A stretch of DNA of 64,000 bases. It comes from an uncultured cyanobacterium (GTDB lineage: Bacteria; Cyanobacteriota; Cyanobacteriia; PCC-6307; Cyanobiaceae). Under the pieces are notes generated by a model, which searched no databases, had not been told where the DNA came from, and saw only the letters and a list, made by a program, of their open reading frames with translations. Numbering within the stretch: position 1 is the stretch's first letter; each line of letters opens with the position of its first letter. The stretch covers positions 1-64,000 of the forward strand of contig CAIQIA010000018.1 of NCBI GenBank assembly GCA_903871775.1, in the 5' to 3' direction. Both the position numbers and the translations under genes were made by a program. Positions 1 to 64,000 of this stretch are shown here, piece by piece.

Positions 1-366
1 CAGGCCGAAGGCACCGTGCAGGGCCACGAAGGCCCACAGACCCCCCAGCTGGCACCAGCGCACGAAGTCACCCTGGGCCTCGGGGCCCCACAGCAACAGC
101 AGGCTGTGGCCCATCGAGTCCGCCGGTGTCGACACGGCGGCGGTCAGAAAATTGCAGCCCTCCAGGTAGCTGCTGGCGATCCCGTGGGTGTACCACGAGG
201 TCACGAACGTGGTCCCGGTCAGCCAGCCCCCCAGCGCCAGGTAGGCACAGGGGAACAGAAGCAGGCCGGACCAGCCCACAAACACGAAGCGGTCGCGCTT
301 CAGCCAGTCATCGAGGACGTCGAACCATCCCCGGCCTGCCGGCGCCCGCCCTACGGCAATGGTCAT
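1..366 (-). CDS. psbD: Photosystem II D2 protein, 5' part (3' end outside window)
   Basis: The first 122 codons of the D2 reaction-centre subunit of photosystem II, a thylakoid membrane protein that binds P680 chlorophyll, pheophytin and plastoquinone QA. Reading leftward from the ATG at 366 gives a protein starting [20 protein letters not shown], the usual cyanobacterial D2 N-terminus. The first transmembrane helix follows (about residues 30-53), then the lumenal part through [10 protein letters not shown]. The second helix begins near residue 109 and has His117, the known ligand of a peripheral chlorophyll. The frame stays open to base 1, so the gene (usually about 351 codons, often followed by psbC) continues leftward. 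It is divergent from the UPF0367 gene. Identity is near certain. Confidence 0.97.
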
Positions 367-372
367 GAGAAG

Positions 373-388
373 AAGCTTCACGAAGCTT
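373..388 (-). promoter_or_regulatory. Small hairpin just upstream of the psbD start
   Basis: Two copies of the palindromic hexamer AAGCTT (373-378 and 383-388) are separated by CACG, so the psbD leader can form a 6-bp stem with a 4-base loop ending six bases before the start codon. No Shine-Dalgarno sequence is seen between stem and start. A possible -10 element for psbD (TATGGT on the minus strand, 399-404) would put the stem inside a short 5' UTR. A role in translation or mRNA stability is inference. Confidence 0.4.
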
Positions 389-500
389 TACAGGGCTGAC
401 CATAGGTGCTGGCGAGCGGTTCTGCAGGGCGCCGCCGGGAGAATGCGCACTTCTACTCAGGCGGCCCCTTGCCTAGGGTTTGGCCACTCGGTTCAGACCC

Positions 501-764
501 ATGTACGCCGTCGAGCTCAGCCTGCGCCTGTCACCCCTGCCCGTGTCGGTGCAGCGACGGGAACGGGCCGATGCCGAAGCCCTCTACCAGCAGATCCGCC
601 AGGCGATCGAGCAGGGGGAGCCACGGCTGCTGGACCTCACCTGCGAGAAGGCCGAGGAGAAGCGGGTCTGCCTGCTCAGCAGCGAGGTCCTGGCCGTGCA
701 GATGTACGAGAAGTCGGCCCTGGGGACCGGCAGCAAGCGGCCGGGCTTCAGCATCGATGGTTGA
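501..764 (+). CDS. UPF0367 family protein (conserved cyanobacterial)
   Basis: An 87-residue cytosolic protein of unknown function, conserved in cyanobacteria. It starts [20 protein letters not shown] and ends in a KRPGFSIDG tail, with [17 protein letters not shown] in between; these blocks and the length fit UPF0367. The ATG at 501 is chosen over an in-frame ATG at 480, which adds only MATRFRP and does not match the family N-terminus. Its last eight bases overlap the start of the ABC ATPase, so the two are probably translated together. It is divergent from psbD. No biochemical role can be assigned. Confidence 0.85.
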
Positions 765-1449
765 GTGCCCCTGCCGCGTCGAGGGGCTCAGCTTCCGCTG
801 GCCCGACGGCAGCCTCGCCCTCAGCGATCTGAGCCTGGCCGTGCCGGGCCCGGGCCTCTGGATGCTGGTGGGCGACAACGGCAGCGGCAAAAGCACCCTC
901 CTGCGCCTGATCGCCGGGGTGTTCACGCCGGCCGGCGGCCACATCCACTGCCCGTCGCCGCCGACCCTGGTGTTCCAGAACCCGGATCATCAGCTGCTGC
1001 TGCCGGGCTGCGGCAGTGAACTGCTCTTCCATCGACCCGAGTCGGCGGACCCCTCGGCCGCGGCCCGCCGGGAGGCGGTGGACACGACCCTGGCCCGGGT
1101 GGGCCTGGCGGGCTTTGCGGGTCGACCGATCCACAGCCTCAGCGGCGGCCAGAAGCAGCGGCTGGCGATCGCCTCGGCCCTGATCAGCGGCGCCCGGCTG
1201 CTGCTGCTTGATGAGCCCACGGCACTGCTCGACCCCGACAGCCAGATCGACGTGCTGGATCTGATCCGCACGCTCTGTTCGGGCCCGACCCCGCTGACGG
1301 CCCTCTGGGTCACCCACCGGCTGGAGGAACTGGACCGCTGCGACGGCGCCATGCTGCTGCGCCGCGGCCGGGCCGCCGACCGCTGGAGCGAAGGCCGCGC
1401 ACTGCGGATCCGCCTCGAGGGGTTGCCCTCGGGCAGGGCCGACCGGTAG
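757..1449 (+). CDS. ABC transporter ATP-binding protein (ECF/CbiO-like)
   Basis: A 230-residue ATPase subunit of an ABC importer. It has Walker [10 protein letters not shown] (39-47), Q-loop [10 protein letters not shown] (72-81), signature LSGGQ (128-132) and Walker B LLLLDEPT (148-155). The VFQNPDxQ Q-loop is characteristic of energy-coupling-factor (cobalt, nickel or vitamin) transporters, so a metal or vitamin substrate is likely but not proven. The ATG at 757 lies inside the last codons of the UPF0367 gene. No permease or substrate-binding partner is encoded nearby, so it is an orphan subunit here. tRNA-Asn follows after 14 bases. Confidence 0.85.
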
Positions 1450-1463
1450 GTTCTCTTTCACAT

Positions 1464-1535
1464 TCCTCGGTAGCTCAGCGGTAGAGCGGTCGGCTGTTAA
1501 CCGATTGGTCGCAGGTTCGAATCCCGCCCGGGGAG
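1464..1535 (+). tRNA. tRNA-Asn (GTT)
   Basis: A 72-base cloverleaf with a 7-bp acceptor stem (TCCTCGG with CCGGGGA, one G-T pair), discriminator G, the D-arm block GCTCAGCGGTAGAGC, an anticodon loop with GTT in CTGTTAACC, and T-loop TTCGAAT. CCA is not encoded. The T stem reads GCAGG over CCCGC, which leaves one A-C mismatch at the middle pair; the rest of the fold is standard. Confidence 0.95.
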
Positions 1536-1554
1536 TTTTCACACCATCACCAAC

Positions 1555-1611
1555 CCAGTGGCCACAGGCGTCGGAGGCGGCCCGTTTGCGCCGCGCCACT
1601 GGCTGTGGCCA
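1555..1611 (+). promoter_or_regulatory. Overlapping inverted repeats between tRNA-Asn and rpaA
   Basis: Two long inverted repeats share part of their left arm. CCAGTGGC (1555-1562) can pair with GCCACTGG (1595-1602), and TGGCCACAG (1559-1567) can pair with CTGTGGCCA (1603-1611). A short inner stem GCGGC (1577-1581) with GCCGC (1590-1594) and a local hairpin GCCAC/GTGGC (1595-1599 with 1605-1609) are also possible. The two large pairings exclude each other. No T-tract follows, so a simple intrinsic terminator is unlikely. The remaining bases to 1810 hold a possible -10 (TATAGT, 1749-1754) but no convincing -35. Confidence 0.5.
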
Positions 1612-1810
1612 GGGGAGAAGCCCGCCCTGATCAACAGATTCTGAAGCCTTTCCGCAGGCTTTCCGAAGACTTTCTTGATTTTTTGCGCCATTGCAGCGAA
1701 TTGCTTACCGCCCCGCACCATGCCTGGGCCGATCATTCGTTTTCTCTCTATAGTTCGACTGAAGGATCCAATGGAGTGCCTTCCATCTCCAACGCCCTCA
1801 GCCAGCCGCG

Positions 1811-2578
1811 ATGAAGCCCTGCATCCTCCTCATCGAAGACGACCGGGACATGCGTGAACTGGTCGCCGGCACCCTTGAGCACGCAGGGTTCGACGTGCAG
1901 AAGGCCGAGGACGGCATCAAGGGGCAGGCCCTGGCGCTGCAATACACCCCTGATCTGGTGGTGCTGGATCTGATGCTTCCCCGCGTCGACGGCCTGACCC
2001 TCTGCCAGCGGCTGCGGCGTGATGACCGCACGGCGCAGATTCCGATCCTGATGCTCACCGCCCTTGGGGGAACCAAGGACAAGGTCACCGGCTTCAATTC
2101 AGGCGCTGACGATTACCTCACCAAGCCCTTCGAACTCGAGGAGTTTCTGGCCCGGGTCAAGGCCCTGCTGCGGCGCAGCGACCGGGCTCCCCTGTCGAGC
2201 AAGCACTCCGAGATTCTCAACTTCGGCCCCATCACCCTGGTGCCCGAGCGCTTTGAAGCGATCTGGTTCGAGCAGCCGGTGCGGCTCACCCATCTCGAAT
2301 TCGAACTGCTGCACTGCCTGCTGCAGCGCCACGGCCAGACGGTCGCTCCGTCGCTGATCCTCAAGGAGGTCTGGGGCTACGAGCCCGATGACGACATCGA
2401 GACCATCCGCGTTCACATCCGTCACCTGCGCACAAAGCTGGAGCCCGACCCCCGCAAGCCCCAGTTCATCAAGACGGTTTACGGCGCCGGCTATTGCCTG
2501 GAGCTGCCCACGGGCTCCCAGCTCGACGAGCTGAGCCGCCGCATGGCCGATTTCCGCCTGCAGCAGCAGTCAGCCTGA
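1811..2578 (+). CDS. rpaA: Response regulator RpaA (OmpR family)
   Basis: A 255-residue two-component regulator. RpaA is the master output regulator of the cyanobacterial clock and also affects phycobilisome-photosystem energy coupling; it is phosphorylated by SasA. The receiver domain (1-120) has acidic pair E9-D10-D11, phosphoacceptor Asp53 in [12 protein letters not shown], Thr83 and Lys105. The winged-helix DNA-binding domain (about 135-240) contains [20 protein letters not shown], a block specific to RpaA, which separates it from RpaB at 8.5 kb. It follows a structured 275-base intergenic region. Its 3' end overlaps convergent holB by 9 bases. Confidence 0.93.
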
Positions 2579-3529
2579 GCCCTGGCCCTCGGCGGCGAGC
2601 CGCAGCAAGGTCACCTCCCAGGCCAGCCTCGGCTGCCCGTGGCCCAGCAGCTGCCCCCGCAGCTGCCCGAGGCGCCGCTGAGCAGGAGCCGACGGCTGCC
2701 GCCGCCAGAGCATCAGCTGCAGCAGATCCAGGAGCCAGAGCTGTTGCTCGGTCTCCAGGGCCTCGCTCACATCCCTGGCCAGGGCCAGGCAGTCGAGGGG
2801 CTGCTGCGGCGGAGGCAGCAACCGGTCCAGCAGACCTGGAGGCAGCTCGGCCCAGCGGCGGCGGTGCTCCCGCAGGGCCCCGGGGGAGCCCCCCGCCAGT
2901 TCCATCAGGGCAGGGGGCTCCCCCTCCAGCGGCGGATCGGGCAGCACCTGCAGCAGTTCATCGCTCGCCAGCGGGCGGAAGCGGATGCACTGACACCGGG
3001 AGACGATCGTGCTGAGCAGCTGGTTCCTGGAGCTGGCCAACAGGATCAGCAGCCCGGAACCAGGCTCCTCCAGGGTCTTGAGCAGGGCGTTGGCCGGCGC
3101 CTCCGCGAGGCGCTCGAGACCGTCGAGCAGCACCAGCGACCGCGGCGACTCCAGGGGGGGCCGGGCCAGGAACCCCACCAGTTCGCGCACCTGCTCGAGC
3201 CGCAGCTGCGGGGGGGCCTTGGGCTGCAGCCCCTCCTCCCGGGCCTTCGAGGCCGGCACCAGCCGGCCTCGGTCGCTGTAGGTGGGTTCGACCTGCAGCA
3301 GATCGGGATGGTTGTCGAGGGCGATGCGACGGCGCAGGGTCCCGTCGGGGCCACCGCAGAGGCCCTCCAGCAGGCGGCGCACCACCAGCCGCTGCCCCAC
3401 CCCTGGCGGCCCCACGAAGAGATAGGCCGGCGCCAGCCGCTGCCGAGCCAGGGCTGCCTCCAGCAGCTGCACGGCCAGGGGCTGGCCGACCACATCGGCG
3501 AACAGCCCCGGCGACGGCCCGCCGGTCAT
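2570..3529 (-). CDS. holB: DNA polymerase III delta' subunit
   Basis: A 319-residue clamp-loader subunit related to DnaX and delta. Near the N-terminus [18 protein letters not shown] is followed by [14 protein letters not shown], where the P-loop lysine and Ser/Thr are replaced (GVGQR instead of GxGKT), so it should not bind ATP productively, as is usual for delta'. The SRC motif (VSRCQCIRF) that supplies the arginine finger is kept. The cysteine-rich zinc module of many clamp-loader subunits is absent: only one Cys remains around EGLCGG. It is the distal gene of a Cu-ATPase-tmk-holB run, and its start overlaps the tmk stop by 4 bases. Confidence 0.87.
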
Positions 3530-4161
3530 GACAGCTCCTGCCGCAGGAGATCGCGCAGGGCGTCCTGCACCGCCCCTGGCGCCCCGTCGGCCGCCAGGCG
3601 CCGCCAGCCGGGGGCCTGGGCCAGATCGGCGAATCCAGCGCGCACCCGCTCCAGAAACGCCAGGCCCTCGGCCTCGATCCGGTCATCGGGATCGCCCTGG
3701 GCCCGGCGGCGGGTGATGGCCAGGGCCGGGGGCAGATCGAGCCAGATGCAGAGATCGGGTCGCAGCCCCGCCGTGGCGATGCGCTCGAGGGTGGCGATCA
3801 GGGCCGGATCAAAGCCACGGCCGCTGCCCTGGTAGGCCGCCGTCGAGCCGCTGAAGCGATCGCTGAGCACCCAGTCCCCGGCCGCCAGGGCCGGTCGCAC
3901 GAGGGTGTCGACATGCTGGGCGCGGTCGGCGGCGTACAGCAGCAGCTCACTGCGGGGCACCGGTGCCGCCCCCTCGGGGGGCTGGAGCAGCAGCTGCCGC
4001 AGGGCCCGCCCCAGGGGTGTGCCCCCCGGCTCGCGGGTGCAGACCAGCGCCGAGGCCGGCGGCATCAGGCCACTGCCCGGCAGCCACTCGGCCAGGGCCC
4101 GCAGCTGGGTGGTCTTGCCGCAGCCATCGATGCCCTCCAGCACCAGAAACCGACCGTTCAT
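3526..4161 (-). CDS. tmk: Thymidylate kinase
   Basis: A 211-residue dTMP kinase that makes dTDP for DNA synthesis. It has the P-loop block LEGIDGCGKTTQL (8-20), the TREPGGTPLG substrate-binding motif (about 43-52) and the DRFSGSTAAYQGSGRG region (about 101-116), all standard for bacterial Tmk, and normal length. The start codon overlaps the stop of the upstream ATPase gene (ATGA) and the stop overlaps the holB start, so the three genes are probably co-transcribed. The tmk-holB pairing is common in bacteria. Confidence 0.95.
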   Translation of the reverse strand: MNGRFLVLEGIDGCGKTTQLRALAEWLPGSGLMPPASALVCTREPGGTPLGRALRQLLLQPPEGAAPVPRSELLLYAADRAQHVDTLVRPALAAGDWVLSDRFSGSTAAYQGSGRGFDPALIATLERIATAGLRPDLCIWLDLPPALAITRRRAQGDPDDRIEAEGLAFLERVRAGFADLAQAPGWRRLAADGAPGAVQDALRDLLRQELS

Positions 4162-6413
4162 CGGGCAACGGGGCGCTGCAGCAGGGCGTTGAGGACCACC
4201 GTGATCGAACTCATGGCCATCAGCAGGGCCGCCAGGGGCGGCGTGAGCAGCACACCGAAGCGGGGCAGCAGCGCACCGGCGGCCAGGGGGAGCACCACCA
4301 GGTTGTAGCCGAACGCCCAGGCCAGGTTGGCACGCACGCAGGCCAGGCAGCCCCGGGCCAGGCGCAGGGCCTCGGGCACCGCCTCCAGCCGCTCGCCCAG
4401 CACCACGAGATCGGCCGTGTCCTGGGCGATCTGCGTGCCCGTGCCGATGGCGATGCCCAGGTCGGCGGCGGCCAGGGCCGGGGCGTCATTGATGCCATCC
4501 CCCACCATCGCCAGGGGCCGCGGGCCGACCTCGACGGCCGTGAGCTTGTCAACCGGCCGCAGCTCCCAGGCCAGGGCCGCCGCCGGAATCCCCAGGGCCT
4601 CTCCGAGCCGCAGCACCGGGCCTTCGCGATCGCCGCTCAGCACCCCCAGCCCCAGCCCCAGCTCCCGCAGCTGCCCCAGGGCCGAATGGGCATCGGCCCT
4701 GGGGGCGTCACTGATCGCCAGCAGGCCGAGCAGGGCGTCACCGCAGGCCAGGGCCACGACGGTCGCCCCCTGCTGCTCGTGGCGGGCCCGCCAGGCCTCG
4801 GCGACCGGCCCGCCGCCACCCACCCAGCCGGGGCGACCCAGGCGCAGCTCCCCGGCCATCCCCTCAACGACACCGCTGACCCCATCCCCCGGCAGGCTGC
4901 GGTCGCCGCTGCAGGCGGGCAGGGACAGGGGGACCTCCTCGGCGGCCTGCAGCAGGGCCCAGCCCAGGGGATGGCGGCTGTGGCGCTCGAGGGCCGCCGC
5001 CAGGCGCAGCAGGTCATCGGCAGCGAGATCCGGCGCCAGCACCAGCCGGTCCACCAGCCGCGGACGGCCGACGGTGAGGGTGCCGGTCTTGTCGAACAGC
5101 ACATGACGCACCCGGGCCGCCATCTCGATGGCATCGCCACCGCGGAAGAGCAGCCCCCGTTCGGCGGCCCGGCCGCTGGCCACCATCACGGCGGTGGGGG
5201 TCGCCAGGCCGAGGGCACAGGGGCAGGCGACCACGAGCACCGCAATGCCCAGCTGCAGCGCCAGGGCCAGGGGCGTGGCGGCGCCGGCACCAAGGCTGCG
5301 ATGGTGGCCGTGGCCATGGGCGAGACCGTGCAGCACCTCGGGGAACAGCCGGGTGCCCAGCAGCCACCAGAACAGGACCGTGGCCAGGGCCAGGGCCAGC
5401 ACGATCCAGGTGAAGCGTCCCGCCCAGCGATCGGCCAGGGCCTGGATCGGCGCCCGCCGGGCCTGGGCCCGTTCGACCAGCGCGATGATCCGCGCCACGG
5501 CCGAACCGGCGCCGTCGCGCAGCACCTCGAGGTCCAGCGGTGCCTGCAGGTTGAGGCAGCCGGCCGCCAGGTCGGTGCCTGGCGTGGCCGTGATCGGCAG
5601 GGGCTCCCCGGTCAGGGCCGACGCATCGACACTGGAGGTCCCCTGGAGCACCCGGCCGTCCACCGGCACCCGGTCGCCGGGAAGCAGCCGCAGGCGGTCG
5701 CCGGGTCGCAGGGCCCCCACCAGCACCGGCCGGGGGGGACCGTCGCCGAGCACCAGCAGCGCCTCGTCGGGCTGCAGCCGGGCCAGGCGCTCGAGGGCGC
5801 GGCCGCTGCGATGGCGGGCCCGCTCCTCAAGAAAACGCCCCAGGAGCACGAACCCGAGCAGCATCACCGGCTCGTTGAAGAAGCACGACCAGCCGACGGC
5901 GGGCCACAGCAGCGCCACCAGGCTGGCGCTCCAGGAGCTGGCCAGCCCCAGACCCACGAGGCTGTCCATGCCGGGATGGCCCCGGCGCAGTCCCTGCCAG
6001 CCCCGCCGCAGGATCGGCCGACCTGGCCCCGCCAGGGCGAGGGTGGCCACCGCACCGTGCAGGCGCATGTCGGCCAGGGGACCGTCCATGGCCAGATGGG
6101 CGGCGCTGCTCACCAGCAGCAGCAGCAGGGCCACCAGCAGGGGCCGCCAGGTGCGCCAGCGTTCCGGGGGGGCCGGGGCCACCGGACGGTCGTCCCGCCG
6201 CAACCGGGCCGGGAAACCGAGATCCGCCAGGCTCTCGAGCAGCCCCTCGACGGGGGGGGGCGGATCCTGCAGGGCCACCCAGGCGGTATGGGTGAGCAGA
6301 TTGACGCTCACCTCGCCGACACCGACCTGGGCGCGGAGGCGCCGCTCGACGGCCGACACGCAGCCACCGCAGCGGAGCCCGTCGATCTCAAGCAGCAACG
6401 CGTCCGTGGCCAT
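4158..6413 (-). CDS. Copper-type P1B heavy-metal ATPase (CtaA/PacS family)
   Basis: A 751-residue metal pump. It has an N-terminal heavy-metal domain with GLRCGGC (Cys15, Cys18), eight predicted membrane segments, the A-domain motif LTGEP, the transmembrane metal site CPC in VACPCALGLATP, phosphorylation site DKTGTLT, the HP dipeptide (SRHPLGWALL) and hinge GDGINDAPAL. CPC plus an HMA domain indicates Cu(I) transport. Cyanobacteria usually have CtaA in the plasma membrane and PacS in thylakoids, supplying copper to plastocyanin and cytochrome oxidase; the sequence alone does not tell which this is. The ATG at 6413 gives the usual start just before the HMA domain. It is divergent from ycf3 across 63 bases. 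Confidence 0.9.
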   Translation of the reverse strand: MATDALLLEIDGLRCGGCVSAVERRLRAQVGVGEVSVNLLTHTAWVALQDPPPPVEGLLESLADLGFPARLRRDDRPVAPAPPERWRTWRPLLVALLLLLVSSAAHLAMDGPLADMRLHGAVATLALAGPGRPILRRGWQGLRRGHPGMDSLVGLGLASSWSASLVALLWPAVGWSCFFNEPVMLLGFVLLGRFLEERARHRSGRALERLARLQPDEALLVLGDGPPRPVLVGALRPGDRLRLLPGDRVPVDGRVLQGTSSVDASALTGEPLPITATPGTDLAAGCLNLQAPLDLEVLRDGAGSAVARIIALVERAQARRAPIQALADRWAGRFTWIVLALALATVLFWWLLGTRLFPEVLHGLAHGHGHHRSLGAGAATPLALALQLGIAVLVVACPCALGLATPTAVMVASGRAAERGLLFRGGDAIEMAARVRHVLFDKTGTLTVGRPRLVDRLVLAPDLAADDLLRLAAALERHSRHPLGWALLQAAEEVPLSLPACSGDRSLPGDGVSGVVEGMAGELRLGRPGWVGGGGPVAEAWRARHEQQGATVVALACGDALLGLLAISDAPRADAHSALGQLRELGLGLGVLSGDREGPVLRLGEALGIPAAALAWELRPVDKLTAVEVGPRPLAMVGDGINDAPALAAADLGIAIGTGTQIAQDTADLVVLGERLEAVPEALRLARGCLACVRANLAWAFGYNLVVLPLAAGALLPRFGVLLTPPLAALLMAMSSITVVLNALLQRPVAR

Positions 6414-6476
6414 GGCCAAGGCTAGGTCGGGCGCAGACCGGTCACACTGGAACCGCTGTCCAGCTTCCGCCCCACC

Positions 6477-6998
6477 GTGCCCCGCAGCCAGCGCAACGAC
6501 AACTTCATCGACAAGAGCTTCACGGTGATGGCCGACCTGATCCTGAAGCTGCTCCCCACCAACCCGCGGGCCAAGGAAGCCTTCGCGTATTACCGCGACG
6601 GCATGAGCGCCCAGGGCGACGGCGAGTACGCCGAGGCCCTCGACAATTACGCGGAGGCCCTGCGGCTGGAGGAGGACCCCAATGACCGGGCGTTCATCCT
6701 CTACAACATGGCCCTGGTGTTCACCAGCAACGGTGACCACGACAAGGCGCTGAACCACTACGAGCAGGCCCTTGAGCTCAACGGGCGCATGCCGCAGGTG
6801 CTCAACAACATGGCCGTGATCCACCACCACCTCGGCAGCCAGGCCCAGGAACGGGGCGACGGCGACGAGGCCGACCGCCGCTTCGACCTGGCGGCCGAGT
6901 TCTGGACCAAGGCGATCCGCCTGGCCCCGAACAACTACATCGAGGCCCAGAACTGGCTCAAGACCACCGGCCGGGGCGGCGCCGACGTCTTTCTCTGA
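6477..6998 (+). CDS. ycf3: Photosystem I assembly protein Ycf3
   Basis: A 173-residue TPR protein that chaperones assembly of PsaA/PsaB into photosystem I at the thylakoid membrane. The N-terminus [20 protein letters not shown] is the family signature and places translation at the GTG at 6477. Three TPR repeats are visible at about 35-68, 72-105 and 120-153 ([59 protein letters not shown]). It is divergent from the copper ATPase and ends 5 bases before the convergent radA stop. Confidence 0.96.
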
Positions 6999-7003
6999 AC
7001 GGC

Positions 7004-8404
7004 TCAGTCAGCCGTCGGATCGACCCCCAGGGCCGCCACGAGGGCCTCGGTGACCCCCCCCGCCTCGAGGATCTGCAGGCCGAGGCCCGCCGCCGCCGGC
7101 CCCAGGCCACTGCCCCTGGGCACCACCGCCCGCCGGAAGCCGAGGCGGGCCGCCTCCTGGAGGCGCAGTTCCAGCTGACCCACCGGCCGCAGCTGGCCCC
7201 CCAGGCCCAGCTCCCCCACCAGCACGGTGCCAGCGGCCAGGACGAGGTCGCGGTAGCTGGCCACCACCGCCGCCGCCACGCCGAGGTCGGCCGCCGGCTC
7301 CTCCACCTCAAGCCCGCCGGCCACGGCGAGGTAGCAGTCGAACCGCGACAGGGGCAGGCTGAGGTGCTTCTCAAGCACCGCCAGGATCTGATGCAGCCGG
7401 TTGGTGCCGATGCCCGTGGCCGTCCGGCGGGGACTGGCGTAGCTCGTGGTGCTCACGAGCGCCTGCAGTTCCACCAGCAGCGGCCGCGTGCCTTCGCAGG
7501 CCACGATCACCGCACTGCCGGGGCTGGGCTCAGCCCCCCCCAGGAAAAGCTCGCTGGGGTTGCTCACCTCCACCAGGCCGCGGTCACGCATCTCGAACAC
7601 CCCCAGCTCGTGGGTGGCGCCGAAGCGGTTCTTGGCGGCCCGCAGCAGCCGGTGGCTGGCAAAGCGGTCCCCCTCGAAGGTCAGGACCGCATCCACAAGG
7701 TGTTCCAGCACCTTCGGGCCGGCCAGCATCCCCTCCTTGGTGACATGCCCCACCAGGAGCAGGGCGATGTCGAGGCGTTTGGCCAGGCGCTGCAGGGCGG
7801 CGGCCCCCTCCCGCACCTGTGCCACCGAACCGGGGGCGCTGGCCAGGTCGGCGTCATGGAGTGCCTGGATGCTGTCGATGATCGCCACCGCCGGCCGCAG
7901 GGCCTCGAGTTCCCGCAGCACCTCCTCGAGGTCGGTCTCGGCCAGCAGCTGCGGCTCGGCGCTGGCCTCGGGCAGCAGCCGGCGCCAGCGCAGACGCACC
8001 TGCTGGGCCGATTCCTCGGCGCTCACGTAGAGCACGCTCACCTGACGGGCGAGGGCGGCGGCGGTCTGTAGCAGGAGGGTGCTCTTGCCGATTCCCGGAT
8101 CCCCGCCCACCAGCACCAGCGACCCGGGCACCAGCCCGCCCCCCAGCACCCGGTCCAGTTCGGCGAAGCCGGTGGCGAGGCGAGGCAGGGGGGCATCCCC
8201 CTCGGCGGTGATGGCCTGGGAGCGCCGGGGGGCGCTGACGGCCTCGGCCTCCGGCATGGCCCGGCGACGGCGGCCATCGGGGGCAGGGCCGGCGGTCTGC
8301 TCGACGAGGGTGTTCCAGCTGCCGCAGGCCGGACAGCGGCCGAAGAACTGGCGGCTCACCCCACCGCAGGACTGACAGACGTAGGCAGGGGCGGTTCGGC
8401 TCAC
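7004..8404 (-). CDS. radA: DNA repair protein RadA (Sms)
   Basis: A 466-residue DnaB-like/RecA-like ATPase that promotes branch migration in recombinational repair. It has an N-terminal C4 zinc finger (Cys10, 13, 24, 27 in CQSCGG and CPACGSW), Walker A GGDPGIGKST (100-109), the RadA-specific motif KNRFG, and a C-terminal Lon-protease-like domain. Length and order match the family. It is divergent from rpaB, with 87 bases between the starts. Confidence 0.95.
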   Translation of the reverse strand: MSRTAPAYVCQSCGGVSRQFFGRCPACGSWNTLVEQTAGPAPDGRRRRAMPEAEAVSAPRRSQAITAEGDAPLPRLATGFAELDRVLGGGLVPGSLVLVGGDPGIGKSTLLLQTAAALARQVSVLYVSAEESAQQVRLRWRRLLPEASAEPQLLAETDLEEVLRELEALRPAVAIIDSIQALHDADLASAPGSVAQVREGAAALQRLAKRLDIALLLVGHVTKEGMLAGPKVLEHLVDAVLTFEGDRFASHRLLRAAKNRFGATHELGVFEMRDRGLVEVSNPSELFLGGAEPSPGSAVIVACEGTRPLLVELQALVSTTSYASPRRTATGIGTNRLHQILAVLEKHLSLPLSRFDCYLAVAGGLEVEEPAADLGVAAAVVASYRDLVLAAGTVLVGELGLGGQLRPVGQLELRLQEAARLGFRRAVVPRGSGLGPAAAGLGLQILEAGGVTEALVAALGVDPTAD

Positions 8405-8491
8405 GCTGGACTATGAAGAAAGTTGACTTGATCCGGTCGAACTCCTGTTCTGATCGGTTGAGTACATCGAATTCCCCCCTCGCGTAGCTCC

Positions 8492-9250
8492 ATGGCGGTT
8501 GCCCCTGCTGCCCATTCCGGCAAGGAGACGATCCTCGTGGTCGACGACGAGGCCAGCATCCGACGCATCCTGGAAACCCGCCTGTCGATGATCGGCTACC
8601 AGGTGGTCACCGCCGCCGACGGCGAGCAGGCCCTCGAGCTCTTCCGGCAGCAGCCGGCCGACCTGGTGGTGCTTGACGTGATGATGCCCAAGCTCGACGG
8701 CTACGGCGTCTGCCAGGAGCTGCGCAAGGAATCCGACGTGCCCATCGTGATGCTCACGGCCCTGGGCGACGTGGCCGACCGCATCACCGGCCTCGAGCTG
8801 GGGGCCGACGACTACGTGGTCAAGCCCTTCAGCCCCAAGGAGCTCGAGGCGCGCATCCGCTGCGTGCTGCGCCGGGTCGAGAAGGAGCAGGGCAGCAGCG
8901 GCATCCCCAACTCCGGCGTGATCCAGGTGGGTCAGCTGCGGGTCGACACCAACAAGCGTCAGGTGTTCCGCGCCGACGAGCGGATCCGGCTCACCGGCAT
9001 GGAGTTCAGCCTGCTGGAACTGCTCGTCAGCCGTTCGGGAGAACCCTTCAGCCGCGGCGAGATCCTCAAGGAGGTCTGGGGCTACACCCCCGAGCGCCAC
9101 GTCGACACGCGGGTGGTGGACGTGCACATCTCGCGGCTGCGCTCGAAGCTCGAGGATGACCCGGCCAACCCCGAGCTGATCCTCACCGCCCGCGGGACGG
9201 GGTACCTTTTTCAGCGAATCATCGACGGATCCGGCGGCGACGCCGGCTGA
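8492..9250 (+). CDS. rpaB: Response regulator RpaB (OmpR family, Ycf27)
   Basis: A 252-residue essential regulator that represses high-light genes and activates photosystem genes through HLR1 sites, working with histidine kinase NblS. The receiver has DDE (18-20), phosphoacceptor Asp62 in VVLDVMMPKLDG, Thr89 and Lys111. The winged-helix domain includes [20 protein letters not shown], the RpaB/Ycf27 version, distinct from that of RpaA. An upstream TTGACT (8423-8428) could be a -35, but the matching -10 is weak. plsX starts only 5 bases after the stop, so rpaB probably heads an operon with lipid genes. Confidence 0.93.
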   Translation: MAVAPAAHSGKETILVVDDEASIRRILETRLSMIGYQVVTAADGEQALELFRQQPADLVVLDVMMPKLDGYGVCQELRKESDVPIVMLTALGDVADRITGLELGADDYVVKPFSPKELEARIRCVLRRVEKEQGSSGIPNSGVIQVGQLRVDTNKRQVFRADERIRLTGMEFSLLELLVSRSGEPFSRGEILKEVWGYTPERHVDTRVVDVHISRLRSKLEDDPANPELILTARGTGYLFQRIIDGSGGDAG

Positions 9251-9255
9251 TCCCC

Positions 9256-10500
9256 ATGGCCGAGCCCCCCTCCCCGTCCGGCAGGCCCCGTCGTCCCAGG
9301 CCCGGCAGGGCCATGAAACGCCTGGTGATCTGGTACCGCCGCACCGGGCCGGTCATCCGCCTGGTGGGCACCGCCGGCACCGCCCTCACCCCCATCAAGG
9401 CCCGCCTGGGCCTCACCCCCGAACCGGAGGCGGCGACGCTCCACGGCCCCAGGCTGACCGTGGCCGTGGATGGCATGGGCGGCGACCATGCCCCCGGTCC
9501 GATTCTGGAAGGCTGCCTGGATGCCGTCAGCGAGCTGCCCCTGCGGATCGTGTTCCTGGCCGAAGAGGCCCCCCTGCGGGCGGCCGTGGCGGCGATAGGG
9601 CTGCAGGAACGGTTGGAGCAGGCCCGGGGGGCGGGGCTGATCGAGCTGCGGCCGGCCGGGACCTCGGTGGGGATGGACGATGAGGCCACCAGCGTGCGAC
9701 GCCGCCGGGACGCCAGCATCAACCTGGCCATGGACCTGGTGAAGAGCGGTGAGGCCCTGGCGGTGTACTCGGCCGGCAATTCAGGCGCCGTGATGGCCTC
9801 GGCGATTTTCCGCCTCGGACGGCTGCGGGGCATCGAACGGCCGGCGATCGGCGCCCTCTTTCCCACCAACGACCCCAACCGTCAGGTGCTGGTGCTGGAT
9901 GTGGGGGCCAACACCGACTGCAAACCCTCGTTTCTGCACCAGTTCGCCCTGCTCGGGAACATCTACAGCCGTGACGTGCTCGGTGTCGCCCGCCCCCGGA
10001 TCGGCCTGCTGAACATCGGCGAGGAGGAGTGCAAGGGCAACGACCTCGCCCTCCGCACCCACCCGCTGCTCGCCGCCGAACCCCGCCTGCACTTCGCCGG
10101 CAACTGCGAGGGCCGGGATGTGCTCTCGGGATCGTTCGACGTGGTGGTCTGCGACGGCTTCACCGGCAACGTGCTGCTCAAGTTCCTCGAATCGGTCGGG
10201 GGCGTGCTGCTCGAGGTGCTCAAGGCCGAACTGCCCCGGGGCCGCCGCGGCAAGGTCGGTTCGGCGTTCCTGAAGAACAACCTGCGGCGGATCAAGAAGC
10301 GGCTCGACCACGCCGAGCACGGTGGTGCGCTGCTGCTGGGGGTGGACGGCATCTGCGTGATCGGCCATGGCAGCAGCCGGGCCCGCTCCGTGGTGGGGGC
10401 CCTGCGGCTCGCCCATGCCGCCGCCAGCCGCGGAACCCTGGCCAGCCTGCATCAGCTCACCGGCGACGCCGAGGCCGCCGTGGCGGCTGTGGTTGACTGA
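9256..10500 (+). CDS. plsX: Phosphate acyltransferase PlsX
   Basis: A 414-residue enzyme that converts acyl-ACP to acyl-phosphate, the donor for the first step of phosphatidic acid synthesis. The catalytic core begins at LTVAVDGMGGDHAPGPILEG (about 70) and includes LDVGANTDCKP and VVCDGFTGNVLLK. About 65 extra residues precede the core (including MKRLVIWYRRTGP), an extension I recall from picocyanobacterial homologues. ATG 9256 is used; an in-frame ATG at 9313 is an alternative start. It sits between rpaB (5-base gap) and fabH, a classic plsX-fabH-fabD order. Confidence 0.92.
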   Translation: MAEPPSPSGRPRRPRPGRAMKRLVIWYRRTGPVIRLVGTAGTALTPIKARLGLTPEPEAATLHGPRLTVAVDGMGGDHAPGPILEGCLDAVSELPLRIVFLAEEAPLRAAVAAIGLQERLEQARGAGLIELRPAGTSVGMDDEATSVRRRRDASINLAMDLVKSGEALAVYSAGNSGAVMASAIFRLGRLRGIERPAIGALFPTNDPNRQVLVLDVGANTDCKPSFLHQFALLGNIYSRDVLGVARPRIGLLNIGEEECKGNDLALRTHPLLAAEPRLHFAGNCEGRDVLSGSFDVVVCDGFTGNVLLKFLESVGGVLLEVLKAELPRGRRGKVGSAFLKNNLRRIKKRLDHAEHGGALLLGVDGICVIGHGSSRARSVVGALRLAHAAASRGTLASLHQLTGDAEAAVAAVVD

Positions 10501-10519
10501 GCCCAGCCGTCCTGCGCCG

Positions 10520-11542
10520 TTGACGCTCGCAGCCTTCCCGGCGGGGGTCTCCCTGGTGGCCAGCGGTGCCGCGACCCCGGCCTGCAGCGTCAGCAACGAC
10601 CAGCTGAGCCTCTGGCTCGACACCAGTGACGACTGGATCCGCAGCCGCACCGGCATCGGCGCCCGCCGCATCGCCGGCCCCGGGGAAAGCCTGACCGCCC
10701 TGGCGGCGGCGGCGGGTCGCCAGGCCCTGGAGCGGGCCGGCTGGGATCCCGCCAGCGTGGACCTGGTGCTGCTCGCCACCTCCACCCCTGACGACCTGTT
10801 CGGCAGCGCCCCCCAGGTGCAGGCGCTGGTGGGGGCGACCGGGGCCGTGGCCTTCGACCTCACCGCCGCCTGCAGCGGCTTTCTGTTCGGCCTGGTCACC
10901 GCCAGCCAGTACCTGCGCTGCGGCGCGGCGCAGCGGGTGCTGCTGATCGGTGCCGATCAGCTGAGCCGCTGGCTCGACTGGCAGGACCGCAGCACCTGCG
11001 TGCTCTTCGGCGATGGCGCCGGCGCCCTGGCCCTGGAGGCCTGCCCCGCCATTGAGGACGGCCTGCTGGGGTTCCGCCTCGCCTCCGACGGCCGCCGTTC
11101 CGACTGTCTGCGGCTGCCCCAGCGCGACGGGCGCCAGGAGCTGCAGCCCGGCATCAGCCCCCAGGAGGGGGGCTTCAGCCCCCTGCAGATGAACGGCCAG
11201 GAGGTGTACAAGTTCGCCGTGCGGGAGGTGCCGGCCGTCCTCAAGGCGCTGCTCGCCGAGACGGGCACGGAGGCCGCCGCGATCGACTGGCTGCTGCTGC
11301 ATCAGGCGAACCAGCGCATCCTCGATGCCGTGGCCGAACGGTTGGGGCTGCCGGCGGAGCGGGTGCTGAGCAACCTGGCCGCCTACGGCAACACCTCGGC
11401 CGCCACGATCCCGCTGATGCTGCACGAGGCCGTCAGCGACGGTCGCGTGCGCCCGGGTCAGCTGATCGCCAGCAGCGGCTTCGGCGCCGGCCTCAGCTGG
11501 GGGGCGGCCCTGATGCGCTGGCGGGGGCCCGCCACGGCGTAG
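10520..11542 (+). CDS. fabH: 3-oxoacyl-ACP synthase III (KAS III)
   Basis: The condensing enzyme that starts type II fatty-acid synthesis from acetyl-CoA and malonyl-ACP. With the start used here the catalytic triad is Cys118 (DLTAACSGFLFG), His261 (LLLHQANQRI) and Asn291 (AAYGNTSAATIP), all intact, and the length is 340 residues. No ATG or GTG lies at the right place. Two TTG codons are possible: 10520, which gives the usual short N-terminus before LVASGAATPA, and 10493, which overlaps the plsX stop (TTGACTGA). Either implies a weak start coupled to plsX. Confidence 0.88.
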   Translation: MTLAAFPAGVSLVASGAATPACSVSNDQLSLWLDTSDDWIRSRTGIGARRIAGPGESLTALAAAAGRQALERAGWDPASVDLVLLATSTPDDLFGSAPQVQALVGATGAVAFDLTAACSGFLFGLVTASQYLRCGAAQRVLLIGADQLSRWLDWQDRSTCVLFGDGAGALALEACPAIEDGLLGFRLASDGRRSDCLRLPQRDGRQELQPGISPQEGGFSPLQMNGQEVYKFAVREVPAVLKALLAETGTEAAAIDWLLLHQANQRILDAVAERLGLPAERVLSNLAAYGNTSAATIPLMLHEAVSDGRVRPGQLIASSGFGAGLSWGAALMRWRGPATA

Positions 11543-11568
11543 CCTCCAGCCTCCTCGGCAGGGCAGCG

Positions 11569-12471
11569 ATGACGGTGGCATGGGTCTTCCCCGGACAGGG
11601 GTCCCAGGCGGTGGGCATGGGGGGCGATCTGGCGACCTCAGCCGCCGGCCGCGAACGCTTCGCCCTCGCCTCCGACCTCCTGGGCCGTGACCTGGCGGCC
11701 ATCTGCGGCGGCAGCGCCGCGGGGGAGCTGACGGACCTCAACGACACCCGCAACACCCAGCCGGCCCTCTTCGTGGTCGAGAGCCTGCTGGTGGACGGCC
11801 TCCTGGCCCAGGGCCGCCGGCCTGATCTGCTGGCGGGCCACAGCCTCGGTGAACTGGTGGCCCTCTATGCCGGCGGTGTGATCGATGCCGCCACGGGCCT
11901 GGCCCTGGTGATCGAGCGCAGCACGCTCATGGCCGCCGCCGGTGGCGGCGCCATGACGGCGGTGATGGGCTTCGAGCGCAGCGAGCTGGAGGCCCTGGTG
12001 GCCGCCAGCGAAGGGGTGGTGGTGGCCAATGACAACAGCGACGCCCAGGTGGTCCTGTCGGGCCTGCCCGAGGCGGTGGCGGCGGTGAGCGGACAGCTGC
12101 GCTGCAAGCGGGCCGTGCCGCTGGCGGTGAGCGGCGCCTTCCATTCGCCGTTCATGGCCGAGGCCGCGGCTCGCTTCAGCGAACACCTGGAGGCGATCCC
12201 CTTCGCCGACAGCCTCGCCCCGGTGCTGAGCAACACCGACCCCACGCCCAGCTGCGACGGTGCCGAGCTCAAGGAACGCCTGCGGCGTCAGATGACCACG
12301 GGCGTGCGCTGGCGCGAGACGATGGCTGCCCTCGGCAAGGCCGGCTGCACCACGGTGGTGGAGGTCGGCCCGGGGGCGGTGCTGAGCGGCCTGCTGCGCC
12401 GCAGCCTCGAGGGCGTCACCACCGCCCGGGTGGCCAGCCTGGACGACCTGGGGCTGGACTCGGCGGCATGA
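11569..12471 (+). CDS. fabD: Malonyl-CoA:ACP transacylase
   Basis: A 300-residue enzyme that loads malonyl groups on ACP for fatty-acid elongation. It has N-terminal VFPGQGSQAVGMG, nucleophile Ser92 in GHSLGE, Arg117 (VIERSTLM), His192 (SGAFHSPFM) and C-terminal VVEVGPGAVLSGL, all as in functional FabD. It starts 26 bases after fabH, and its stop overlaps the plsC start by 4 bases, so it lies in the middle of the plsX-fabH-fabD-plsC operon. Confidence 0.96.
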   Translation: MTVAWVFPGQGSQAVGMGGDLATSAAGRERFALASDLLGRDLAAICGGSAAGELTDLNDTRNTQPALFVVESLLVDGLLAQGRRPDLLAGHSLGELVALYAGGVIDAATGLALVIERSTLMAAAGGGAMTAVMGFERSELEALVAASEGVVVANDNSDAQVVLSGLPEAVAAVSGQLRCKRAVPLAVSGAFHSPFMAEAAARFSEHLEAIPFADSLAPVLSNTDPTPSCDGAELKERLRRQMTTGVRWRETMAALGKAGCTTVVEVGPGAVLSGLLRRSLEGVTTARVASLDDLGLDSAA

Positions 12472-13136
12472 GCGGCGGCGCCCTGGTGCCGGCGGAACCC
12501 CCGGGCCCGCTCTATCGGCTGGTGGATGTCCTGCTGGTGGGGCCCGTGTTCCACGGGCTGCTCCAGGGCCGCTTCAGGGGCCGCGAGCATGTGCCGCCGA
12601 CGGGCCCCCTGGTGGTGGTGGCCAACCATGGCTCCCACCTCGACCCGCCCCTGCTGGCCCATGCCCTGATGCCCAGGCCGCTCAGCTTCATGGCCAAGCA
12701 GGAGCTGTTCCGGGTGCCGCTGCTCGCCCCGCTGATCCGTGCCCTGGGAGCCTACCCGGTGCAGCGGGGCCAGGGCGACCGCGGCGCCCTCGAGACGGCC
12801 CTGGAGCTGCTGCGGCGGGGCGGCGCCACCGCGGTCTTTCTCGACGGCACCCGTCAGGCCAGCGGACGGGTGGAACGGCCGCAGCTGGGGGCCGCCCTGC
12901 TGGCGGCAGGCAGTGGCGCCCAGCTCCTGCCGGTCGCCCTGGTGAACACCCACCGGGTGCTGGGGGCCCACCAGCGGCGCCCGCGGCTGCTGCCGGTGGA
13001 GGTGCGCATCGCCCCGCCCCTGCCCCCGCCCCCTTCAGGTCGCCGCGCCGACCTGCTGGCCTGCACCAGGGCCTGCCAGGCCGCCATCAACGGTCTGCTC
13101 GACGGCGCAGTTCCGCCCGCAGGTCTCGACCGCTGA
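12468..13136 (+). CDS. plsC: 1-acyl-glycerol-3-phosphate acyltransferase (PlsC family)
   Basis: A 222-residue membrane-associated acyltransferase making phosphatidic acid. The catalytic NHxxxxD box is NHGSHLD (His54, Asp59). The substrate-binding motif reads FLDGTRQASGRVE, with Asp in place of the usual Glu of EGTR. Hydrophobic stretches lie near residues 18-32 and 46-52. It is the last gene of the rpaB-plsX-fabH-fabD-plsC run. Its final 50 bases overlap the 3' end of the convergent ydcF-like gene, an unusually long overlap. Confidence 0.88.
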   Translation: MSGGALVPAEPPGPLYRLVDVLLVGPVFHGLLQGRFRGREHVPPTGPLVVVANHGSHLDPPLLAHALMPRPLSFMAKQELFRVPLLAPLIRALGAYPVQRGQGDRGALETALELLRRGGATAVFLDGTRQASGRVERPQLGAALLAAGSGAQLLPVALVNTHRVLGAHQRRPRLLPVEVRIAPPLPPPPSGRRADLLACTRACQAAINGLLDGAVPPAGLDR

Positions 13137-13653
13137 CCACCCAGACGGCGGCCCGCAGGCCATCGCCCCACACCTTGCGCCGGCCTTCGGGCCGGCACCA
13201 GGGCTCACAGGGCACCGCCATCGGCGTGAGCCGGATGCCCCGGCTGCCAGCCACGATCCGGCCCACGAGCAACGCCCGGTCCATGTGGTCGGTGCTGGTC
13301 ACGAGCAGCACATGGCGGATGCCCCGCTGCTGCAGACCATCCACGACGGTGGTGAAGTTCTCGAGGGTGTCGCGGGCGCGGTAGTCGAGCCGCAGCCGTT
13401 CCGGGCGCACGCCATGGTTCTCGAACAGCCAGTGGGCGTACTCGGGGTTGCTGCCCCCGCTCACCAGCACCGGCAGGTGGCTGTAGGCCGCCAGCCCGGC
13501 CCCCACCTGCTCCCGCCGCAGGTCACCCCCCAGCACGAAGATCTCCTGGGGCGGCCCGGGAGGGTTCTGCAGGCGCCGCACGACAAGCACGCCGGCGAGC
13601 ACGAGCCCCCCGACGCAACCCCACCGCAGCAGACGGCCGAGGGCGCGGATCAC
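13087..13653 (-). CDS. YdcF/SanA family (DUF218) membrane protein
   Basis: A 188-residue protein with one N-terminal transmembrane helix (about 10-26) followed by a DUF218 domain: EIFVLGGDLRREQVG, PVLVSGGSNPEYAHWLFENHG, SRDTLEN-like RARDTLENF and HVLLVTSTDHMDRAL. Family members are linked to cell-envelope integrity (SanA in E. coli), but the reaction is unknown. The start overlaps the tsaB stop by 4 bases, so it is probably co-transcribed with tsaB and ycf34. The 3' end runs 50 bases into plsC on the other strand. Confidence 0.8.
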   Translation of the reverse strand: MIRALGRLLRWGCVGGLVLAGVLVVRRLQNPPGPPQEIFVLGGDLRREQVGAGLAAYSHLPVLVSGGSNPEYAHWLFENHGVRPERLRLDYRARDTLENFTTVVDGLQQRGIRHVLLVTSTDHMDRALLVGRIVAGSRGIRLTPMAVPCEPWCRPEGRRKVWGDGLRAAVWVVSGRDLRAELRRRADR

Positions 13654-14243
13654 GGCAGCGGCACCGGGGCGGTGGGGTAGAGGGGCAGCACCGGCCGCCA
13701 GTCACCGCCGGCGGCAGCGGCCTCGGCCGCCTGGCCCAGGCCCAGCAGGCCGAGGGCATCGTCGGCCGCGGCCTGGTCGACCTCCCAGAAGGGGCCCGAC
13801 GGGGGGCCGGGGTCGAGCCGGGGGGGGGACAGTTCAACGGCGCGGCCGGCCTCGAGGGCATAACGGCCGGCGACGATGCCGCGGCGGGGCAGGGTCTGAC
13901 CGATCCAGACCGGACCGGCGGCCTCGAGATCCAGGCGGCGGCGGTGGGCCACCAGCAGGAAGCTGCCGAACCCATGCAGGCGGCAGCCCACCTGCTGGGC
14001 GATGGTGCGGGCCATGACCACCCCGAGGCGGGTGGCGGTGAAGCTGCCGGGCCCCAGGGCCACCGCCATCCAGGTCAGCTCGGGCCAGCGCTGGGGGGGC
14101 AGCAGGGCGGCCACCGCCCCTGGCAGGGCATTGGCCAGGGCGCGCCCCACGGGCAGGCCGACACTGCGGCGCGCCTCCCCCTCGAGCAGCGCCAGGCCGA
14201 GATCACTGCCTGAGGTGTGCAGGGCGAGGGCGAGGGGGGGCAT
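13650..14243 (-). CDS. tsaB: tRNA N6-threonylcarbamoyladenosine protein TsaB
   Basis: A 197-residue partner of TsaD needed to make t6A37 in tRNAs that read ANN codons. It has the actin-like N-terminus LALALHTSGSDLGLALLEG and the conserved block VALGPGSFTATRLGVVMARTIA. The C-terminal half is short and divergent, as is usual for TsaB. ATG 14243 is chosen because it precedes the first beta strand; upstream in-frame codons belong to the ycf34 region. It is 7 bases downstream of ycf34 and overlaps the ydcF-like gene by 4 bases. Confidence 0.85.
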   Translation of the reverse strand: MPPLALALHTSGSDLGLALLEGEARRSVGLPVGRALANALPGAVAALLPPQRWPELTWMAVALGPGSFTATRLGVVMARTIAQQVGCRLHGFGSFLLVAHRRRLDLEAAGPVWIGQTLPRRGIVAGRYALEAGRAVELSPPRLDPGPPSGPFWEVDQAAADDALGLLGLGQAAEAAAAGGDWRPVLPLYPTAPVPLP

Positions 14244-14250
14244 GGGCGGG

Positions 14251-14499
14251 TCAGCGGGGCAGCGGGGCCGTGGGGCAGAGGCGGCGCCAGCGGCCGGGAT
14301 CGGCGCGGAAGCTGCCGCAGGCCCGCACATCCCATTCCGATCCCCAGCCGTCCCCGACGGGCACAAGGCTCACGTGGATGCGCGGTTCCCGGGGCTCGAA
14401 GGACGGTGCCGGCGTGAGGTGGGGCTGGCCGTGGCGGGCCTCGACGGCGTGATAAGCCCGGCAGCGGTCAATCCAGTGGCAATCGACGCAGATGCACAC
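14251..14499 (-). CDS. ycf34: Ycf34 iron-sulfur protein
   Basis: An 82-residue conserved cyanobacterial/plastid protein reported to bind an Fe-S cluster and to influence photosynthetic gene expression. Translation from GTG 14499 gives MCICVDCHWIDRCRAYHAVE (M for the GTG), with Cys2, Cys4, Cys7 and Cys13, then QPHLTPAPSFEP and the C-terminal SEWDVRACGSFRADPGRW; this layout is diagnostic. There is no ATG at the family start, so GTG is used. It is first in a ycf34-tsaB-ydcF run and is divergent from the nucleotidyltransferase gene. Confidence 0.9.
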   Translation of the reverse strand: MCICVDCHWIDRCRAYHAVEARHGQPHLTPAPSFEPREPRIHVSLVPVGDGWGSEWDVRACGSFRADPGRWRRLCPTAPLPR

Positions 14500-14545
14500 G
14501 CTTGCCCTCGGCAGGGGTCCATGGCGATTCTGAAGGCCGTCGCCC

Positions 14546-15790
14546 ATGGCTGCCGTCAACCGTTCCATCCCGCCACCGCTCCGGCCCCCCCTCGATCCGG
14601 GGATCGCCGGCGAGCAGGTGCGGCAGACCGTCGCGGCCCGGGGCTGGCCGCTGCCGCTTGAGGCCCTGCCCGCCGAGACCGCCCTGGTGGGGGGTGCCGT
14701 GCGGGATGCGCTGCTGGGGCGGCTGGGGCCCACCCCTGACCTCGATCTGGTGGTTCCAGGGGGGGCCATCGCCCTGAGCCGGCGGCTGGCGAGCGCCCAC
14801 GGGGGCCATGCGGTGGTGCTCGATGCCGACCGCGACATGGCACGGCTGGTGCGGGGGCCCTGGACCATCGACTTCGCCGCCCGCTGCGGTCCGGATCTGA
14901 CCAGCGATCTGCGCCGGCGCGACTACCGGATCAACGCCATGGCCCTGCCCCTGGCGGCCGGAGCGCCCCTGGAGGATCCCTGCGGCGGCCTCGTGGACCT
15001 GGCCGAGGGACGCCTGGGGGCCGTGGGGGAGGGCAACCTGCTCGACGATCCCCTGCGGCTGCTGCGGGGCCCACGGCTGATGGCCGAACTGGGGCTGCCC
15101 CTGGAAGCCACCACCCTGGCCCTGCTGCGCCGCCACGCCGGTGCCCTGCCGGCCGCCGCCCCGGAACGGGTGCTGGCCGAGCTGGAGAAGCTGACGGCGG
15201 CCGAGGGGGGAGACGAGGCCCTGGAACTGGCCGCGGCCCTGGGGCTGCTGGCGCCCTGGCTCGATCCCCTGGAGTCGGCCTCGGCCGCCATCCCCCTTGC
15301 CCGGCGGGCCCGGGAGCTGGGGCTGGTGGCCGGGGAGAGCACCCAGGCCCTGCCCCTGGCCCGCCTGGCCGGCTGTTTCGGGGCGGGGTCCCTGGCGCGG
15401 CTGCGGGGCAGCCGGCGGCTGCAGCAGCGGGTGGGTCGTCTGCGGCACTGGGCCCGGGCCCTCGCCCCGGGGGACGGGGCGCTGGGAGAGCGGGATCAGC
15501 TGCAGCTCTGCCGTGACCTGGAGGCCGACCTGCCGGCCCTGGTGCTGCTGCGACCCCAGGCCACCGTGGGCTGGCTGCAGCGCTGGCGCCGGCCTGACGA
15601 TCCTCTCTTCCACCCCCGGGCGGCCCTGGATGGCCGCGTTCTGCAGCAGCGGCTCGGCCTCAGCCCTGGCCCCGTTCTGGGGCAGCTCCTGGAAGCCCTG
15701 GCCCTGGAGCGGGCCTTCGGCCGGCCCGCCGACCTGGCCGCCGCCCGCCGCTGGTGCGATGCCGCAGGGGTGCGGCGATCGGGGGAATGA
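14546..15790 (+). CDS. CCA tRNA nucleotidyltransferase / poly(A) polymerase family
   Basis: A 414-residue class II nucleotidyltransferase. The head domain has the G box LVGGAVRDALLGRLG (47-61), metal-binding DLDLVVPGG (Asp65, Asp67), RRDYRINAMALPL and LLRGPRLMAELGLPL. This family completes or repairs tRNA 3' CCA ends; some members are A-adding, CC-adding or poly(A) polymerases and cannot be separated by eye. The tRNA-Asn here lacks encoded CCA, consistent with a need for such an enzyme. It starts divergently from ycf34, 46 bases away. Confidence 0.88.
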   Translation: MAAVNRSIPPPLRPPLDPGIAGEQVRQTVAARGWPLPLEALPAETALVGGAVRDALLGRLGPTPDLDLVVPGGAIALSRRLASAHGGHAVVLDADRDMARLVRGPWTIDFAARCGPDLTSDLRRRDYRINAMALPLAAGAPLEDPCGGLVDLAEGRLGAVGEGNLLDDPLRLLRGPRLMAELGLPLEATTLALLRRHAGALPAAAPERVLAELEKLTAAEGGDEALELAAALGLLAPWLDPLESASAAIPLARRARELGLVAGESTQALPLARLAGCFGAGSLARLRGSRRLQQRVGRLRHWARALAPGDGALGERDQLQLCRDLEADLPALVLLRPQATVGWLQRWRRPDDPLFHPRAALDGRVLQQRLGLSPGPVLGQLLEALALERAFGRPADLAAARRWCDAAGVRRSGE

Positions 15791-15903
15791 TGCAGGAAAC
15801 GGGTATACGCCGTGGTTAACTGCTACTGCTCCAGCCGAGATCCTGGAGATCGTCCACCGTCGCCCAGGGCCGATCCCGCCGGCGACCGCCTGAGTTTCTT
15901 TCC

Positions 15904-16350
15904 ATGAGCAACCGTCTCTACGTCGGCAACCTTCCCCAGTCGTTCGACCAGAAGGAGCTGGAAGGTCTGTTCGCCGCCGTCGGAGCCGGGGTGCGTTTCA
16001 AGGCCGTCCTTGACCGTGAGACCGGCGCCTGCCGCGGTTTCGGCTTCGTCAACCTCGACGATCCGGCCCTGGCCGAAGCCGTGATCGAGCAGTTCAACGG
16101 CCGTGAATACGGTGGCCAGTCCCTGCGGGTCGAAGTGTCCGAGCGCCGCGAGAGCGGCGGCCGCAACGACCGTGCCGAACGGAACGACCGCCGTTCGGGC
16201 CCCGGCGGCGGCAACCCGGCCCCGGCCCGCCGGGCCGTCGACAAGGTCGTCCACAGCGACGCCCCGAATGCCGAAGCCCCCGACCCCCGCTGGGCCAACG
16301 AGCTGTCCAAACTGAAATCGCTCCTGGCGAACCAGACCTCGGCGGTCTGA
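15904..16350 (+). CDS. RRM RNA-binding protein (Rbp family)
   Basis: A 148-residue single-RRM protein. RNP2 is LYVGNL (5-10) and RNP1 is CRGFGFVN (43-50); the RRM ends near 82. A long Arg/Gly/Pro-rich, probably disordered tail (84-128) and a short C-terminal helix (ANELSKLKSLLANQ) follow. Cyanobacterial Rbps are implicated in cold response and in targeting photosynthetic mRNAs to thylakoids. The 113-base upstream gap has a possible -10 (TATACG, 15804-15809), implying a long 5' UTR of a kind seen in cold-regulated rbp genes; that link is inference. Confidence 0.88.
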   Translation: MSNRLYVGNLPQSFDQKELEGLFAAVGAGVRFKAVLDRETGACRGFGFVNLDDPALAEAVIEQFNGREYGGQSLRVEVSERRESGGRNDRAERNDRRSGPGGGNPAPARRAVDKVVHSDAPNAEAPDPRWANELSKLKSLLANQTSAV

Positions 16351-16453
16351 GCCTCTCCTGGAGCCGTCCGACCAGCTGCCGCCGACCGTCTGCCGACCCT
16401 GGGCCGGGGCGGTCGCCCACGGTGCGGAAGGTCCCCTGGCGACCTGTCACCGG

Positions 16454-17359
16454 ATGCTTCCTGGCCCTCCGGGAGGCCAGGCTCCCGTTGTCCTCGTCCA
16501 TGGTTTCGGCGCCTCGAGCGGCCACTGGCGGGGGGTGATGGCGGCCCTGGCCCAGGACCGACCGGTGTGGGCCCCCGACCTGCTGGGCTTCGGCGCCTCC
16601 GCCATGCCCCCCTCCCGTCTCGACGGGGAGCCGGTGGTACCGGGGGCGGTGCGTTACGGCTTTGATCTCTGGGCCCACCAGCTGCACGACTTCGTGCAGG
16701 AGCAGGTGGCCCCGGACGGGACGCCGGTGCATCTGGTGGGCAACTCCGTCGGTGCCCTGGCGGTGCTGCGGGCCGCCGAACAGCTGCTGCAGTCGGGCCG
16801 GCCACCGGCCCAGCTGATTCTGATCGACTGCGCCCAGCGGCGACTGGATGACAAGCGCCTCGGGGAACAGCCCCCCCTGGCCCGCCTCGGCCGGCCCCTG
16901 CTGAAACAGCTGGTGCGTCGCCGGGCGGTGATCCAGCCGCTGTTCCGGCTGCTGGCCCGCCCGGCGGCCGTGCGCCAGGCCCTGGCCCAGGCCTACCCAA
17001 GCGGTGGCCACTGCGACGAGGCCCTGGTTGAGCTGCTGCTCGCCCCCAGCCGCCGCCCGGAGGCCTGCGAGAGCTTCCGGGGGTTCGTCAACCTGTTCAA
17101 CGAAGAGCTGGCCCCCAGCCTGCTGGCCCGGCTGCCGCTGCCGGTGCGGCTGCTCTGGGGTGAAGCCGACCCCTGGGAACCGGTGGCCGAAGCCCACGAC
17201 TGGGCCCGCACCTACGCCTGCATCCGCGACCTGGTGGTGCTGCCGGGGCTGGGGCACTGCCCCTTCGATGAGGACCCCACCACGGTGGTGCCGATCCTGC
17301 GGCGCTGGCTGGCGGCACCGCCTGGGGCGCTCAGCGGGCCTGGGCCATCAGATAGCTGA
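16454..17359 (+). CDS. Alpha/beta hydrolase
   Basis: A 301-residue alpha/beta-fold hydrolase. It has oxyanion-hole VLVHGFGASSGHW, nucleophile elbow HLVGNSVGALAVL, acid region LLWGEADPWEP and histidine in LPGLGHCPFDEDP, a complete Ser-Asp-His set. The large cap suggests a hydrophobic substrate. Cyanobacterial relatives resemble chloroplast esterases of pigment or lipid metabolism, but no substrate can be named. ATG 16454 is the first ATG/GTG in frame; the upstream codons GPLATCHR look like family sequence, so the real start may be a rarer codon further upstream. The 3' end overlaps convergent crtB by 29 bases. Confidence 0.8.
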   Translation: MLPGPPGGQAPVVLVHGFGASSGHWRGVMAALAQDRPVWAPDLLGFGASAMPPSRLDGEPVVPGAVRYGFDLWAHQLHDFVQEQVAPDGTPVHLVGNSVGALAVLRAAEQLLQSGRPPAQLILIDCAQRRLDDKRLGEQPPLARLGRPLLKQLVRRRAVIQPLFRLLARPAAVRQALAQAYPSGGHCDEALVELLLAPSRRPEACESFRGFVNLFNEELAPSLLARLPLPVRLLWGEADPWEPVAEAHDWARTYACIRDLVVLPGLGHCPFDEDPTTVVPILRRWLAAPPGALSGPGPSDS

Positions 17360-18263
17360 GGGGGAGTTCAAGCACCTTGCCGACGCGGGGCACGAAGGCC
17401 CGGTGCGTGAAGACATCGTAATCGAGGCGTTCGATGGCGTCGAGGATGCCGCGATAGAGCCGCAGCGACGCCCACACGGGCCAGCGGGCATCGGCCGCCA
17501 GCCAGCGCACCCCCGCTTCAGAACGCCGGAACCACTCCCGGGCGCGCTGCAGCTGAAAGGCCATCAGGGCCCGCCAGCGGTCGTTCAGGACACCCGCCAT
17601 CAGGTCGGATTCGCTGTAGCCGAAGCGGTCGAGGTCCTCCTGGGGGAGGTAGATGCGGCCTCGGCCCCGGTCTTCGCCGACATCCCGCAGGATGTTGGTG
17701 AGCTGATTGGCGATGCCCAGGGCCACCGCCGCCTCGCGGGTGTCGGGGGGGGCGCTCCAGGGGGCCGTGGTGTAGGCCGGATCAAGGCCCATCACCTCGC
17801 GGGTCATCAGGCCCACCGTTCCCGCCACCCGGAAGCAGTAGCGCTCGAGTTCAGCGAAGGTGGCGTACCGCTGCTGGCGGAGGTCCATGCGCTGCCCCTC
17901 GATCATCTCGAGGTAAGCCTCGATGGGCTGCGGAAACCGCTTGAGCACATCGGTCATCACCCGGTCGAGTCCATCGCCGACCTCCCCGGCGAAGAGGCGG
18001 CGGGTGCGCTCCTCCCAGTGGTCCAGCCGCTCGGCGAGCAGCGGGCCGCCCAGGGCCTGGGCCTCGACGCTGTCGACCAGCTCATCGGTGCGGCGGCACC
18101 AGACGTAGATGGCCCAGATCGCCCGCCGTTTCGCCGGGGGCATCAGGAGGGTGCCCAGATAGAAGGTCTTGGCCCAGTGCTCGGTCTCCCGCCGGCAGGC
18201 TTCGTACGCCTCGTCGAGGGAGAGGCCGGGGAAGGAGAGGGGAACGGCGGGGCCGGCCAGCAT
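17331..18263 (-). CDS. crtB: Phytoene synthase
   Basis: A 310-residue enzyme that joins two geranylgeranyl diphosphates to 15-cis-phytoene, the first committed carotenoid step. Both Mg-diphosphate motifs are present: DELVD (60-64) and NILRDVGEDRGRGRIYLP (about 190-207). FYLGTLLMPPAKRRAIWAIY and MIEGQRMDL are also family blocks. It lies 6 bases downstream of pds, so the two form one operon for phytoene synthesis and desaturation. The ATG at 18263 gives normal length. Confidence 0.97.
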   Translation of the reverse strand: MLAGPAVPLSFPGLSLDEAYEACRRETEHWAKTFYLGTLLMPPAKRRAIWAIYVWCRRTDELVDSVEAQALGGPLLAERLDHWEERTRRLFAGEVGDGLDRVMTDVLKRFPQPIEAYLEMIEGQRMDLRQQRYATFAELERYCFRVAGTVGLMTREVMGLDPAYTTAPWSAPPDTREAAVALGIANQLTNILRDVGEDRGRGRIYLPQEDLDRFGYSESDLMAGVLNDRWRALMAFQLQRAREWFRRSEAGVRWLAADARWPVWASLRLYRGILDAIERLDYDVFTHRAFVPRVGKVLELPLSYLMAQAR

Positions 18264-18269
18264 CGTGTC

Positions 18270-19661
<1,392 letters not shown>

Positions 19662-19698
19662 TCACCATAGAGTTGAACGCAGTTCCGCCGAGCGACCG

Positions 19699-20049
19699 GT
19701 GTCCGACACCCCCCTGAAGTGCACCACGCGCCACGTCAGGATCTTCGCGGCCACGGTCACCCCCGACGGGGACCTCGAGGCCAGCCCCGACCGGCTCACC
19801 CTCGACCTCGACCCCGACGACGAGTTCGTCTGGGAGCCGGAGGTGCTGCAGCGGGTGCAGGACCGGTTCCGGCAGCTCGTCGATGGGGCCGCCGGCCAGG
19901 CCTTCAACGACTACAACCTGCGCCGCATCGGGTCGGATCTGGAGGGCTTCCTGCGGCAGCTGCTGCAGGCCGGTGAGCTGCGCTACAACCTCGACAGCCG
20001 GGTGCTCAACTACTCGATGGGCCTGCCCCGCAGCCCCGACAGCCCCTGA
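19699..20049 (+). CDS. ndhM: NDH-1 subunit M
   Basis: A 116-residue peripheral subunit of the cyanobacterial NAD(P)H:plastoquinone (ferredoxin-dependent) NDH-1 complex. It starts at GTG 19699 as [20 protein letters not shown] and contains [37 protein letters not shown] and the C-terminal [15 protein letters not shown], all family blocks. The DUF3172 gene follows after 3 bases. It is divergent from pds. Confidence 0.93.
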
Positions 20050-20052
20050 ACC

Positions 20053-20691
20053 ATGGCCGTGCGCCGCACCACCGACAGCCGCTACGACGAACGCTACGGC
20101 CTGCGCTCCGATGGGCGTTATGACCGGGAGCGCGGCCCCGACCCCGAGCGGCGGCGGAACGGTCCCGGCGGTGGGCCCGCGGGCGGGGGCGGCGGCTTTC
20201 AGCTCAACGTCGCCACCGTGGCGGTGCTGGCGGGGGTGCTCATCCTGGGCATCGGCATCGGCACCGCCCTCAACAGCAACACCGCCGGCAACCAGGGCAA
20301 CATCGCCAGCAGCCAGCAGCTGGATCTGGCGGTGCCCGACCCCGAGTTCTGCAAGCAGTGGGGGGCCAGCGCCTTCGTCATGGACGTGGAGATGTACACG
20401 ACCATGAACCCCAGCAGCAGCTTCGTGACCCAGCCCAAATTGCAGCCGGGCTGTGTGATCCGCCGCGAGAACTGGTCGGTGCTGCAGAAGGAGGGGGCCG
20501 TCACGGCCGAGCAGATGCGCCAGTGCAAGCAACGCATGAACACCTTCGCCTACATCGGCTCGATCCGTGACAAGCCCCAGGTGCGCTGCGTCTACCAGAC
20601 CGACATCGTCGATAACAAGTTCCAGACCCGCGGCCCCGCCGGCGCCGCCGACGACAGCGTCGGCATCACCCCCGAAGCCGATCAGTTCTGA
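20053..20691 (+). CDS. DUF3172 membrane-anchored protein
   Basis: A 212-residue conserved cyanobacterial protein of unknown function. The first 48 residues are Arg/Gly/Pro-rich and probably disordered. One transmembrane helix follows (about 52-71, [20 protein letters not shown]), then a soluble domain with [30 protein letters not shown] and [15 protein letters not shown] and several conserved Cys. It starts 3 bases after ndhM, suggesting co-transcription. The 3' end overlaps convergent rbcR by 10 bases. Confidence 0.85.
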
Positions 20692-21638
20692 TCCTGGTTC
20701 TGGCGCAGGGGGCTGTCGGGGCTCGCGAACACCGGCAGGATCTCGCGCCGGAAGGCCCCCGCCGCCCGCGAGCAGTAGCGGGCGGGATGGGTGATGAGCC
20801 GCAGCTGGCGACGGACGTTCAGGTCGCCCACGGTCATGCGCTGCAGGGTCTGGCTGGAGAGCTCCCGTTCGATCGAGACCACCGGCAGGAAGGCCGCCCC
20901 CAGCCCGCTCTGGACGGCGTTCTTGATGGCTTCGAGGGAGTTGAGCTCCATCTCGACCCGCAGCCGCTGCACGTCAAGCCCCGCCCGCACCAGCAGCTGA
21001 TCGACCATCTTGCGGGTGGTGCTCTGGGCGTCGAGGCAGATGAACGCCAGCCGGTAGAGGTCGTCCTTCTGCAGCTCCTGCAGCCGGGCCATGGGGTGCT
21101 TGACCGGCAGCACCAGGGCCAGATCCTCGCTGGCGTAGGGCACCACCTGCAGCTGTTCCGCCAGATCGGACGGCAGTTCGCCACCGATGATCGCCAGGTC
21201 GATCTGGCCGTTGGCCACGCTCCAGCTGGTGCGACGGGTGCTGTGCACCTGCAGCTGCACCGCCACATCGGGATACTTCTGCCGGAACAGACCGATCATC
21301 CGCGGCATCAGATAGGTGCCGGTGGTCTGGCTCGCGCCGACCACCAACGAGCCGCCCCGCAGGTTGTGCAGATCATCCAGGGCCCGGCACGCCTCCTGGC
21401 ACTGGCTGAGGATGCGCTCCGAGTAGCTGAGCAGCAGGTGGCCGGCCTCGGTGAGCATGGCCTTGCGGCCGCCGCGGTCGAACAGCGAAACGTCGAGCTG
21501 CTTCTCCAGGTTCTGGATCTGCAGGCTCACGGCCGGCTGGGTCACGAACAGGCTGTCGGCAGCCTTCTTGAAGCTGCCCTCATGGTGGATCGCCCTGAGG
21601 ATGCGCAGCTGGTCGAGGGTGAACGGCAGATCGGCCAT
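20682..21638 (-). CDS. rbcR: LysR-type regulator RbcR (Ycf30)
   Basis: A 318-residue LysR regulator. The N-terminal winged HTH (about 5-64) reads [20 protein letters not shown] and [20 protein letters not shown]; an effector domain with two lobes follows (about 95-300). This HTH version matches RbcR/Ycf30, which activates the Rubisco operon in plastids and cyanobacteria in response to metabolite signals; paralogues NtcB, CmpR and CcmR have different N-termini. No rbc genes are in the window, so it acts at a distance. It is divergent from the NnrU-type gene, 52 bases apart. Confidence 0.88.
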
Positions 21639-21690
21639 GGACCGGCCCCCGGGCTGCTGGACTGTAGGGCGGTCGCCGCAGACACCGCCC

Positions 21691-22428
21691 ATGCCATCGA
21701 TCCCCGCCCTGCACAGCCATGGCGTGATGCTGGCCCTGCTGCTGGGGTTCGCGGTGCTGCACAGCGGTGGGGCCGCCCTGCGCAACCGGGCCGAAGCCCG
21801 CATCGGCGCCCGCGCCTGGCGGCTGATCTTCGCCGCCGTGAGCGTGCCGGCCGCCGTGGTGGTGATCGGTTACTTCCTGCAGCACCGCTACGACGGCCTG
21901 CGGCTCTGGAACCTGCAGGACCAGCCCTGGATCGTGCCGGTCGTCTGGGGGGGCACGGCGGTGAGCTTCCTCTTCCTCTATCCAGCCACCTACAACCTGC
22001 TCGAGATCCCAGCCCTGCAGCGGCCGCAGGTGCGGCTCTACGCCACCGGGATCATCCGCGTCTCCCGCCACCCGCAGGCGGTGGGACAGGTGCTGTGGTG
22101 CGCCACCCACCTGCTCTGGATCGGCAGCTCGTTCATGGTGGTGACCTGCGCCGGACTCATCGCCCACCACCTGTTCGCCGTCTGGCACGGAGATCGGCGG
22201 CTGCGGGCCCGCTTCGGAGCGGCCTTTGATGAGCTGAAGGCCACGACCTCGGTGCTGCCGTTCCAGGCGCTGCTCGACGGCCGCCAGCAGCTGCCCCTGG
22301 CCGAACTGCTGCGGCCGGCCTACGGCGGCATCCTGATCGCCGTCGGCGTGTTCTGGTTCGCCCACCGCTGGATCGGCAGCGCGGCGACAGCATTTGCACG
22401 CACGGGCCTCTCCCACTGGCTCAGCTGA
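21691..22428 (+). CDS. NnrU/Z-ISO family membrane protein
   Basis: A 245-residue protein with about six membrane helices. Family motifs include [38 protein letters not shown] with conserved His, and [13 protein letters not shown]. NnrU proteins include plant 15-cis-zeta-carotene isomerase (Z-ISO), which uses heme b bound by histidines, and a cyanobacterial member is reported to do the same reaction. Placement 2 kb from crtB-pds fits a role in isomerising the pds product; this is inference. ATG 21691 is used; a GTG slightly downstream is possible. Confidence 0.8.
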
Positions 22429-22470
22429 GCGTGATGCCTACACTCCGGGGAACACTCCCCCCCAGCCGCC

Positions 22471-24462
22471 ATGCCCCCGGCCTCCGAGCTTGCCTGGCTG
22501 ATCCCGGTGCTGCCCCTGGCCGGCGCGACCCTGGTGGGGCTGGGGCTGATCAGCTTCAACCGCACGGTGAACCGCCTCAAGGTGCCGGTGGCGGTGCTGC
22601 TGATCAGCACCGTCGGCGCCGCTGCCGTGCTGAGCTATGCCGCCCTGGCAGAACAGATCGGCGGAGCTGCGCCGGTTGAAATGCTCTTCACCTGGGCCAC
22701 GGCCGGCAGCTTCAGCCTGCCCATGGGCTTCCGCCTCGATGCCCTCGGCGCCGTGATGCTGGCCCTGGTCACCAGCATCGCCCTGCTGGTGATGATCTAT
22801 TCCCACGGCTACATGGCCCACGACAAGGGCTATGTGCGCTTCTTCACCTATCTGGCCCTGTTCAGCAGTTCGATGCTCGGCCTGGTGGTGAGTCCGAACC
22901 TGCTCGAGATCTATGTCTTCTGGGAGCTGGTGGGGATGTGTTCCTACCTGCTGGTGGGCTTCTGGTACGACCGTGACGGCGCCGCCCACGCCGCCCAGAA
23001 GGCCTTCGTCGTCAACAGGGTGGGGGATTTCGGCCTGTTGCTGGGCATCCTCGGCCTGTTCTGGGCGACCGGCAGCCTCTCCTTTGATGGCATCGCAGCA
23101 GGCATTCAGGCCGGCCTGGCCGACGGCAGCCTGCCGGCCTGGGCGGCCACCCTGCTCTGCCTGCTGGTGTTCATGGGTCCGATGGCCAAGTCGGCCCAGT
23201 TCCCGCTGCACGTGTGGCTGCCCGACGCCATGGAGGGCCCGACGCCCATCTCGGCACTGATCCACGCCGCGACGATGGTGGCGGCCGGGGTCTTCCTCGT
23301 CGCCCGGCTCGAACCCCTCTATGTCCAGTTCCCCTCGGTCCAGCTGACGGTGGCGGTGGTGGGCACGATCACCTGCTTTCTAGGGGCCTCGATCGCCCTC
23401 ACCCAGATGGATCTCAAGAAGGGGCTCGCCTACAGCACCGTCTCGCAGCTGGGCTACATGATGCTGGCCATGGGCTGTGGGGCCCCCCTGGCGGGCATGT
23501 TCCACCTGGTGACCCACGCCTGCTTCAAGGCGATGCTGTTCCTCGGCTCGGGCTCGGTGATCCACGCCATGGAAGAGGTGGTGGGCCATGAACCGGTGCT
23601 GGCCCAGGACATGCGGCTGATGGGCGGGCTGCGCCGCTCGATGCCCATCACGGCCATCACTTTTCTGATCGGCTGCCTGGCCATCAGCGGCCTGCCTCCC
23701 CTGGCGGGCTTCTGGAGCAAGGACGAGATCCTTGGCGAAGCCTTCCAGGCCTATCCGCTCCTCTGGCTGGTGGGCTGGCTCACCGCCGGCATGACGGCCT
23801 TCTACATGTTCCGGCTCTACTTCCTCACCTTCGAGGGTGGGTTCAGGGGCCACGACACCGCCCTGCAGGCCCGGCTGCTGCAGGCCGCCGGTCGCACGGC
23901 CCCGGACCACGGCCATGGCGAGGGTCATGTGCACGAATCCGCCTGGCCCATGACCCTCCCGCTGGTGGTGCTGGCGGTGCCGTCGCTGCTCATCGGCCTG
24001 CTGGGGATGCCCTGGCAGAACCGCTTCGCGGCCCTGCTCGACCCCCGCGAGGCCGCCGAGGCGATGGCCCACTTCTCCATGGCTGAGTTTCTGCCCCTGG
24101 CCGGCGCCTCGGTCGCCATCTCCCTCGTGGGCATCACCATCGCCGTGCTCGCTTACGCCCTGGGTCGCCTCGACCTGGCCACGGCCGTGGCCGGCCGCTT
24201 CCCGGCCATCAACCGCTTCCTGGCCAACAAGTGGTACCTCGATGCGATCAACGAACGCCTGTTCGTCAGGGGCAGCCGCGCCCTGGCCCGTCAGGTGCTG
24301 GAGGTGGACGCCAAGGTCGTCGATGGCGTGGTGAACCTCACCGGCCTGCTGACCCTGGGCAGCGGCGAGGGGCTCAAGTACTTCGAAACCGGTCGGGCGC
24401 AGTTTTATGCCCTGATTGTCTTCGGTGGGGTGATCGCCCTCGTGGTGCTCTTCAGCCTCTGA
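22471..24462 (+). CDS. ndhF: NDH-1 subunit 5 (NdhF)
   Basis: A 663-residue antiporter-like proton-pumping subunit of thylakoid NDH-1, with about 15 helices plus the long lateral helix near the C-terminus. Diagnostic parts are GFRLDALGAVMLALVTSIAL, IYSHGYMAHDKGYVRFF, the helix with VFWELVGMCSYLLVGFWYDR and the lysine helix PMAKSAQFPLHVWLPDAMEG. Similarity along the whole length indicates the NdhF1 type used in respiratory and cyclic NDH-1L. ndhD follows after 86 bases, so these two membrane-arm subunits are probably co-expressed. Confidence 0.96.
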   Translation: MPPASELAWLIPVLPLAGATLVGLGLISFNRTVNRLKVPVAVLLISTVGAAAVLSYAALAEQIGGAAPVEMLFTWATAGSFSLPMGFRLDALGAVMLALVTSIALLVMIYSHGYMAHDKGYVRFFTYLALFSSSMLGLVVSPNLLEIYVFWELVGMCSYLLVGFWYDRDGAAHAAQKAFVVNRVGDFGLLLGILGLFWATGSLSFDGIAAGIQAGLADGSLPAWAATLLCLLVFMGPMAKSAQFPLHVWLPDAMEGPTPISALIHAATMVAAGVFLVARLEPLYVQFPSVQLTVAVVGTITCFLGASIALTQMDLKKGLAYSTVSQLGYMMLAMGCGAPLAGMFHLVTHACFKAMLFLGSGSVIHAMEEVVGHEPVLAQDMRLMGGLRRSMPITAITFLIGCLAISGLPPLAGFWSKDEILGEAFQAYPLLWLVGWLTAGMTAFYMFRLYFLTFEGGFRGHDTALQARLLQAAGRTAPDHGHGEGHVHESAWPMTLPLVVLAVPSLLIGLLGMPWQNRFAALLDPREAAEAMAHFSMAEFLPLAGASVAISLVGITIAVLAYALGRLDLATAVAGRFPAINRFLANKWYLDAINERLFVRGSRALARQVLEVDAKVVDGVVNLTGLLTLGSGEGLKYFETGRAQFYALIVFGGVIALVVLFSL

Positions 24463-24489
24463 TTCGGGGCGGCGTGTGTGTCAAAGCCG

Positions 24490-24517
24490 ATCAGGGGGTT
24501 CCGGCTCCGGCCCTGAT
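24490..24517 (+). promoter_or_regulatory. Hairpin in the ndhF-ndhD spacer
   Basis: ATCAGGG (24490-24496) pairs perfectly with CCCTGAT (24511-24517) around a 14-base loop. Only three T follow, so it is a poor intrinsic terminator. It ends 31 bases before the apparent ndhD start, and could tune ndhD expression or stabilise the ndhF mRNA end. Between hairpin and ndhD lies a minimal ATG-GAC-TGA reading frame (24534-24542). Confidence 0.4.
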
Positions 24518-24548
24518 TTCTATCCTGCGGGCAATGGACTGACCGGCC

Positions 24549-26135
24549 CTGGACTCCTTTCCCTGGCTGACGACGGCGATTCTGCTGCCGATCGTCGCCT
24601 CCCTGCTGATTCCCCTGATTCCTGACCCGGGCAACGGACGGATCGTCCGCTGGTATGCCCTGGCGGTGGCCCTGGTGACGTTCCTGATCACCGTCGCCGC
24701 CTACGTCGTCGGCTACGACCCCGCCGAGGCGGGGCTCCAGCTGGGCCAGCGCATCGACTGGGTGCCTGACCTGGGCCTCGGCTGGTCGGTCGGGGTCGAC
24801 GGACTGTCGATGCCCCTGGTGCTGCTCACCAGCTTCATCACCACCCTGGCGGTGCTGGCGGCCTGGCCCGTCACCTTCAAACCGCGGCTCTTCTACTTCC
24901 TGATCCTGGCGATGGACGGTGGCCAGATCGCCGTCTTCGCGGTCCAGGACATGCTGCTCTTCTTCCTGGCCTGGGAGCTGGAGCTCATCCCGGTGTACCT
25001 GCTGCTGGCGATCTGGGGCGGCAAGAAGCGCCAGTACGCCGCCACCAAGTTCATCCTCTACACCGCCGGCAGTTCGCTCTTCATCCTGCTGGTGGCCCTG
25101 GGCATGGCCTTCGCCGGGTCAGGGCCCGTCAGCTTCGAATACAGCGACCTGGCCGCCAAGACCCTGGCGCCCTCGCTGCAGCTGCTGCTCTATGCCGGCC
25201 TGCTGATCGCCTTCGGCGTCAAGCTGCCGATCGTTCCCCTCCACACCTGGCTGCCCGATGCCCACGGGGAGGCCACGGCCCCCGTCCACATGCTGCTGGC
25301 GGGCATCCTGCTCAAGATGGGGGGCTATGCCCTGCTGCGCTTCAACGCCGGCATGCTGCCCGACGCCCACGTGCAGTTCGCACCGCTGCTGGTGGTGCTG
25401 GGGGTGGTGAACATCATCTACGCAGCGCTGACGTCATTCGCCCAGCGCAATCTCAAACGCAAGATCGCCTACAGCTCGATCAGCCACATGGGCTTCGTGC
25501 TCATCGGCATCGGCAGTTTCTCACCCCTGGCCGCCAGCGGCGCCATGCTTCAGATGATCAGCCATGGCCTGATCGGCGCCAGCCTGTTCTTTCTGGTGGG
25601 GGCGACCTACGACCGCACCCACACCCTGCAGCTCGACGAGATGGGCGGCGTGGGCCAGGCCATGCGCAAGATGTTCGCCCTCTGGACCGCCTGTGCCCTG
25701 GCCTCCCTGGCCCTGCCGGGCATGAGCGGCTTCGTGGCCGAGCTGATGGTGTTCGTGGGCTTCACCACCGACGAGGCCTACAGCCTTCCCTTCCGCATCG
25801 TGATCGCCGCCCTCGCCGCGATCGGGGTGATTCTGACGCCGATCTATCTGCTCTCGATGCTGCGGGAGATCTTCTTCGGCAAGGAGAACGCCGAACTGGC
25901 GAGCCACAGCAACCTGGTGGATGCCGAGCCCCGGGAGATCTACATCATCTCGTGCCTGCTGGTGCCGATCATCGGCATCGGCCTCTACCCCCGGCTGATG
26001 ACCGACAGCTATCGCGCCACCATCGAACGACAGGTGGCCCGTGACGGCGCCGCCATCCACAGCGCCGCGGCCCCGCCGCTGCCCCTGCGTCCACCGCTGA
26101 CCGCGGCCATGACAATGGCCCCGGCCCTGCGCTGA
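24549..26135 (+). CDS. ndhD: NDH-1 subunit 4 (NdhD)
   Basis: An antiporter-like proton-pumping subunit of NDH-1, 528 residues from the start used here. Family blocks are [51 protein letters not shown] and [20 protein letters not shown]. The conserved N-terminus [19 protein letters not shown] is encoded right after CTG 24549, and the next upstream codons in frame run into TGA (24540-24542). There is no ATG, GTG or TTG between that TGA and GTG 24666, which would delete the first helix. CTG is therefore the best candidate start. The ndhF-ndhD order suggests the NdhD1 type of NDH-1L. Confidence 0.9.
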
Positions 26136-26170
26136 GGGGCGTCGGCGGCAGGTACATTCCGCTGCGCCCC
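26136..26170 (+). promoter_or_regulatory. Nested inverted repeat between ndhD and lapA-like gene
   Basis: Starting right after the ndhD stop, GGGGCG (26136-26141) can pair with CGCCCC (26165-26170), and an inner GCGG can pair with CCGC around a loop containing GGTACATT. No T-tract follows. It may stabilise the ndhD mRNA end or slow transcription; a loop sequence resembling an extended -10 is also possible. Function is inference. Confidence 0.3.
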
Positions 26171-26185
26171 TTCACCCTGCCCGTG

Positions 26186-26527
26186 ATGCGTCAGCTGAAC
26201 TTCCTGCTGATCTTCGCCTTCGGCCTGGCCCTGGTGATGTTCACCCTCGAGAACACCACCGCCACCACCGTGCGGCTGCTGCCGGGGAGCAGCGTCACCC
26301 TGCCCCTGGCGGTGCTTCTGCTGCTGGTGGCCGGCCTCGGGGCCACCGCCGCCTGGGTGTTCGCGGTCTGGACAGGCCTGGTGCGCCAGGTGAACAGCGA
26401 GCCCCGGATGGCGGCCCAGCAGGTGCGCATCGAGGAACTGCAGCAGGACGTGGAGCGCTACCGGGCCGCCATGGATGCCCAGCTGCAGCTGCTGCCGGCC
26501 GCCGGTCAGAGTTCGGCCGAGTCCTGA
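26186..26527 (+). CDS. LapA-like (DUF1049) membrane protein
   Basis: A 113-residue protein with two transmembrane helices (about 5-22 and 39-63) joined by a loop carrying ENTTATTVRLLPGS, and a C-terminal cytoplasmic coiled coil (QQVRIEELQQDVERYRAAMD). This is the LapA/DUF1049 arrangement; E. coli LapA takes part in lipopolysaccharide assembly, but the cyanobacterial role is unknown. A GTG at 26183 directly precedes the ATG and could also serve. It sits between ndhD and scpA. Confidence 0.72.
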   Translation: MRQLNFLLIFAFGLALVMFTLENTTATTVRLLPGSSVTLPLAVLLLLVAGLGATAAWVFAVWTGLVRQVNSEPRMAAQQVRIEELQQDVERYRAAMDAQLQLLPAAGQSSAES

Positions 26528-26584
26528 CCCTGGCGCGAAGGCCCTGGGGCCGCTACGGTCCGCTCAGTACAGGATGCGACCCCT

Positions 26585-27466
26585 GTGACCCACGGCGGGG
26601 ACCAAGGGGCCCGGGTGGCCATCCGACTGCTCCAGGACGCGGCCGAGCGGGGGGAGATCGACCCCTGGGACGTGGATGTGATCGCCGTCATCGATGGCTT
26701 CCTGGACCAGTTGCGCCAGACCCTCGATCTGCCCCGGCAGCTCGCGGCCCTTGGGGGCAGCTACGAGCAGGGGCTGGCGGCCAGCAGCGAGGCGTTTCTG
26801 GCGGCCTCGGTGCTGGTCGCCCTCAAGGCGGAGCATCTCGAGGAGCGGACCCTCGCCGCTGACCAGGGGGCGATCGAGGACGGCCTCGAGGCGGAGTTCG
26901 ACGACGGCGGCGACGGGGACGGCTGGCCCGCGCGGCTGGCCCTGCCGGCCCGACCGGAACGGCTGCTGAGTCGCCGGCCGGTGGCGCCCCCGCCCCAGCG
27001 TCGGCCGGTGAGCCTGGGCGAACTGATCCGCCAGCTCGAGGACATCGCCAGCCGGCTGGAGCAGGAGGCCGGCGACGGCGGCCACCGCTCCCGGCGCACG
27101 CGGCGCTACAGCGACCGCGAGGCCATCGCCCAGGTGGCGGCCCTGGCCCACCGCGAGAAGCTGCCCGAAACCACGGCGGCCCTGGCCCTGTTTCTGGTGA
27201 CCTGGGAACCGGCGGAAGCCGGCTGCGATTTCGAGCACCTGGTGGAAGCCTGGGACACGGCCGCACCACCGGATCTGGACCGCGATCGGGTGGGGGTGTT
27301 CTGGGCGCTGCTCTTTCTCTGCGCCCAGGGCCGGGTGACCCTGGAGCAGGACCCCCAGGATCTGTTCGGCAGCCTGCGGCTGACCCGCTCCAGAGAAGCC
27401 GAGGCGCCGCTGCAGCTCTCCATGGTGGCAGCCGGGACTCCGGCCGAGACGGCAGCCGCAGCCTGA
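26585..27466 (+). CDS. scpA: Segregation and condensation protein ScpA
   Basis: A 293-residue kleisin subunit that bridges SMC in chromosome condensation. It starts at GTG 26585 and has the N-terminal block AIRLLQDAAERGEIDPWDVD, a variable middle, and the C-terminal winged-helix end TAALALFLVTWEPAEAGCDF, as in cyanobacterial ScpA. It lacks the first few residues typical of firmicute ScpA, which is usual here. No scpB is nearby. The sugar-nucleotide gene follows after 40 bases with its own possible -10 (GATACT). Confidence 0.8.
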   Translation: MTHGGDQGARVAIRLLQDAAERGEIDPWDVDVIAVIDGFLDQLRQTLDLPRQLAALGGSYEQGLAASSEAFLAASVLVALKAEHLEERTLAADQGAIEDGLEAEFDDGGDGDGWPARLALPARPERLLSRRPVAPPPQRRPVSLGELIRQLEDIASRLEQEAGDGGHRSRRTRRYSDREAIAQVAALAHREKLPETTAALALFLVTWEPAEAGCDFEHLVEAWDTAAPPDLDRDRVGVFWALLFLCAQGRVTLEQDPQDLFGSLRLTRSREAEAPLQLSMVAAGTPAETAAAA

Positions 27467-27506
27467 CGGCCCTTGATACTGTGCCCGCACCTCTGGCAGG
27501 CGTCCC

Positions 27507-28703
27507 ATGAAGGCCATGATCCTGGCCGCGGGCAAGGGAACCCGTGTGCGGCCCATCACCCACACCATTCCCAAGCCGATGATTCCGATCCTGCAGAAGC
27601 CGGTGATGGAATTTCTGCTGGAGCTGCTGCGCCAGCACGGCTTCACCGAAATCATGGTGAATGTGTCCCATCTTGCCGAAGAGATCGAGAATTACTTCCG
27701 GGATGGTCAACGCTTCGGCGTCGAGATTGCCTACAGCTTCGAGGGGCGCATCGAAGACGGCGAACTGATCGGCCAGGCCCTGGGCTCAGCCGGGGGCCTC
27801 AAGAAAATTCAAGATTTTCAGCGGTTTTTTGACGACACCTTCGTCGTGCTCTGTGGTGATGGCCTGATCGACCTCAACCTCAGTGAAGCCGTGCGGCGGC
27901 ACCGCCAGTCGGGAGCCCTGGCGTCACTGGTGACCAAACGGGTGCCCCAGGAGCAGGTGAGCAGTTACGGCGTGGTGGTGACCGACGACGAGGGCCGGGT
28001 GCAGGCCTTCCAGGAGAAGCCGTCGGTGGAAGAAGCCCTGAGCAACACCATCAACACGGGCATTTACATCTTCGAGCCTGAAATCTTCGACCACATCCCC
28101 AGCGGCACCCCCTACGACATCGGCGGCGATCTGTTCCCGAAGCTGGTCGAGAACCAGCTGCCCTTCTATGCCTTCCCAATGGAGTTTGAATGGGTCGACA
28201 TCGGCAAGGTTCCTGATTATTGGCACGCCATCCGGGCCGTGCTGCAAGGGGAGGTGCGGCAGGTGACGATCCCCGGGAAGCAGGTGCATCCCGGCATCTA
28301 CACCGGCCTGAATGTGGCCGCCAACTGGGATCGCATCCACGTTGAAGGTCCGGTCTACGTGGGCGGCATGACGAAGATCGAGGATGGTGTCACGATCATC
28401 GGCCCCGCCATGATCGGTCCGAGCTGCCACATCTGCAGCGGCGCGACCATCGACAACTCGATCATCTTTGACTACTCCCGCATCGGCACCGGTGTGCGGC
28501 TGGTCGAAAAGCTGGTCTTCGGTCGCTATTGCGTCGACCGCAGCGGCGATCACATCGATGTGCAGGAGGCGGCCCTCGACTGGTTGATCACCGACGCCCG
28601 CCGCCAGGACCTCGTCAAACCCTCGGCGGAACACAAGGCTCTGGCCGAACTGCTGGGGTCTGACCTAGGCGGACACGGCCCGACTCTGCTGCAGGCCAGC
28701 TGA
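27507..28703 (+). CDS. Nucleotidyltransferase: mannose-1-P guanylyltransferase-like
   Basis: A 398-residue NDP-sugar pyrophosphorylase. The N-terminal Rossmann-type domain begins MKAMILAAGKGTRVRPITHT and includes VMEFLLELLRQHG, a CGDGLIDLNL metal-site region, AFQEKPSVEEA and NTGIYIFEPEIFD. From about 265 a left-handed beta helix with hexapeptide repeats follows (GPVYVGGMTKIEDGVTIIG). It activates a sugar 1-phosphate, most likely mannose or glucose, for polysaccharide or glycoprotein synthesis; the nucleotide cannot be fixed by eye. It may supply the exopolysaccharide island at 44-64 kb. The 3' end overlaps convergent metF by 39 bases. Confidence 0.83.
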   Translation: MKAMILAAGKGTRVRPITHTIPKPMIPILQKPVMEFLLELLRQHGFTEIMVNVSHLAEEIENYFRDGQRFGVEIAYSFEGRIEDGELIGQALGSAGGLKKIQDFQRFFDDTFVVLCGDGLIDLNLSEAVRRHRQSGALASLVTKRVPQEQVSSYGVVVTDDEGRVQAFQEKPSVEEALSNTINTGIYIFEPEIFDHIPSGTPYDIGGDLFPKLVENQLPFYAFPMEFEWVDIGKVPDYWHAIRAVLQGEVRQVTIPGKQVHPGIYTGLNVAANWDRIHVEGPVYVGGMTKIEDGVTIIGPAMIGPSCHICSGATIDNSIIFDYSRIGTGVRLVEKLVFGRYCVDRSGDHIDVQEAALDWLITDARRQDLVKPSAEHKALAELLGSDLGGHGPTLLQAS

Positions 28704-29621
28704 GGCGGCGAAGGGGAGCAGGGTCGGGGACGCCTCGACCCCGGCGGTCTCCAGCACCGCCAGCAGGCTTTCCTCGGCCTTGACCGCCATCAGGTGCACG
28801 CCGGCGGCGATGCCCCGGAACGTCTCCACCTGCTCGGCGGCGATGCGGATTCCCTCCTGCCGCGGATCCGTGGCGGCGGCCAGGCGATCGATCAGATCCT
28901 GGGGGATGGCAGCCCCGGGCACCATCCGGTTGATGAAGGCGGCGTTGCGGGCCGACTTGAGCAGAAAGACTCCGGCCAGCACAGGCAGGCCGAGGGGATC
29001 GGCGATCTCGCCGCAGAAGCGGCGCAGGGGCTCGGGATGCATGACCATCTGGGTCTGCAGGAAGCGGGCACCGGCTTCGGCCTTGCGGCGGGTGCGGCTC
29101 AGCAGCCCGCTCCAGCTCGGCGACTGGGGATCGGCGGCGGCACCGGCGAAGAGGGCGGTGGGTCCGTCGGCCAGGGGCTGACCGAGGGGGTCGATGCCGG
29201 CATTGAGCTGCTGCACCTGGCGCAGCAGCCGCACCGACTCCAGGTCGTAGACCGACCGGGCCTGGGGCTGGTCACCGGCCCGCACCGGATCGCCGGTGAG
29301 GCAGAGCACATTGGGCAGGCCAAGGGCGTGGGCCCCCAGCAGTTCGGCCTGCAGGGCGATGCGGTTGCGATCCCGGCAGGTGAGCTGCAGCACAGGCTCC
29401 AGGCCCCGGTCCTGCAGCAGCCGGCACAGGGCCAGGCTGCTCATGCGCATGACCGCCCTGCTGCCGTCGGTGACGTTGAACGCATGCACCCGGCCCCGCA
29501 GGGCCTCGGCGGCGGCGAGGGCCCGGCCCGGATCTCCCCCCCGGGGCGGCGTGATCTCGGCCGTGATGACAGGAACACCCTGCTCCAGGGCCTGCTGCAG
29601 GGTGCTGAGAGCGGATGCCAT
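28665..29621 (-). CDS. metF: Methylenetetrahydrofolate reductase family protein
   Basis: A 318-residue FAD-dependent TIM-barrel enzyme that reduces 5,10-methylene-THF to 5-methyl-THF for methionine synthesis. Visible blocks are VITAEITPPRGGDP, HAFNVTDGSRAVMRMSSL, LQLTCRDRNRIALQAELLGA and NVLCLTGDPVRAGD, then LQTQMVMHPEPLRRFC and VLAGVFLLKSARNAAFINRM. ATG 29621 gives a normal start; an ATG 21 bases upstream is less likely. It is divergent from pedR, and its 3' end overlaps the sugar nucleotidyltransferase gene. Confidence 0.9.
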   Translation of the reverse strand: MASALSTLQQALEQGVPVITAEITPPRGGDPGRALAAAEALRGRVHAFNVTDGSRAVMRMSSLALCRLLQDRGLEPVLQLTCRDRNRIALQAELLGAHALGLPNVLCLTGDPVRAGDQPQARSVYDLESVRLLRQVQQLNAGIDPLGQPLADGPTALFAGAAADPQSPSWSGLLSRTRRKAEAGARFLQTQMVMHPEPLRRFCGEIADPLGLPVLAGVFLLKSARNAAFINRMVPGAAIPQDLIDRLAAATDPRQEGIRIAAEQVETFRGIAAGVHLMAVKAEESLLAVLETAGVEASPTLLPFAASAGLQQSRAVSA

Positions 29622-29684
29622 GGAAGATCCTCGTGGCCCCATCCTCTCAGACCCCCTAAAGTTTCAGGACCCTGGCCTGGAACG

Positions 29685-29945
29685 ATGGCCCAACCCGGTT
29701 CAGGCGCCGCCGGAGTTCATCTCTCGGAACGGGAACTGGAGATCGTCGAACTGGTGGCCGCCGAGCTCACCAACCAGGAAATCGGCCTGCGGCTCTCGAT
29801 CAGCAAGCGCACCGTCGACAACCACATCAGCAACATCCTCACCAAGACCGGTGCCCGCAACCGCGTGGCCCTCGTCAACTGGGCCCTGGACCAGGGGCGC
29901 ATCTGCCGCGACGGGTTCAACTGCTGCCATCTGCCGCGCGGCTGA
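29685..29945 (+). CDS. pedR: Small LuxR-type regulator (PedR-like)
   Basis: An 86-residue protein that is almost only a LuxR/FixJ helix-turn-helix (HLSERELEIVELVAAELTNQ, then ISKRTVDNHISNILTKTGAR), with no receiver domain. This matches PedR (Ssl0564 in Synechocystis), which senses photosynthetic electron transport through thioredoxin-dependent disulfides. Cys residues in the tail (CRDGFNCC) could do that. It is divergent from metF, and the 3' end overlaps convergent phrA by 29 bases. Confidence 0.87.
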   Translation: MAQPGSGAAGVHLSERELEIVELVAAELTNQEIGLRLSISKRTVDNHISNILTKTGARNRVALVNWALDQGRICRDGFNCCHLPRG

Positions 29946-31353
29946 GGGTGGCGTACATCGCCTTGAACCGGGCCTGCTGCTGCCGATGGTCCACGATCGG
30001 GGCGGGATAGCCGGGCCGCTCGAGCGGGGCGATCGCGCCGCTGAGCAGGTCCGCGGTGGCCACATGCCGCAGCTCGGGGAGCCAGCGGCGGATGTAGACC
30101 CCATCAGGATCGAAACGGGCCGCCTGGGTGGCGGGGTTGAAGATGCGCAGGGGCCGCGGATCCATCCCGCTGCTGGCGCTCCACTGCCAGCCGCCGTTGT
30201 TGGCGGCCTGGTCGCCGTCGATCTCATGGGCCATGAAGAAGGCTTCGCCGCAGCGCCAGTCGATGATCAGATCCTTGACCAGGTAAGAGGCCACCACCAT
30301 CCGGCAGCGGTTGTGCATCCAGCCGGTCTCGATGAGCTGGCGCAGGGCCGCATCGACGATGGGCACGCCGGTGCGGGCCTGCTGCCAGGCCTCAAGCCGG
30401 TCGGGATCGTTCTCCCACGGGAAATGGCGCCAGAGGGGGCGGTAGGGGCCATCCGCCAGTTCCGGAAAATGGAACAGCGCCTGCTGGTAGAACTCGCGCC
30501 AGGCCAGTTCCTGGCGCCAGACGGTCACGGAGCGCTCCTCTTCTTCGCTGCGGCAGTCGGCGAGCGCCTCGCTGCTGGCCGCCCAGGCGGTGCGGGGGCC
30601 GAGGGTGCCGATCCGCAACGCCGCGCTCAGCCCGGAGGTGCCAGGCTCCGCCGGCAGGTTGCGGCAGTCGTCGTAGCGCCGCAACGGACCTGCGGCGAAG
30701 GCCTGCAGCTGGTCCAGGGCCGCCGCCTCACCCGGCAGGGCCAGGGGCTCGTCGCCGGCGTTCCAGGGCTCCCGGGGCGGTGCCGCGACCAGGGGCAGGG
30801 CCCCGAGGGCCAGCTCCCAGCCGTCGGGCAGGTCGTGCAGATCGGTGGGGGCCGGCACCGGATCGGCCTTGGGCTGACGCTCCCAGGCCCGCCAGTAGGG
30901 GCCGTAGACCCGGTAGGGGGCCGCCGCGCCGGTGAGCAGCTGTTCGGGGGGCACCAGCAGCTGATCCCAGTCGGCCGCCACCTGCAGACCCTGCCGCTGC
31001 AGCGCCTCGGCCAGCCGCCGGTCGCGCTGGCGCACCAGGGGCTCCACATCGCGGTTCCAGGCGACCCCCCTGGCCCCGAGGGCCAGGGCCAGGGCCGGCA
31101 ACAGGACCTCGGGGTCGCCCTCGAGCAGCAGCAGGCGGCTGCCGGCCTGCCGCCAGCGCTGCTGCAGCTCCCGCAGGCTCTCGCCCTGGAACCAGCGGCG
31201 GGACGGCGCCATGGTGGCCGCCTGCAGGTCCGCGGGATCGAGCACGGCGACCCCCGTGAGGGCGGGGGTGACGGCCGCCATCGCATGGAGACCGAGGTTG
31301 TCGGCCAGCCGCAGATCACGGCGGTGCCAGAACAGCCAGCGGGGGGCCACCAT
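29917..31353 (-). CDS. phrA: Deoxyribodipyrimidine photolyase (class I)
   Basis: A 478-residue DNA photolyase that splits UV-induced cyclobutane dimers using FADH- and an antenna pigment. The N-terminal antenna domain starts WLFWHRRDLRLADNLGLHAM. The FAD domain has WRQELAWREFYQQALFHFPE, TGVPIVDAALRQLIETGWMH and the electron-transfer region NNGGWQWSASSGMDPRPLRI. Length and order are standard. It is the distal gene of folK-nudix-phrA on the minus strand. Confidence 0.93.
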   Translation of the reverse strand: MVAPRWLFWHRRDLRLADNLGLHAMAAVTPALTGVAVLDPADLQAATMAPSRRWFQGESLRELQQRWRQAGSRLLLLEGDPEVLLPALALALGARGVAWNRDVEPLVRQRDRRLAEALQRQGLQVAADWDQLLVPPEQLLTGAAAPYRVYGPYWRAWERQPKADPVPAPTDLHDLPDGWELALGALPLVAAPPREPWNAGDEPLALPGEAAALDQLQAFAAGPLRRYDDCRNLPAEPGTSGLSAALRIGTLGPRTAWAASSEALADCRSEEEERSVTVWRQELAWREFYQQALFHFPELADGPYRPLWRHFPWENDPDRLEAWQQARTGVPIVDAALRQLIETGWMHNRCRMVVASYLVKDLIIDWRCGEAFFMAHEIDGDQAANNGGWQWSASSGMDPRPLRIFNPATQAARFDPDGVYIRRWLPELRHVATADLLSGAIAPLERPGYPAPIVDHRQQQARFKAMYATLSRAADGSS

Positions 31354-31359
31354 CGCCGT

Positions 31360-31923
31360 TCAGCCCAGCTGCAGCAGCTGCCGCGCCCGGAACCAGGCGG
31401 TGACCGTCTTGCCGTCGAGGGGTTCCTCACCGCTGGCGAGGCGCCGGTCAAGCTCCGCCGGGCTGAGGGTCAGCACCTCGATGTCCTCGTCGTGGTCGCC
31501 CTGCACCGGAGCCGGCAACGGCTCCAGCTCGCGGGCCATGAAGAGATGGATCACCTCATCCGAATAGCCGGGACAGGGCAGCAGCAGGCCCAGGTCATCC
31601 CAGCGGCTGGCGCGGTAACCGGCCTCCTCCTGCAGTTCCCGCTCCATGGCGGCCTGGGGGGGTTCGCCGGGCTCCAGGGTGCCGGCGGGAAACTCAAGGA
31701 TGCGCCGCTGAACGGCGAAGCGGTACTGGCGCAGGATCACCACCCTGCCATCGGGCAGCAGCGGCACAGCCAGGGAGGCGCCGGGATGGCGGATGCAGCC
31801 ATAGGTGCCCTCCACGCCCACGGGCAACCGCAGCCGCTGGATCTCCATCCGCAGCTTGCGCACCGACAGGGTGGCCACCACATCAAGCAGATGTGCGGGC
31901 TCAGGTGCTGGAAGCTCGGCCAC
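31360..31923 (-). CDS. NUDIX hydrolase (ADP-ribose pyrophosphatase-like)
   Basis: A 187-residue NUDIX enzyme. The NUDIX box GTLEPGEPPQAAMERELQEE with AGY following fits GX5EX7REUXEEXGU exactly. VVILRQYRFAVQRRILEFPAG ahead of it and the IHLFMARELEPL strand suggest an ADP-ribose or nucleotide-sugar pyrophosphatase; the substrate is not certain. It lies between folK (23 bases) and phrA (6 bases), so co-transcription is likely. Confidence 0.88.
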   Translation of the reverse strand: MAELPAPEPAHLLDVVATLSVRKLRMEIQRLRLPVGVEGTYGCIRHPGASLAVPLLPDGRVVILRQYRFAVQRRILEFPAGTLEPGEPPQAAMERELQEEAGYRASRWDDLGLLLPCPGYSDEVIHLFMARELEPLPAPVQGDHDEDIEVLTLSPAELDRRLASGEEPLDGKTVTAWFRARQLLQLG

Positions 31924-31946
31924 GGGACCCCATCAGCGCCAGAACA

Positions 31947-32495
31947 TTAGAGGCCCGGCCAGCCGGGGGGAGGGGGCAGGCGTTCGGGGGGTGGGTCCGG
32001 CAACCGGGGGAGCAGGGCCGCCAGCAGATCGGCCACGCAGCGGCCGGGGCCGGGGCCCGGCTGACCGGGGGGCACCAGCTGCGGATCCAAGGCCGCCAGC
32101 GGCGCCAGCACGAAGCTGCGCTCCAGCAGCCTGGGGTGCGGCAGCACCAGCTGCGGACTGTGGCGCCGCTGGGACCCGTGCCAGAGCAGATCGAGGTCGA
32201 GGGTGCGGGGCCCCCAGGGCTGCAGCCGTTCGCGGCCGGCGGCGGCCTCCAGGACCTGCAGCGCCGCAAGCAGCTCCTCGGGGGTGAGGGTCGTGGCCAG
32301 CAGCACCACGGCATTGCAATAGGGCGGCTGGCCGGGCGGTCCGCCCACCGGCGCCGTTCGGTACAGCGGTGAGCAGCGGAACGAGGCCGGCAGGGCCAGC
32401 TGCGCCAGGGCCCGGGCGGCGGTGACCAGCCGCCCGGGCAGGGGCGGCAGGTTGCCCCCGAGGGCCACCGCCACAGACCAGGAGGGCAGGATCAT
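31947..32495 (-). CDS. folK: HPPK, 2-amino-4-hydroxy-6-hydroxymethyldihydropteridine pyrophosphokinase
   Basis: A 182-residue folate-pathway enzyme that transfers pyrophosphate from ATP to 6-hydroxymethyl-dihydropterin. It has N-terminal VAVALGGNLPPLPGRL, SPLYRTAPVGGPPGQPPYCN and the signature PWGPRTLDLDLLWHG with the metal-binding Asp pair, then LPHPRLLERSFVLAPLAAL. The C-terminus is Pro-rich. It is first in folK-nudix-phrA and divergent from the epimerase gene, 80 bases apart. Confidence 0.92.
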   Translation of the reverse strand: MILPSWSVAVALGGNLPPLPGRLVTAARALAQLALPASFRCSPLYRTAPVGGPPGQPPYCNAVVLLATTLTPEELLAALQVLEAAAGRERLQPWGPRTLDLDLLWHGSQRRHSPQLVLPHPRLLERSFVLAPLAALDPQLVPPGQPGPGPGRCVADLLAALLPRLPDPPPERLPPPPGWPGL

Positions 32496-32575
32496 GCTGG
32501 TAGGGTCGTCGGTTGACCGTCGGGGCTGGTTCGCTGGTCCACCGTCGGCCTGCGGCCCCGGGGCACCGACGCCAG

Positions 32576-33583
<1,008 letters not shown>

Positions 33584-33635
33584 GCACCAGGTCTGAGGCG
33601 GGGGTTGCCCTAGGGTCCCAGTCCCCGGTGTTCCG

Positions 33636-35651
33636 ATGGTCGTGAGCAGCGCCACCCGCGCCGCAACCCCGCGGGCCTTCCCCCTGGCCGCCGTCAGCGG
33701 CCATCCGCTGCTGAAGCTGGCCCTGCTGCTGGCGGCGATCGACCCCGCCATCGGCGGCGTCGTCATCGCGGGGGGGCGCGGCACCGGCAAATCGGTGCTG
33801 GCCCGCGGCCTGCATGCCCTGCTGCCGGCTATCGAAGTGCTTGAGGGGAGCCTCAACGGTGAACCCGATGGATCGGGCCCCACCCGCATCATCCCCGCCC
33901 CGTTCGTGCAGGTGCCCCTGGGGGTGACCGAAGACCGGCTGCTGGGTTCGGTGGACGTGACCCGCTCCCTGGCCGAGGGGCGCACGGTGTTCCAGCCCGG
34001 CCTGCTGGCCGAGGCCCACCGGGGGGTGCTCTATGTCGACGAGCTGAATCTCCTCGATCCGGGGGCCCTCACCCTGCTGCTGGCCGCCGTGGGGGCCGGA
34101 GAGAACCGCGTCGAGCGGGAGGGCCTGAGCGTCAGCCATCCCTGCCGACCGCTGCTGCTGGCCACCTACAACCCCGAGGAGGGCCCCCTGCGGGATGCGG
34201 TGCTCGACCGCTTCGCCATCGCCCTCTCGGCCGACCGTCCCCTGGCCCTCGAGGAACGGGTGGGCATCGCCGATGCCGCCCTGGCCTACGCCCAGGACAG
34301 CGGCGCCTTCCTGGGCCGCTGGCAGGAGGAGACCGACGCCCTGGCCACCCAGCTGCTGCTCGCCCGCCAATGGCTGCCGGATGTGGTGATCAGCGCCGGA
34401 CAGATCGCCTACCTGGTGCAGGAGGCCCTGCGGGGCGGCGTGGAAGGTCACCGGGCCGAGCTCTACGCCCTGCGGGTGGCCCGGGCCCATGCCGCCCTCC
34501 AGGGCCGGGACCGGGTCGAGGCCGAAGACCTGCAGCTCGCCGTGCGGCTGGTGATCGCCCCGCGGGCCAGCCTTGAGCCGCCGCCGGAGTCGGCGCCACC
34601 GCCGCCGCCGCCGCCACCGCCCCCGGCGGAAGGACCCGAGGCCCAGGAGGACGACCGCCCGGAGGACGAAGACGAGCAGACCGACGAGAGCGACGACCAG
34701 GACGACAGGCAGGAGGAGGAGGAGCCCCCCGAGGAGGACGGCAGCGACGATCCGCCCTCGGTGCCCCAGGAGTTTCTGCTGGATCCGGACGCGACGGCCG
34801 TGGATCCGGAGCTGCTGCGTTTCCAGGGCAGCCGCCGCCGGGCCGCCCGCAGCGGCTCCCGCGGCCTGGTGCTCTCGGACACCCGCGGCCGCTACGTGCG
34901 GCCCGTGCTGCCCCGGGGGCCCGTGCGCCGCATCGCGGTGGACGCGACCCTGCGGGCCGCCGCCCCGTATCAGCGCAGCCGCCGTGAGCGCCAGCCCGAT
35001 CGGCTGGTGGTGGTCGAAGACAGCGACCTGCGGGCCAAACAGCTGCAGCGCAAGGCCGGTGCCCTGGTCATCTTCCTGGTGGACGCCAGCGGCTCGATGG
35101 CCCTGAACCGCATGCAGAGCGCCAAGGGGGCCGTGCTGCGCCTGCTCACCCAGGCCTACGAGAACCGCGACGAGGTCGCGCTGATTCCCTTCCGGGGCGA
35201 ACAGGCCGAGGTGCTGCTGCCCCCCACCCGCTCGATCACGGCCGCCCGGCGGCGGCTCGAGACGATGCCCTGCGGCGGCGGCTCCCCCCTCGCCCATGGC
35301 CTGAGCCAGGCGGCCCGCGTCGGGGTCAACGCCCTGCAGAGCGGCGATCTCTCCCAGGTGGTGGTGGTGGCGATCACCGACGGCCGCGGCAATGTGCCCC
35401 TGGCCCGCTCCCTGGGCCAGCCGCCTGTTGAAGGCGAGGCGGCACCGGATCTGCGGGCCGAACTGCGCGATGTGGCCGGCCGCTACCGGCAGCTGGGGCT
35501 CGACCTGCTCGTGATCGACACCGAGCGCCAGTTCATCGGCAGCGGCATGGGGCGCGACCTGGCCGAAGCCGCGGGGGGCCGCTACGTCGCCCTGCCCAGG
35601 GCCAGCGACCAGGCCATCGCCGCCATCGCCCTCGAAGCCCTCAACCGCTGA
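33636..35651 (+). CDS. chlD: Magnesium chelatase subunit D
   Basis: A 671-residue subunit that, with ChlI and ChlH, inserts Mg into protoporphyrin IX for chlorophyll. It has an AAA+ N-terminal domain ([34 protein letters not shown]), a Pro run and acidic linker (about 316-368), and a C-terminal integrin-I/vWA domain with MIDAS motif DASGSMA and [14 protein letters not shown]. The poly-Pro/Asp-Glu linker is a family hallmark. ATG 33636 is followed by the usual [20 protein letters not shown]. It is convergent with the NeuD-type gene across 30 bases. Confidence 0.96.
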
Positions 35652-35681
35652 CGACCGGCCGGCGGAGGTCAGCGGCGCAGG

Positions 35682-36326
35682 TCAGAGGTAGGGGTCACCG
35701 CGGCGGCGCCGGCGCACAACCCGGGCCGGCGTTCCATAGGCGACGCAGCCGTCGGGCAGGTCGTGCAGCACCAGGGCCGCGGCCCCCACCACCACATCGG
35801 CACCGATGCGGATCCCATGCACGACCCGGGCCCCCAGGCAGATGGCACTCCCCTCGCCCACCTCTACGCCACCACCCAGGCAGGCCGCGGGCCCGAGGGA
35901 CGCGAAATCCCCCAGCCGTCCGTCGTGGTCGAGGCTGGCGCCGCTGTTGATGATCGCCCCGCGACCCACCCGGGATCCTGGGCCCACCAGGGCTCCGGCC
36001 ATCACCACCGTGCCGGCCCCCAGCTGGGCCGCCGGCGACACCACCGCCGCCGGGTGCACCAGGCTGCTGGCCCGGGCCCCGGGGTGGGCCGCCCGGAAGG
36101 CCGCATCGCCGGCGGCACGGCGGGCGTTGTCGCCGATCGCGATCACGTACGGCCCATGCCAGTCGTCAGGGGGCAGGGGCTGCCAGGGGTGACCCAGCCG
36201 GCGGGTCGGCTCGGGCAGCTCGGCCGCGCAGAGCAGGAGCTGCCCGAAGCCCAGGGCCGTGGCGATGTCGGCCACCACCCGGGCCTGGCCGCCGGCCCCG
36301 ACGATCAGCAGGGGCTCAGCGCTCAC
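35682..36326 (-). CDS. NeuD/PglD-type sugar O/N-acetyltransferase
   Basis: A 214-residue protein with an N-terminal nucleotide-sugar-binding fold (LLIVGAGGQARVVADIATAL) and a C-terminal left-handed beta helix (HPAAVVSPAAQLGAGTVVMA, INSGASLDHDGRLGDFASLG). The His of SLDHD is the catalytic base in PglD/NeuD. Such enzymes acetylate UDP-4-amino sugars or sialic-acid precursors. No ATG fits; GTG 36326 gives the family start and overlaps the mlaD stop by 11 bases. Its likely substrate pathway (dehydratase and aminotransferase) is encoded at 51-55 kb; that link is inference. Confidence 0.83.
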   Translation of the reverse strand: MSAEPLLIVGAGGQARVVADIATALGFGQLLLCAAELPEPTRRLGHPWQPLPPDDWHGPYVIAIGDNARRAAGDAAFRAAHPGARASSLVHPAAVVSPAAQLGAGTVVMAGALVGPGSRVGRGAIINSGASLDHDGRLGDFASLGPAACLGGGVEVGEGSAICLGARVVHGIRIGADVVVGAAALVLHDLPDGCVAYGTPARVVRRRRRGDPYL

Positions 36327-37293
36327 CCGACCCGTTCCCGGCCGGAGCGGGGGACGGCCTGATCTCGGGGTAGAGCTCATCGAAGAACTTTCCGAGGCCG
36401 AGGGTGACGCTGCGCAGGCCGCCGACGAAGACCGGATCACCGCTCAGTTTCTGCACATCGCCGCCGATGGCGTCGATGCGACGGGTGAGCTGTTCGGCGT
36501 TGCTGAGGGTGGTGCGCAGCTCGGCGATGGTCTTCGGGTTGTCGAAGGCGGCGGTGATGTTGCGCACGTGCTGGCTGGCGGCCCGGGCATTGACCATGGC
36601 CGCATTCGCCTCATCGGTGGCCCGCCGCAGGTTGGCCAGCACCGGTTGCGCCTGCTGCACGGCACCGCGCAGGTCATGGACCAGCGCGTCACCACCGTCC
36701 AGCACCTTGTCCGCCCGCCGGGCGGTGCCGGCGAAGGCCCGCGAGGTGGTGGTGACGGCGGTGGTGGTGTCGCTGACCTTGCCCACCAGGTTCTGCTGCC
36801 GGGCCTTGCTGAGCAGATCTTCGACCTGGCCCATCACCGACGACAGCGATGGACTGGCCACCCCCTGCACCAGTCCACCGGCGCAGACCTGACGGACCGG
36901 ATCGCAGCGCTTGTCGAGGGGGGCCACCAGGCCGTCGAGGCGGGCGGGGCCCTCACTGATCAGGGAGATCTCGGGATCCCCGCCCAGCAGGGAGCCGCTG
37001 CGGACCTGGGCCACGATCGGCCGGGGCAGCCGCAGCTGTTCCTCAAGGATCTGCACGTCGACGCGCACACCGGTGGGGTCAGCCCGCACCTGCCGCACGG
37101 CACCCACCACGACGCCACGGAAACTGACGCTGCTCTGGGGCGACAGGCCGGCGGCATCGTCGAAGCGCAGGCGGAAGGACCAGCTGCGCTGGCCGAAGAT
37201 GGAGCCGCTGACCCAGAACCAGAGGCCGATGCCGCCGGCGAGGGCCGTCAGCAGGGTGAATCCGATGGTGGCTTCGCGAAGGCTGCGGCGCAT
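36316..37293 (-). CDS. MlaD/Ycf22-type lipid-transport substrate-binding protein
   Basis: A 325-residue protein with one N-terminal helix (about 10-30) and an MCE domain (FRLRFDDAAGLSPQSSVSFR, then GVVVGAVRQVRADPTGVRVD), followed by a long helical C-terminus rich in Ala/Thr/Asn that could form a coiled-coil tunnel. Ycf22/MlaD proteins carry lipids between membranes; plastid TGD2 is the relative. The ATPase partner is 7 bases upstream. The permease (MlaE/TGD1) is not in the window. Confidence 0.87.
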   Translation of the reverse strand: MRRSLREATIGFTLLTALAGGIGLWFWVSGSIFGQRSWSFRLRFDDAAGLSPQSSVSFRGVVVGAVRQVRADPTGVRVDVQILEEQLRLPRPIVAQVRSGSLLGGDPEISLISEGPARLDGLVAPLDKRCDPVRQVCAGGLVQGVASPSLSSVMGQVEDLLSKARQQNLVGKVSDTTTAVTTTSRAFAGTARRADKVLDGGDALVHDLRGAVQQAQPVLANLRRATDEANAAMVNARAASQHVRNITAAFDNPKTIAELRTTLSNAEQLTRRIDAIGGDVQKLSGDPVFVGGLRSVTLGLGKFFDELYPEIRPSPAPAGNGSGER

Positions 37294-37300
37294 CGGCGGC

Positions 37301-38089
37301 TCACAGCTCCGTGGGCTGCATAGGTCCGGACAGACTACCCGTCCTGAACTGGACAACGAAGGGGTCGTCGCCGCTTCGGAACGCCTCGATGCTGCCCTGC
37401 CAGCGCAGGCGTCCCTGGTAGAGCAGCACCACCCGTTCGGCCGCCCGCTCGATGGTGCTGATCACGTGGCTGACCACCACCGAACAGCCGCCCGCCACCC
37501 GGGTGGTGGTGACGATCAGGTCTTCGATGCGGGTCGAGGCGACCGGATCCAGGCCGGCGGTGGGTTCATCGAAGAGCAGCAGGGGCCGGCTGGCCCCATC
37601 CCGGCCCGGATCATCCACCAGGGCACGGGCAAAGCTGACGCGCTTCTGCTGCCCCCCCGAGAGTTCGCCGGGCATGCGGTCCTCGTAGCCGCCGAGCCCC
37701 ACGGCCGCCAGACAGCGGGCCACCCGCTCGCGGATCTCGCCCTCGGACAGGCGGCCATCGCGGAAGAGCAGAAAGCCGACGTTCTCGAGCACCGTCAAGG
37801 AACCCAGCAGGGCCGGGTTCTGGGACACCAGGCGCACATCGGGGGGGTCCCGCTGGTCCAGGCGCAGGTACCGCTGGTGCCGGCCGAAGAGCCACAGCTC
37901 GCCGGCGCTGGCGAGTTCCAGACCGGCCAGCATGCGCAGGATCGACGTCTTGCCGGCCCCCGAAGGACCCACGATCGCCAGCCGTTCGCCGGGCATGAGG
38001 GTCAGGTCGATGCCGTCGAGGATCAGGCGATCCCCACGACGAAGGCTGAGGTCGCGCATCTCGACCACCGGCGGACAGGGCTCGCTCAT
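37301..38089 (-). CDS. MlaF-like ABC ATPase
   Basis: A 262-residue ABC ATPase with Walker A GPSGAGKTS, LVSQNPALLGSLTVLENVGF, signature LSGGQQKR, Walker B LLLFDEPTAGLDP and the switch His in VSHV. It is followed directly by the MCE-domain gene, so it very probably energises Mla/TGD-type lipid import to the thylakoid or plasma membrane. ATG 38089 is used; an in-frame ATG at 38131 would overlap the divergent yvcK start. Between 38090 and 38129 there is room for a short divergent promoter only. Confidence 0.88.
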   Translation of the reverse strand: MSEPCPPVVEMRDLSLRRGDRLILDGIDLTLMPGERLAIVGPSGAGKTSILRMLAGLELASAGELWLFGRHQRYLRLDQRDPPDVRLVSQNPALLGSLTVLENVGFLLFRDGRLSEGEIRERVARCLAAVGLGGYEDRMPGELSGGQQKRVSFARALVDDPGRDGASRPLLLFDEPTAGLDPVASTRIEDLIVTTTRVAGGCSVVVSHVISTIERAAERVVLLYQGRLRWQGSIEAFRSGDDPFVVQFRTGSLSGPMQPTEL

Positions 38090-38129
38090 CTCCTTACAGT
38101 GCCCCCACGATGCTGCCTGCAGCCGCGCC

Positions 38130-39503
38130 ATGCGTCAGCCTGCCGGTCCCCAGTCCCGCCGCGACGAGCTGGTGACCCGCTCCCGGCGGGCGGTGCAGTG
38201 GCTGCAGCCCGGGCTGGTGGTCAAGCGCTGGGTGATCACCTCCGGCCTGGGGCTGGTGCTGGCGCTGCTGGGCGCCGCCATCTGGGCTGACCTCAAACCC
38301 ATCTACTGGACGATCACGACGATCGAGACCCTGCTGCGCTCCCTCGCCGGCATCGGGCGGGGCTTCACGGGGCCGCTGGTGCTGCTGCTGGGGGCGGGGC
38401 TGATCGTGCTGGGGCAGAGCCGCAGCTTCGGATCGATCCAGCGGGCCCTGGCTCCCCAGAAGGACACCGCCCTCGTCGATGCCCTGCTGGCCCAGCGGCG
38501 GCTGAACCGCGGTCCGGCGATCGTGGCCATCGGCGGTGGCACAGGCCTGTCGACCCTGCTGAGCGGCCTGAAGCGCTACAGCGGCAACCTCACCGCCGTG
38601 GTCACCGTGGCCGACGACGGCGGCAGCAGCGGCGTGCTGCGGCGGGAACTGGGGGTCCAGCCCCCTGGAGACATCCGCAACTGCCTGGCGGCCCTGGCCC
38701 GCGAGGAACCCCTGCTGACGCGGCTGTTCCAGTACCGCTTCACCAGCGGCAGCGGTCTGGAGGGCCACAGCTTCGGCAACCTGTTCCTCTCGGCGCTCAC
38801 CGCCATCACGGGCAGCCTCGAGACGGCGATCACCGCCAGTAGCAAGGTGCTGGCGGTGCAGGGGCAGGTGGTGCCGGCCACAAGCACCGACGTGCGGCTC
38901 TGGGCCGAACTCGAGGATGGCCGCCGCATCGAGGGGGAATCAAGCATCGGCCAGGCCGAGAGTCCGATCGTGCGGCTCGGCTGCACCCCCTCGCGCCCCG
39001 AGGCCCTGCCCCGGGCCTTGGAGGCGATCGCCCACGCCGACCTGATCGTGCTCGGGCCGGGAAGCCTCTACACCTCGCTGCTGCCCAACCTGCTGGTGCC
39101 GGATCTGGTGAAGGCCATCCGCCGCTCTCCGGCTCCCCGGCTCTACATCTGCAACCTGATGACCCAGCCGGGAGAGACCGATGGGCTCGATGTGACCGGC
39201 CATCTGCGGGCGATCGAAGCCCAGCTGGCGACCCATGGGGTGCAGAGCCGCCTGTTCGACGCCGTGCTGGCCCAGGAGGCCCTGCCGGGCAGCCCGGCCC
39301 TCGAGACCTACCGTGCCCGCGGCGCCGAGCCGGTGCTCTGCGACGTGGAAGGACTGAGGAGCCGCGGTTACCACGTGATGCTGGCAGCCATGCAGGGTCG
39401 GGGGGACGGCGTCGCCACCCTGCGCCATGACCCCCGCAGCCTTGCCCTGGCCGTGATGCGCTTCTACCGCAGCGTCCGGCGGCCATCCACCGCTCGGTCT
39501 TGA
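38130..39503 (+). CDS. YvcK/CofD-like protein with two membrane helices
   Basis: A 457-residue protein. Two N-terminal transmembrane helices (about 33-48 and 77-95) precede a CofD/YvcK-like domain with IVAIGGGTGLSTLLSGLKRY, TVADDGGSSGVLRRELG and LGPGSLYTSLLPNLLVPDL. Bacillus YvcK binds UDP-GlcNAc and links central carbon metabolism to cell-wall synthesis; no FO-ligase role is expected here. The membrane anchor is common in cyanobacterial homologues. It ends 10 bases before the convergent ndhJ stop. Confidence 0.88.
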   Translation: MRQPAGPQSRRDELVTRSRRAVQWLQPGLVVKRWVITSGLGLVLALLGAAIWADLKPIYWTITTIETLLRSLAGIGRGFTGPLVLLLGAGLIVLGQSRSFGSIQRALAPQKDTALVDALLAQRRLNRGPAIVAIGGGTGLSTLLSGLKRYSGNLTAVVTVADDGGSSGVLRRELGVQPPGDIRNCLAALAREEPLLTRLFQYRFTSGSGLEGHSFGNLFLSALTAITGSLETAITASSKVLAVQGQVVPATSTDVRLWAELEDGRRIEGESSIGQAESPIVRLGCTPSRPEALPRALEAIAHADLIVLGPGSLYTSLLPNLLVPDLVKAIRRSPAPRLYICNLMTQPGETDGLDVTGHLRAIEAQLATHGVQSRLFDAVLAQEALPGSPALETYRARGAEPVLCDVEGLRSRGYHVMLAAMQGRGDGVATLRHDPRSLALAVMRFYRSVRRPSTARS

Positions 39504-39513
39504 AGAACGCCCG

Positions 39514-40059
39514 TCAATAGGCGTCCTGGAGTTCGTAGAAATCAGGCTGAACGTAGTCCTTGCGGAGGGGCCAGCCGACCCAGTCCTCGGGCATCAGCAG
39601 CCGCTTGGGATGGGGATGGCCGCTGTAGGTGATGCCGAACATGTCGAAGCTTTCACGCTCCTGCCAGTCGGCCCCGCGGTACAGGGGATAAAGGGAAGGG
39701 ACCGTGAGATCGCCATCCCGCGGCAGGCTCACCTCCAGACGCACCTCCCGGGGTGGGGTGGTGCCATCGCCGCGGATCCACTCCTCAAGGGCCACGAGGT
39801 GATGGAAGCTGACCAGGGCAGCCCCGGGGCCATCGTCCCAGGCACCCTGGACCTGCAGGTAGTCGAAGCCGCCGCTGCGCAGGGCCGTGGCCACCAGGGG
39901 CAGGGCGTCAACGGTGACGCCGAGCCGCTCGACGCCGCGATGGTCAAGGCCGCGGGCCTCAGTGTCGAACCCCTGGCTGGCCAGCCAGGTGCCGATCGAG
40001 CCGGCGGTGGTCAGACCGGGCTGGTCTGCGGGGGCAGGGGTGGAGCTGGAGTCAGCCAT
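39514..40059 (-). CDS. ndhJ: NDH-1 subunit J
   Basis: A 181-residue peripheral-arm subunit of NDH-1, homologous to the 30-kDa subunit of complex I. It contains [20 protein letters not shown] and [20 protein letters not shown], the family signature, and ends DFYELQDAY. The variable N-terminus is Ser/Pro-rich. ATG 40059 overlaps the ndhK stop by 8 bases, completing the conserved ndhC-ndhK-ndhJ operon. Confidence 0.96.
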
Positions 40060-40810
40060 CGGTGGCGAGGGGCAGGGGCGAACGCTGGGACTGGGGGGCA
40101 AGGGTCAGGGCCATGGCCTCGGCGGCCGCCAGGGCCTGCTGCTGGCTCTCGGCCCGCAGGTAACGGCCATCGACGATCGGCTCGACGGCCGTCAGCCGAT
40201 GGGGAACGGTGCAATACCGGTGGGTGGGTTCAAAGCGGCGCCGCTCGGCGATGGACTCGTCGCCGACCTTCTTGCGCAGCTTGATCACCGCATCGAAGAT
40301 CGCCTCGGGGCGGGGGGGGCAGCCGGGGATGTACAGATCGACAGGGATCAGCTTGTCGACACCGCGCACGGCGGTGGTGGAATCGGCCGAGAACATGCCG
40401 CCGGTGATCGTGCAGGCCCCCATGGCGATCACGTACTTGGGTTCGGGCATCTGTTCGTACAGACGCACCAGCGCCGGGGCCATCTTCATGGTGATGGTGC
40501 CTGCGGTGATGATCAGGTCGGCCTGGCGCGGACTGGACCGGGGCACGAGCCCGAAGCGGTCGAAGTCAAAGCGGGAACCGATCAGGGCCGCGAATTCGAT
40601 GAAGCAGCAGGCGGTGCCGTAGAGCAGGGGCCAGAGGCTGCTCAGCCGCGCCCAGTTGTGCAGGTCATCGAGGCTGGTGAGGATGACGTTCTCGGAGAGA
40701 TCGCTGGTGACGGCCGGAGCACCGACCGGGTTGCAGCTGGCGGCCCGCAGGTCGCGGAGGGCATCGAGCGGAGCCGATGCTGTGGATCCGAGGGAGGGGG
40801 GGGTGGTCAT
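40052..40810 (-). CDS. ndhK: NDH-1 subunit K
   Basis: A 252-residue subunit that holds the N2-type 4Fe-4S cluster, the last carrier before plastoquinone. Ligands are visible: Cys68-Cys69 (YGTACCFIE), Cys133 (MGACTITGG) and Cys164 ([11 protein letters not shown]). The region [20 protein letters not shown] is also standard. The C-terminal 40 residues are a cyanobacterial extension. It lies between ndhC (5 bases) and ndhJ (8-base overlap). Confidence 0.97.
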
Positions 40811-40815
40811 CGGAG

Positions 40816-41178
40816 TCAGCTCCACTCGAGGGCGCCCTTGCGCCAGGCGTAGGCGAGGGCCACCACCAGGATCGCGATGAACACGAGCGCCTCGATGAAG
40901 GCCAGCAGCCCGAGGCGATGGAACGCCACCGCCCAGGGATAGAGGAACACGGTCTCGACATCGAAGATGACGAAGACCAGGGCAAACATGTAGTAGCGGA
41001 TGTTGAACTGGATCCAGGCGCCACCCACGGGCTCCATGCCCGACTCGTAGGTGAGTCGGCGCTCCCCGCGCCGGGAGCGCGGGGCGAGCAGGGCATTGGT
41101 CACCAGGGCCAGCACGGGCACGGCGGCTGCGATGAGCAGAAAGCCCAGAAAGGCGTCGTAGCCAGGCAGAACGAACAT
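40816..41178 (-). CDS. ndhC: NDH-1 subunit 3 (NdhC)
   Basis: A 120-residue membrane subunit of NDH-1 with three helices. It starts [20 protein letters not shown] and has the conserved loop [20 protein letters not shown] (no Cys in the loop, as in cyanobacteria) and [20 protein letters not shown]. It is first in ndhC-K-J and divergent from the rubredoxin gene; the 103 bases between the two starts must hold both promoters. Confidence 0.97.
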
Positions 41179-41281
41179 CTGCGGAGTCGGACCGGCGGTC
41201 GTACGGCCCAGTCTGGCACCGACGACGGGCAACCTGGGGCGTGGAGCGCTGGATAGAGTTCCGACGCCGACCAGCGAACCG

Positions 41282-41662
41282 ATGGACAGCGACCAGGGGC
41301 AGATCCCCACGGCCAGCCCAGCTCCTGCGGAAGAGCCCGCGGATGATCCTGCGGACCACCGCTGGGAGTGCCGCAGCTGTGGCTTTGTCTACGATCCCGC
41401 CGAAGGCATCCGCAAGCAGGCCATCGACCCCGGGACCCCGTTCCTGGATCTCGACGCCGCCCGCTTCCGCTGCCCCGTGTGTCGCAGCCCCGTCGAGGCC
41501 TTCCGCGACATCGGCCCCCGCAACCGCGCCAGCGGCTTCGAGGAGAATCTGAAGTACGGCCTCGGGGTGAACAGCCTCACCCCCGGCCAGAAGAACGTCC
41601 TCATCTTCGGTGGCCTGGCCCTGGCGTTCGCCTTCTTCCTGTCCCTCTATTCCCTGCGGTGA
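41282..41662 (+). CDS. rub: Membrane-anchored rubredoxin
   Basis: A 126-residue protein with a rubredoxin domain, Fe ligands Cys30, Cys33, Cys64 and Cys67 ([19 protein letters not shown]), and a C-terminal transmembrane helix (about 105-123). Cyanobacterial and plastid membrane rubredoxin (RubA) is needed for assembly of photosystem II, and in some species photosystem I. Its place ahead of ycf48 and psbEFLJ is the conserved cyanobacterial PSII assembly cluster. Its TGA overlaps the ycf48 ATG by one base. Confidence 0.95.
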
Positions 41663-42672
41663 TGCCTGCGCCCCTGTCTGTCCGTCCCCTGCGGGCCCTT
41701 CGGGCCGCGGCCACCCTGCTGCTGGTGGTGCTGGTCACCACGGGTTGTGTCACCACAAGCCTGCCCATGGCCGGCACCAGCCCCTGGCAGATCCAGACCC
41801 TCGAGACCGGTGGCAACCCCCTCGACGTCGCCTTCAACGATGACCGCCACGGCTTCCTGGTGGGCAGCAACCGCCTGGTGATGGAAACCACCGACGGAGG
41901 GGCCACCTGGGAGCCCCGCCAGCTCGACCTGCCCAGCGACGAGAACTTCCGGCTCATCAGCATTGATTTCCGGGGTGACGAAGGCTGGATCGCGGGACAA
42001 CCGGGCCTGTTGCTGCACAGCGATGACGCCGGCCAGAGCTGGACCCGCCTGCTGCTCGACACGAAGCTTCCCGGTGACCCCTACCTGATCACCGCCACCG
42101 GGACCGACCGGGCTGAACTAGCCACGAGCGTGGGCGCGATCTACGCGACCAGCGATGCCGGTCGCAGCTGGCAGGCGCTGGTGAGCGACGCCGCCGGCTC
42201 AGTGCGGGATCTGCGCCGCAGCGAGGACGGGCGGTACGTGAGTGTGTCGAGCCTGGGCAACTTCTTTTCGACCTGGACCCCCGGCGAGCCTGTGTGGCAG
42301 GTGCACCAGCGGGTCAGCAGCCAGCGGCTGCAGTCGATGGGATTCCAGCCCGATGGCCGCCTGTGGATGGTGACCCGCGGCGCCCAGTTGCGCTTCAACC
42401 CGGATGCCGCGGATGTGGAGGCCTGGAGCAAGCCAATCATCCCGATCACCAACGGCTTCGGCTACCTCGACATGGCCTGGGGGCCCGATGGTGACCTCTG
42501 GACCGGCGGGGGCAGCGGCACCCTGCTGGTGAGCCGCGACGGCGGCGACAGCTGGGAACGGGATCCGGAGGGGGCGGCCAGCCCCACCAACTTCACCCGC
42601 CTGGTCTTCCCCGGCGGGGGCAAGGGGTTCGCCCTCGGCGAGCGGGGATCGCTGCTGCGCTGGGTCGGCTGA
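41662..42672 (+). CDS. ycf48: Photosystem II assembly factor Ycf48
   Basis: A 336-residue lumenal beta-propeller (HCF136 in plants) that helps stabilise precursor D1 and incorporate it into PSII. The N-terminus is a signal peptide ending VTTGC (Cys29), compatible with lipoprotein processing. Repeats with [21 protein letters not shown] and [11 protein letters not shown] mark propeller blades. Start ATG 41662 overlaps the rub stop. psbE starts 79 bases after the stop. Confidence 0.96.
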
Positions 42673-42741
42673 GGCCACTCACGCTCTGTAACCTTTGGCG
42701 CGGCGACCACGGACCAACCCTTAGGATCGCTGGGCTGAAAA

Positions 42742-42750
42742 GGGAGGTGA
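42742..42750 (+). promoter_or_regulatory. Strong Shine-Dalgarno of psbE
   Basis: GGGAGGTGA sits one base before the psbE ATG and is complementary to the 16S rRNA 3' end over eight bases. It is one of the strongest ribosome sites noticed in the window. Just upstream, TAGGAT (42722-42727) is a possible -10, which would give psbE a short leader independent of ycf48. Confidence 0.6.
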
Positions 42751-42751
42751 G

Positions 42752-43003
42752 ATGGCCGCCGGTTCCACCGGGGAACGCCCGTTCTTCGAGATCATCACAA
42801 GCATCCGCTACTGGGTCATCCATGCCGTGACCCTGCCGGCGATCTTTCTGGCTGGCTTCCTCTTCGTGAGCACGGGCCTCGCCTACGACGCCTTCGGCAC
42901 CCCCCGGCCGGATGCCTATTTCCAGGCCGGTGAGCAGAAGGCCCCAGTCGTGAGCCAGCGTTACGACGGCAAGTCGTCCCTGGATCTGCGTCTTCAGAAC
43001 TGA
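42752..43003 (+). CDS. psbE: Cytochrome b559 alpha subunit
   Basis: An 83-residue PSII core subunit. The single helix (about 20-40) carries the heme-binding His24 in [11 protein letters not shown], and the lumenal part includes [13 protein letters not shown] and the terminal DLRLQN. With PsbF it binds one heme in the PSII core and protects against photodamage. It is first of the psbE-F-L-J operon and has a strong ribosome site. Confidence 0.98.
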
Positions 43004-43012
43004 TCCCTCACC

Positions 43013-43147
43013 ATGACGTCCTCCTCTCCCACCACGCCCCGCAGCTACCCGATCTTCACGGTGCGCTGGGCCGCTCTCCACGCCCTCGGCATCCCCACGG
43101 TGTTCTTCCTGGGCGCCCTGGCTGCCATGCAGTTCATCCGCCGCTGA
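43013..43147 (+). CDS. psbF: Cytochrome b559 beta subunit
   Basis: A 44-residue PSII subunit: [20 protein letters not shown] followed by a helix with heme ligand His23 in [20 protein letters not shown]. It begins 9 bases after psbE. Both heme ligands (PsbE His24 and PsbF His23) are intact. Confidence 0.98.
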
Positions 43148-43154
43148 GATCGCC

Positions 43155-43274
43155 ATGCAGCGCAATCCCAACCCCAACAACCTGCCGGTTGAGCTCAACC
43201 GCACCAGCCTGTACCTCGGTCTGCTGCTTGTCTTCGTGACCGGTGTGCTGTTCTCCAGCTACTTCTTCAACTGA
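43155..43274 (+). CDS. psbL: Photosystem II protein L
   Basis: A 39-residue single-helix PSII subunit: [20 protein letters not shown], then a hydrophobic helix ending SSYFFN. PsbL supports QA function and dimer formation. Length is exactly the family value. It starts 7 bases after psbF. Confidence 0.97.
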
Positions 43275-43284
43275 GACAAGACCG

Positions 43285-43485
43285 ATGAGCGGAAAGAAAT
43301 CAGCCCTTCCCGACGGCCGCATCCCCGACCGTCTTCCCGATGGACGTCCTGCGGTGCCCTGGCGCAGCCGCTGGACCGAAGGAGTGTTGCCCCTCTGGCT
43401 GGTGGCGACCGCCGGTGGGATTGCGGTCATTTTTGTGGTCGGCCTGTTCTTCTACGGAGCCTATGTGGGTGTGGGTTCGGCCTGA
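43285..43485 (+). CDS. psbJ: Photosystem II protein J
   Basis: A 66-residue PSII subunit that affects plastoquinone exchange near QB. The C-terminal part GRIPLWLVAT-like ([20 protein letters not shown]) plus [13 protein letters not shown] is the usual PsbJ helix. The N-terminal 27 residues (Lys/Arg/Pro-rich) are an extension found in marine Synechococcus and Prochlorococcus; freshwater PsbJ is about 40 residues. It is the last gene of psbEFLJ and is followed by a terminator. Confidence 0.95.
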
Positions 43486-43522
43486 ACCTGGATCCATCGA
43501 AGGTCTGAATCGCAGCACCAAC

Positions 43523-43561
43523 AAACCTTCAGAGGCATCGTTGATACTCTGGGGGTTTTTT
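43523..43561 (+). terminator. Intrinsic terminator of psbEFLJ
   Basis: AAACCTTCAGAG (43523-43534) pairs with CTCTGGGGGTTT (43547-43558), including two G-T pairs, around a 12-base loop and is followed by a T run to 43561. It is the clearest intrinsic terminator in the window. The A run on the other side could let it work for the convergent gene as well. Confidence 0.75.
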
Positions 43562-43657
43562 CTTGGGATATTTTCTTTGGTCGTCTCATAACAATCAATG
43601 CCAACCAGGAATGGCCGGTCATTGACAGGAGACTGGACCTGACCAGCAGGACGTGAA

Positions 43658-44347
43658 TCAGCGGGACGTGGTGGAGAGGATGAGATTGCGATTGGTGTTG
43701 CCACCACCACCTCCACCACCACCGTTGCTGCTGGTGGTGATCCCGACGACGGCGCCCACCACGGCGGCGGCACCCAGGAGGATCCAGCCAAGGCTGGAAC
43801 CGGCGGCGGCGGCGGCAACAGGTGCTGCTGCGGCAGGCGCACTGAAGGCCAACGGGCTCACAGGCACGAGGGGATCACATGCACAGGCCTGAACGATGCG
43901 AAGGGGCGAGGTTGTCGTGGCGGGGACCGATCCAGACGTCGACTTCCAGAGACCGCGCACTGGCGGGGCTGGTGTGTAGGGCCTGCAACCACAGACGCCG
44001 GTGAGGTCAACCACCCAGGTGCTGCCCGGTGGGATCGACTGGCTGGGTTGCACCACCAGTTGGGTGCCGGACTGGGTGAGCTGGACCCGCTGGGGATCCG
44101 AGGCCTCCATGGTCTCGACAGTGCTCAGCGTGCCGTCCTGGCCACGCTCAAGAATGCGGACCGGACCCTTGATGCCCTGGGTGCTGCGGCCGAGCTGAAT
44201 GACAAAACGATCGGAGGCGTCGGTGACAGCGACAGCCTCTGGAGCGGCGACCTGTCCAGTCTGAGCAATGGGAACCGGCTCGACCGCCACGGCCGGCAAA
44301 GCCGCCACGGTGAACATGAATCCAACGGCAAGACAAGTTGGACGCAT
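43658..44347 (-). CDS. Secreted/membrane protein with two CxC motifs and Gly-rich tail
   Basis: A 229-residue protein of unknown function. A signal peptide (1-21) is followed by a beta-rich domain (SDRFVIQLGRSTQGIKGPVR to STWVVDLTGVCGC), two CxC motifs (Cys119/121 and Cys155/157), an Ala/Pro stretch, a small-residue helix (about 186-203, GxxxG-like) and a Gly8 run before NTNRNLILSTTSR. I recognise no family. It is the last minus-strand gene of the export arm, 135 bases after the barrel-like gene, so it may have its own promoter. It is not a clear exosortase substrate because no PEP-CTERM motif is seen. Confidence 0.6.
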   Translation of the reverse strand: MRPTCLAVGFMFTVAALPAVAVEPVPIAQTGQVAAPEAVAVTDASDRFVIQLGRSTQGIKGPVRILERGQDGTLSTVETMEASDPQRVQLTQSGTQLVVQPSQSIPPGSTWVVDLTGVCGCRPYTPAPPVRGLWKSTSGSVPATTTSPLRIVQACACDPLVPVSPLAFSAPAAAAPVAAAAAGSSLGWILLGAAAVVGAVVGITTSSNGGGGGGGGNTNRNLILSTTSR

Positions 44348-44369
44348 TGACCTAGTGCCTAATAACCAT

Positions 44370-44388
44370 CCTTACCGAGATCGTAAGG
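44370..44388 (-). promoter_or_regulatory. Short dyad upstream of the CxC protein gene
   Basis: CCTTAC (44370-44375) and GTAAGG (44383-44388) form a perfect 6-bp inverted repeat with a 7-base spacer, 22 bases upstream of the minus-strand start at 44347. It could be an operator or mRNA hairpin; the region also has AT-rich TTATTA that could act as a -10. The rest of 44389-44482 shows nothing else. Confidence 0.3.
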
Positions 44389-44482
44389 ACGTGAACGGGG
44401 GATGACCATGGCATGTGCGGGATCCCAGGGGATTTGCACAAGTCCATTGAGACCCATGCAGGCGATCGGCGGTGGGTCTGGT

Positions 44483-45601
44483 TCAGAAGGACTGGGTCAG
44501 ACGTCCGTAGAGACGGGCGCTGCATGAGCGGTCGGGACAGTCGTCCTGGATGTAGCTGGGGGTGTTACCCAGGAAATCGGTGGCCAGAACCGAAAGGGTG
44601 AGTGGCCAGTCGGCGAAGGGTTTGACGGCCACACCCGCCGAGAAGCCGTAGCCGAACCACTCGGCGCCGATCGAGATTCGATCATTGAAGAAGAATCCAA
44701 GGGAGCCGATGGGGCCCCAGGTGCAGTCACTGCCGCTGGGGAAGCTGGTGCTGGTGATCGCACGCGAGCCGCCGCAACCGGTGCGGCCGAGCCAGCCATT
44801 GCCCTTGTAGCCATACAGATCGGAACCGACACCGGCCGTGGCCACCAGCAACGGCGGACGCTCGCCGGCACCGAGGGGCACCGCCTGGGAGAGCACCGCG
44901 TAGAAGTCGCGGCCGAGGTCGATCTTGTCGTCGAACTGCACCACCTGCTCCCCACCGATGGCCAGGCCCGTCTGGGGACCCAGGTTGACGGCGGCACGGA
45001 ACCCCAGGTGCTGTCCTGAGAAGGCCGGCGTGCCGCTGTTGCGGCTGCTCAGACTCTGGACACCCCACTGCAGGGCCAGGCTGGCGGGCCCCACCCGCAG
45101 GGGGGTGATGTCCACGTAGGCCTGGGCATCGGCGCAGTCGATGGTGTCCTTCGAACAGGGACGGGTGCGGCTGATGCCCACCCCAGTGACCGAGCCCCAG
45201 AGGCGCTGGTCCTGGGCGAAACCGTTGGGAACCTGGAAGACGGCCGCGGGGTAGACCCGTCCGTTGACCGTCAGATCCCTGGCCAGCCCCCGCACCACCA
45301 GGCGCCGACGGGGCTGGGTTTCGGTCACCGCCGCCGGCGTCGCCGGTTCCGGCACCGGCACCGCATCAGGCACGGTGACAGGCACCGGCGCAGGATCGAC
45401 CTGCTGGGACTGGGGCGGGGTCCAGGCCTGGGGTGACGGTGTCTGCCAGCGGGCCTGGGGGGCTGACCCCGGACTCTGCTCCTGCCAGGCCACGGCGGCG
45501 CGGGGGGACGGTGCCACCTGCCATTCCACGGCCCTGGCCTGCACGGGCAGCAGCCCGGCCAGCAGAACGATCAGAGGGTGGAGGCTGGGAACGGATCTCA
45601 T
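44483..45601 (-). CDS. Putative outer-membrane beta-barrel protein
   Basis: A 372-residue protein of unrecognised family. It has a signal peptide (1-24, ending VQARA), a Pro/Val-rich segment (68-92), an RRR motif at 98-100, then about 270 residues of alternating hydrophobic/polar strands with many Gly and aromatics (VDITPLRVGPASLALQWGVQ, GFFFNDRISIGAEWFGYGFS) and a C-terminal Phe (RLYGRLTQSF), typical of outer-membrane barrels. Six Cys (149, 156, 276, 293, 355, 360) may pair as disulfides. Its start overlaps the stop of the proline-rich gene by 4 bases, so it is coupled to wza. A role as an export partner is inference. Confidence 0.65.
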   Translation of the reverse strand: MRSVPSLHPLIVLLAGLLPVQARAVEWQVAPSPRAAVAWQEQSPGSAPQARWQTPSPQAWTPPQSQQVDPAPVPVTVPDAVPVPEPATPAAVTETQPRRRLVVRGLARDLTVNGRVYPAAVFQVPNGFAQDQRLWGSVTGVGISRTRPCSKDTIDCADAQAYVDITPLRVGPASLALQWGVQSLSSRNSGTPAFSGQHLGFRAAVNLGPQTGLAIGGEQVVQFDDKIDLGRDFYAVLSQAVPLGAGERPPLLVATAGVGSDLYGYKGNGWLGRTGCGGSRAITSTSFPSGSDCTWGPIGSLGFFFNDRISIGAEWFGYGFSAGVAVKPFADWPLTLSVLATDFLGNTPSYIQDDCPDRSCSARLYGRLTQSF

Positions 45602-46110
45602 GGCAGGGGGGAGGGAGCATCAGGGGGCTCGGGGAGCAGGGCCCTGGCCCGCAGCACGGACTCCTGCAGAGCATCAGGACCGGGGAGCGCCTCGATGGCG
45701 GACTCCTCGGACACCGCAACAGCCGTGGTGGTGGTGGTGGTGGCCGTGGTGGCCATCGCGGGCACCGGCAACGGAACCGGATCGGGCGCCGGCACCACAA
45801 CGGGGGTGGGGGCAGGCATCGGGACGTGGGCCACAACCTGACGCTGCGGTCGGATCCGCGGCGGCGGCTTCGCTGGCGGCTGGAACACCCGCAGCTGACG
45901 GGGACGCCGCAGAGGCACCACCGACGGGGGGGAGGCCGGGGTGACATCAGGCACCGACACCGGCAGGGGCACAGAGGCCGGCAGGGGCACCGGCGCCATC
46001 GCCTGAACCCCGGCCTCCGGAGCCAGCAGAGACTCGCCGAACAGGGCACCCCACAGGGCCAGGTTGGGGCCGACCACAAGCAGCAGCAGGCGCGCGTCGT
46101 TCACCATCAC
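45598..46110 (-). CDS. Proline-rich single-helix protein
   Basis: A 170-residue protein of unknown function. A hydrophobic N-terminal helix (about 7-27) is followed by about 90 residues rich in Pro, Val and Arg (SVPLPVSVPDVTPASPP, PTPVVVPAPDPVPLPVP), a Thr run encoded by six GTG repeats on the plus strand (45725-45742) and an acidic C-terminus. The stiff Pro-rich stretch after one helix recalls TonB-like periplasm-spanning proteins, but no TonB C-terminal domain is present. It is sandwiched by 4-base overlaps between wza and the barrel-like gene. Composition resembles residues 68-92 of the latter. Confidence 0.6.
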   Translation of the reverse strand: MMVNDARLLLLVVGPNLALWGALFGESLLAPEAGVQAMAPVPLPASVPLPVSVPDVTPASPPSVVPLRRPRQLRVFQPPAKPPPRIRPQRQVVAHVPMPAPTPVVVPAPDPVPLPVPAMATTATTTTTTAVAVSEESAIEALPGPDALQESVLRARALLPEPPDAPSPLP

Positions 46111-47132
46111 CGCAGCAGCTGGAACAGGGTGAGGCCGTTGACCAGGCCCCCGAGGGTGCGCATGGCCCCTCCGACGGCGTCGGTGGCCCGGCCCAGGGCG
46201 CTGCGGTTGACCACAATGGTGTCGCCGTCCCGCAGGGGGGGGTTGGCCTGGCTGGACACGGGTTCGTCCAGGGACAACCTGAAGCTCTGGCGGGTGACGC
46301 TGCCGTTGCGGTTGAGCCGAACCAGCTGCACGGATCCCTGGTCGGCCCGCATCTCCCGCGGGCCTCCGGCGGCGAGCAGGGCCTGCACCAGAGGCGTGCC
46401 GGCCGGAAGCTCCTGGCGACCTGGATTGTTGACCTCGCCCATCACGTTCACCCGGATCTGCCGGGGGGAGAGGTTGTTGGCGGCCACCTCAGTGGCGACG
46501 GCATCGGGCTGAGCGACACGACCGACCCGCACGATGTCGCCATCGAAGAGCAGGGGGTTGTTGATCTGGTCTCCGTCACGCACCAGCGAGAGCAGGTCGA
46601 AGCGCGCCATTTTGTAGCTGTCGCCCCGGCCCGGCAGGCGGCGACGGACGGCGACGTCGCGCAGGTTCGCGTTCACCGTGACTCCGCCCGCCTTCTGGAT
46701 GGCGTCGACCAGGGTCGGCGGACCGAAGGCGGCGGTGCCCACCGTCTTCGAGGCATCGGCGCTTGCGGCACTGTTGCCGGGAGCCATCGAATACAGACCG
46801 GGGGTGGTCACCTCACCCACCAGCGAGACCCGCACCGGCCGGGGGCGGACCAGGCGGAGCGTCAGCTCAGGCCGCCGCAGCTGGCGGCCGTAGAGCCGGG
46901 TCAGAGCGGCCGTGGCCTGGGGCAGGGTGAGGCCGTCAAGCTGCACCGTGCCCACCAGCGGCAGGGCCGCGGTGCCATCGCTGAGCACCTCCACCGGTCC
47001 GGAGTAGCTGCGGGCGTCGTGCAGCTGCAGGTCGAGGGCATCGCCGGCACCAAGGATGTACTGATCGCTCGCCTGGGCAGGGGGTGCCACGGGCAGGGCC
47101 GCCAGCAGCAGGGGCAGAGCGATGGCAGGCAT
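46107..47132 (-). CDS. Wza-type polysaccharide export protein
   Basis: A 341-residue outer-membrane-associated export protein. It has a signal peptide (1-22), the Poly_export domain (YILGAGDALDLQLHDARSYS, GTAALPLVGTVQLDGLTLPQ) and two SLBB domains (VSLVGEVTTPGLYSMAPGN, VNVMGEVNNPGRQELPAGTP). No lipobox Cys is seen. A good ribosome site (GGAGGT, 47137-47142) precedes ATG 47132. It is probably the channel for a Wzy-dependent polysaccharide whose synthesis genes lie at 51-64 kb, and is divergent from the hpsJ-like gene. Confidence 0.87.
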   Translation of the reverse strand: MPAIALPLLLAALPVAPPAQASDQYILGAGDALDLQLHDARSYSGPVEVLSDGTAALPLVGTVQLDGLTLPQATAALTRLYGRQLRRPELTLRLVRPRPVRVSLVGEVTTPGLYSMAPGNSAASADASKTVGTAAFGPPTLVDAIQKAGGVTVNANLRDVAVRRRLPGRGDSYKMARFDLLSLVRDGDQINNPLLFDGDIVRVGRVAQPDAVATEVAANNLSPRQIRVNVMGEVNNPGRQELPAGTPLVQALLAAGGPREMRADQGSVQLVRLNRNGSVTRQSFRLSLDEPVSSQANPPLRDGDTIVVNRSALGRATDAVGGAMRTLGGLVNGLTLFQLLR

Positions 47133-47218
47133 GGAAACCTCCGGCGCGCCGATTGTTCCACGGTCAGGAGCGGTCGGCAGGCAGCACGTGCCAGTCCCGT
47201 GAGGGATAACCTCCGGCC

Positions 47219-47908
47219 ATGACAACGGCTCTCCCCACTGGCCATGGCCGTTCCCTGGCCCGGCTCCTCAGCTACACGCTGCTGAGCCTGTACCTGCTGG
47301 GGCTGCTGGCCAGCCTGCTGCCGCTGCCGATCAACGATCTCAACGGCGCCCTCGGGCTGCTGGCTCAGGCCATCGACGGCGGTGGCCTGGTGGCGGTGGC
47401 GGTGGTCGCCTTCCACGCCGGTCTGGGCGGCGACAGCCGACCCGCCCCCTGGGAGCAGCGGCTGGGGGCCCTGGCTCCCAGCCTGCTGACAGGGGCGGCC
47501 CTGGTGTACCTGGCCCTGGGCCTGAGCGTGCTGCCGGTGGGCCTCAGGATCCGCAGCCAGGGGATGGCCCAACTGCAGGGGCAGGTCGCCGGGGGCCGCA
47601 GCCTGCTGCAGGAGCTGCGCCGCTCGGTGCAGGCGGCGCCGGACCCGCAGGCCCTGGGGACCCTGCTGCGCAACCAGCCCCAGCTGGCCCAGGGTCTCAC
47701 CGGTGACCCCGCCCGGGACCGGCCGCTGCTGCTGGCCCGGATCGACAGGGACGTGGCGGCCCTCACGGAGGCCGCCAGACGCCGGGGGGCCGACACCAAC
47801 GCGCGGTTGCTGCGGCAGATGCTGCGCCTGCTGCTCAGCGGCGTGGTGCTGGCGGGCTTCCATCTGCTGGCCGCACTGATCTGGCGCGTTCCGGCCCGGA
47901 GGTCATGA
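47219..47908 (+). CDS. HpsJ-like membrane protein
   Basis: A 229-residue protein with about four transmembrane helices (about 15-35, 53-66, 86-106 and 206-222) and a cytoplasmic or periplasmic helical region between the third and fourth. Layout and the motif LLSLYLLGLLASLLPLPIND resemble HpsJ, first found in a hormogonium polysaccharide secretion locus of Nostoc. Function is unknown. It overlaps the exosortase gene by 4 bases and shares an 86-base divergent region with wza. Confidence 0.65.
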   Translation: MTTALPTGHGRSLARLLSYTLLSLYLLGLLASLLPLPINDLNGALGLLAQAIDGGGLVAVAVVAFHAGLGGDSRPAPWEQRLGALAPSLLTGAALVYLALGLSVLPVGLRIRSQGMAQLQGQVAGGRSLLQELRRSVQAAPDPQALGTLLRNQPQLAQGLTGDPARDRPLLLARIDRDVAALTEAARRRGADTNARLLRQMLRLLLSGVVLAGFHLLAALIWRVPARRS

Positions 47909-48714
47909 CCCTGCCCCTGCTGCTGCTGGGGACCATCGCCTCGGCCCAGCTCACCCTCTACTGGCGCTCGGGGGGTCGCCTCGAGACCGTCGCCCTCATG
48001 GCCAGCCTCAGCTGGCTGGGGGGGGCCCTGCTGCTGGCCGATGCCGGCGAACCAGCGCCGGTCCGCCGTCGGGCCTGGGCCCTGGGCCTGGCCGGACTGG
48101 TCTGGAGCCTGCTGGTGCTGACGAACACCGCCCGGCTGTACGACCCGTTGCTGCATCTGCTGCCCCTGGTGGTGCTGCCGGCCCTCGGGCTGGTGGGCGG
48201 AGTGCCGCTGCGCTCGCGGGCGCTGGTCGACCTGGTGGCCATGGGCCTGCTGCTGCCCCTTCAGCTGCTGCTCACCCGGCTGCTGCCCCTGCTGCCGCTG
48301 GCCCGGACCACAGCGGAACTCTCGGCCTTTCTGGTCTGGCTGAGCGGCGGCTCGGCCCTGGCAGACGGTGCCGCGGTGCGGCTGCCGGAACGCACCCTCG
48401 TGGTAGGGGCGAGCTGCACCGGCGCCGAGACCCTCAGCCTCTGCCTGGCGGGCCTGGTGATGCTGGCCCTGCTCTTCCCGCTGCCCTGCCTGCAGCGCCA
48501 CCGGGGCAGCGGGCTGCTGCTGCTCGGAGGCCTCAGCCTGGGGGCCGCCTTCGTGCTCAACGGCCTGCGGGTGGCGGTGCTGGCCCTGACCCCTGTCAAC
48601 GCCTTCGTCTTCTGGCACGACGGCGGCGGCTCCCACCTGTTCGCCATGGCCAGCCTGGCCGTGCTGGTGGCGGCCTACCTCGCCCTGACCGAATGGAGCC
48701 TGCGGCAGTCATGA
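47905..48714 (+). CDS. Cyanoexosortase (transpeptidase-like membrane protease)
   Basis: A 269-residue integral membrane protein with about eight helices. The exosortase catalytic set is present: Cys171 in VVGASCTGAETLS, Arg222 in VLNGLRVAVLAL and His244 in WHDGGGSHLFAMAS. Exosortases cleave PEP-CTERM-like C-terminal tails and may attach the proteins to surface polysaccharide. Location beside wza, wzc and the EPS operon fits that idea. It is flanked by an HpsJ-like gene and its associated protein with 4-base overlaps on both sides. Substrate proteins are not visible in the window. Confidence 0.82.
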   Translation: MTLPLLLLGTIASAQLTLYWRSGGRLETVALMASLSWLGGALLLADAGEPAPVRRRAWALGLAGLVWSLLVLTNTARLYDPLLHLLPLVVLPALGLVGGVPLRSRALVDLVAMGLLLPLQLLLTRLLPLLPLARTTAELSAFLVWLSGGSALADGAAVRLPERTLVVGASCTGAETLSLCLAGLVMLALLFPLPCLQRHRGSGLLLLGGLSLGAAFVLNGLRVAVLALTPVNAFVFWHDGGGSHLFAMASLAVLVAAYLALTEWSLRQS

Positions 48715-49259
48715 CCACACCGGGGGTCCGCCGGGCGGTGCTGCTGGGGCTGCTGGCCTGGGGGGGAGCTGTCGCCATCGACAGCGCCATCCGCGGCGGC
48801 GGGGACGGAGGGCCCCTGGTGCTGCCTGAGAGGTTGAAGTTGCCCTCGGGGACGCTGCACCGCCGCACCGCCGCACCCGACAGGCGGCCGCTGCCTGCAG
48901 GCGTTCTGGTGCAGCAGGCCGTCGACTACGGCGGCGGCACCGGGGGCAGACTGAAGGTGCGGCAGCTGCAGCTGGCCTCCCGCGGCCACAGCGTGGCGCT
49001 GCCCCTCGACGATGTGAACAGGGCCCTTGCCGCTGCCGGCCCGGCGGGCCGCTGCCTGGGCGATGGGCGCCCGGCCCCAGCGTGGGGCCCACGGCAGCAG
49101 CTCGCCTGGCTGGCGGGGCTGCGACCCCGGCCCGCCCACCGGTGCCTCTGGGTGGCCGGCTCCCCCAGCGCCGCCGCCGCCCTGGGCCGGGCGCTGGCCG
49201 TCCCAGGGGCCGACCCTCCGCCGGGGGAAGTGTCCGCCGCCCGCCCTGGCCCCCGTTGA
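48711..49259 (+). CDS. Cyanoexosortase system-associated protein
   Basis: A 182-residue protein with one N-terminal helix (about 8-25) and a soluble domain whose only clear features are GILV-like VLVQQAVDYGG and RCLWVAGSPSAAAALGRALA. It overlaps the exosortase stop (ATGA) and corresponds in position and size to the small protein that usually follows cyanoexosortase A. By analogy to EpsI it may assist exosortase. The C-terminus is unusually Pro/Arg/Ala-rich. Recognition is mainly by context. Confidence 0.65.
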   Translation: MTTPGVRRAVLLGLLAWGGAVAIDSAIRGGGDGGPLVLPERLKLPSGTLHRRTAAPDRRPLPAGVLVQQAVDYGGGTGGRLKVRQLQLASRGHSVALPLDDVNRALAAAGPAGRCLGDGRPAPAWGPRQQLAWLAGLRPRPAHRCLWVAGSPSAAAALGRALAVPGADPPPGEVSAARPGPR

Positions 49260-49279
49260 CCCTGGATAGGGTCGCGCCC

Positions 49280-51511
49280 ATGGCTGCCCAGACCCTGCCG
49301 CAGACCAGGCCCCCCAGCCCGGACCTCCCCCAGGCGGTGCTGCAGGACGGTGGCAGCCCTGATCAGACCTCCGGCGGGCGCCACGACGGTGACTCCTCCC
49401 TGGTGCGGCTGCTGCGGGTGCTGCACCGGCGACGCGCCACGGCCCTGCTGACCGCCGGAGCCGTGACGTTGCTCGTTGGTCTGTTCACCCTGCAGCGCCG
49501 CCTGGTGGCGCCCCTCTACCAGGGGGGCTTCACCCTGCTGATCGCCGACCCGGTGAACGAGGCCGGTGCCGCCGCCCCCGTGACCGATGGGGGCGGCGCC
49601 TCCCTGGAGGCCCTGGCGCGCAACGCCATGCGCAACGACGTGCCGACCCTGATCCGGGTGCTGCAGAGCCCGGCGGTGCTCGGCCCCGTGGACGATGCCC
49701 TGCGGGCCCGCGGCATCAGCGAACTGCCCACGGTCAAGGTCAGCCTGCAGGCCGCCGATCCCGACCAGAAGACCCCGATCCTGGCCAGTGGGGTGCTGGG
49801 TGTGCAGGCGGTGGGCCGGGATCCACAGGTGCTGCAGCTGACCCTGGGCCTGGCCCAGCGGGAGATGCTGGGCTGGGCCCTCGAGCAACGGCGGGCCAAG
49901 CTCGCCCAGGGCGTGCGCTTCCTCGACCAGCAGGCGCCGGTGCTGCAGCAGAAAAGCGATCGGCTGCAACGGGAACTGGAGCGGTTTCGCACCGCCCATG
50001 GCGTGATTCAACCGGAACAGGAAGCCACCACCCTGCGCAGCCAGCTCGAAGCGGTGCGCAACCGTGCCATCGCCCAGCAGGCCGAACAGGCCCGGCTGCT
50101 GGAGCTGCGTGAGCAGGTGCGCCGCGGGAACCTGACCGCCCGCGCCTTCGTTGATACCCCCGCGGAAGGCAGCCGCGGCGGCAGCGTGGCGGTGGGGCTC
50201 GACAACCAGCCCCTGCTCGAACAGCTGACGAAGGTCGAGCAGCAACTGGCCGAGACCCGGGCCCAGTTCCGCGACGACAGCCTTCAGGTGCGCAGCCTGA
50301 TGGCCACCCGCGACCAGCTGCGACCCCTGGTCCACCGCAAGGAGCTGCAGGCCCTCGACACTTCCCTTCGACTCAACGCCCAGGCCCTGCAGGCCAGCGT
50401 CGGCCAGCAGAACCAGCTGGTCAGCGAGTTCCGGCGGCTGCCGGCCCTGCTGCGGGCCTATGAAGCGATCAACCAGCGGCTGCGGGTGGCCCAGGGCAAC
50501 GTCGAGAGCTACCTGCGCACCCGCGAGCAGTTCCAGCTCGAGATCGCCCAGAAGAATGTGCCCTGGAAGGTGATCGTGCCGCCGGCGGTCAATCCCGAAC
50601 CGGTGGAACCGAAGCTCTCGCGCGGACTGCTGCAGAGCCTGGCCCTCGGGCTCGTGGCCGGCGCGGGGGCCGCCCTGGTGCGCGATCGCCTCGACACCGC
50701 CCTTCAGGATCCCGACGACGCACGACGGGCCCTGGCCCTGCCCCTGCTGGGCCACATTCCCTGCCAGGGAGCGGGTCCCGACCGGGATGCCGAGGGGTTC
50801 GCCCGGCAGGAAGCCCTGCGGGAACTGGCCTCGAGCCTCCGCTTTCTCGACGGGGCCCGCGACCGCCACAGCCTCGGACTCACCAGCGCCCTGCCCGCCG
50901 AAGGCAAAAGCCACGTCGCGCTGCTGCTGGCCCGCACCCTGGCCGAACTGGGCCAGCGGGTGCTGCTGGTGGATGCCGACCTGCGACGGCCCCAGCTGCA
51001 CCAGCGCCTCGGCCTGAGCAACAGCCGCGGCCTCACCACCCTGCTGGCGGCCGACCCCCCAGACCTGTTTCAGGTGCTGCAACCGGTGCCGGGCCTCGAC
51101 GCCCTGGCCCTGCTGGCGGCGGGGCCCCTGCCCCAGGACCCGCCCCGGCTGCTCGGATCGGCGGTGATGCCATCCCTGATGCAGCAGCTGCGGGACAGCG
51201 GTCTTTTCGATGTGGTGCTCTACGACCTGCCACCGGTGCTGGGCCTGGCCGACGCCTCGCTGCTGGCCGGGCATCTGGACGGGGTGCTGCTGCTGGCGAG
51301 CCTCGGCCAGGTGCCGCGGCGCCGCTCCCAGGCGGCCCTCGAGCGCCTGCGGGAGGCCCGTGCCTCCGTGCTGGGGGTGGTGACCAACCGCCTGCGGCCC
51401 TCGGAGGCCGATGCCGATCGTCATCCCACCTACCGCTACTACACGAGCACCGCCTCCGAGGGGGCCAGCGACGACCTGCGACAGCGCTTCAGGCGGTGGC
51501 TCGAGGGTTGA
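49280..51511 (+). CDS. Wzc-type tyrosine kinase / chain-length regulator
   Basis: A 743-residue BY-kinase. Two transmembrane helices (about 57-75 and 455-472) flank a periplasmic Wzz-like domain with a long coiled coil (about 200-400). The kinase domain has Walker A SALPAEGKSHVALLLA, Walker A' VLLVDADLRRPQ and Walker B VVLYDLPPVLGLADA. The tail has only a small Tyr cluster (YRYY) for autophosphorylation. It controls polysaccharide chain length and export together with wza. The start at 49280 is 20 bases after the exosortase-associated gene; the 3' end overlaps convergent capD-like gene by 23 bases. Confidence 0.88.
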   Translation: MAAQTLPQTRPPSPDLPQAVLQDGGSPDQTSGGRHDGDSSLVRLLRVLHRRRATALLTAGAVTLLVGLFTLQRRLVAPLYQGGFTLLIADPVNEAGAAAPVTDGGGASLEALARNAMRNDVPTLIRVLQSPAVLGPVDDALRARGISELPTVKVSLQAADPDQKTPILASGVLGVQAVGRDPQVLQLTLGLAQREMLGWALEQRRAKLAQGVRFLDQQAPVLQQKSDRLQRELERFRTAHGVIQPEQEATTLRSQLEAVRNRAIAQQAEQARLLELREQVRRGNLTARAFVDTPAEGSRGGSVAVGLDNQPLLEQLTKVEQQLAETRAQFRDDSLQVRSLMATRDQLRPLVHRKELQALDTSLRLNAQALQASVGQQNQLVSEFRRLPALLRAYEAINQRLRVAQGNVESYLRTREQFQLEIAQKNVPWKVIVPPAVNPEPVEPKLSRGLLQSLALGLVAGAGAALVRDRLDTALQDPDDARRALALPLLGHIPCQGAGPDRDAEGFARQEALRELASSLRFLDGARDRHSLGLTSALPAEGKSHVALLLARTLAELGQRVLLVDADLRRPQLHQRLGLSNSRGLTTLLAADPPDLFQVLQPVPGLDALALLAAGPLPQDPPRLLGSAVMPSLMQQLRDSGLFDVVLYDLPPVLGLADASLLAGHLDGVLLLASLGQVPRRRSQAALERLREARASVLGVVTNRLRPSEADADRHPTYRYYTSTASEGASDDLRQRFRRWLEG

Positions 51512-53396
51512 GGGTCGCCCGGGGTCGCTGGGGCAGGGCATGGACGGTGGCCCCCGGCGACACCGGCCTGTAATCAGGCACCAGGGTCGGCAGCAGGGCG
51601 AGGGCCTGGCGTTCCTCACCATGCTCGAGGTGGGCGAGCAGCCGGGCCACGGCGGGCAGGAGCCGTTCCGCCGCCAGGCCCCCCTCGCGGGCGCGACGGA
51701 TGCGGGGGTGACGGGTGGGCTCGTCGTCGGGGGAGATCAGCAGCTCCTCGCGCAGTTTCTCGCCCGACCGCAGGCCCGTGAAGCGGATGGCGACCTCACC
51801 GTCGGGATGGTCGGCATCGCGGAGGGTGCAGCCCGAGAGCAGGATCATCTGCCGGGCCAGATCGACGATGCGGACGGGCTCACCCATGTCGAGCACAAAC
51901 ACCTCGCCCCCCCGCGCCAGGCCGGCGGCCTGCAGCACCAGCTGCACCGCCTCGGCAACGGTCATGAAGTAACGGGTGACCTCGGGATGGGTGACCGTGA
52001 CCGGCCCGCCGGCCTCGATCTGCGACCGGAACCGTGGCACCACCGACCCCGAGGAGCCCAGGACGTTGCCGAAGCGCACGATCGCGCAGACCAGGCCCCC
52101 CTCCTCGGCGGCCTGGCACTGCACCAGCTGCTCGCAGATGCGTTTGCTGACCCCCATCACATTGGTGGGTCGCACGGCCTTGTCGCTCGAGACCAGCACG
52201 AAGCGGCGCAGACCCGCCGTCCGGGCCGCCGCCAGGGCCGCCTGGGTGCAGCGGATGTTGTTGGCCAGTCCGCTGCAGGGGTTGGTCTCCACCAGCGGCA
52301 CATGCTTGTAGGCGGCCGCATGCACCAGCACCTCGACCCCCTGGCGGCGGCAGAGGTCGGTGAGGGCCCGGCCGTCGCAGGCATCCAGCAGCACCGCCAG
52401 GGCCCGATCCCCATCGCCGCCGTCGATCAGCCTCTGCTGGATGGCGTAGAGCGCGGCCTCGCTGCGCTCCACGAGCACCAACCGGCGGGCCCCGGCCCTG
52501 AGGACCTCTCGGCAGAGCTCGGAGCCGATCGATCCGCCGGCACCGGTGACCAGCACACAGCGATCGGCGACCGCCTCGGCCAGCAGACCGGGCAGGGGCT
52601 GACCCGGCTCCCGGCCGAGCAGCTCCTCGAGGGAGAGGGGCCGCAGCTCGGTGAGCTGCTGGCGGCCTGCCGCCAGCTCCGCCAGGGACGGGACCGTGAG
52701 CACCTGCAGACCCTGGCGCCGCAGGGCGGCGGCAATGGCCAGCCGGCGGGTGCGCGAGAGGGACGGCAGGGCCAGCAGCGCCTGCAGCACCCCATGGCGC
52801 TGGATCAGGGAGGACAGACGGGAGGGCGCGGCGATCACCACCCCCTCCATCGACCGGCCCCAGAGGCGGGGATCGTCGTCAAGCACGGCCACCAGCCGCA
52901 CCCGACCCTCCCGCAGCAGTTCGCGGGCCAGGCGCTGGCCCGCGGCGCCGGCGCCGTAGATCACCGTCGCCGGTCGCACGGCCAGGGCGGGCAGGGTGGC
53001 CTGGCGGCCCAGGTCCCGCAGCACGATGCGGCTGCCCACCAGCAGTCCGCTGAGCAGCAACCAGAGGAGCGGCCAGAAGGAGCGGGGGGGCAACGGCCCG
53101 CCGGCCAGGGTGACGCCCAGCAGCACCAGCAGCACCGCCACCAGCGAACGGGGCAGCAGGTCGTAGAGCGTGCGGCTGCCTGACGCCCGGGTGAGGCCCC
53201 GATACCAGCCGCTGACGAGCAGCCAGGGCAGGGTGATGGCTTCCGCCACCAGCAGCAGCCAGGGCAGCTGGGCCAGAAAGTGCTCAGGCAGGGGCAGGTT
53301 GAGCCTGAGAACAAAGGCTCCCCAGACCGCCAGGGCGGTGAGGCCTGCGTCAAGGGCCAGGAGCACGAGCAGCCGCGGGCGCAGACGGGGGGCCAT
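51489..53396 (-). CDS. FlaA1/CapD-type nucleotide-sugar 4,6-dehydratase
   Basis: A 635-residue membrane protein with four N-terminal helices (about 8-125), a first Rossmann domain (VIYGAGAAGQRLARELL) and a catalytic SDR domain (VLVTGAGGSIGSELCREVL, ACDGRALTDLCRRQGVEVLV, SSDKAVRPTNVMGVSKR). It matches WbpM/PglF/CapD, enzymes that convert UDP-GlcNAc to the 4-keto-6-deoxy sugar; Met replaces the SDR Tyr as in WbpM. It is last in the large minus-strand operon, 56 bases after the aminotransferase. Confidence 0.9.
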   Translation of the reverse strand: MAPRLRPRLLVLLALDAGLTALAVWGAFVLRLNLPLPEHFLAQLPWLLLVAEAITLPWLLVSGWYRGLTRASGSRTLYDLLPRSLVAVLLVLLGVTLAGGPLPPRSFWPLLWLLLSGLLVGSRIVLRDLGRQATLPALAVRPATVIYGAGAAGQRLARELLREGRVRLVAVLDDDPRLWGRSMEGVVIAAPSRLSSLIQRHGVLQALLALPSLSRTRRLAIAAALRRQGLQVLTVPSLAELAAGRQQLTELRPLSLEELLGREPGQPLPGLLAEAVADRCVLVTGAGGSIGSELCREVLRAGARRLVLVERSEAALYAIQQRLIDGGDGDRALAVLLDACDGRALTDLCRRQGVEVLVHAAAYKHVPLVETNPCSGLANNIRCTQAALAAARTAGLRRFVLVSSDKAVRPTNVMGVSKRICEQLVQCQAAEEGGLVCAIVRFGNVLGSSGSVVPRFRSQIEAGGPVTVTHPEVTRYFMTVAEAVQLVLQAAGLARGGEVFVLDMGEPVRIVDLARQMILLSGCTLRDADHPDGEVAIRFTGLRSGEKLREELLISPDDEPTRHPRIRRAREGGLAAERLLPAVARLLAHLEHGEERQALALLPTLVPDYRPVSPGATVHALPQRPRATLNPRATA

Positions 53397-53452
53397 CGCC
53401 TGACGCTATGCAGTGCGCCGAAGGCTGGCCGGTGGGTTGTGCCAGTGGGCCC

Positions 53453-54643
53453 TCAGGCGGCAGCGGCGGCAAGCACCCGCCGCAGTCCGGCGATCCAGCG
53501 CTCCAGCTCCCCATCGGGCAGGGTCGGCGCCAGCGGCAGCATCAGGCTCGTCTCCCCCAGGCGGCGGGCGACGGGCAACGGCTGCGGCGGCGCCAGGCCG
53601 GCGGTGAGGAAACTGCGCTCGCGGTAGATCTCGCTGCACGACCCCGACAGGGCCGGCAGGCCGAGAGCCTCCAGTTCGGCCATGATCCGGTCCCGGCTCC
53701 AGCCCGCCGCCAGGGCCCCGGGCCGCACGAAGGCATGGAAGCGGTACCAGGCGTGCTCGACGTGGGCCGGCGGCAGCGGCACCCGCACCGCCGCCAGGTC
53801 AGCGAGGGCATCACTGAGCAGGGTCGCCTGGCGCTGGCGACAGGCCCGCCACTCGGGCAGCCGCCGCAGCTGCACCCGCCCGATGGCGCTCTGCATCTCG
53901 GTGAGCCGGAAGTTGCTGCCGAAGCGGTCATGGAGCCAGCGGAACCCCGGAGGGTGGTCGCCCCGCTGCAGGGCCTCGCGGGTCTTGCCATGGTCCCGCA
54001 GGGACCAGATCGCGTCATGCAGATCGTCGCGGCCGGTGGTGACCATGCCCCCCTCGCCGCCGGTGCTGATGATCTTGTCCTGGCAGAAGCTCCAGGCCGC
54101 CACCGCCCCGAGGGAACCCACCGAGCGCCAGGTGCCGCCCGACCGCCAGCGGGCGCCATGGGCCTGGGCGCAGTCCTCCACCAGACCGAGCCCATGGGCC
54201 CGGGCCAGGTCGTCGAGCTCCTCCAGGGGGGCGGGCCAGCCGTTGAGATGCACCACGGCGATCGCCCGGGTGCGGGGGCCGATCAGGGGGGCCACCGTGG
54301 CTGCCGTCAGGCACTGGCTGTCGGGATCGACATCGGCGAACACCGGCTTCACCCCCAGCAGCACGGCGGCGCTGGCGGTCGCCACGAAACTGCGGGGTGT
54401 GGTGATCAGCTCGTCGCCGGGCCGCAGGCCGAGGGCCCGGTAGGCCGCCGCCAGGGCGAGGGTGCCGTTGGCGATGGTGAGGGCGTGGGGCACCCCGCAC
54501 CAGGCCGCGAACTCCCGTTCGAACAACCGCCCCTCATCGCCGGTCCAATGGTTCACCCGGCCGGAGGCCAGCACCCGCAGCACAGCCGCCTGCTGCTCGT
54601 CGTCGTAGTGGGGCCAGAACGGCCCTGGGCGGCTGGTCGTCAT
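53453..54643 (-). CDS. DegT/DnrJ/EryC1/StrS aminotransferase
   Basis: A 396-residue PLP-dependent sugar aminotransferase. It has ANGTLALAAAYRALGLRPGD, VEDCAQAHGARW, the Schiff-base lysine in SFCQDKIISTGGEGGM and SNFRLTEMQSAIGRVQL. It should convert the 4-keto sugar made by the downstream dehydratase to an amino sugar. The start overlaps the WcaF-like gene stop by 4 bases. A role in making UDP-4-amino-4,6-dideoxy-HexNAc is inference from neighbours. Confidence 0.9.
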   Translation of the reverse strand: MTTSRPGPFWPHYDDEQQAAVLRVLASGRVNHWTGDEGRLFEREFAAWCGVPHALTIANGTLALAAAYRALGLRPGDELITTPRSFVATASAAVLLGVKPVFADVDPDSQCLTAATVAPLIGPRTRAIAVVHLNGWPAPLEELDDLARAHGLGLVEDCAQAHGARWRSGGTWRSVGSLGAVAAWSFCQDKIISTGGEGGMVTTGRDDLHDAIWSLRDHGKTREALQRGDHPPGFRWLHDRFGSNFRLTEMQSAIGRVQLRRLPEWRACRQRQATLLSDALADLAAVRVPLPPAHVEHAWYRFHAFVRPGALAAGWSRDRIMAELEALGLPALSGSCSEIYRERSFLTAGLAPPQPLPVARRLGETSLMLPLAPTLPDGELERWIAGLRRVLAAAAA

Positions 54644-55167
54644 CGCAGGGCCACCGGCCGCGCCGGATTGCCGGCCACCACGACGCCGGCGGCGACATCG
54701 CGCATCACCACCGCCCGGGCCCCCACCACCGCCGCCGCCCCGATCGTCACCCCCGGACCGATGAACGCCTCGGCGGCGACCCAGACCCCGTCGTCGAGGG
54801 CGATCGGTGGCCGCAACAGCGGAAAGGCCGGATCACGGTGGTCATGGCTGCCGGCGCAGAGGTGGCAGCCCTGGGAGAGCACCACACCGCGGCCCAGGCG
54901 GATGGGGCCCAGGGCGTAGAGGGTGACGGCACGGGCGACGACACAACCGTCGCCGAGCTCCAGATTCCATGGCTGATGGACCCGGGCCGCCGGGTAGATG
55001 CGCACCTGGCGGCCGACCCGTGCCCCGAAGCCCCGCAGCAGCAGGGTGCGCCACCACCAGAGGGGCCTCGGGCTGCAGCGCCAGAGCGGCCGCAGCAGGG
55101 CCCAGGCGACCCGGCGCAGATCATCACGGCGGCGGTAGGGACGCCGCTGGATCACGGCCATGGTCAT
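54640..55167 (-). CDS. WcaF-like hexapeptide acetyltransferase
   Basis: A 175-residue left-handed beta-helix acyltransferase. An amphipathic N-terminal part (RPLWRCSPRPLWWWRTLLLR) is followed by VRIYPAARVHQPWNLELGDG, the catalytic His region CHLCAGSHDHRDPAFPL and VVAGNPARPVALR. It resembles WcaF of colanic acid synthesis and probably O-acetylates a sugar of the polymer. Three in-frame ATG codons lie close together; 55167 gives the ATGA overlap with the upstream glycosyltransferase. Confidence 0.82.
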   Translation of the reverse strand: MTMAVIQRRPYRRRDDLRRVAWALLRPLWRCSPRPLWWWRTLLLRGFGARVGRQVRIYPAARVHQPWNLELGDGCVVARAVTLYALGPIRLGRGVVLSQGCHLCAGSHDHRDPAFPLLRPPIALDDGVWVAAEAFIGPGVTIGAAAVVGARAVVMRDVAAGVVVAGNPARPVALR

Positions 55168-56336
55168 GACAGCCATTGGTCGATCAGATCCTCGGCCCGG
55201 GCGGGGGTGTGGTCCAGGGCCGCCCGCCGGGCCCCCTGGGCCAGGCGGCGCCGCTGGTCGGGGTCGGCCGCCAGGGCCGCCAGGGCCGCCGCCAGGGGCC
55301 GGGCCGCCTCCGGTCCTGGGGGCGCCGTCAGACCGCAGCCGTGGTGCTCCACCAGGGCCACCAGGGGCGAAGCCGGCGGAGCGATGGCCAGGAGCGGGCA
55401 CCCGGCCGCCAGGGCGGTGAAGGTCTTGCTGGGCAGGGACGCCGCGGCCAGCCCCTCCGCCAGGGCCACCACGGCCAGGTCGGCGGCCGCCAGGGCGACG
55501 GCCAGACCCTCGGGGGGGAGGGTCTCGAGAAAGACCACCTGCCGCAGCAGCCCCCGGCGGCCCAGCCGACGCTGCAGCTGCGGGCGGCGCCCCCCCTGCC
55601 CCACCAGCAGCAGCCGGGCCCCGGGCGCCGGCAGCAGGGGCAGGGCCTCGAGCAGGGGCTCGAGCGGATGGCTGAACCCCAGATTGCCGGCGTAGATCAG
55701 CAGCAAGGCCCCGTCAGCGGCAAGGCGCTGCCGGAAGGCCGCCACGGCCCCCGGCGGCGGCGGCGGCAGCGGCGCCCCCCAGGGGGGCACCACCCGCACC
55801 GTGCGGGCCCAGGCCGCCTCGCTGCCGAAGCAGGGGCGCAGGGCCTCGGCCATCGGGGCACTGAGGGTGATGACCCGCTCGGCCCCGCCGACCACCCGCC
55901 GGTTGAGCCGTTGCCAGAGGGCGATCAACGGCGCCAGGGCCAGACGCGGCCCCGGCCCGAGGCCGGCGAGCACCTGCGGATACAGGTCATACAGCAGCAG
56001 GCTGTAGGGGCGGCGGGCCAGGGGCGCCAGCAGGGGCGCCAGCGGCGGGTTGCTCACCACCAGCAGCGGACCGGCGGCGGACCGGCGGCGACGGCCGTCG
56101 TGCCACAGCCGCCAGGCGAGCCAGAGACTGAAGCCAGCCCAGGTCAGCAGGCGCAGGGGGACCGAGGTGCGCCGGTAGGCCGGGCCACGCCGCAGCCTCA
56201 GGGGCGGCAGCGAGGGGGGCAGCGTTCCAGCGGCCATCAGGGTCACGGGGCCCCGCCGGGCGGCGGCCGCCACCACATCGGCGAACAGGGGCCCCACCGT
56301 CTGGTTCACCAGCAGCAGATCAGGCGGGTCGGCCAT
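55164..56336 (-). CDS. Glycosyltransferase family 4 (WbuB-like)
   Basis: A 390-residue GT-B glycosyltransferase. The N-terminal acceptor domain has LLVNQTVGPLFADVVAAAA and LLLYDLYPQVLAGLGPG; the C-terminal donor domain has LLLIYAGNLGFSHPLEPLLE, VVFLETLPPEGLAVALAAAD and LPSKTFTALAAGCPLLAIAP. SK-x-F-x-A-x-G is the WbuB type. It overlaps the sugar transferase stop by one base and the WcaF-like start by 4. The sugar added is unknown. Confidence 0.82.
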   Translation of the reverse strand: MADPPDLLLVNQTVGPLFADVVAAAARRGPVTLMAAGTLPPSLPPLRLRRGPAYRRTSVPLRLLTWAGFSLWLAWRLWHDGRRRRSAAGPLLVVSNPPLAPLLAPLARRPYSLLLYDLYPQVLAGLGPGPRLALAPLIALWQRLNRRVVGGAERVITLSAPMAEALRPCFGSEAAWARTVRVVPPWGAPLPPPPPGAVAAFRQRLAADGALLLIYAGNLGFSHPLEPLLEALPLLPAPGARLLLVGQGGRRPQLQRRLGRRGLLRQVVFLETLPPEGLAVALAAADLAVVALAEGLAAASLPSKTFTALAAGCPLLAIAPPASPLVALVEHHGCGLTAPPGPEAARPLAAALAALAADPDQRRRLAQGARRAALDHTPARAEDLIDQWLS

Positions 56337-56941
56337 CAGCCCCTGCCGGTGAACGGGGCCATGGTGGCCTGGTCGGGGGCGCTGATGCCCCGACGACCGA
56401 GCACCACCAGGGGGGTGCGCAGCAGGATCAGCAGGTCGAGCCCCAGGGAGCAGTGCCGCACATACCAGACATCACAGGCGAAGCGTCGACGCCAGCTGAG
56501 GCTGTTGCGCCCCCGGACCTGCGCCCAGCCCGTCAGACCGGGGCGGACCCGCAGCCGTCGGGCCTGGCGAGGGCTGTAGAGGGGCAGGTAGGCCAGTGGC
56601 AGGGGCCGCGGACCCACCAGGCTCATCTCGCCCCGCATCACGTTCAGCAGCTGGGGCAGCTCGTCGAGGGAACTGGCCCGCAGCCGGCGCCCGAAGGGCG
56701 TCATCCGCTCGGCATCGCTGCCGCGCCCGGGGCCCAGGGGCAGCAGGCTGCGGAACTTGACCAGCCGGAAGGGCCGGCCATGGCGGCCGCTGCGCTCCTG
56801 CACATGGAACACCGGAGCCCCCAGGCGCCAGAAGACCAGCAGGGCCAGCAGCAGCAGCAGGGGCAGCAGCAGCAGCAGGGCCACCAGGGCCACCAGCCGG
56901 TCGGCCAGATGCTTGACCGCGAGGTAGGGCATCGGCGTCAT
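56336..56941 (-). CDS. Priming sugar-phosphate transferase (PglC/WcaJ-type)
   Basis: A 201-residue monotopic phosphoglycosyl transferase that puts the first sugar phosphate on undecaprenyl phosphate. The N-terminal helix (about 12-36) is followed by PVFHVQERSGRHGRPFRLVK, FRSLLPLGPG, SLDELPQLLNVMRGEMSLVG PRPLP and VRPGLTGWAQVRGR (Asp-Glu catalytic pair in SLDEL). It is short, without the extra helices of WbaP, so PglC-like. Start 56941 overlaps the upstream gene by 4 bases. Confidence 0.9.
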   Translation of the reverse strand: MTPMPYLAVKHLADRLVALVALLLLLPLLLLLALLVFWRLGAPVFHVQERSGRHGRPFRLVKFRSLLPLGPGRGSDAERMTPFGRRLRASSLDELPQLLNVMRGEMSLVGPRPLPLAYLPLYSPRQARRLRVRPGLTGWAQVRGRNSLSWRRRFACDVWYVRHCSLGLDLLILLRTPLVVLGRRGISAPDQATMAPFTGRG

Positions 56942-58020
56942 GGTGGCGACGGGCCGCACACCCACGCGGGCCGGTCGGCCTGGCCCTGGAGCCAGGCGTA
57001 GAGCTCCAGGGTCTGGCGGGCCACCCGGTCCCAGCCGTGGTGATGCACCACATAACGACGGCCGGCGGCCCCCATGGCCGCCGCCGCCGCCGGGGACAGG
57101 CCATACCAGCGCTGCAGCACCGCCATCAGCGCCGGCGGATCCGGCGGGGCCGGCCAGGCTGCCTCCACCTGAAAGGCCTCGGGCAGATGGCACCCCGGAC
57201 TGAGCAGGCAGGGCAGCCCCCAGGCCATCGCCTCGAGGGCGGCCATCGGCAACCCCTCGCTGTATGACGGCAGCACGAACCCGTCGGCATGGCCGTAGCA
57301 GCTGTCGCGCACGGGTCCCGCCACGGCCCCCACCGACAGCACCTGCGGCAGGGGACGCCGCTGCAGCCGCCGCTCCAGGGCGCCGCCATCGCCGAACCCC
57401 GCCAGCACCAGCCAGGCATCGCGGATGCCGGCCTCGACCGTCCAGCGCTCCCAGGCCTGCAGCAGCGGCTCCAGGCCCTTCTTCGCATGGAAGCGGCCCA
57501 GGAACAGCAGCACCCGCGCCTCCGACGGCAGGCGACCGTGCCAGGGGGGCGGCGGCAGGGGGACCCGGCGGTCGGGCAGGTCGACGCCGTTCGGGATCAG
57601 GGCCACCGGCACAGGCAATCCCAGGGCCTGCAGCACGTCGGCCTCGGGGCGGCAGAGGGCCTGCAGACAACCGGCGGTGGCGAGGGTGCGCCGTTCGCCC
57701 CACCACCACAGCAGTGCCTTGGGCAGACCCCGCCGGCGGGCGGCCCAGGGGTCGAGCATGCCGTGGGGCGTGACCACCAGCGGCAGCCCCGACCGTCGCA
57801 GGCGCCGCGCTGCCCGGCTGGAGGCCAGCCAGAGGCCATGGCTGTGCACCACCGCCGCACCGGCCGCAACCGCCGCCTGCCGCTGGTCGCCGGCGTCGGC
57901 AGGGCAGAGCTGCACCATCAGGCCCTGGCTGCGCTGGGCAGCGGCCAGCCGAGCGATGGCCACCCCGATGCCGCCGGACCGGCGCGGGTCAGCGCTGCTG
58001 AGCAGATGGGCGACGGTCAT
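56938..58020 (-). CDS. Glycosyltransferase family 4
   Basis: A 360-residue GT-B enzyme. It has N-terminal HLLSSADPRRSGGIGVAIAR, VVHSHGLWLASSRAARRLRR, VTPHGMLDPWAARRRGLPKA, and C-terminal VLLFLGRFHAKKGLEPLLQA with PSYSEGLPMAALEAMAWGLP (EX7E motif). The HGLW/PHGMLDPW pattern is typical of exopolysaccharide mannosyl/galactosyl-transferases, but the donor sugar is not determinable. The 5' end overlaps the 3' end of the Wzy-like gene by 32 bases. Confidence 0.87.
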   Translation of the reverse strand: MTVAHLLSSADPRRSGGIGVAIARLAAAQRSQGLMVQLCPADAGDQRQAAVAAGAAVVHSHGLWLASSRAARRLRRSGLPLVVTPHGMLDPWAARRRGLPKALLWWWGERRTLATAGCLQALCRPEADVLQALGLPVPVALIPNGVDLPDRRVPLPPPPWHGRLPSEARVLLFLGRFHAKKGLEPLLQAWERWTVEAGIRDAWLVLAGFGDGGALERRLQRRPLPQVLSVGAVAGPVRDSCYGHADGFVLPSYSEGLPMAALEAMAWGLPCLLSPGCHLPEAFQVEAAWPAPPDPPALMAVLQRWYGLSPAAAAAMGAAGRRYVVHHHGWDRVARQTLELYAWLQGQADRPAWVCGPSPP

Positions 58021-59341
58021 CGGCGATGGGAACGAGCAGCAGCAGCGGCGGCAGCACCGTGAACACGGCCAGCATGACCACCTGGGGCAGGTAGCCCCGG
58101 CTCACCACCACATAGAGGTACGCGAGGGCCAGGGCGGTGACCACCTGCACGAGGGGATCGCCCCGGCAGACCAGAAACCCGTTCCAGATCCGGCGGTAGA
58201 GCAGCCCCAGCAGCAGGTAACCCGTGACCACCCCCGGCCAGCCGGCCATGAGGGCGTACTCGGCCCAGTTCAGCACCGCGGCCCCCGTGCTGGCCGGGGC
58301 ACTGCCATAGAGGCGGGCGAGGGCATCGAGCAGGTAGCTGGCCGACTCCTTGCCAGGCAGCAGCGCCGAGGGCACCGGGAACAGCAGGGTGCGCAGCAGG
58401 GGCTCGGCGCCGACGTTGGCGATCGCATCGGGCACCGCCTGCACCAGGGCAGCGGAGGGGAAGAAGATCGCCGCTTCGCCGAAGCCGGCCTGGACCACCT
58501 CCGCCGCCCCGACCCCGCGCAGCAGCGACAGATCGAGCCCCAGCCCGTACTGGCGGGTAAGACCGATGGCCCCCGAAGCCAGCAGCAGCAGCGCCGCGGC
58601 AGCGGTCAGCAGCGGCAGGGACGGGCGGCGACCGCCGGCCAGCACCGGCAGCAGCAGCAGGGGCACGAGCAGCAGCACCAGCCGGTAGCGGAAGCCGATG
58701 GCGGTGAACAGGGCCGCCGCCACGAGCGTCCAGAGCAGCAGGGGCCAGAGGGGACGCCAGGGCTGGCGCAGCCGCACCGCCAGCAGCAGGCAGGTGCCGG
58801 GAATCAGCAGGTTGACCGCCAGGGCGGCGTAGTTGGCGAAGGGGCCCAGCTCGTTGGCGGCGCCCCCCGGCAGGTCGGAGGCCAGCACCAGGGGATTCAG
58901 CTGCAGCAGCAGCCGCCCGGGGCCGACACTCAGGCCATGGAGGGCCAGGCCGGTGCCGTTGAGGATCCAGCCCAGCCGCCAGGCGCGACCCGGATCGAAC
59001 GGCGGCCGCTGCCGCCGCGGCGGGGCCGCAGCCGGCAGCAGGCCATAGCCCAGCAGGAAGCCGCCGTAGGCCAGCAGGGAGGTCTGCCAGCCGACATCAA
59101 GCACCCCCCGGAAGTTCACCCCCCGGTCGATCCAGCCGCCGGTGGCCAGGGCCAGCAACGGGCCCGCCACCGAGTAGTAGGCAAAGATCACCGCCAGCAC
59201 CAGGGGCGGTTCGAACCAGGCCAGGGGCGACCGGCGATCGGCGGCCCGCAGGGGCCAGAGCAGCAGCAGCGCCACCAGGCTCAGCAGCCAGAAGAGCTCA
59301 TCACCCCGCAGCCGCCCTGGATCGAAGACGGCGTCGGTCAT
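57989..59341 (-). CDS. Wzy-like O-antigen/EPS polymerase
   Basis: A 450-residue integral membrane protein with about 12 predicted helices and a large periplasmic loop near the middle (about 290-350, including SALLPGKESASYLLDALARL). Such proteins join polysaccharide repeat units. Sequence conservation in this family is low; the call rests on topology, length and the surrounding glycosyltransferase genes. Start 59341 overlaps the upstream glycosyltransferase by 4 bases, and the 3' end runs 32 bases into the next gene. Confidence 0.72.
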   Translation of the reverse strand: MTDAVFDPGRLRGDELFWLLSLVALLLLWPLRAADRRSPLAWFEPPLVLAVIFAYYSVAGPLLALATGGWIDRGVNFRGVLDVGWQTSLLAYGGFLLGYGLLPAAAPPRRQRPPFDPGRAWRLGWILNGTGLALHGLSVGPGRLLLQLNPLVLASDLPGGAANELGPFANYAALAVNLLIPGTCLLLAVRLRQPWRPLWPLLLWTLVAAALFTAIGFRYRLVLLLVPLLLLPVLAGGRRPSLPLLTAAAALLLLASGAIGLTRQYGLGLDLSLLRGVGAAEVVQAGFGEAAIFFPSAALVQAVPDAIANVGAEPLLRTLLFPVPSALLPGKESASYLLDALARLYGSAPASTGAAVLNWAEYALMAGWPGVVTGYLLLGLLYRRIWNGFLVCRGDPLVQVVTALALAYLYVVVSRGYLPQVVMLAVFTVLPPLLLLVPIADDRRPSAQQR

Positions 59342-60477
59342 TGCTGACGGGCCACCAGGGCCCCCAGTCTGGAGCGCCGCGGCGAGGCCAGAGCTGTGGC
59401 GACGGCGGCCTCGAGGCCGTCGGCGAAGGCCTCGGGATCGAAGCGGCTCAGGCGGGCCGCCGCCGCCTGACGCAACCGCTCCCGCCGATCGGGAGGCAGG
59501 GCCTCGAGCTGATGCAGCAGCTGCGTCAGGGCCTCCGGATCGCCGGGATCGAAGCTCCAGCCGGTGGTTCCCTCGTCGATCAGGTCGACGGCGCAGCCGG
59601 CGCCACGGCTCACCAGCACCGGCAGACCCGCCGCCATCGCCTCGTTGACCACCAGCCCCCACTGGTCCACCAGGCTGGGCAGCACGAACCCCGAAGCGGT
59701 GGCGTAGAGCCGTCGCAGATCCTCAAGCTGCTGAAAGGGGAGCACGCTCACCCGGCAGGGGTCGGGCAGCCGCGCGATCGTCTGCCGCACCAGGGGTTCC
59801 TCGGGGCCGTCGCCCACCAGCTGGAGCCCCCAGCCGCCGCCGGCCGCCTGGTACGCGCCATAGGCCTGCAGCAGCAGCCGGTGGTTCTTGCGCGGCACGA
59901 AACGGGCGATGCACAGCAGCCGTGGCGGCTGGAGAGGCGTGGCGGTGGCGGCGGCGAAGAAGCGATTGTCGACCACATCCCAGGGCTGGTGGATCGCCCT
60001 CGCCGGAAACCCCAGCTCCTCGAGGTAGGCCCGGCTCTCGCGGCCCGCCACCAGCGCCGCCGAATGGCAACGCAGCAGGCAGCGCTTGGGTTGCTCGAGC
60101 CACCAAGGCCTGGGGCGGTCGGCCCGGCGGCTGTCGCTGACCATCACCAGGGGCAGCCCACGGGCCTGGGCCGCCAGCAGCAGACGCCGGTAGGCCCGGT
60201 CGGCCCAGCCCACCGTCACCACCACCGCCGGTCGGTGCTGCCCCAGCAGGGCGGCGAGCTGGGCGTCAAGGCGGGCCCGGGGCGGATCGACCTCAGGCCC
60301 GGCTGCTCCCTGCAGCCGCTCGACGCGGTAGCCGCCGCCCGTGGGGCTGAAGGCCCAGGGGTACTCCTGGGAGGCCGGACGGGTCTCGAGAACCACCAGG
60401 GGGAGGCGGGCCGCCGCGGCCCGGAAGCGGGCGTGGTGGTAAGGGCCGATGCGACGCAGGGCCAGCAGCACGGTCAT
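59338..60477 (-). CDS. Glycosyltransferase family 4
   Basis: A 379-residue GT-B enzyme with ALRRIGPYHHARFRAAAARL at the N-terminus, LLCIARFVPRKNHRLLLQAY opening the donor domain, and VLPSLVDQWGLVVNEAMAAG with LPVLVSRGAGCAVDLI (EX7E motif). It lies between two other polysaccharide genes with 4-base overlaps on both sides. The sugar added is unknown. Confidence 0.84.
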   Translation of the reverse strand: MTVLLALRRIGPYHHARFRAAAARLPLVVLETRPASQEYPWAFSPTGGGYRVERLQGAAGPEVDPPRARLDAQLAALLGQHRPAVVVTVGWADRAYRRLLLAAQARGLPLVMVSDSRRADRPRPWWLEQPKRCLLRCHSAALVAGRESRAYLEELGFPARAIHQPWDVVDNRFFAAATATPLQPPRLLCIARFVPRKNHRLLLQAYGAYQAAGGGWGLQLVGDGPEEPLVRQTIARLPDPCRVSVLPFQQLEDLRRLYATASGFVLPSLVDQWGLVVNEAMAAGLPVLVSRGAGCAVDLIDEGTTGWSFDPGDPEALTQLLHQLEALPPDRRERLRQAAAARLSRFDPEAFADGLEAAVATALASPRRSRLGALVARQQ

Positions 60478-61667
60478 GGGGGCGGCACCTCTGCGGCGGG
60501 CGGCTCCTGCAGGGCGGTCAGCAACCGCTCGCCATAGCGGCTCCAGCCGTGGTCCAGGGCCCGCCGCCGGGCGGCCGCCCCCAGCCGCTGCCGCAGGTCA
60601 CGGTCCTCGATCAGCTGCTGCAGCCGGTCGGCCAGCGCCTCGGCATCCCGCACCGGCACCACGAAACCCTCGACGCCATCCCGCACCAGGGCGCCGCAAT
60701 GGCTGGTGGTGACCACCGGCACCCCGCAGGCCATCGCCTCCAGGTGGGCCAGGGCAAAGCTGTCGGTGAGGGTGGGCAGCACCACCACATCGGCCCGCTG
60801 AACCTCGGCGGCCATGCGGCTGCGGGGCACCGGCCCGAGGTAGGTGGGGCCGGCGAACAGCGGGGTGGTCACATCCACCTGCCAGGCCCCGGCGATGCGG
60901 CAGTGGTGGGGCACCCGTCGGCGGCGGAGCAGGCGGCAGGCCTCCGCCAGGTAGTGGTGCCCCTTGCCGAGACCCACGCGCCCCACGCTCAGCAACCGTC
61001 CCGGTTCGGGGCTCACGGGCAGGTCGAACCAGTGTTCGGGGATGCCGTAGGGCACCAGCCGCAGCCTGGCGGGGTCGCAGCCCAGGGCCAGGCAGCTGTC
61101 GCGGCAGTAGATCGACGGCACCAGCACCCGCTGGCTGACGGCCCACTTGCGCCGGTCGCGGGCGATGCCGGCCTCGACCACCTCGGCAGCCTCGCCCGGG
61201 GGCTCGACCCCCGGGAAGCGCCGGCGTTCCTCCAGCAGGATGCGGCCGGCATCGGCACTGATGATCAGCTCGTGGATGACGCTCAGCCCCTGGTCACGGG
61301 CCCGTTTCACCGTTTCGAGATCGTCGTTGATGAAGCTGGTGTAGACGGCCTCGGCGCCGGCGAAGCCCTCACGGGCAGCCCGCTGCAGCAGGGCCGGCGC
61401 CCCCCTGCCGGCCAGGGTGGCCATGACCTGCTCCCGCACCAGCCGCCGGGGCAGGTCGGCCGGCAGCCGCCGGGCCAGCAGGCGCTGCAGGGCCGGCGGC
61501 TGCCGGCCCTGCAGCCAGAGGGCCCCGAGGGCCCGCAGGGACCGGTGGTCGCCATGCAGGTCGGTGTACAGGGCCGCCAGGGCACCGGCGCGGGCGAGCA
61601 GGGCGGGCACCGCGTAGTGGAGGCGCGCCCCGGGCTGCAGCACGGCGTAGCGGGGCAGGCGCTGCAT
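60474..61667 (-). CDS. Glycosyltransferase family 4
   Basis: A 397-residue GT-B enzyme. The acceptor half begins with YAVLQPGARLHYAVPALLAR and has an unusual long helical insert (about 45-130). The donor half includes RLLSVGRVGLGKGHHYLAEA and LPTLTDSFALAHLEAMACGV PVVTTSHCG. The start codon overlaps the upstream stop by one base (TGATG). N-terminal features resemble capsular mannosyltransferase-like proteins, but no donor can be named. Confidence 0.82.
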   Translation of the reverse strand: MQRLPRYAVLQPGARLHYAVPALLARAGALAALYTDLHGDHRSLRALGALWLQGRQPPALQRLLARRLPADLPRRLVREQVMATLAGRGAPALLQRAAREGFAGAEAVYTSFINDDLETVKRARDQGLSVIHELIISADAGRILLEERRRFPGVEPPGEAAEVVEAGIARDRRKWAVSQRVLVPSIYCRDSCLALGCDPARLRLVPYGIPEHWFDLPVSPEPGRLLSVGRVGLGKGHHYLAEACRLLRRRRVPHHCRIAGAWQVDVTTPLFAGPTYLGPVPRSRMAAEVQRADVVVLPTLTDSFALAHLEAMACGVPVVTTSHCGALVRDGVEGFVVPVRDAEALADRLQQLIEDRDLRQRLGAAARRRALDHGWSRYGERLLTALQEPPAAEVPPP

Positions 61668-62788
61668 CAACCCAGCAGCTCCTGCAGCCGGGCCGCCGCC
61701 ACCGCCCAGGTGAACTCGCCGCCGCGGGCAGCCAGGGCCTGGCGCCACCCGAGGTAGGCGCCATAGGGCGTCAGCCGGGCCTGGATCCAGTCGGCGACCT
61801 CCCCAGGGGAGGGATGGGGGGGGAACAGCCGGCCGCAGCCGGCATCGGGCAGGGTGGCGGGAATGCCCCCCACCGCGTGGGCCAGCACCGGCACCCCCAG
61901 GCGCAGGCATTCGCGGTTGCCGATCCCGAAGGCCTCAGCGCGGGAAAACAGCGTGCCGAAATGCCAGCTGCGCAGCTCCGCCACGAAGGTGGCCTCGTCC
62001 CGGCGCCGGTCGAGGAAGCCGACGGGGTCCAGGCAAGGATGGCGTGGCAGAGCCCCGGGGTCGGGGCCGACGGCCCGCACCCGGGTCGGCAGACCGCGCC
62101 CCTCGAGGGCTTCGGCGAGCTGCAGCACGAAGCCCCCCCCCTTGCGCTGCCAATCCTTGCCGAGGAAGCCGAGCCGCAGGGGCGCCCCGGGCCCCGGGGC
62201 CCCGGGGGGCGGACCGTCGGGCTGCGCCGCCAGCAGGGTCTCGTCCAGGTTCGCCCCCCCCGGCACCACCCACACCCGGGCGGGGTCGACACCGCAGTCG
62301 GCGATCACCGAGGCGGCCGCCCAGGGCGCCATGGTCACCACGGCCCCGGCGGCCTGCAGCGCCCGCCGTTCGCGCGCCAGCACCTGCCGGCGGTAGGCGG
62401 GCGCCAGCTGGCGGCCCGCGCCGTAGTCGTCGAACACCTGCCGGGTGGTGGCGTCGAGGTAGAAGTCGACACGCCAGCTCTGGGGCCAGGGCTGGGGCGG
62501 CAGCAGCGGCATGTGCGAGAGCAGCGCCAGGGGGCCGGCGGGCAGGGGCTGCTGCGCCAGCAGCGCCCGGCCGAAACCGGGGCTGTACTGGAAGCCGCCG
62601 GGCCGGCCATGGCGCAGCAGCTGCCGCAGGTTCCAGCAGCGGCGTTGGCGGGCCAGGGCCGAGGGCTGCAGGGCCAGCCCCCCCTGCAGCAGGCCGGCCG
62701 CGCGGCCGGCCGCCAGCAGCGCCGCCGGGATGCCGCTCCAGGCGGCGGGATCGGTGGCATCACCGCAGCAGAGCAGATAGCGGTTCAT
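61667..62788 (-). CDS. Glycosyltransferase (GT4-like)
   Basis: A 373-residue glycosyltransferase. The N-terminal half (YSPGFGRALLAQQPLPAGPL, HMPLLPPQPWPQSWRVDFYL) is weakly conserved; the C-terminal half has LRLGFLGKDWQRKGGGFVLQ, FSRAEAFGIGNRECLRLGVP and VLAHAVGGIP, a donor domain with E-rich motif of GT4. It overlaps the adjacent genes by 4 bases upstream and 1 base downstream. Substrate unknown. Confidence 0.8.
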   Translation of the reverse strand: MNRYLLCCGDATDPAAWSGIPAALLAAGRAAGLLQGGLALQPSALARQRRCWNLRQLLRHGRPGGFQYSPGFGRALLAQQPLPAGPLALLSHMPLLPPQPWPQSWRVDFYLDATTRQVFDDYGAGRQLAPAYRRQVLARERRALQAAGAVVTMAPWAAASVIADCGVDPARVWVVPGGANLDETLLAAQPDGPPPGAPGPGAPLRLGFLGKDWQRKGGGFVLQLAEALEGRGLPTRVRAVGPDPGALPRHPCLDPVGFLDRRRDEATFVAELRSWHFGTLFSRAEAFGIGNRECLRLGVPVLAHAVGGIPATLPDAGCGRLFPPHPSPGEVADWIQARLTPYGAYLGWRQALAARGGEFTWAVAAARLQELLG

Positions 62789-64000
62789 CGCACCCCCAGC
62801 AACCGGTACCAGCGCCGGGCCATGGGGCCGGCATCGTGGCGCGGGGCGGCCGCCAGCGCCAGGGCCGCCAGCGCCTGGCGCCGGTCGCCATCGCGGAGCA
62901 GCGGCCCCAGGCCCCGGGCCCAGGCCGCGGGATCGGCCGGCGGCAGCAGCAGCCCGGCGCGGCCGTCATCGAGCACCTCGCGGCAGGCCGGCACATCGCT
63001 GGCCAGCACCGGCAGACCGGCCGCCAGGGCCTCGATCAGCACGATGCCGAACCCTTCGGCGGCGCTGGTGCTCAGGGCGAACAGGTCGGCCTGCCCCAGC
63101 AGCTCGGGGATGTCGTCGCGACGGCCGAGAAAGACCACGGCAGCGCCGAGGCCGAGGTCGTGGGCCAGGGCCTCCAGGGCCGGCCGGGTGGGGCCGTCGC
63201 CCACCAGCTGCAGCTGCCAGTCGGGCCCGTCGGGTCGGCAGGCGGCGAAGGCCCGCAGCAAGGTGGCCTGGTCCTTGAGCGGATCGCAGCGGGCGACCGT
63301 CAGCAGCCGCAACGGCCCGGCGCCCCCACGGCGCTGGCGGGCCTCAGCGGCCCGGCGGGCCAGCTCGGCGATGGCGACGCCGTTCGCCAGCACCGGCGTC
63401 AGGCGCGGGCGGCGACCCGCCGGCGCCAGGGGCAGGCTGGCGGCGGCGGCCCGCGAACAGGGCACCAGCACCACCCCCAGGCGGGCGCACCAGCGCAGCA
63501 GCCGGGCCACCGCCGCCCGGCCGGGCCCCGCGGGCGGCGCCAGGTTCTGCACGGCGCAGCAGCAGCGCCGCACCCCGGTCAGCCGGGCCGCCAGGGCAAC
63601 CCAGAGGCTGCGGCGGTTGAACGGGTACAACAGCAGCGCCTGGGGCCGCAGCCGCTGCAGCAACGGCAGCAGCTGCAACAGCAGCCGCGGCCCGTCGCGG
63701 CCCGATCGTTCGATCAGCGTCAGCCGCCCCTGGCGGGCCAGGGCCTCGAACGGAGCGGCCTGGCTGCGCTCACCCTCATCCAGGTTGAGCAGCACGCTCT
63801 CGACGGCGGCGGGGGCCCGGCGCAGCAGCTCGAGGGCCAGGGTCTCGAGGCCGCCGGCCGGCAGACCCCGCAGCACGTGCAGCACCACCGGCCGCAGGCC
63901 GAGGCAGCGGGCGTAGGCCCCGGCCATGGCGGCGACGCCGTAGTCGCGGCGGGCCCGTTCCCGGGCGGCAGCGGCCCGGCCGGCGGCGGCGGCCGGCGCC
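62785..64000 (-). CDS. Glycosyltransferase family 4, apparently fused to a second GT upstream (5' end outside window)
   Basis: From the stop at 62785 this frame stays open to the window edge. The GT4 domain starts at VVLHVLRGLPAGGLETLALE (about 63888) and has LLTVARCDPLKDQATLLRAF and LSTSAAEGFGIVLIEALAAG LPVLASDVPA. ATG 63927 would give 380 residues. Upstream of it, in the same frame, 63928-64000 plus the first codons after the ATG read ARERARRDYGVAAMAGAYAR, which looks like the C-terminal helix of another GT4. This suggests a two-domain GT4-GT4 protein continuing rightward, or a very recent fusion. Confidence 0.78.
   Translation of the reverse strand, partial: APAAAAGRAAAARERARRDYGVAAMAGAYARCLGLRPVVLHVLRGLPAGGLETLALELLRRAPAAVESVLLNLDEGERSQAAPFEALARQGRLTLIERSGRDGPRLLLQLLPLLQRLRPQALLLYPFNRRSLWVALAARLTGVRRCCCAVQNLAPPAGPGRAAVARLLRWCARLGVVLVPCSRAAAASLPLAPAGRRPRLTPVLANGVAIAELARRAAEARQRRGGAGPLRLLTVARCDPLKDQATLLRAFAACRPDGPDWQLQLVGDGPTRPALEALAHDLGLGAAVVFLGRRDDIPELLGQADLFALSTSAAEGFGIVLIEALAAGLPVLASDVPACREVLDDGRAGLLLPPADPAAWARGLGPLLRDGDRRQALAALALAAAPRHDAGPMARRWYRLLGVR

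Follow-up and report, generated by a model that had tools for sequence, protein, structure and literature searches.

An OPX-linked barrel-like protein with a tryptophan-motif tail: a candidate accessory of polysaccharide export in picocyanobacteria

Background

How polysaccharides pass across the outer membrane of cyanobacteria is poorly known. A picocyanobacterial stretch of 64,000 nucleotides (the window), of Synechococcus/Cyanobium type, raises this question in a concrete form: a wza gene is followed on the same strand by three further genes, one of which encodes a barrel-like protein. Do these products belong to the export machine and, if so, what would they do in it? A 2015 survey concluded that most EPS-related genes have been lost in the marine Synechococcus/Prochlorococcus clade (PMC4594306). 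The nearest named relative of the source is the metagenome-assembled genome of Synechococcus sp. UW140, a sister species with 85% identity in the barrel-like protein, the relevant contig of which is called L031 here.

Results

Gene organization

On the minus strand, the order is wza, a gene for a proline-rich protein, the barrel gene and a gene for a secreted protein; the initial annotation had proposed these as a set, and all four open reading frames are genuine. The wza product (46107..47132, 341 aa) has a signal peptide, a Poly_export domain, two SLBB domains and a C-terminal segment with helix propensity. The next gene (45598..46110, GTG start) encodes a Pro/Val-rich protein of 170 aa with one transmembrane (TM) segment, and the third (44483..45601) a barrel-like protein of 372 aa that consists of a signal peptide, a Trp/Pro tail and a barrel domain, with six Cys and a C-terminal Phe. 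The secreted protein (43658..44347, 229 aa) belongs, as a divergent member, to a family that relatives encode directly downstream of the barrel. In line with what had been stated for the three proteins other than Wza, Pfam and NCBIfam matches are absent for all three.

The overlaps of 4 bases on either side of the proline-rich gene are likewise present. The stop codon of this gene and the start codon of the barrel gene share ATGA, and the stop codon of wza and the GTG start share GTGA, the overlap shrinking to 1 base should translation begin at the next ATG. Both overlaps occur again in L031. Between the barrel gene and the secreted gene there is no overlap but a spacer of about 135 bases. The overlapping arrangement is limited to the genus of the window; elsewhere the barrel gene mostly either diverges from wza or follows wzc.

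The plus strand carries an HpsJ-like gene divergent from wza (47219..47908; NCBIfam 3.5e-11, sub-threshold), which is kept in L031, a cyanoexosortase A-like gene (47905..48714; PF09721 2.8e-14, and TIGR03763 2.2e-17, sub-threshold), and a gene for a Wzc-like PCP with a tyrosine autokinase domain (49082..51511; TIGR01005 2.8e-35, sub-threshold, with ParA and CbiA matches), the actual start of which is probably further in than 49082. Beyond it, two plus-strand open reading frames (51411-53183 and 53408-54919) have no Pfam or NCBIfam match, and their tblastn relatives are found in the polysaccharide loci L042, L044 and L033.

The wza product belongs to the OPX family (Pfam: Poly_export 1.6e-15, SLBB 4.4e-21), and its PDB relatives are polysaccharide export proteins, Wza among them. 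Its length exceeds 280 aa, the cut-off at or below which an OPX protein is defined as short in the OPX literature. The C-terminal segment is conserved, and residues 310-340 are a helix in a low-confidence AlphaFold2 model built from two sequences; Wza_C is absent among its Pfam matches. Compared with the sister L031, the dN/dS ratio is 0.05 for wza, 0.15 for the barrel gene and 0.53 for the proline-rich gene.

The proline-rich open reading frame is coding, and its TM segment and C-terminal stretch are conserved. No credible relative of this protein was found outside the genus of the window, and other genera have different genes downstream of wza; for these reasons, the protein is an add-on and not the core of the system, and the idea that it is an essential partner is not supported. 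The initial annotation had also noted that this protein and the tail of the barrel protein share a P-V-P-V-x-V-P-D style. This likeness did not hold up: the BLASTP E-value is 0.38, the best 9-mer match is equalled in 8 of 200 shuffles, and the style is missing from both sister proteins. Derivation of the linker and the barrel tail from each other was thus rejected, the likeness being one of composition only.

The barrel-like protein and its tail

The barrel family is not represented in Pfam, NCBIfam or the PDB: the protein has no Pfam or NCBIfam match at E-values up to 1 and no credible PDB match in a profile search. Of 300 Cyanobiaceae genomes, 53 have a homolog, and a profile search over the class found homologs in 104 of 291 genomes. 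No phage record that encodes the barrel was found, and a scan of viral contigs for relatives was also empty.

In the window protein, the Trp/Pro tail covers approximately residues 24-99 and the barrel domain residues 100-372 (about 270 residues). The six Cys are invariant in 25 close orthologs, the window protein included, and in the alignment they form three pairs, each between neighbouring predicted strands and all on the same side, in what would be the outer loops. About 12 strands can be read from the alignment; AlphaFold2 with two sequences gave a pLDDT of 29. A C-terminal Phe is expected in BAM substrates. Amphipathicity was found in 13% of windows along the protein, as against 5% in shuffles (shuffle maximum 18%), and because this excess is only modest, the outer-membrane location and the strand count stay predictions. 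The barrel domain is homologous to a superfamily of cyanobacterial barrels with SLH domains (class profile search; hhalign 98.8% to a distant relative, L101). The C-terminal Phe, the strand pattern and this homology together support a putative outer-membrane beta-barrel. The earlier proposal of a predicted barrel with six Cys therefore stands in full for the Cys, and for the barrel as a prediction from sequence. In many orthologs, the domain opens with VRGLARGITVNG (residues 104-107 in the window protein), of which VRGL is common to the VRGLW of the secreted proteins described below; this may be chance.

The tail between the signal peptide and the barrel is Pro-rich and mostly contains 3-4 Trp. 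Over 41 tails, the motif W-x-x-[VLIMA]-P was counted 65 times, compared with 8 on average and never more than 17 in shuffles. The window tail matches it exactly once (VEWQVAP) and contains three more Trp with similar spacing. The motif is absent from 17 distant barrel homologs outside the family, 16 of which have no OPX gene in the fetched 20 kb. Some distant homologs (L095, L099 and L107) have an SLH domain, which is absent from the window protein according to Pfam. Since the barrels that lack the motif are mostly without a nearby OPX gene and some carry SLH instead, the type of tail and the linkage to OPX go together. We infer that the Trp motifs bind OPX.

The one distant class-level barrel found near an OPX gene is that of L106 (barrel 8853-10085, exosortase 11161, OPX 16741, wzc 18021), where an exosortase gene and wzc are also within 10 kb.

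Linkage to OPX genes

OPX is present in 51 of the 53 genomes with the barrel and in 131 of the 247 genomes without it (Fisher p 2e-10, a value inflated by relatedness, which is uncorrected); the two barrel genomes without OPX are incomplete. In 29 of the 40 loci examined, the distance between the barrel gene and an OPX gene is no more than 5 kb. At least three layouts were found: wza divergent from the barrel gene, with the secreted genes and often cysS beyond it; wza-wzc-barrel; and the layout of the window, with wza, the proline-rich gene and the barrel gene on one strand. A linkage that survives such rearrangement argues for a functional relation.

In one genus (g6), the barrel gene does not adjoin OPX. 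One locus of this genus and two of g48 have the barrel gene grouped with the secreted and VRGLW genes and no OPX gene close by, so that adjacency is not universal. The g6 barrel gene is still followed by cysS, an order also seen in relatives in which wza is retained at this site, and this shared order suggests that wza was lost from the barrel site.

The initial annotation had called for a survey of co-occurrence with wza and exosortase genes. Linkage of the barrel and secreted genes to wza or polysaccharide genes was found in many genera, so that the homologues are not scattered. The exosortase half fared otherwise: tblastn gave no exosortase match in the 40 neighbourhoods, and several barrel genomes have no exosortase, so that an exosortase partnership was rejected as a general rule. 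A second type of OPX locus (G062, G162, G279, G261, G186 and G107) has an exosortase gene at some 5 kb from OPX but not near the barrel; in the window, exosortase and barrel are combined at one OPX gene.

A gene for a dual-specificity-phosphatase-like protein (HCxAGxxRSP) is often found by wza (L054-L060, L062, L063 and others), and in L045 and L049 it sits between wzc and the barrel gene. Its product is a possible substitute for Wzb. The gene was not found in the window by tblastn.

Secreted proteins

The secreted protein of the window has a signal peptide, a beta-rich domain, the two CxC motifs described earlier, a TM segment and a Gly-rich tail that ends in SR. The gene directly downstream of the barrel gene belongs to one family in 18 of the 24 close orthologous loci, at times in tandem copies, and the products share a signal peptide, a conserved beta-rich stretch, Cys, a TM segment and a Gly-rich end. 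The alignment and hhalign (96.9% over 74 residues) place the window protein in this family as a divergent member. In 13 loci, the next gene encodes a separate small secreted protein that ends in CxY...VRGLW. Neither the secreted nor the VRGLW protein gave anything above cut-off in Pfam or NCBIfam.

A separate VRGLW gene is absent from the genomes of the window and its sister. The secreted protein of the window contains an inserted stretch, CGCRPYTPAPPVRGLW, in which PVRGLW is embedded, and this looks like a fusion or a transfer of the motif. Because the motif is embedded in this way, we suggest that the secreted and VRGLW proteins act together.

The TM segment, Gly-rich stretch and SR end were also considered as a general sorting signal. 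This was rejected, as 12 genomes gave no strong match outside the cassette family except one in G062. That match (G062:C1:1611882-1612013, genus g6; E 2.4e-6) resembles the TM segment and Gly-rich tail of the secreted family and is far from the barrel gene.

Discussion

The most likely reading is that the window protein is an OPX-associated accessory of the outer membrane, a cyanobacterial barrel in which an SLH domain or other tail has been swapped for Trp-motif repeats. In the complete mechanism, to which we give a probability of roughly one in two and in which function is inferred, the barrel and the secreted protein would assist the Wza/Wzc machine by which picocyanobacteria export polysaccharide, as accessory components in the outer membrane and the periplasm. 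A barrel of about 12 strands would sit in the outer membrane with three outer loops, presumably closed by disulfides, and the W-x-x-[VLI]-P repeats of its periplasmic tail would bind either the OPX ring or Wzc. Docked in this way, the barrel would be kept where the polymer leaves, and there it may organise or anchor the emerging polymer, as barrels of the Wzi/GfcD type do elsewhere. The secreted protein, beta-rich with Cys pairs and a C-terminal membrane anchor, and the VRGLW protein where there is one, would act on the same path, and the proline-rich protein would be a lineage-specific spacer, anchored in the inner membrane, that was added to the operon. In a narrower picture, which is more tentative and less likely than not, this tail would plug a small disulfide-looped barrel onto the Wza ring, and the barrel would work with two previously undescribed secreted proteins.

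Among known systems, EpsX, ExoB and WzpB of Myxococcus and VpsM of Vibrio are likewise outer-membrane barrels whose genes adjoin an OPX gene within polysaccharide loci. Such composite translocons have been described, in which a short OPX protein without an outer-membrane helix is coupled to an 18-stranded barrel (PMC9601211, PMC9603273). If the window system were of this kind, the polymer would cross the outer membrane through the barrel, and Wza would form no more than the periplasmic channel, as in EpsY/EpsX. The coupling at the gene level, with OPX and barrel no more than about five genes apart, and the missing Wza_C match would fit; however, the OPX protein is long and keeps its conserved, helix-like C-terminal segment, and the barrel looks smaller, the alignment suggesting about 12 strands instead of the 16-18 of known export barrels. 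For these reasons we do not file the system with the composite translocons, an assignment that we consider unlikely; its Trp-motif tail and accompanying secreted proteins also set it apart from them. Wzi and GfcD/YjbH are outer-membrane barrels encoded near Class 1/2 OPX genes, the products of which keep their own pore helix (PMC9603273). By analogy, the window barrel may be more like these accessories beside a self-sufficient OPX protein, its function being unproven, although its barrel domain is much smaller and gave no match to the Wzi or GfcD family models in Pfam and NCBIfam (E up to 1).

It is rather improbable that the barrel is a general envelope protein, such as a tether between outer membrane and cell wall or a small porin, and that its link to wza reflects the clustering of envelope genes. 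The distant homologs across cyanobacteria, SLH-fused in part and mostly without OPX nearby, and the cassettes kept without OPX in g6 and g48 fit this explanation. The close subfamily, on the other hand, has no SLH domain but its own Trp-motif tail and six Cys, co-occurs strongly with OPX, and stays with wza, wzc and the phosphatase-like gene through rearrangements. Far less credible is the TonB-like link put forward in the initial annotation, by which the proline-rich protein would pass energy from the inner membrane to the barrel or Wza. Like TonB of the TonB/ExbBD system, this protein has one TM segment, at its N-terminus, and a long Pro-rich periplasmic stretch, and it is translationally coupled to wza and the barrel gene; but the TonB C-terminal domain is not matched in Pfam or NCBIfam at E-values up to 1, the protein is found in one genus while the barrel is widespread, and there is no TonB-dependent receptor, the barrel domain being too short for such a transporter and no plug-like domain having been found. 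The periplasm-spanning export gate, the other proposal made there, is a possibility.

Conclusions

If the narrower picture is true, these picocyanobacteria would have a separate solution for handling polymer at the outer membrane, in which the wall-binding tail of a general barrel has become an exporter-binding tail. The tail motif is short, and its binding partner is directly testable. The OPX-linked cassette offers concrete, hitherto unannotated candidates for the missing outer-membrane parts of polysaccharide export in picocyanobacteria.
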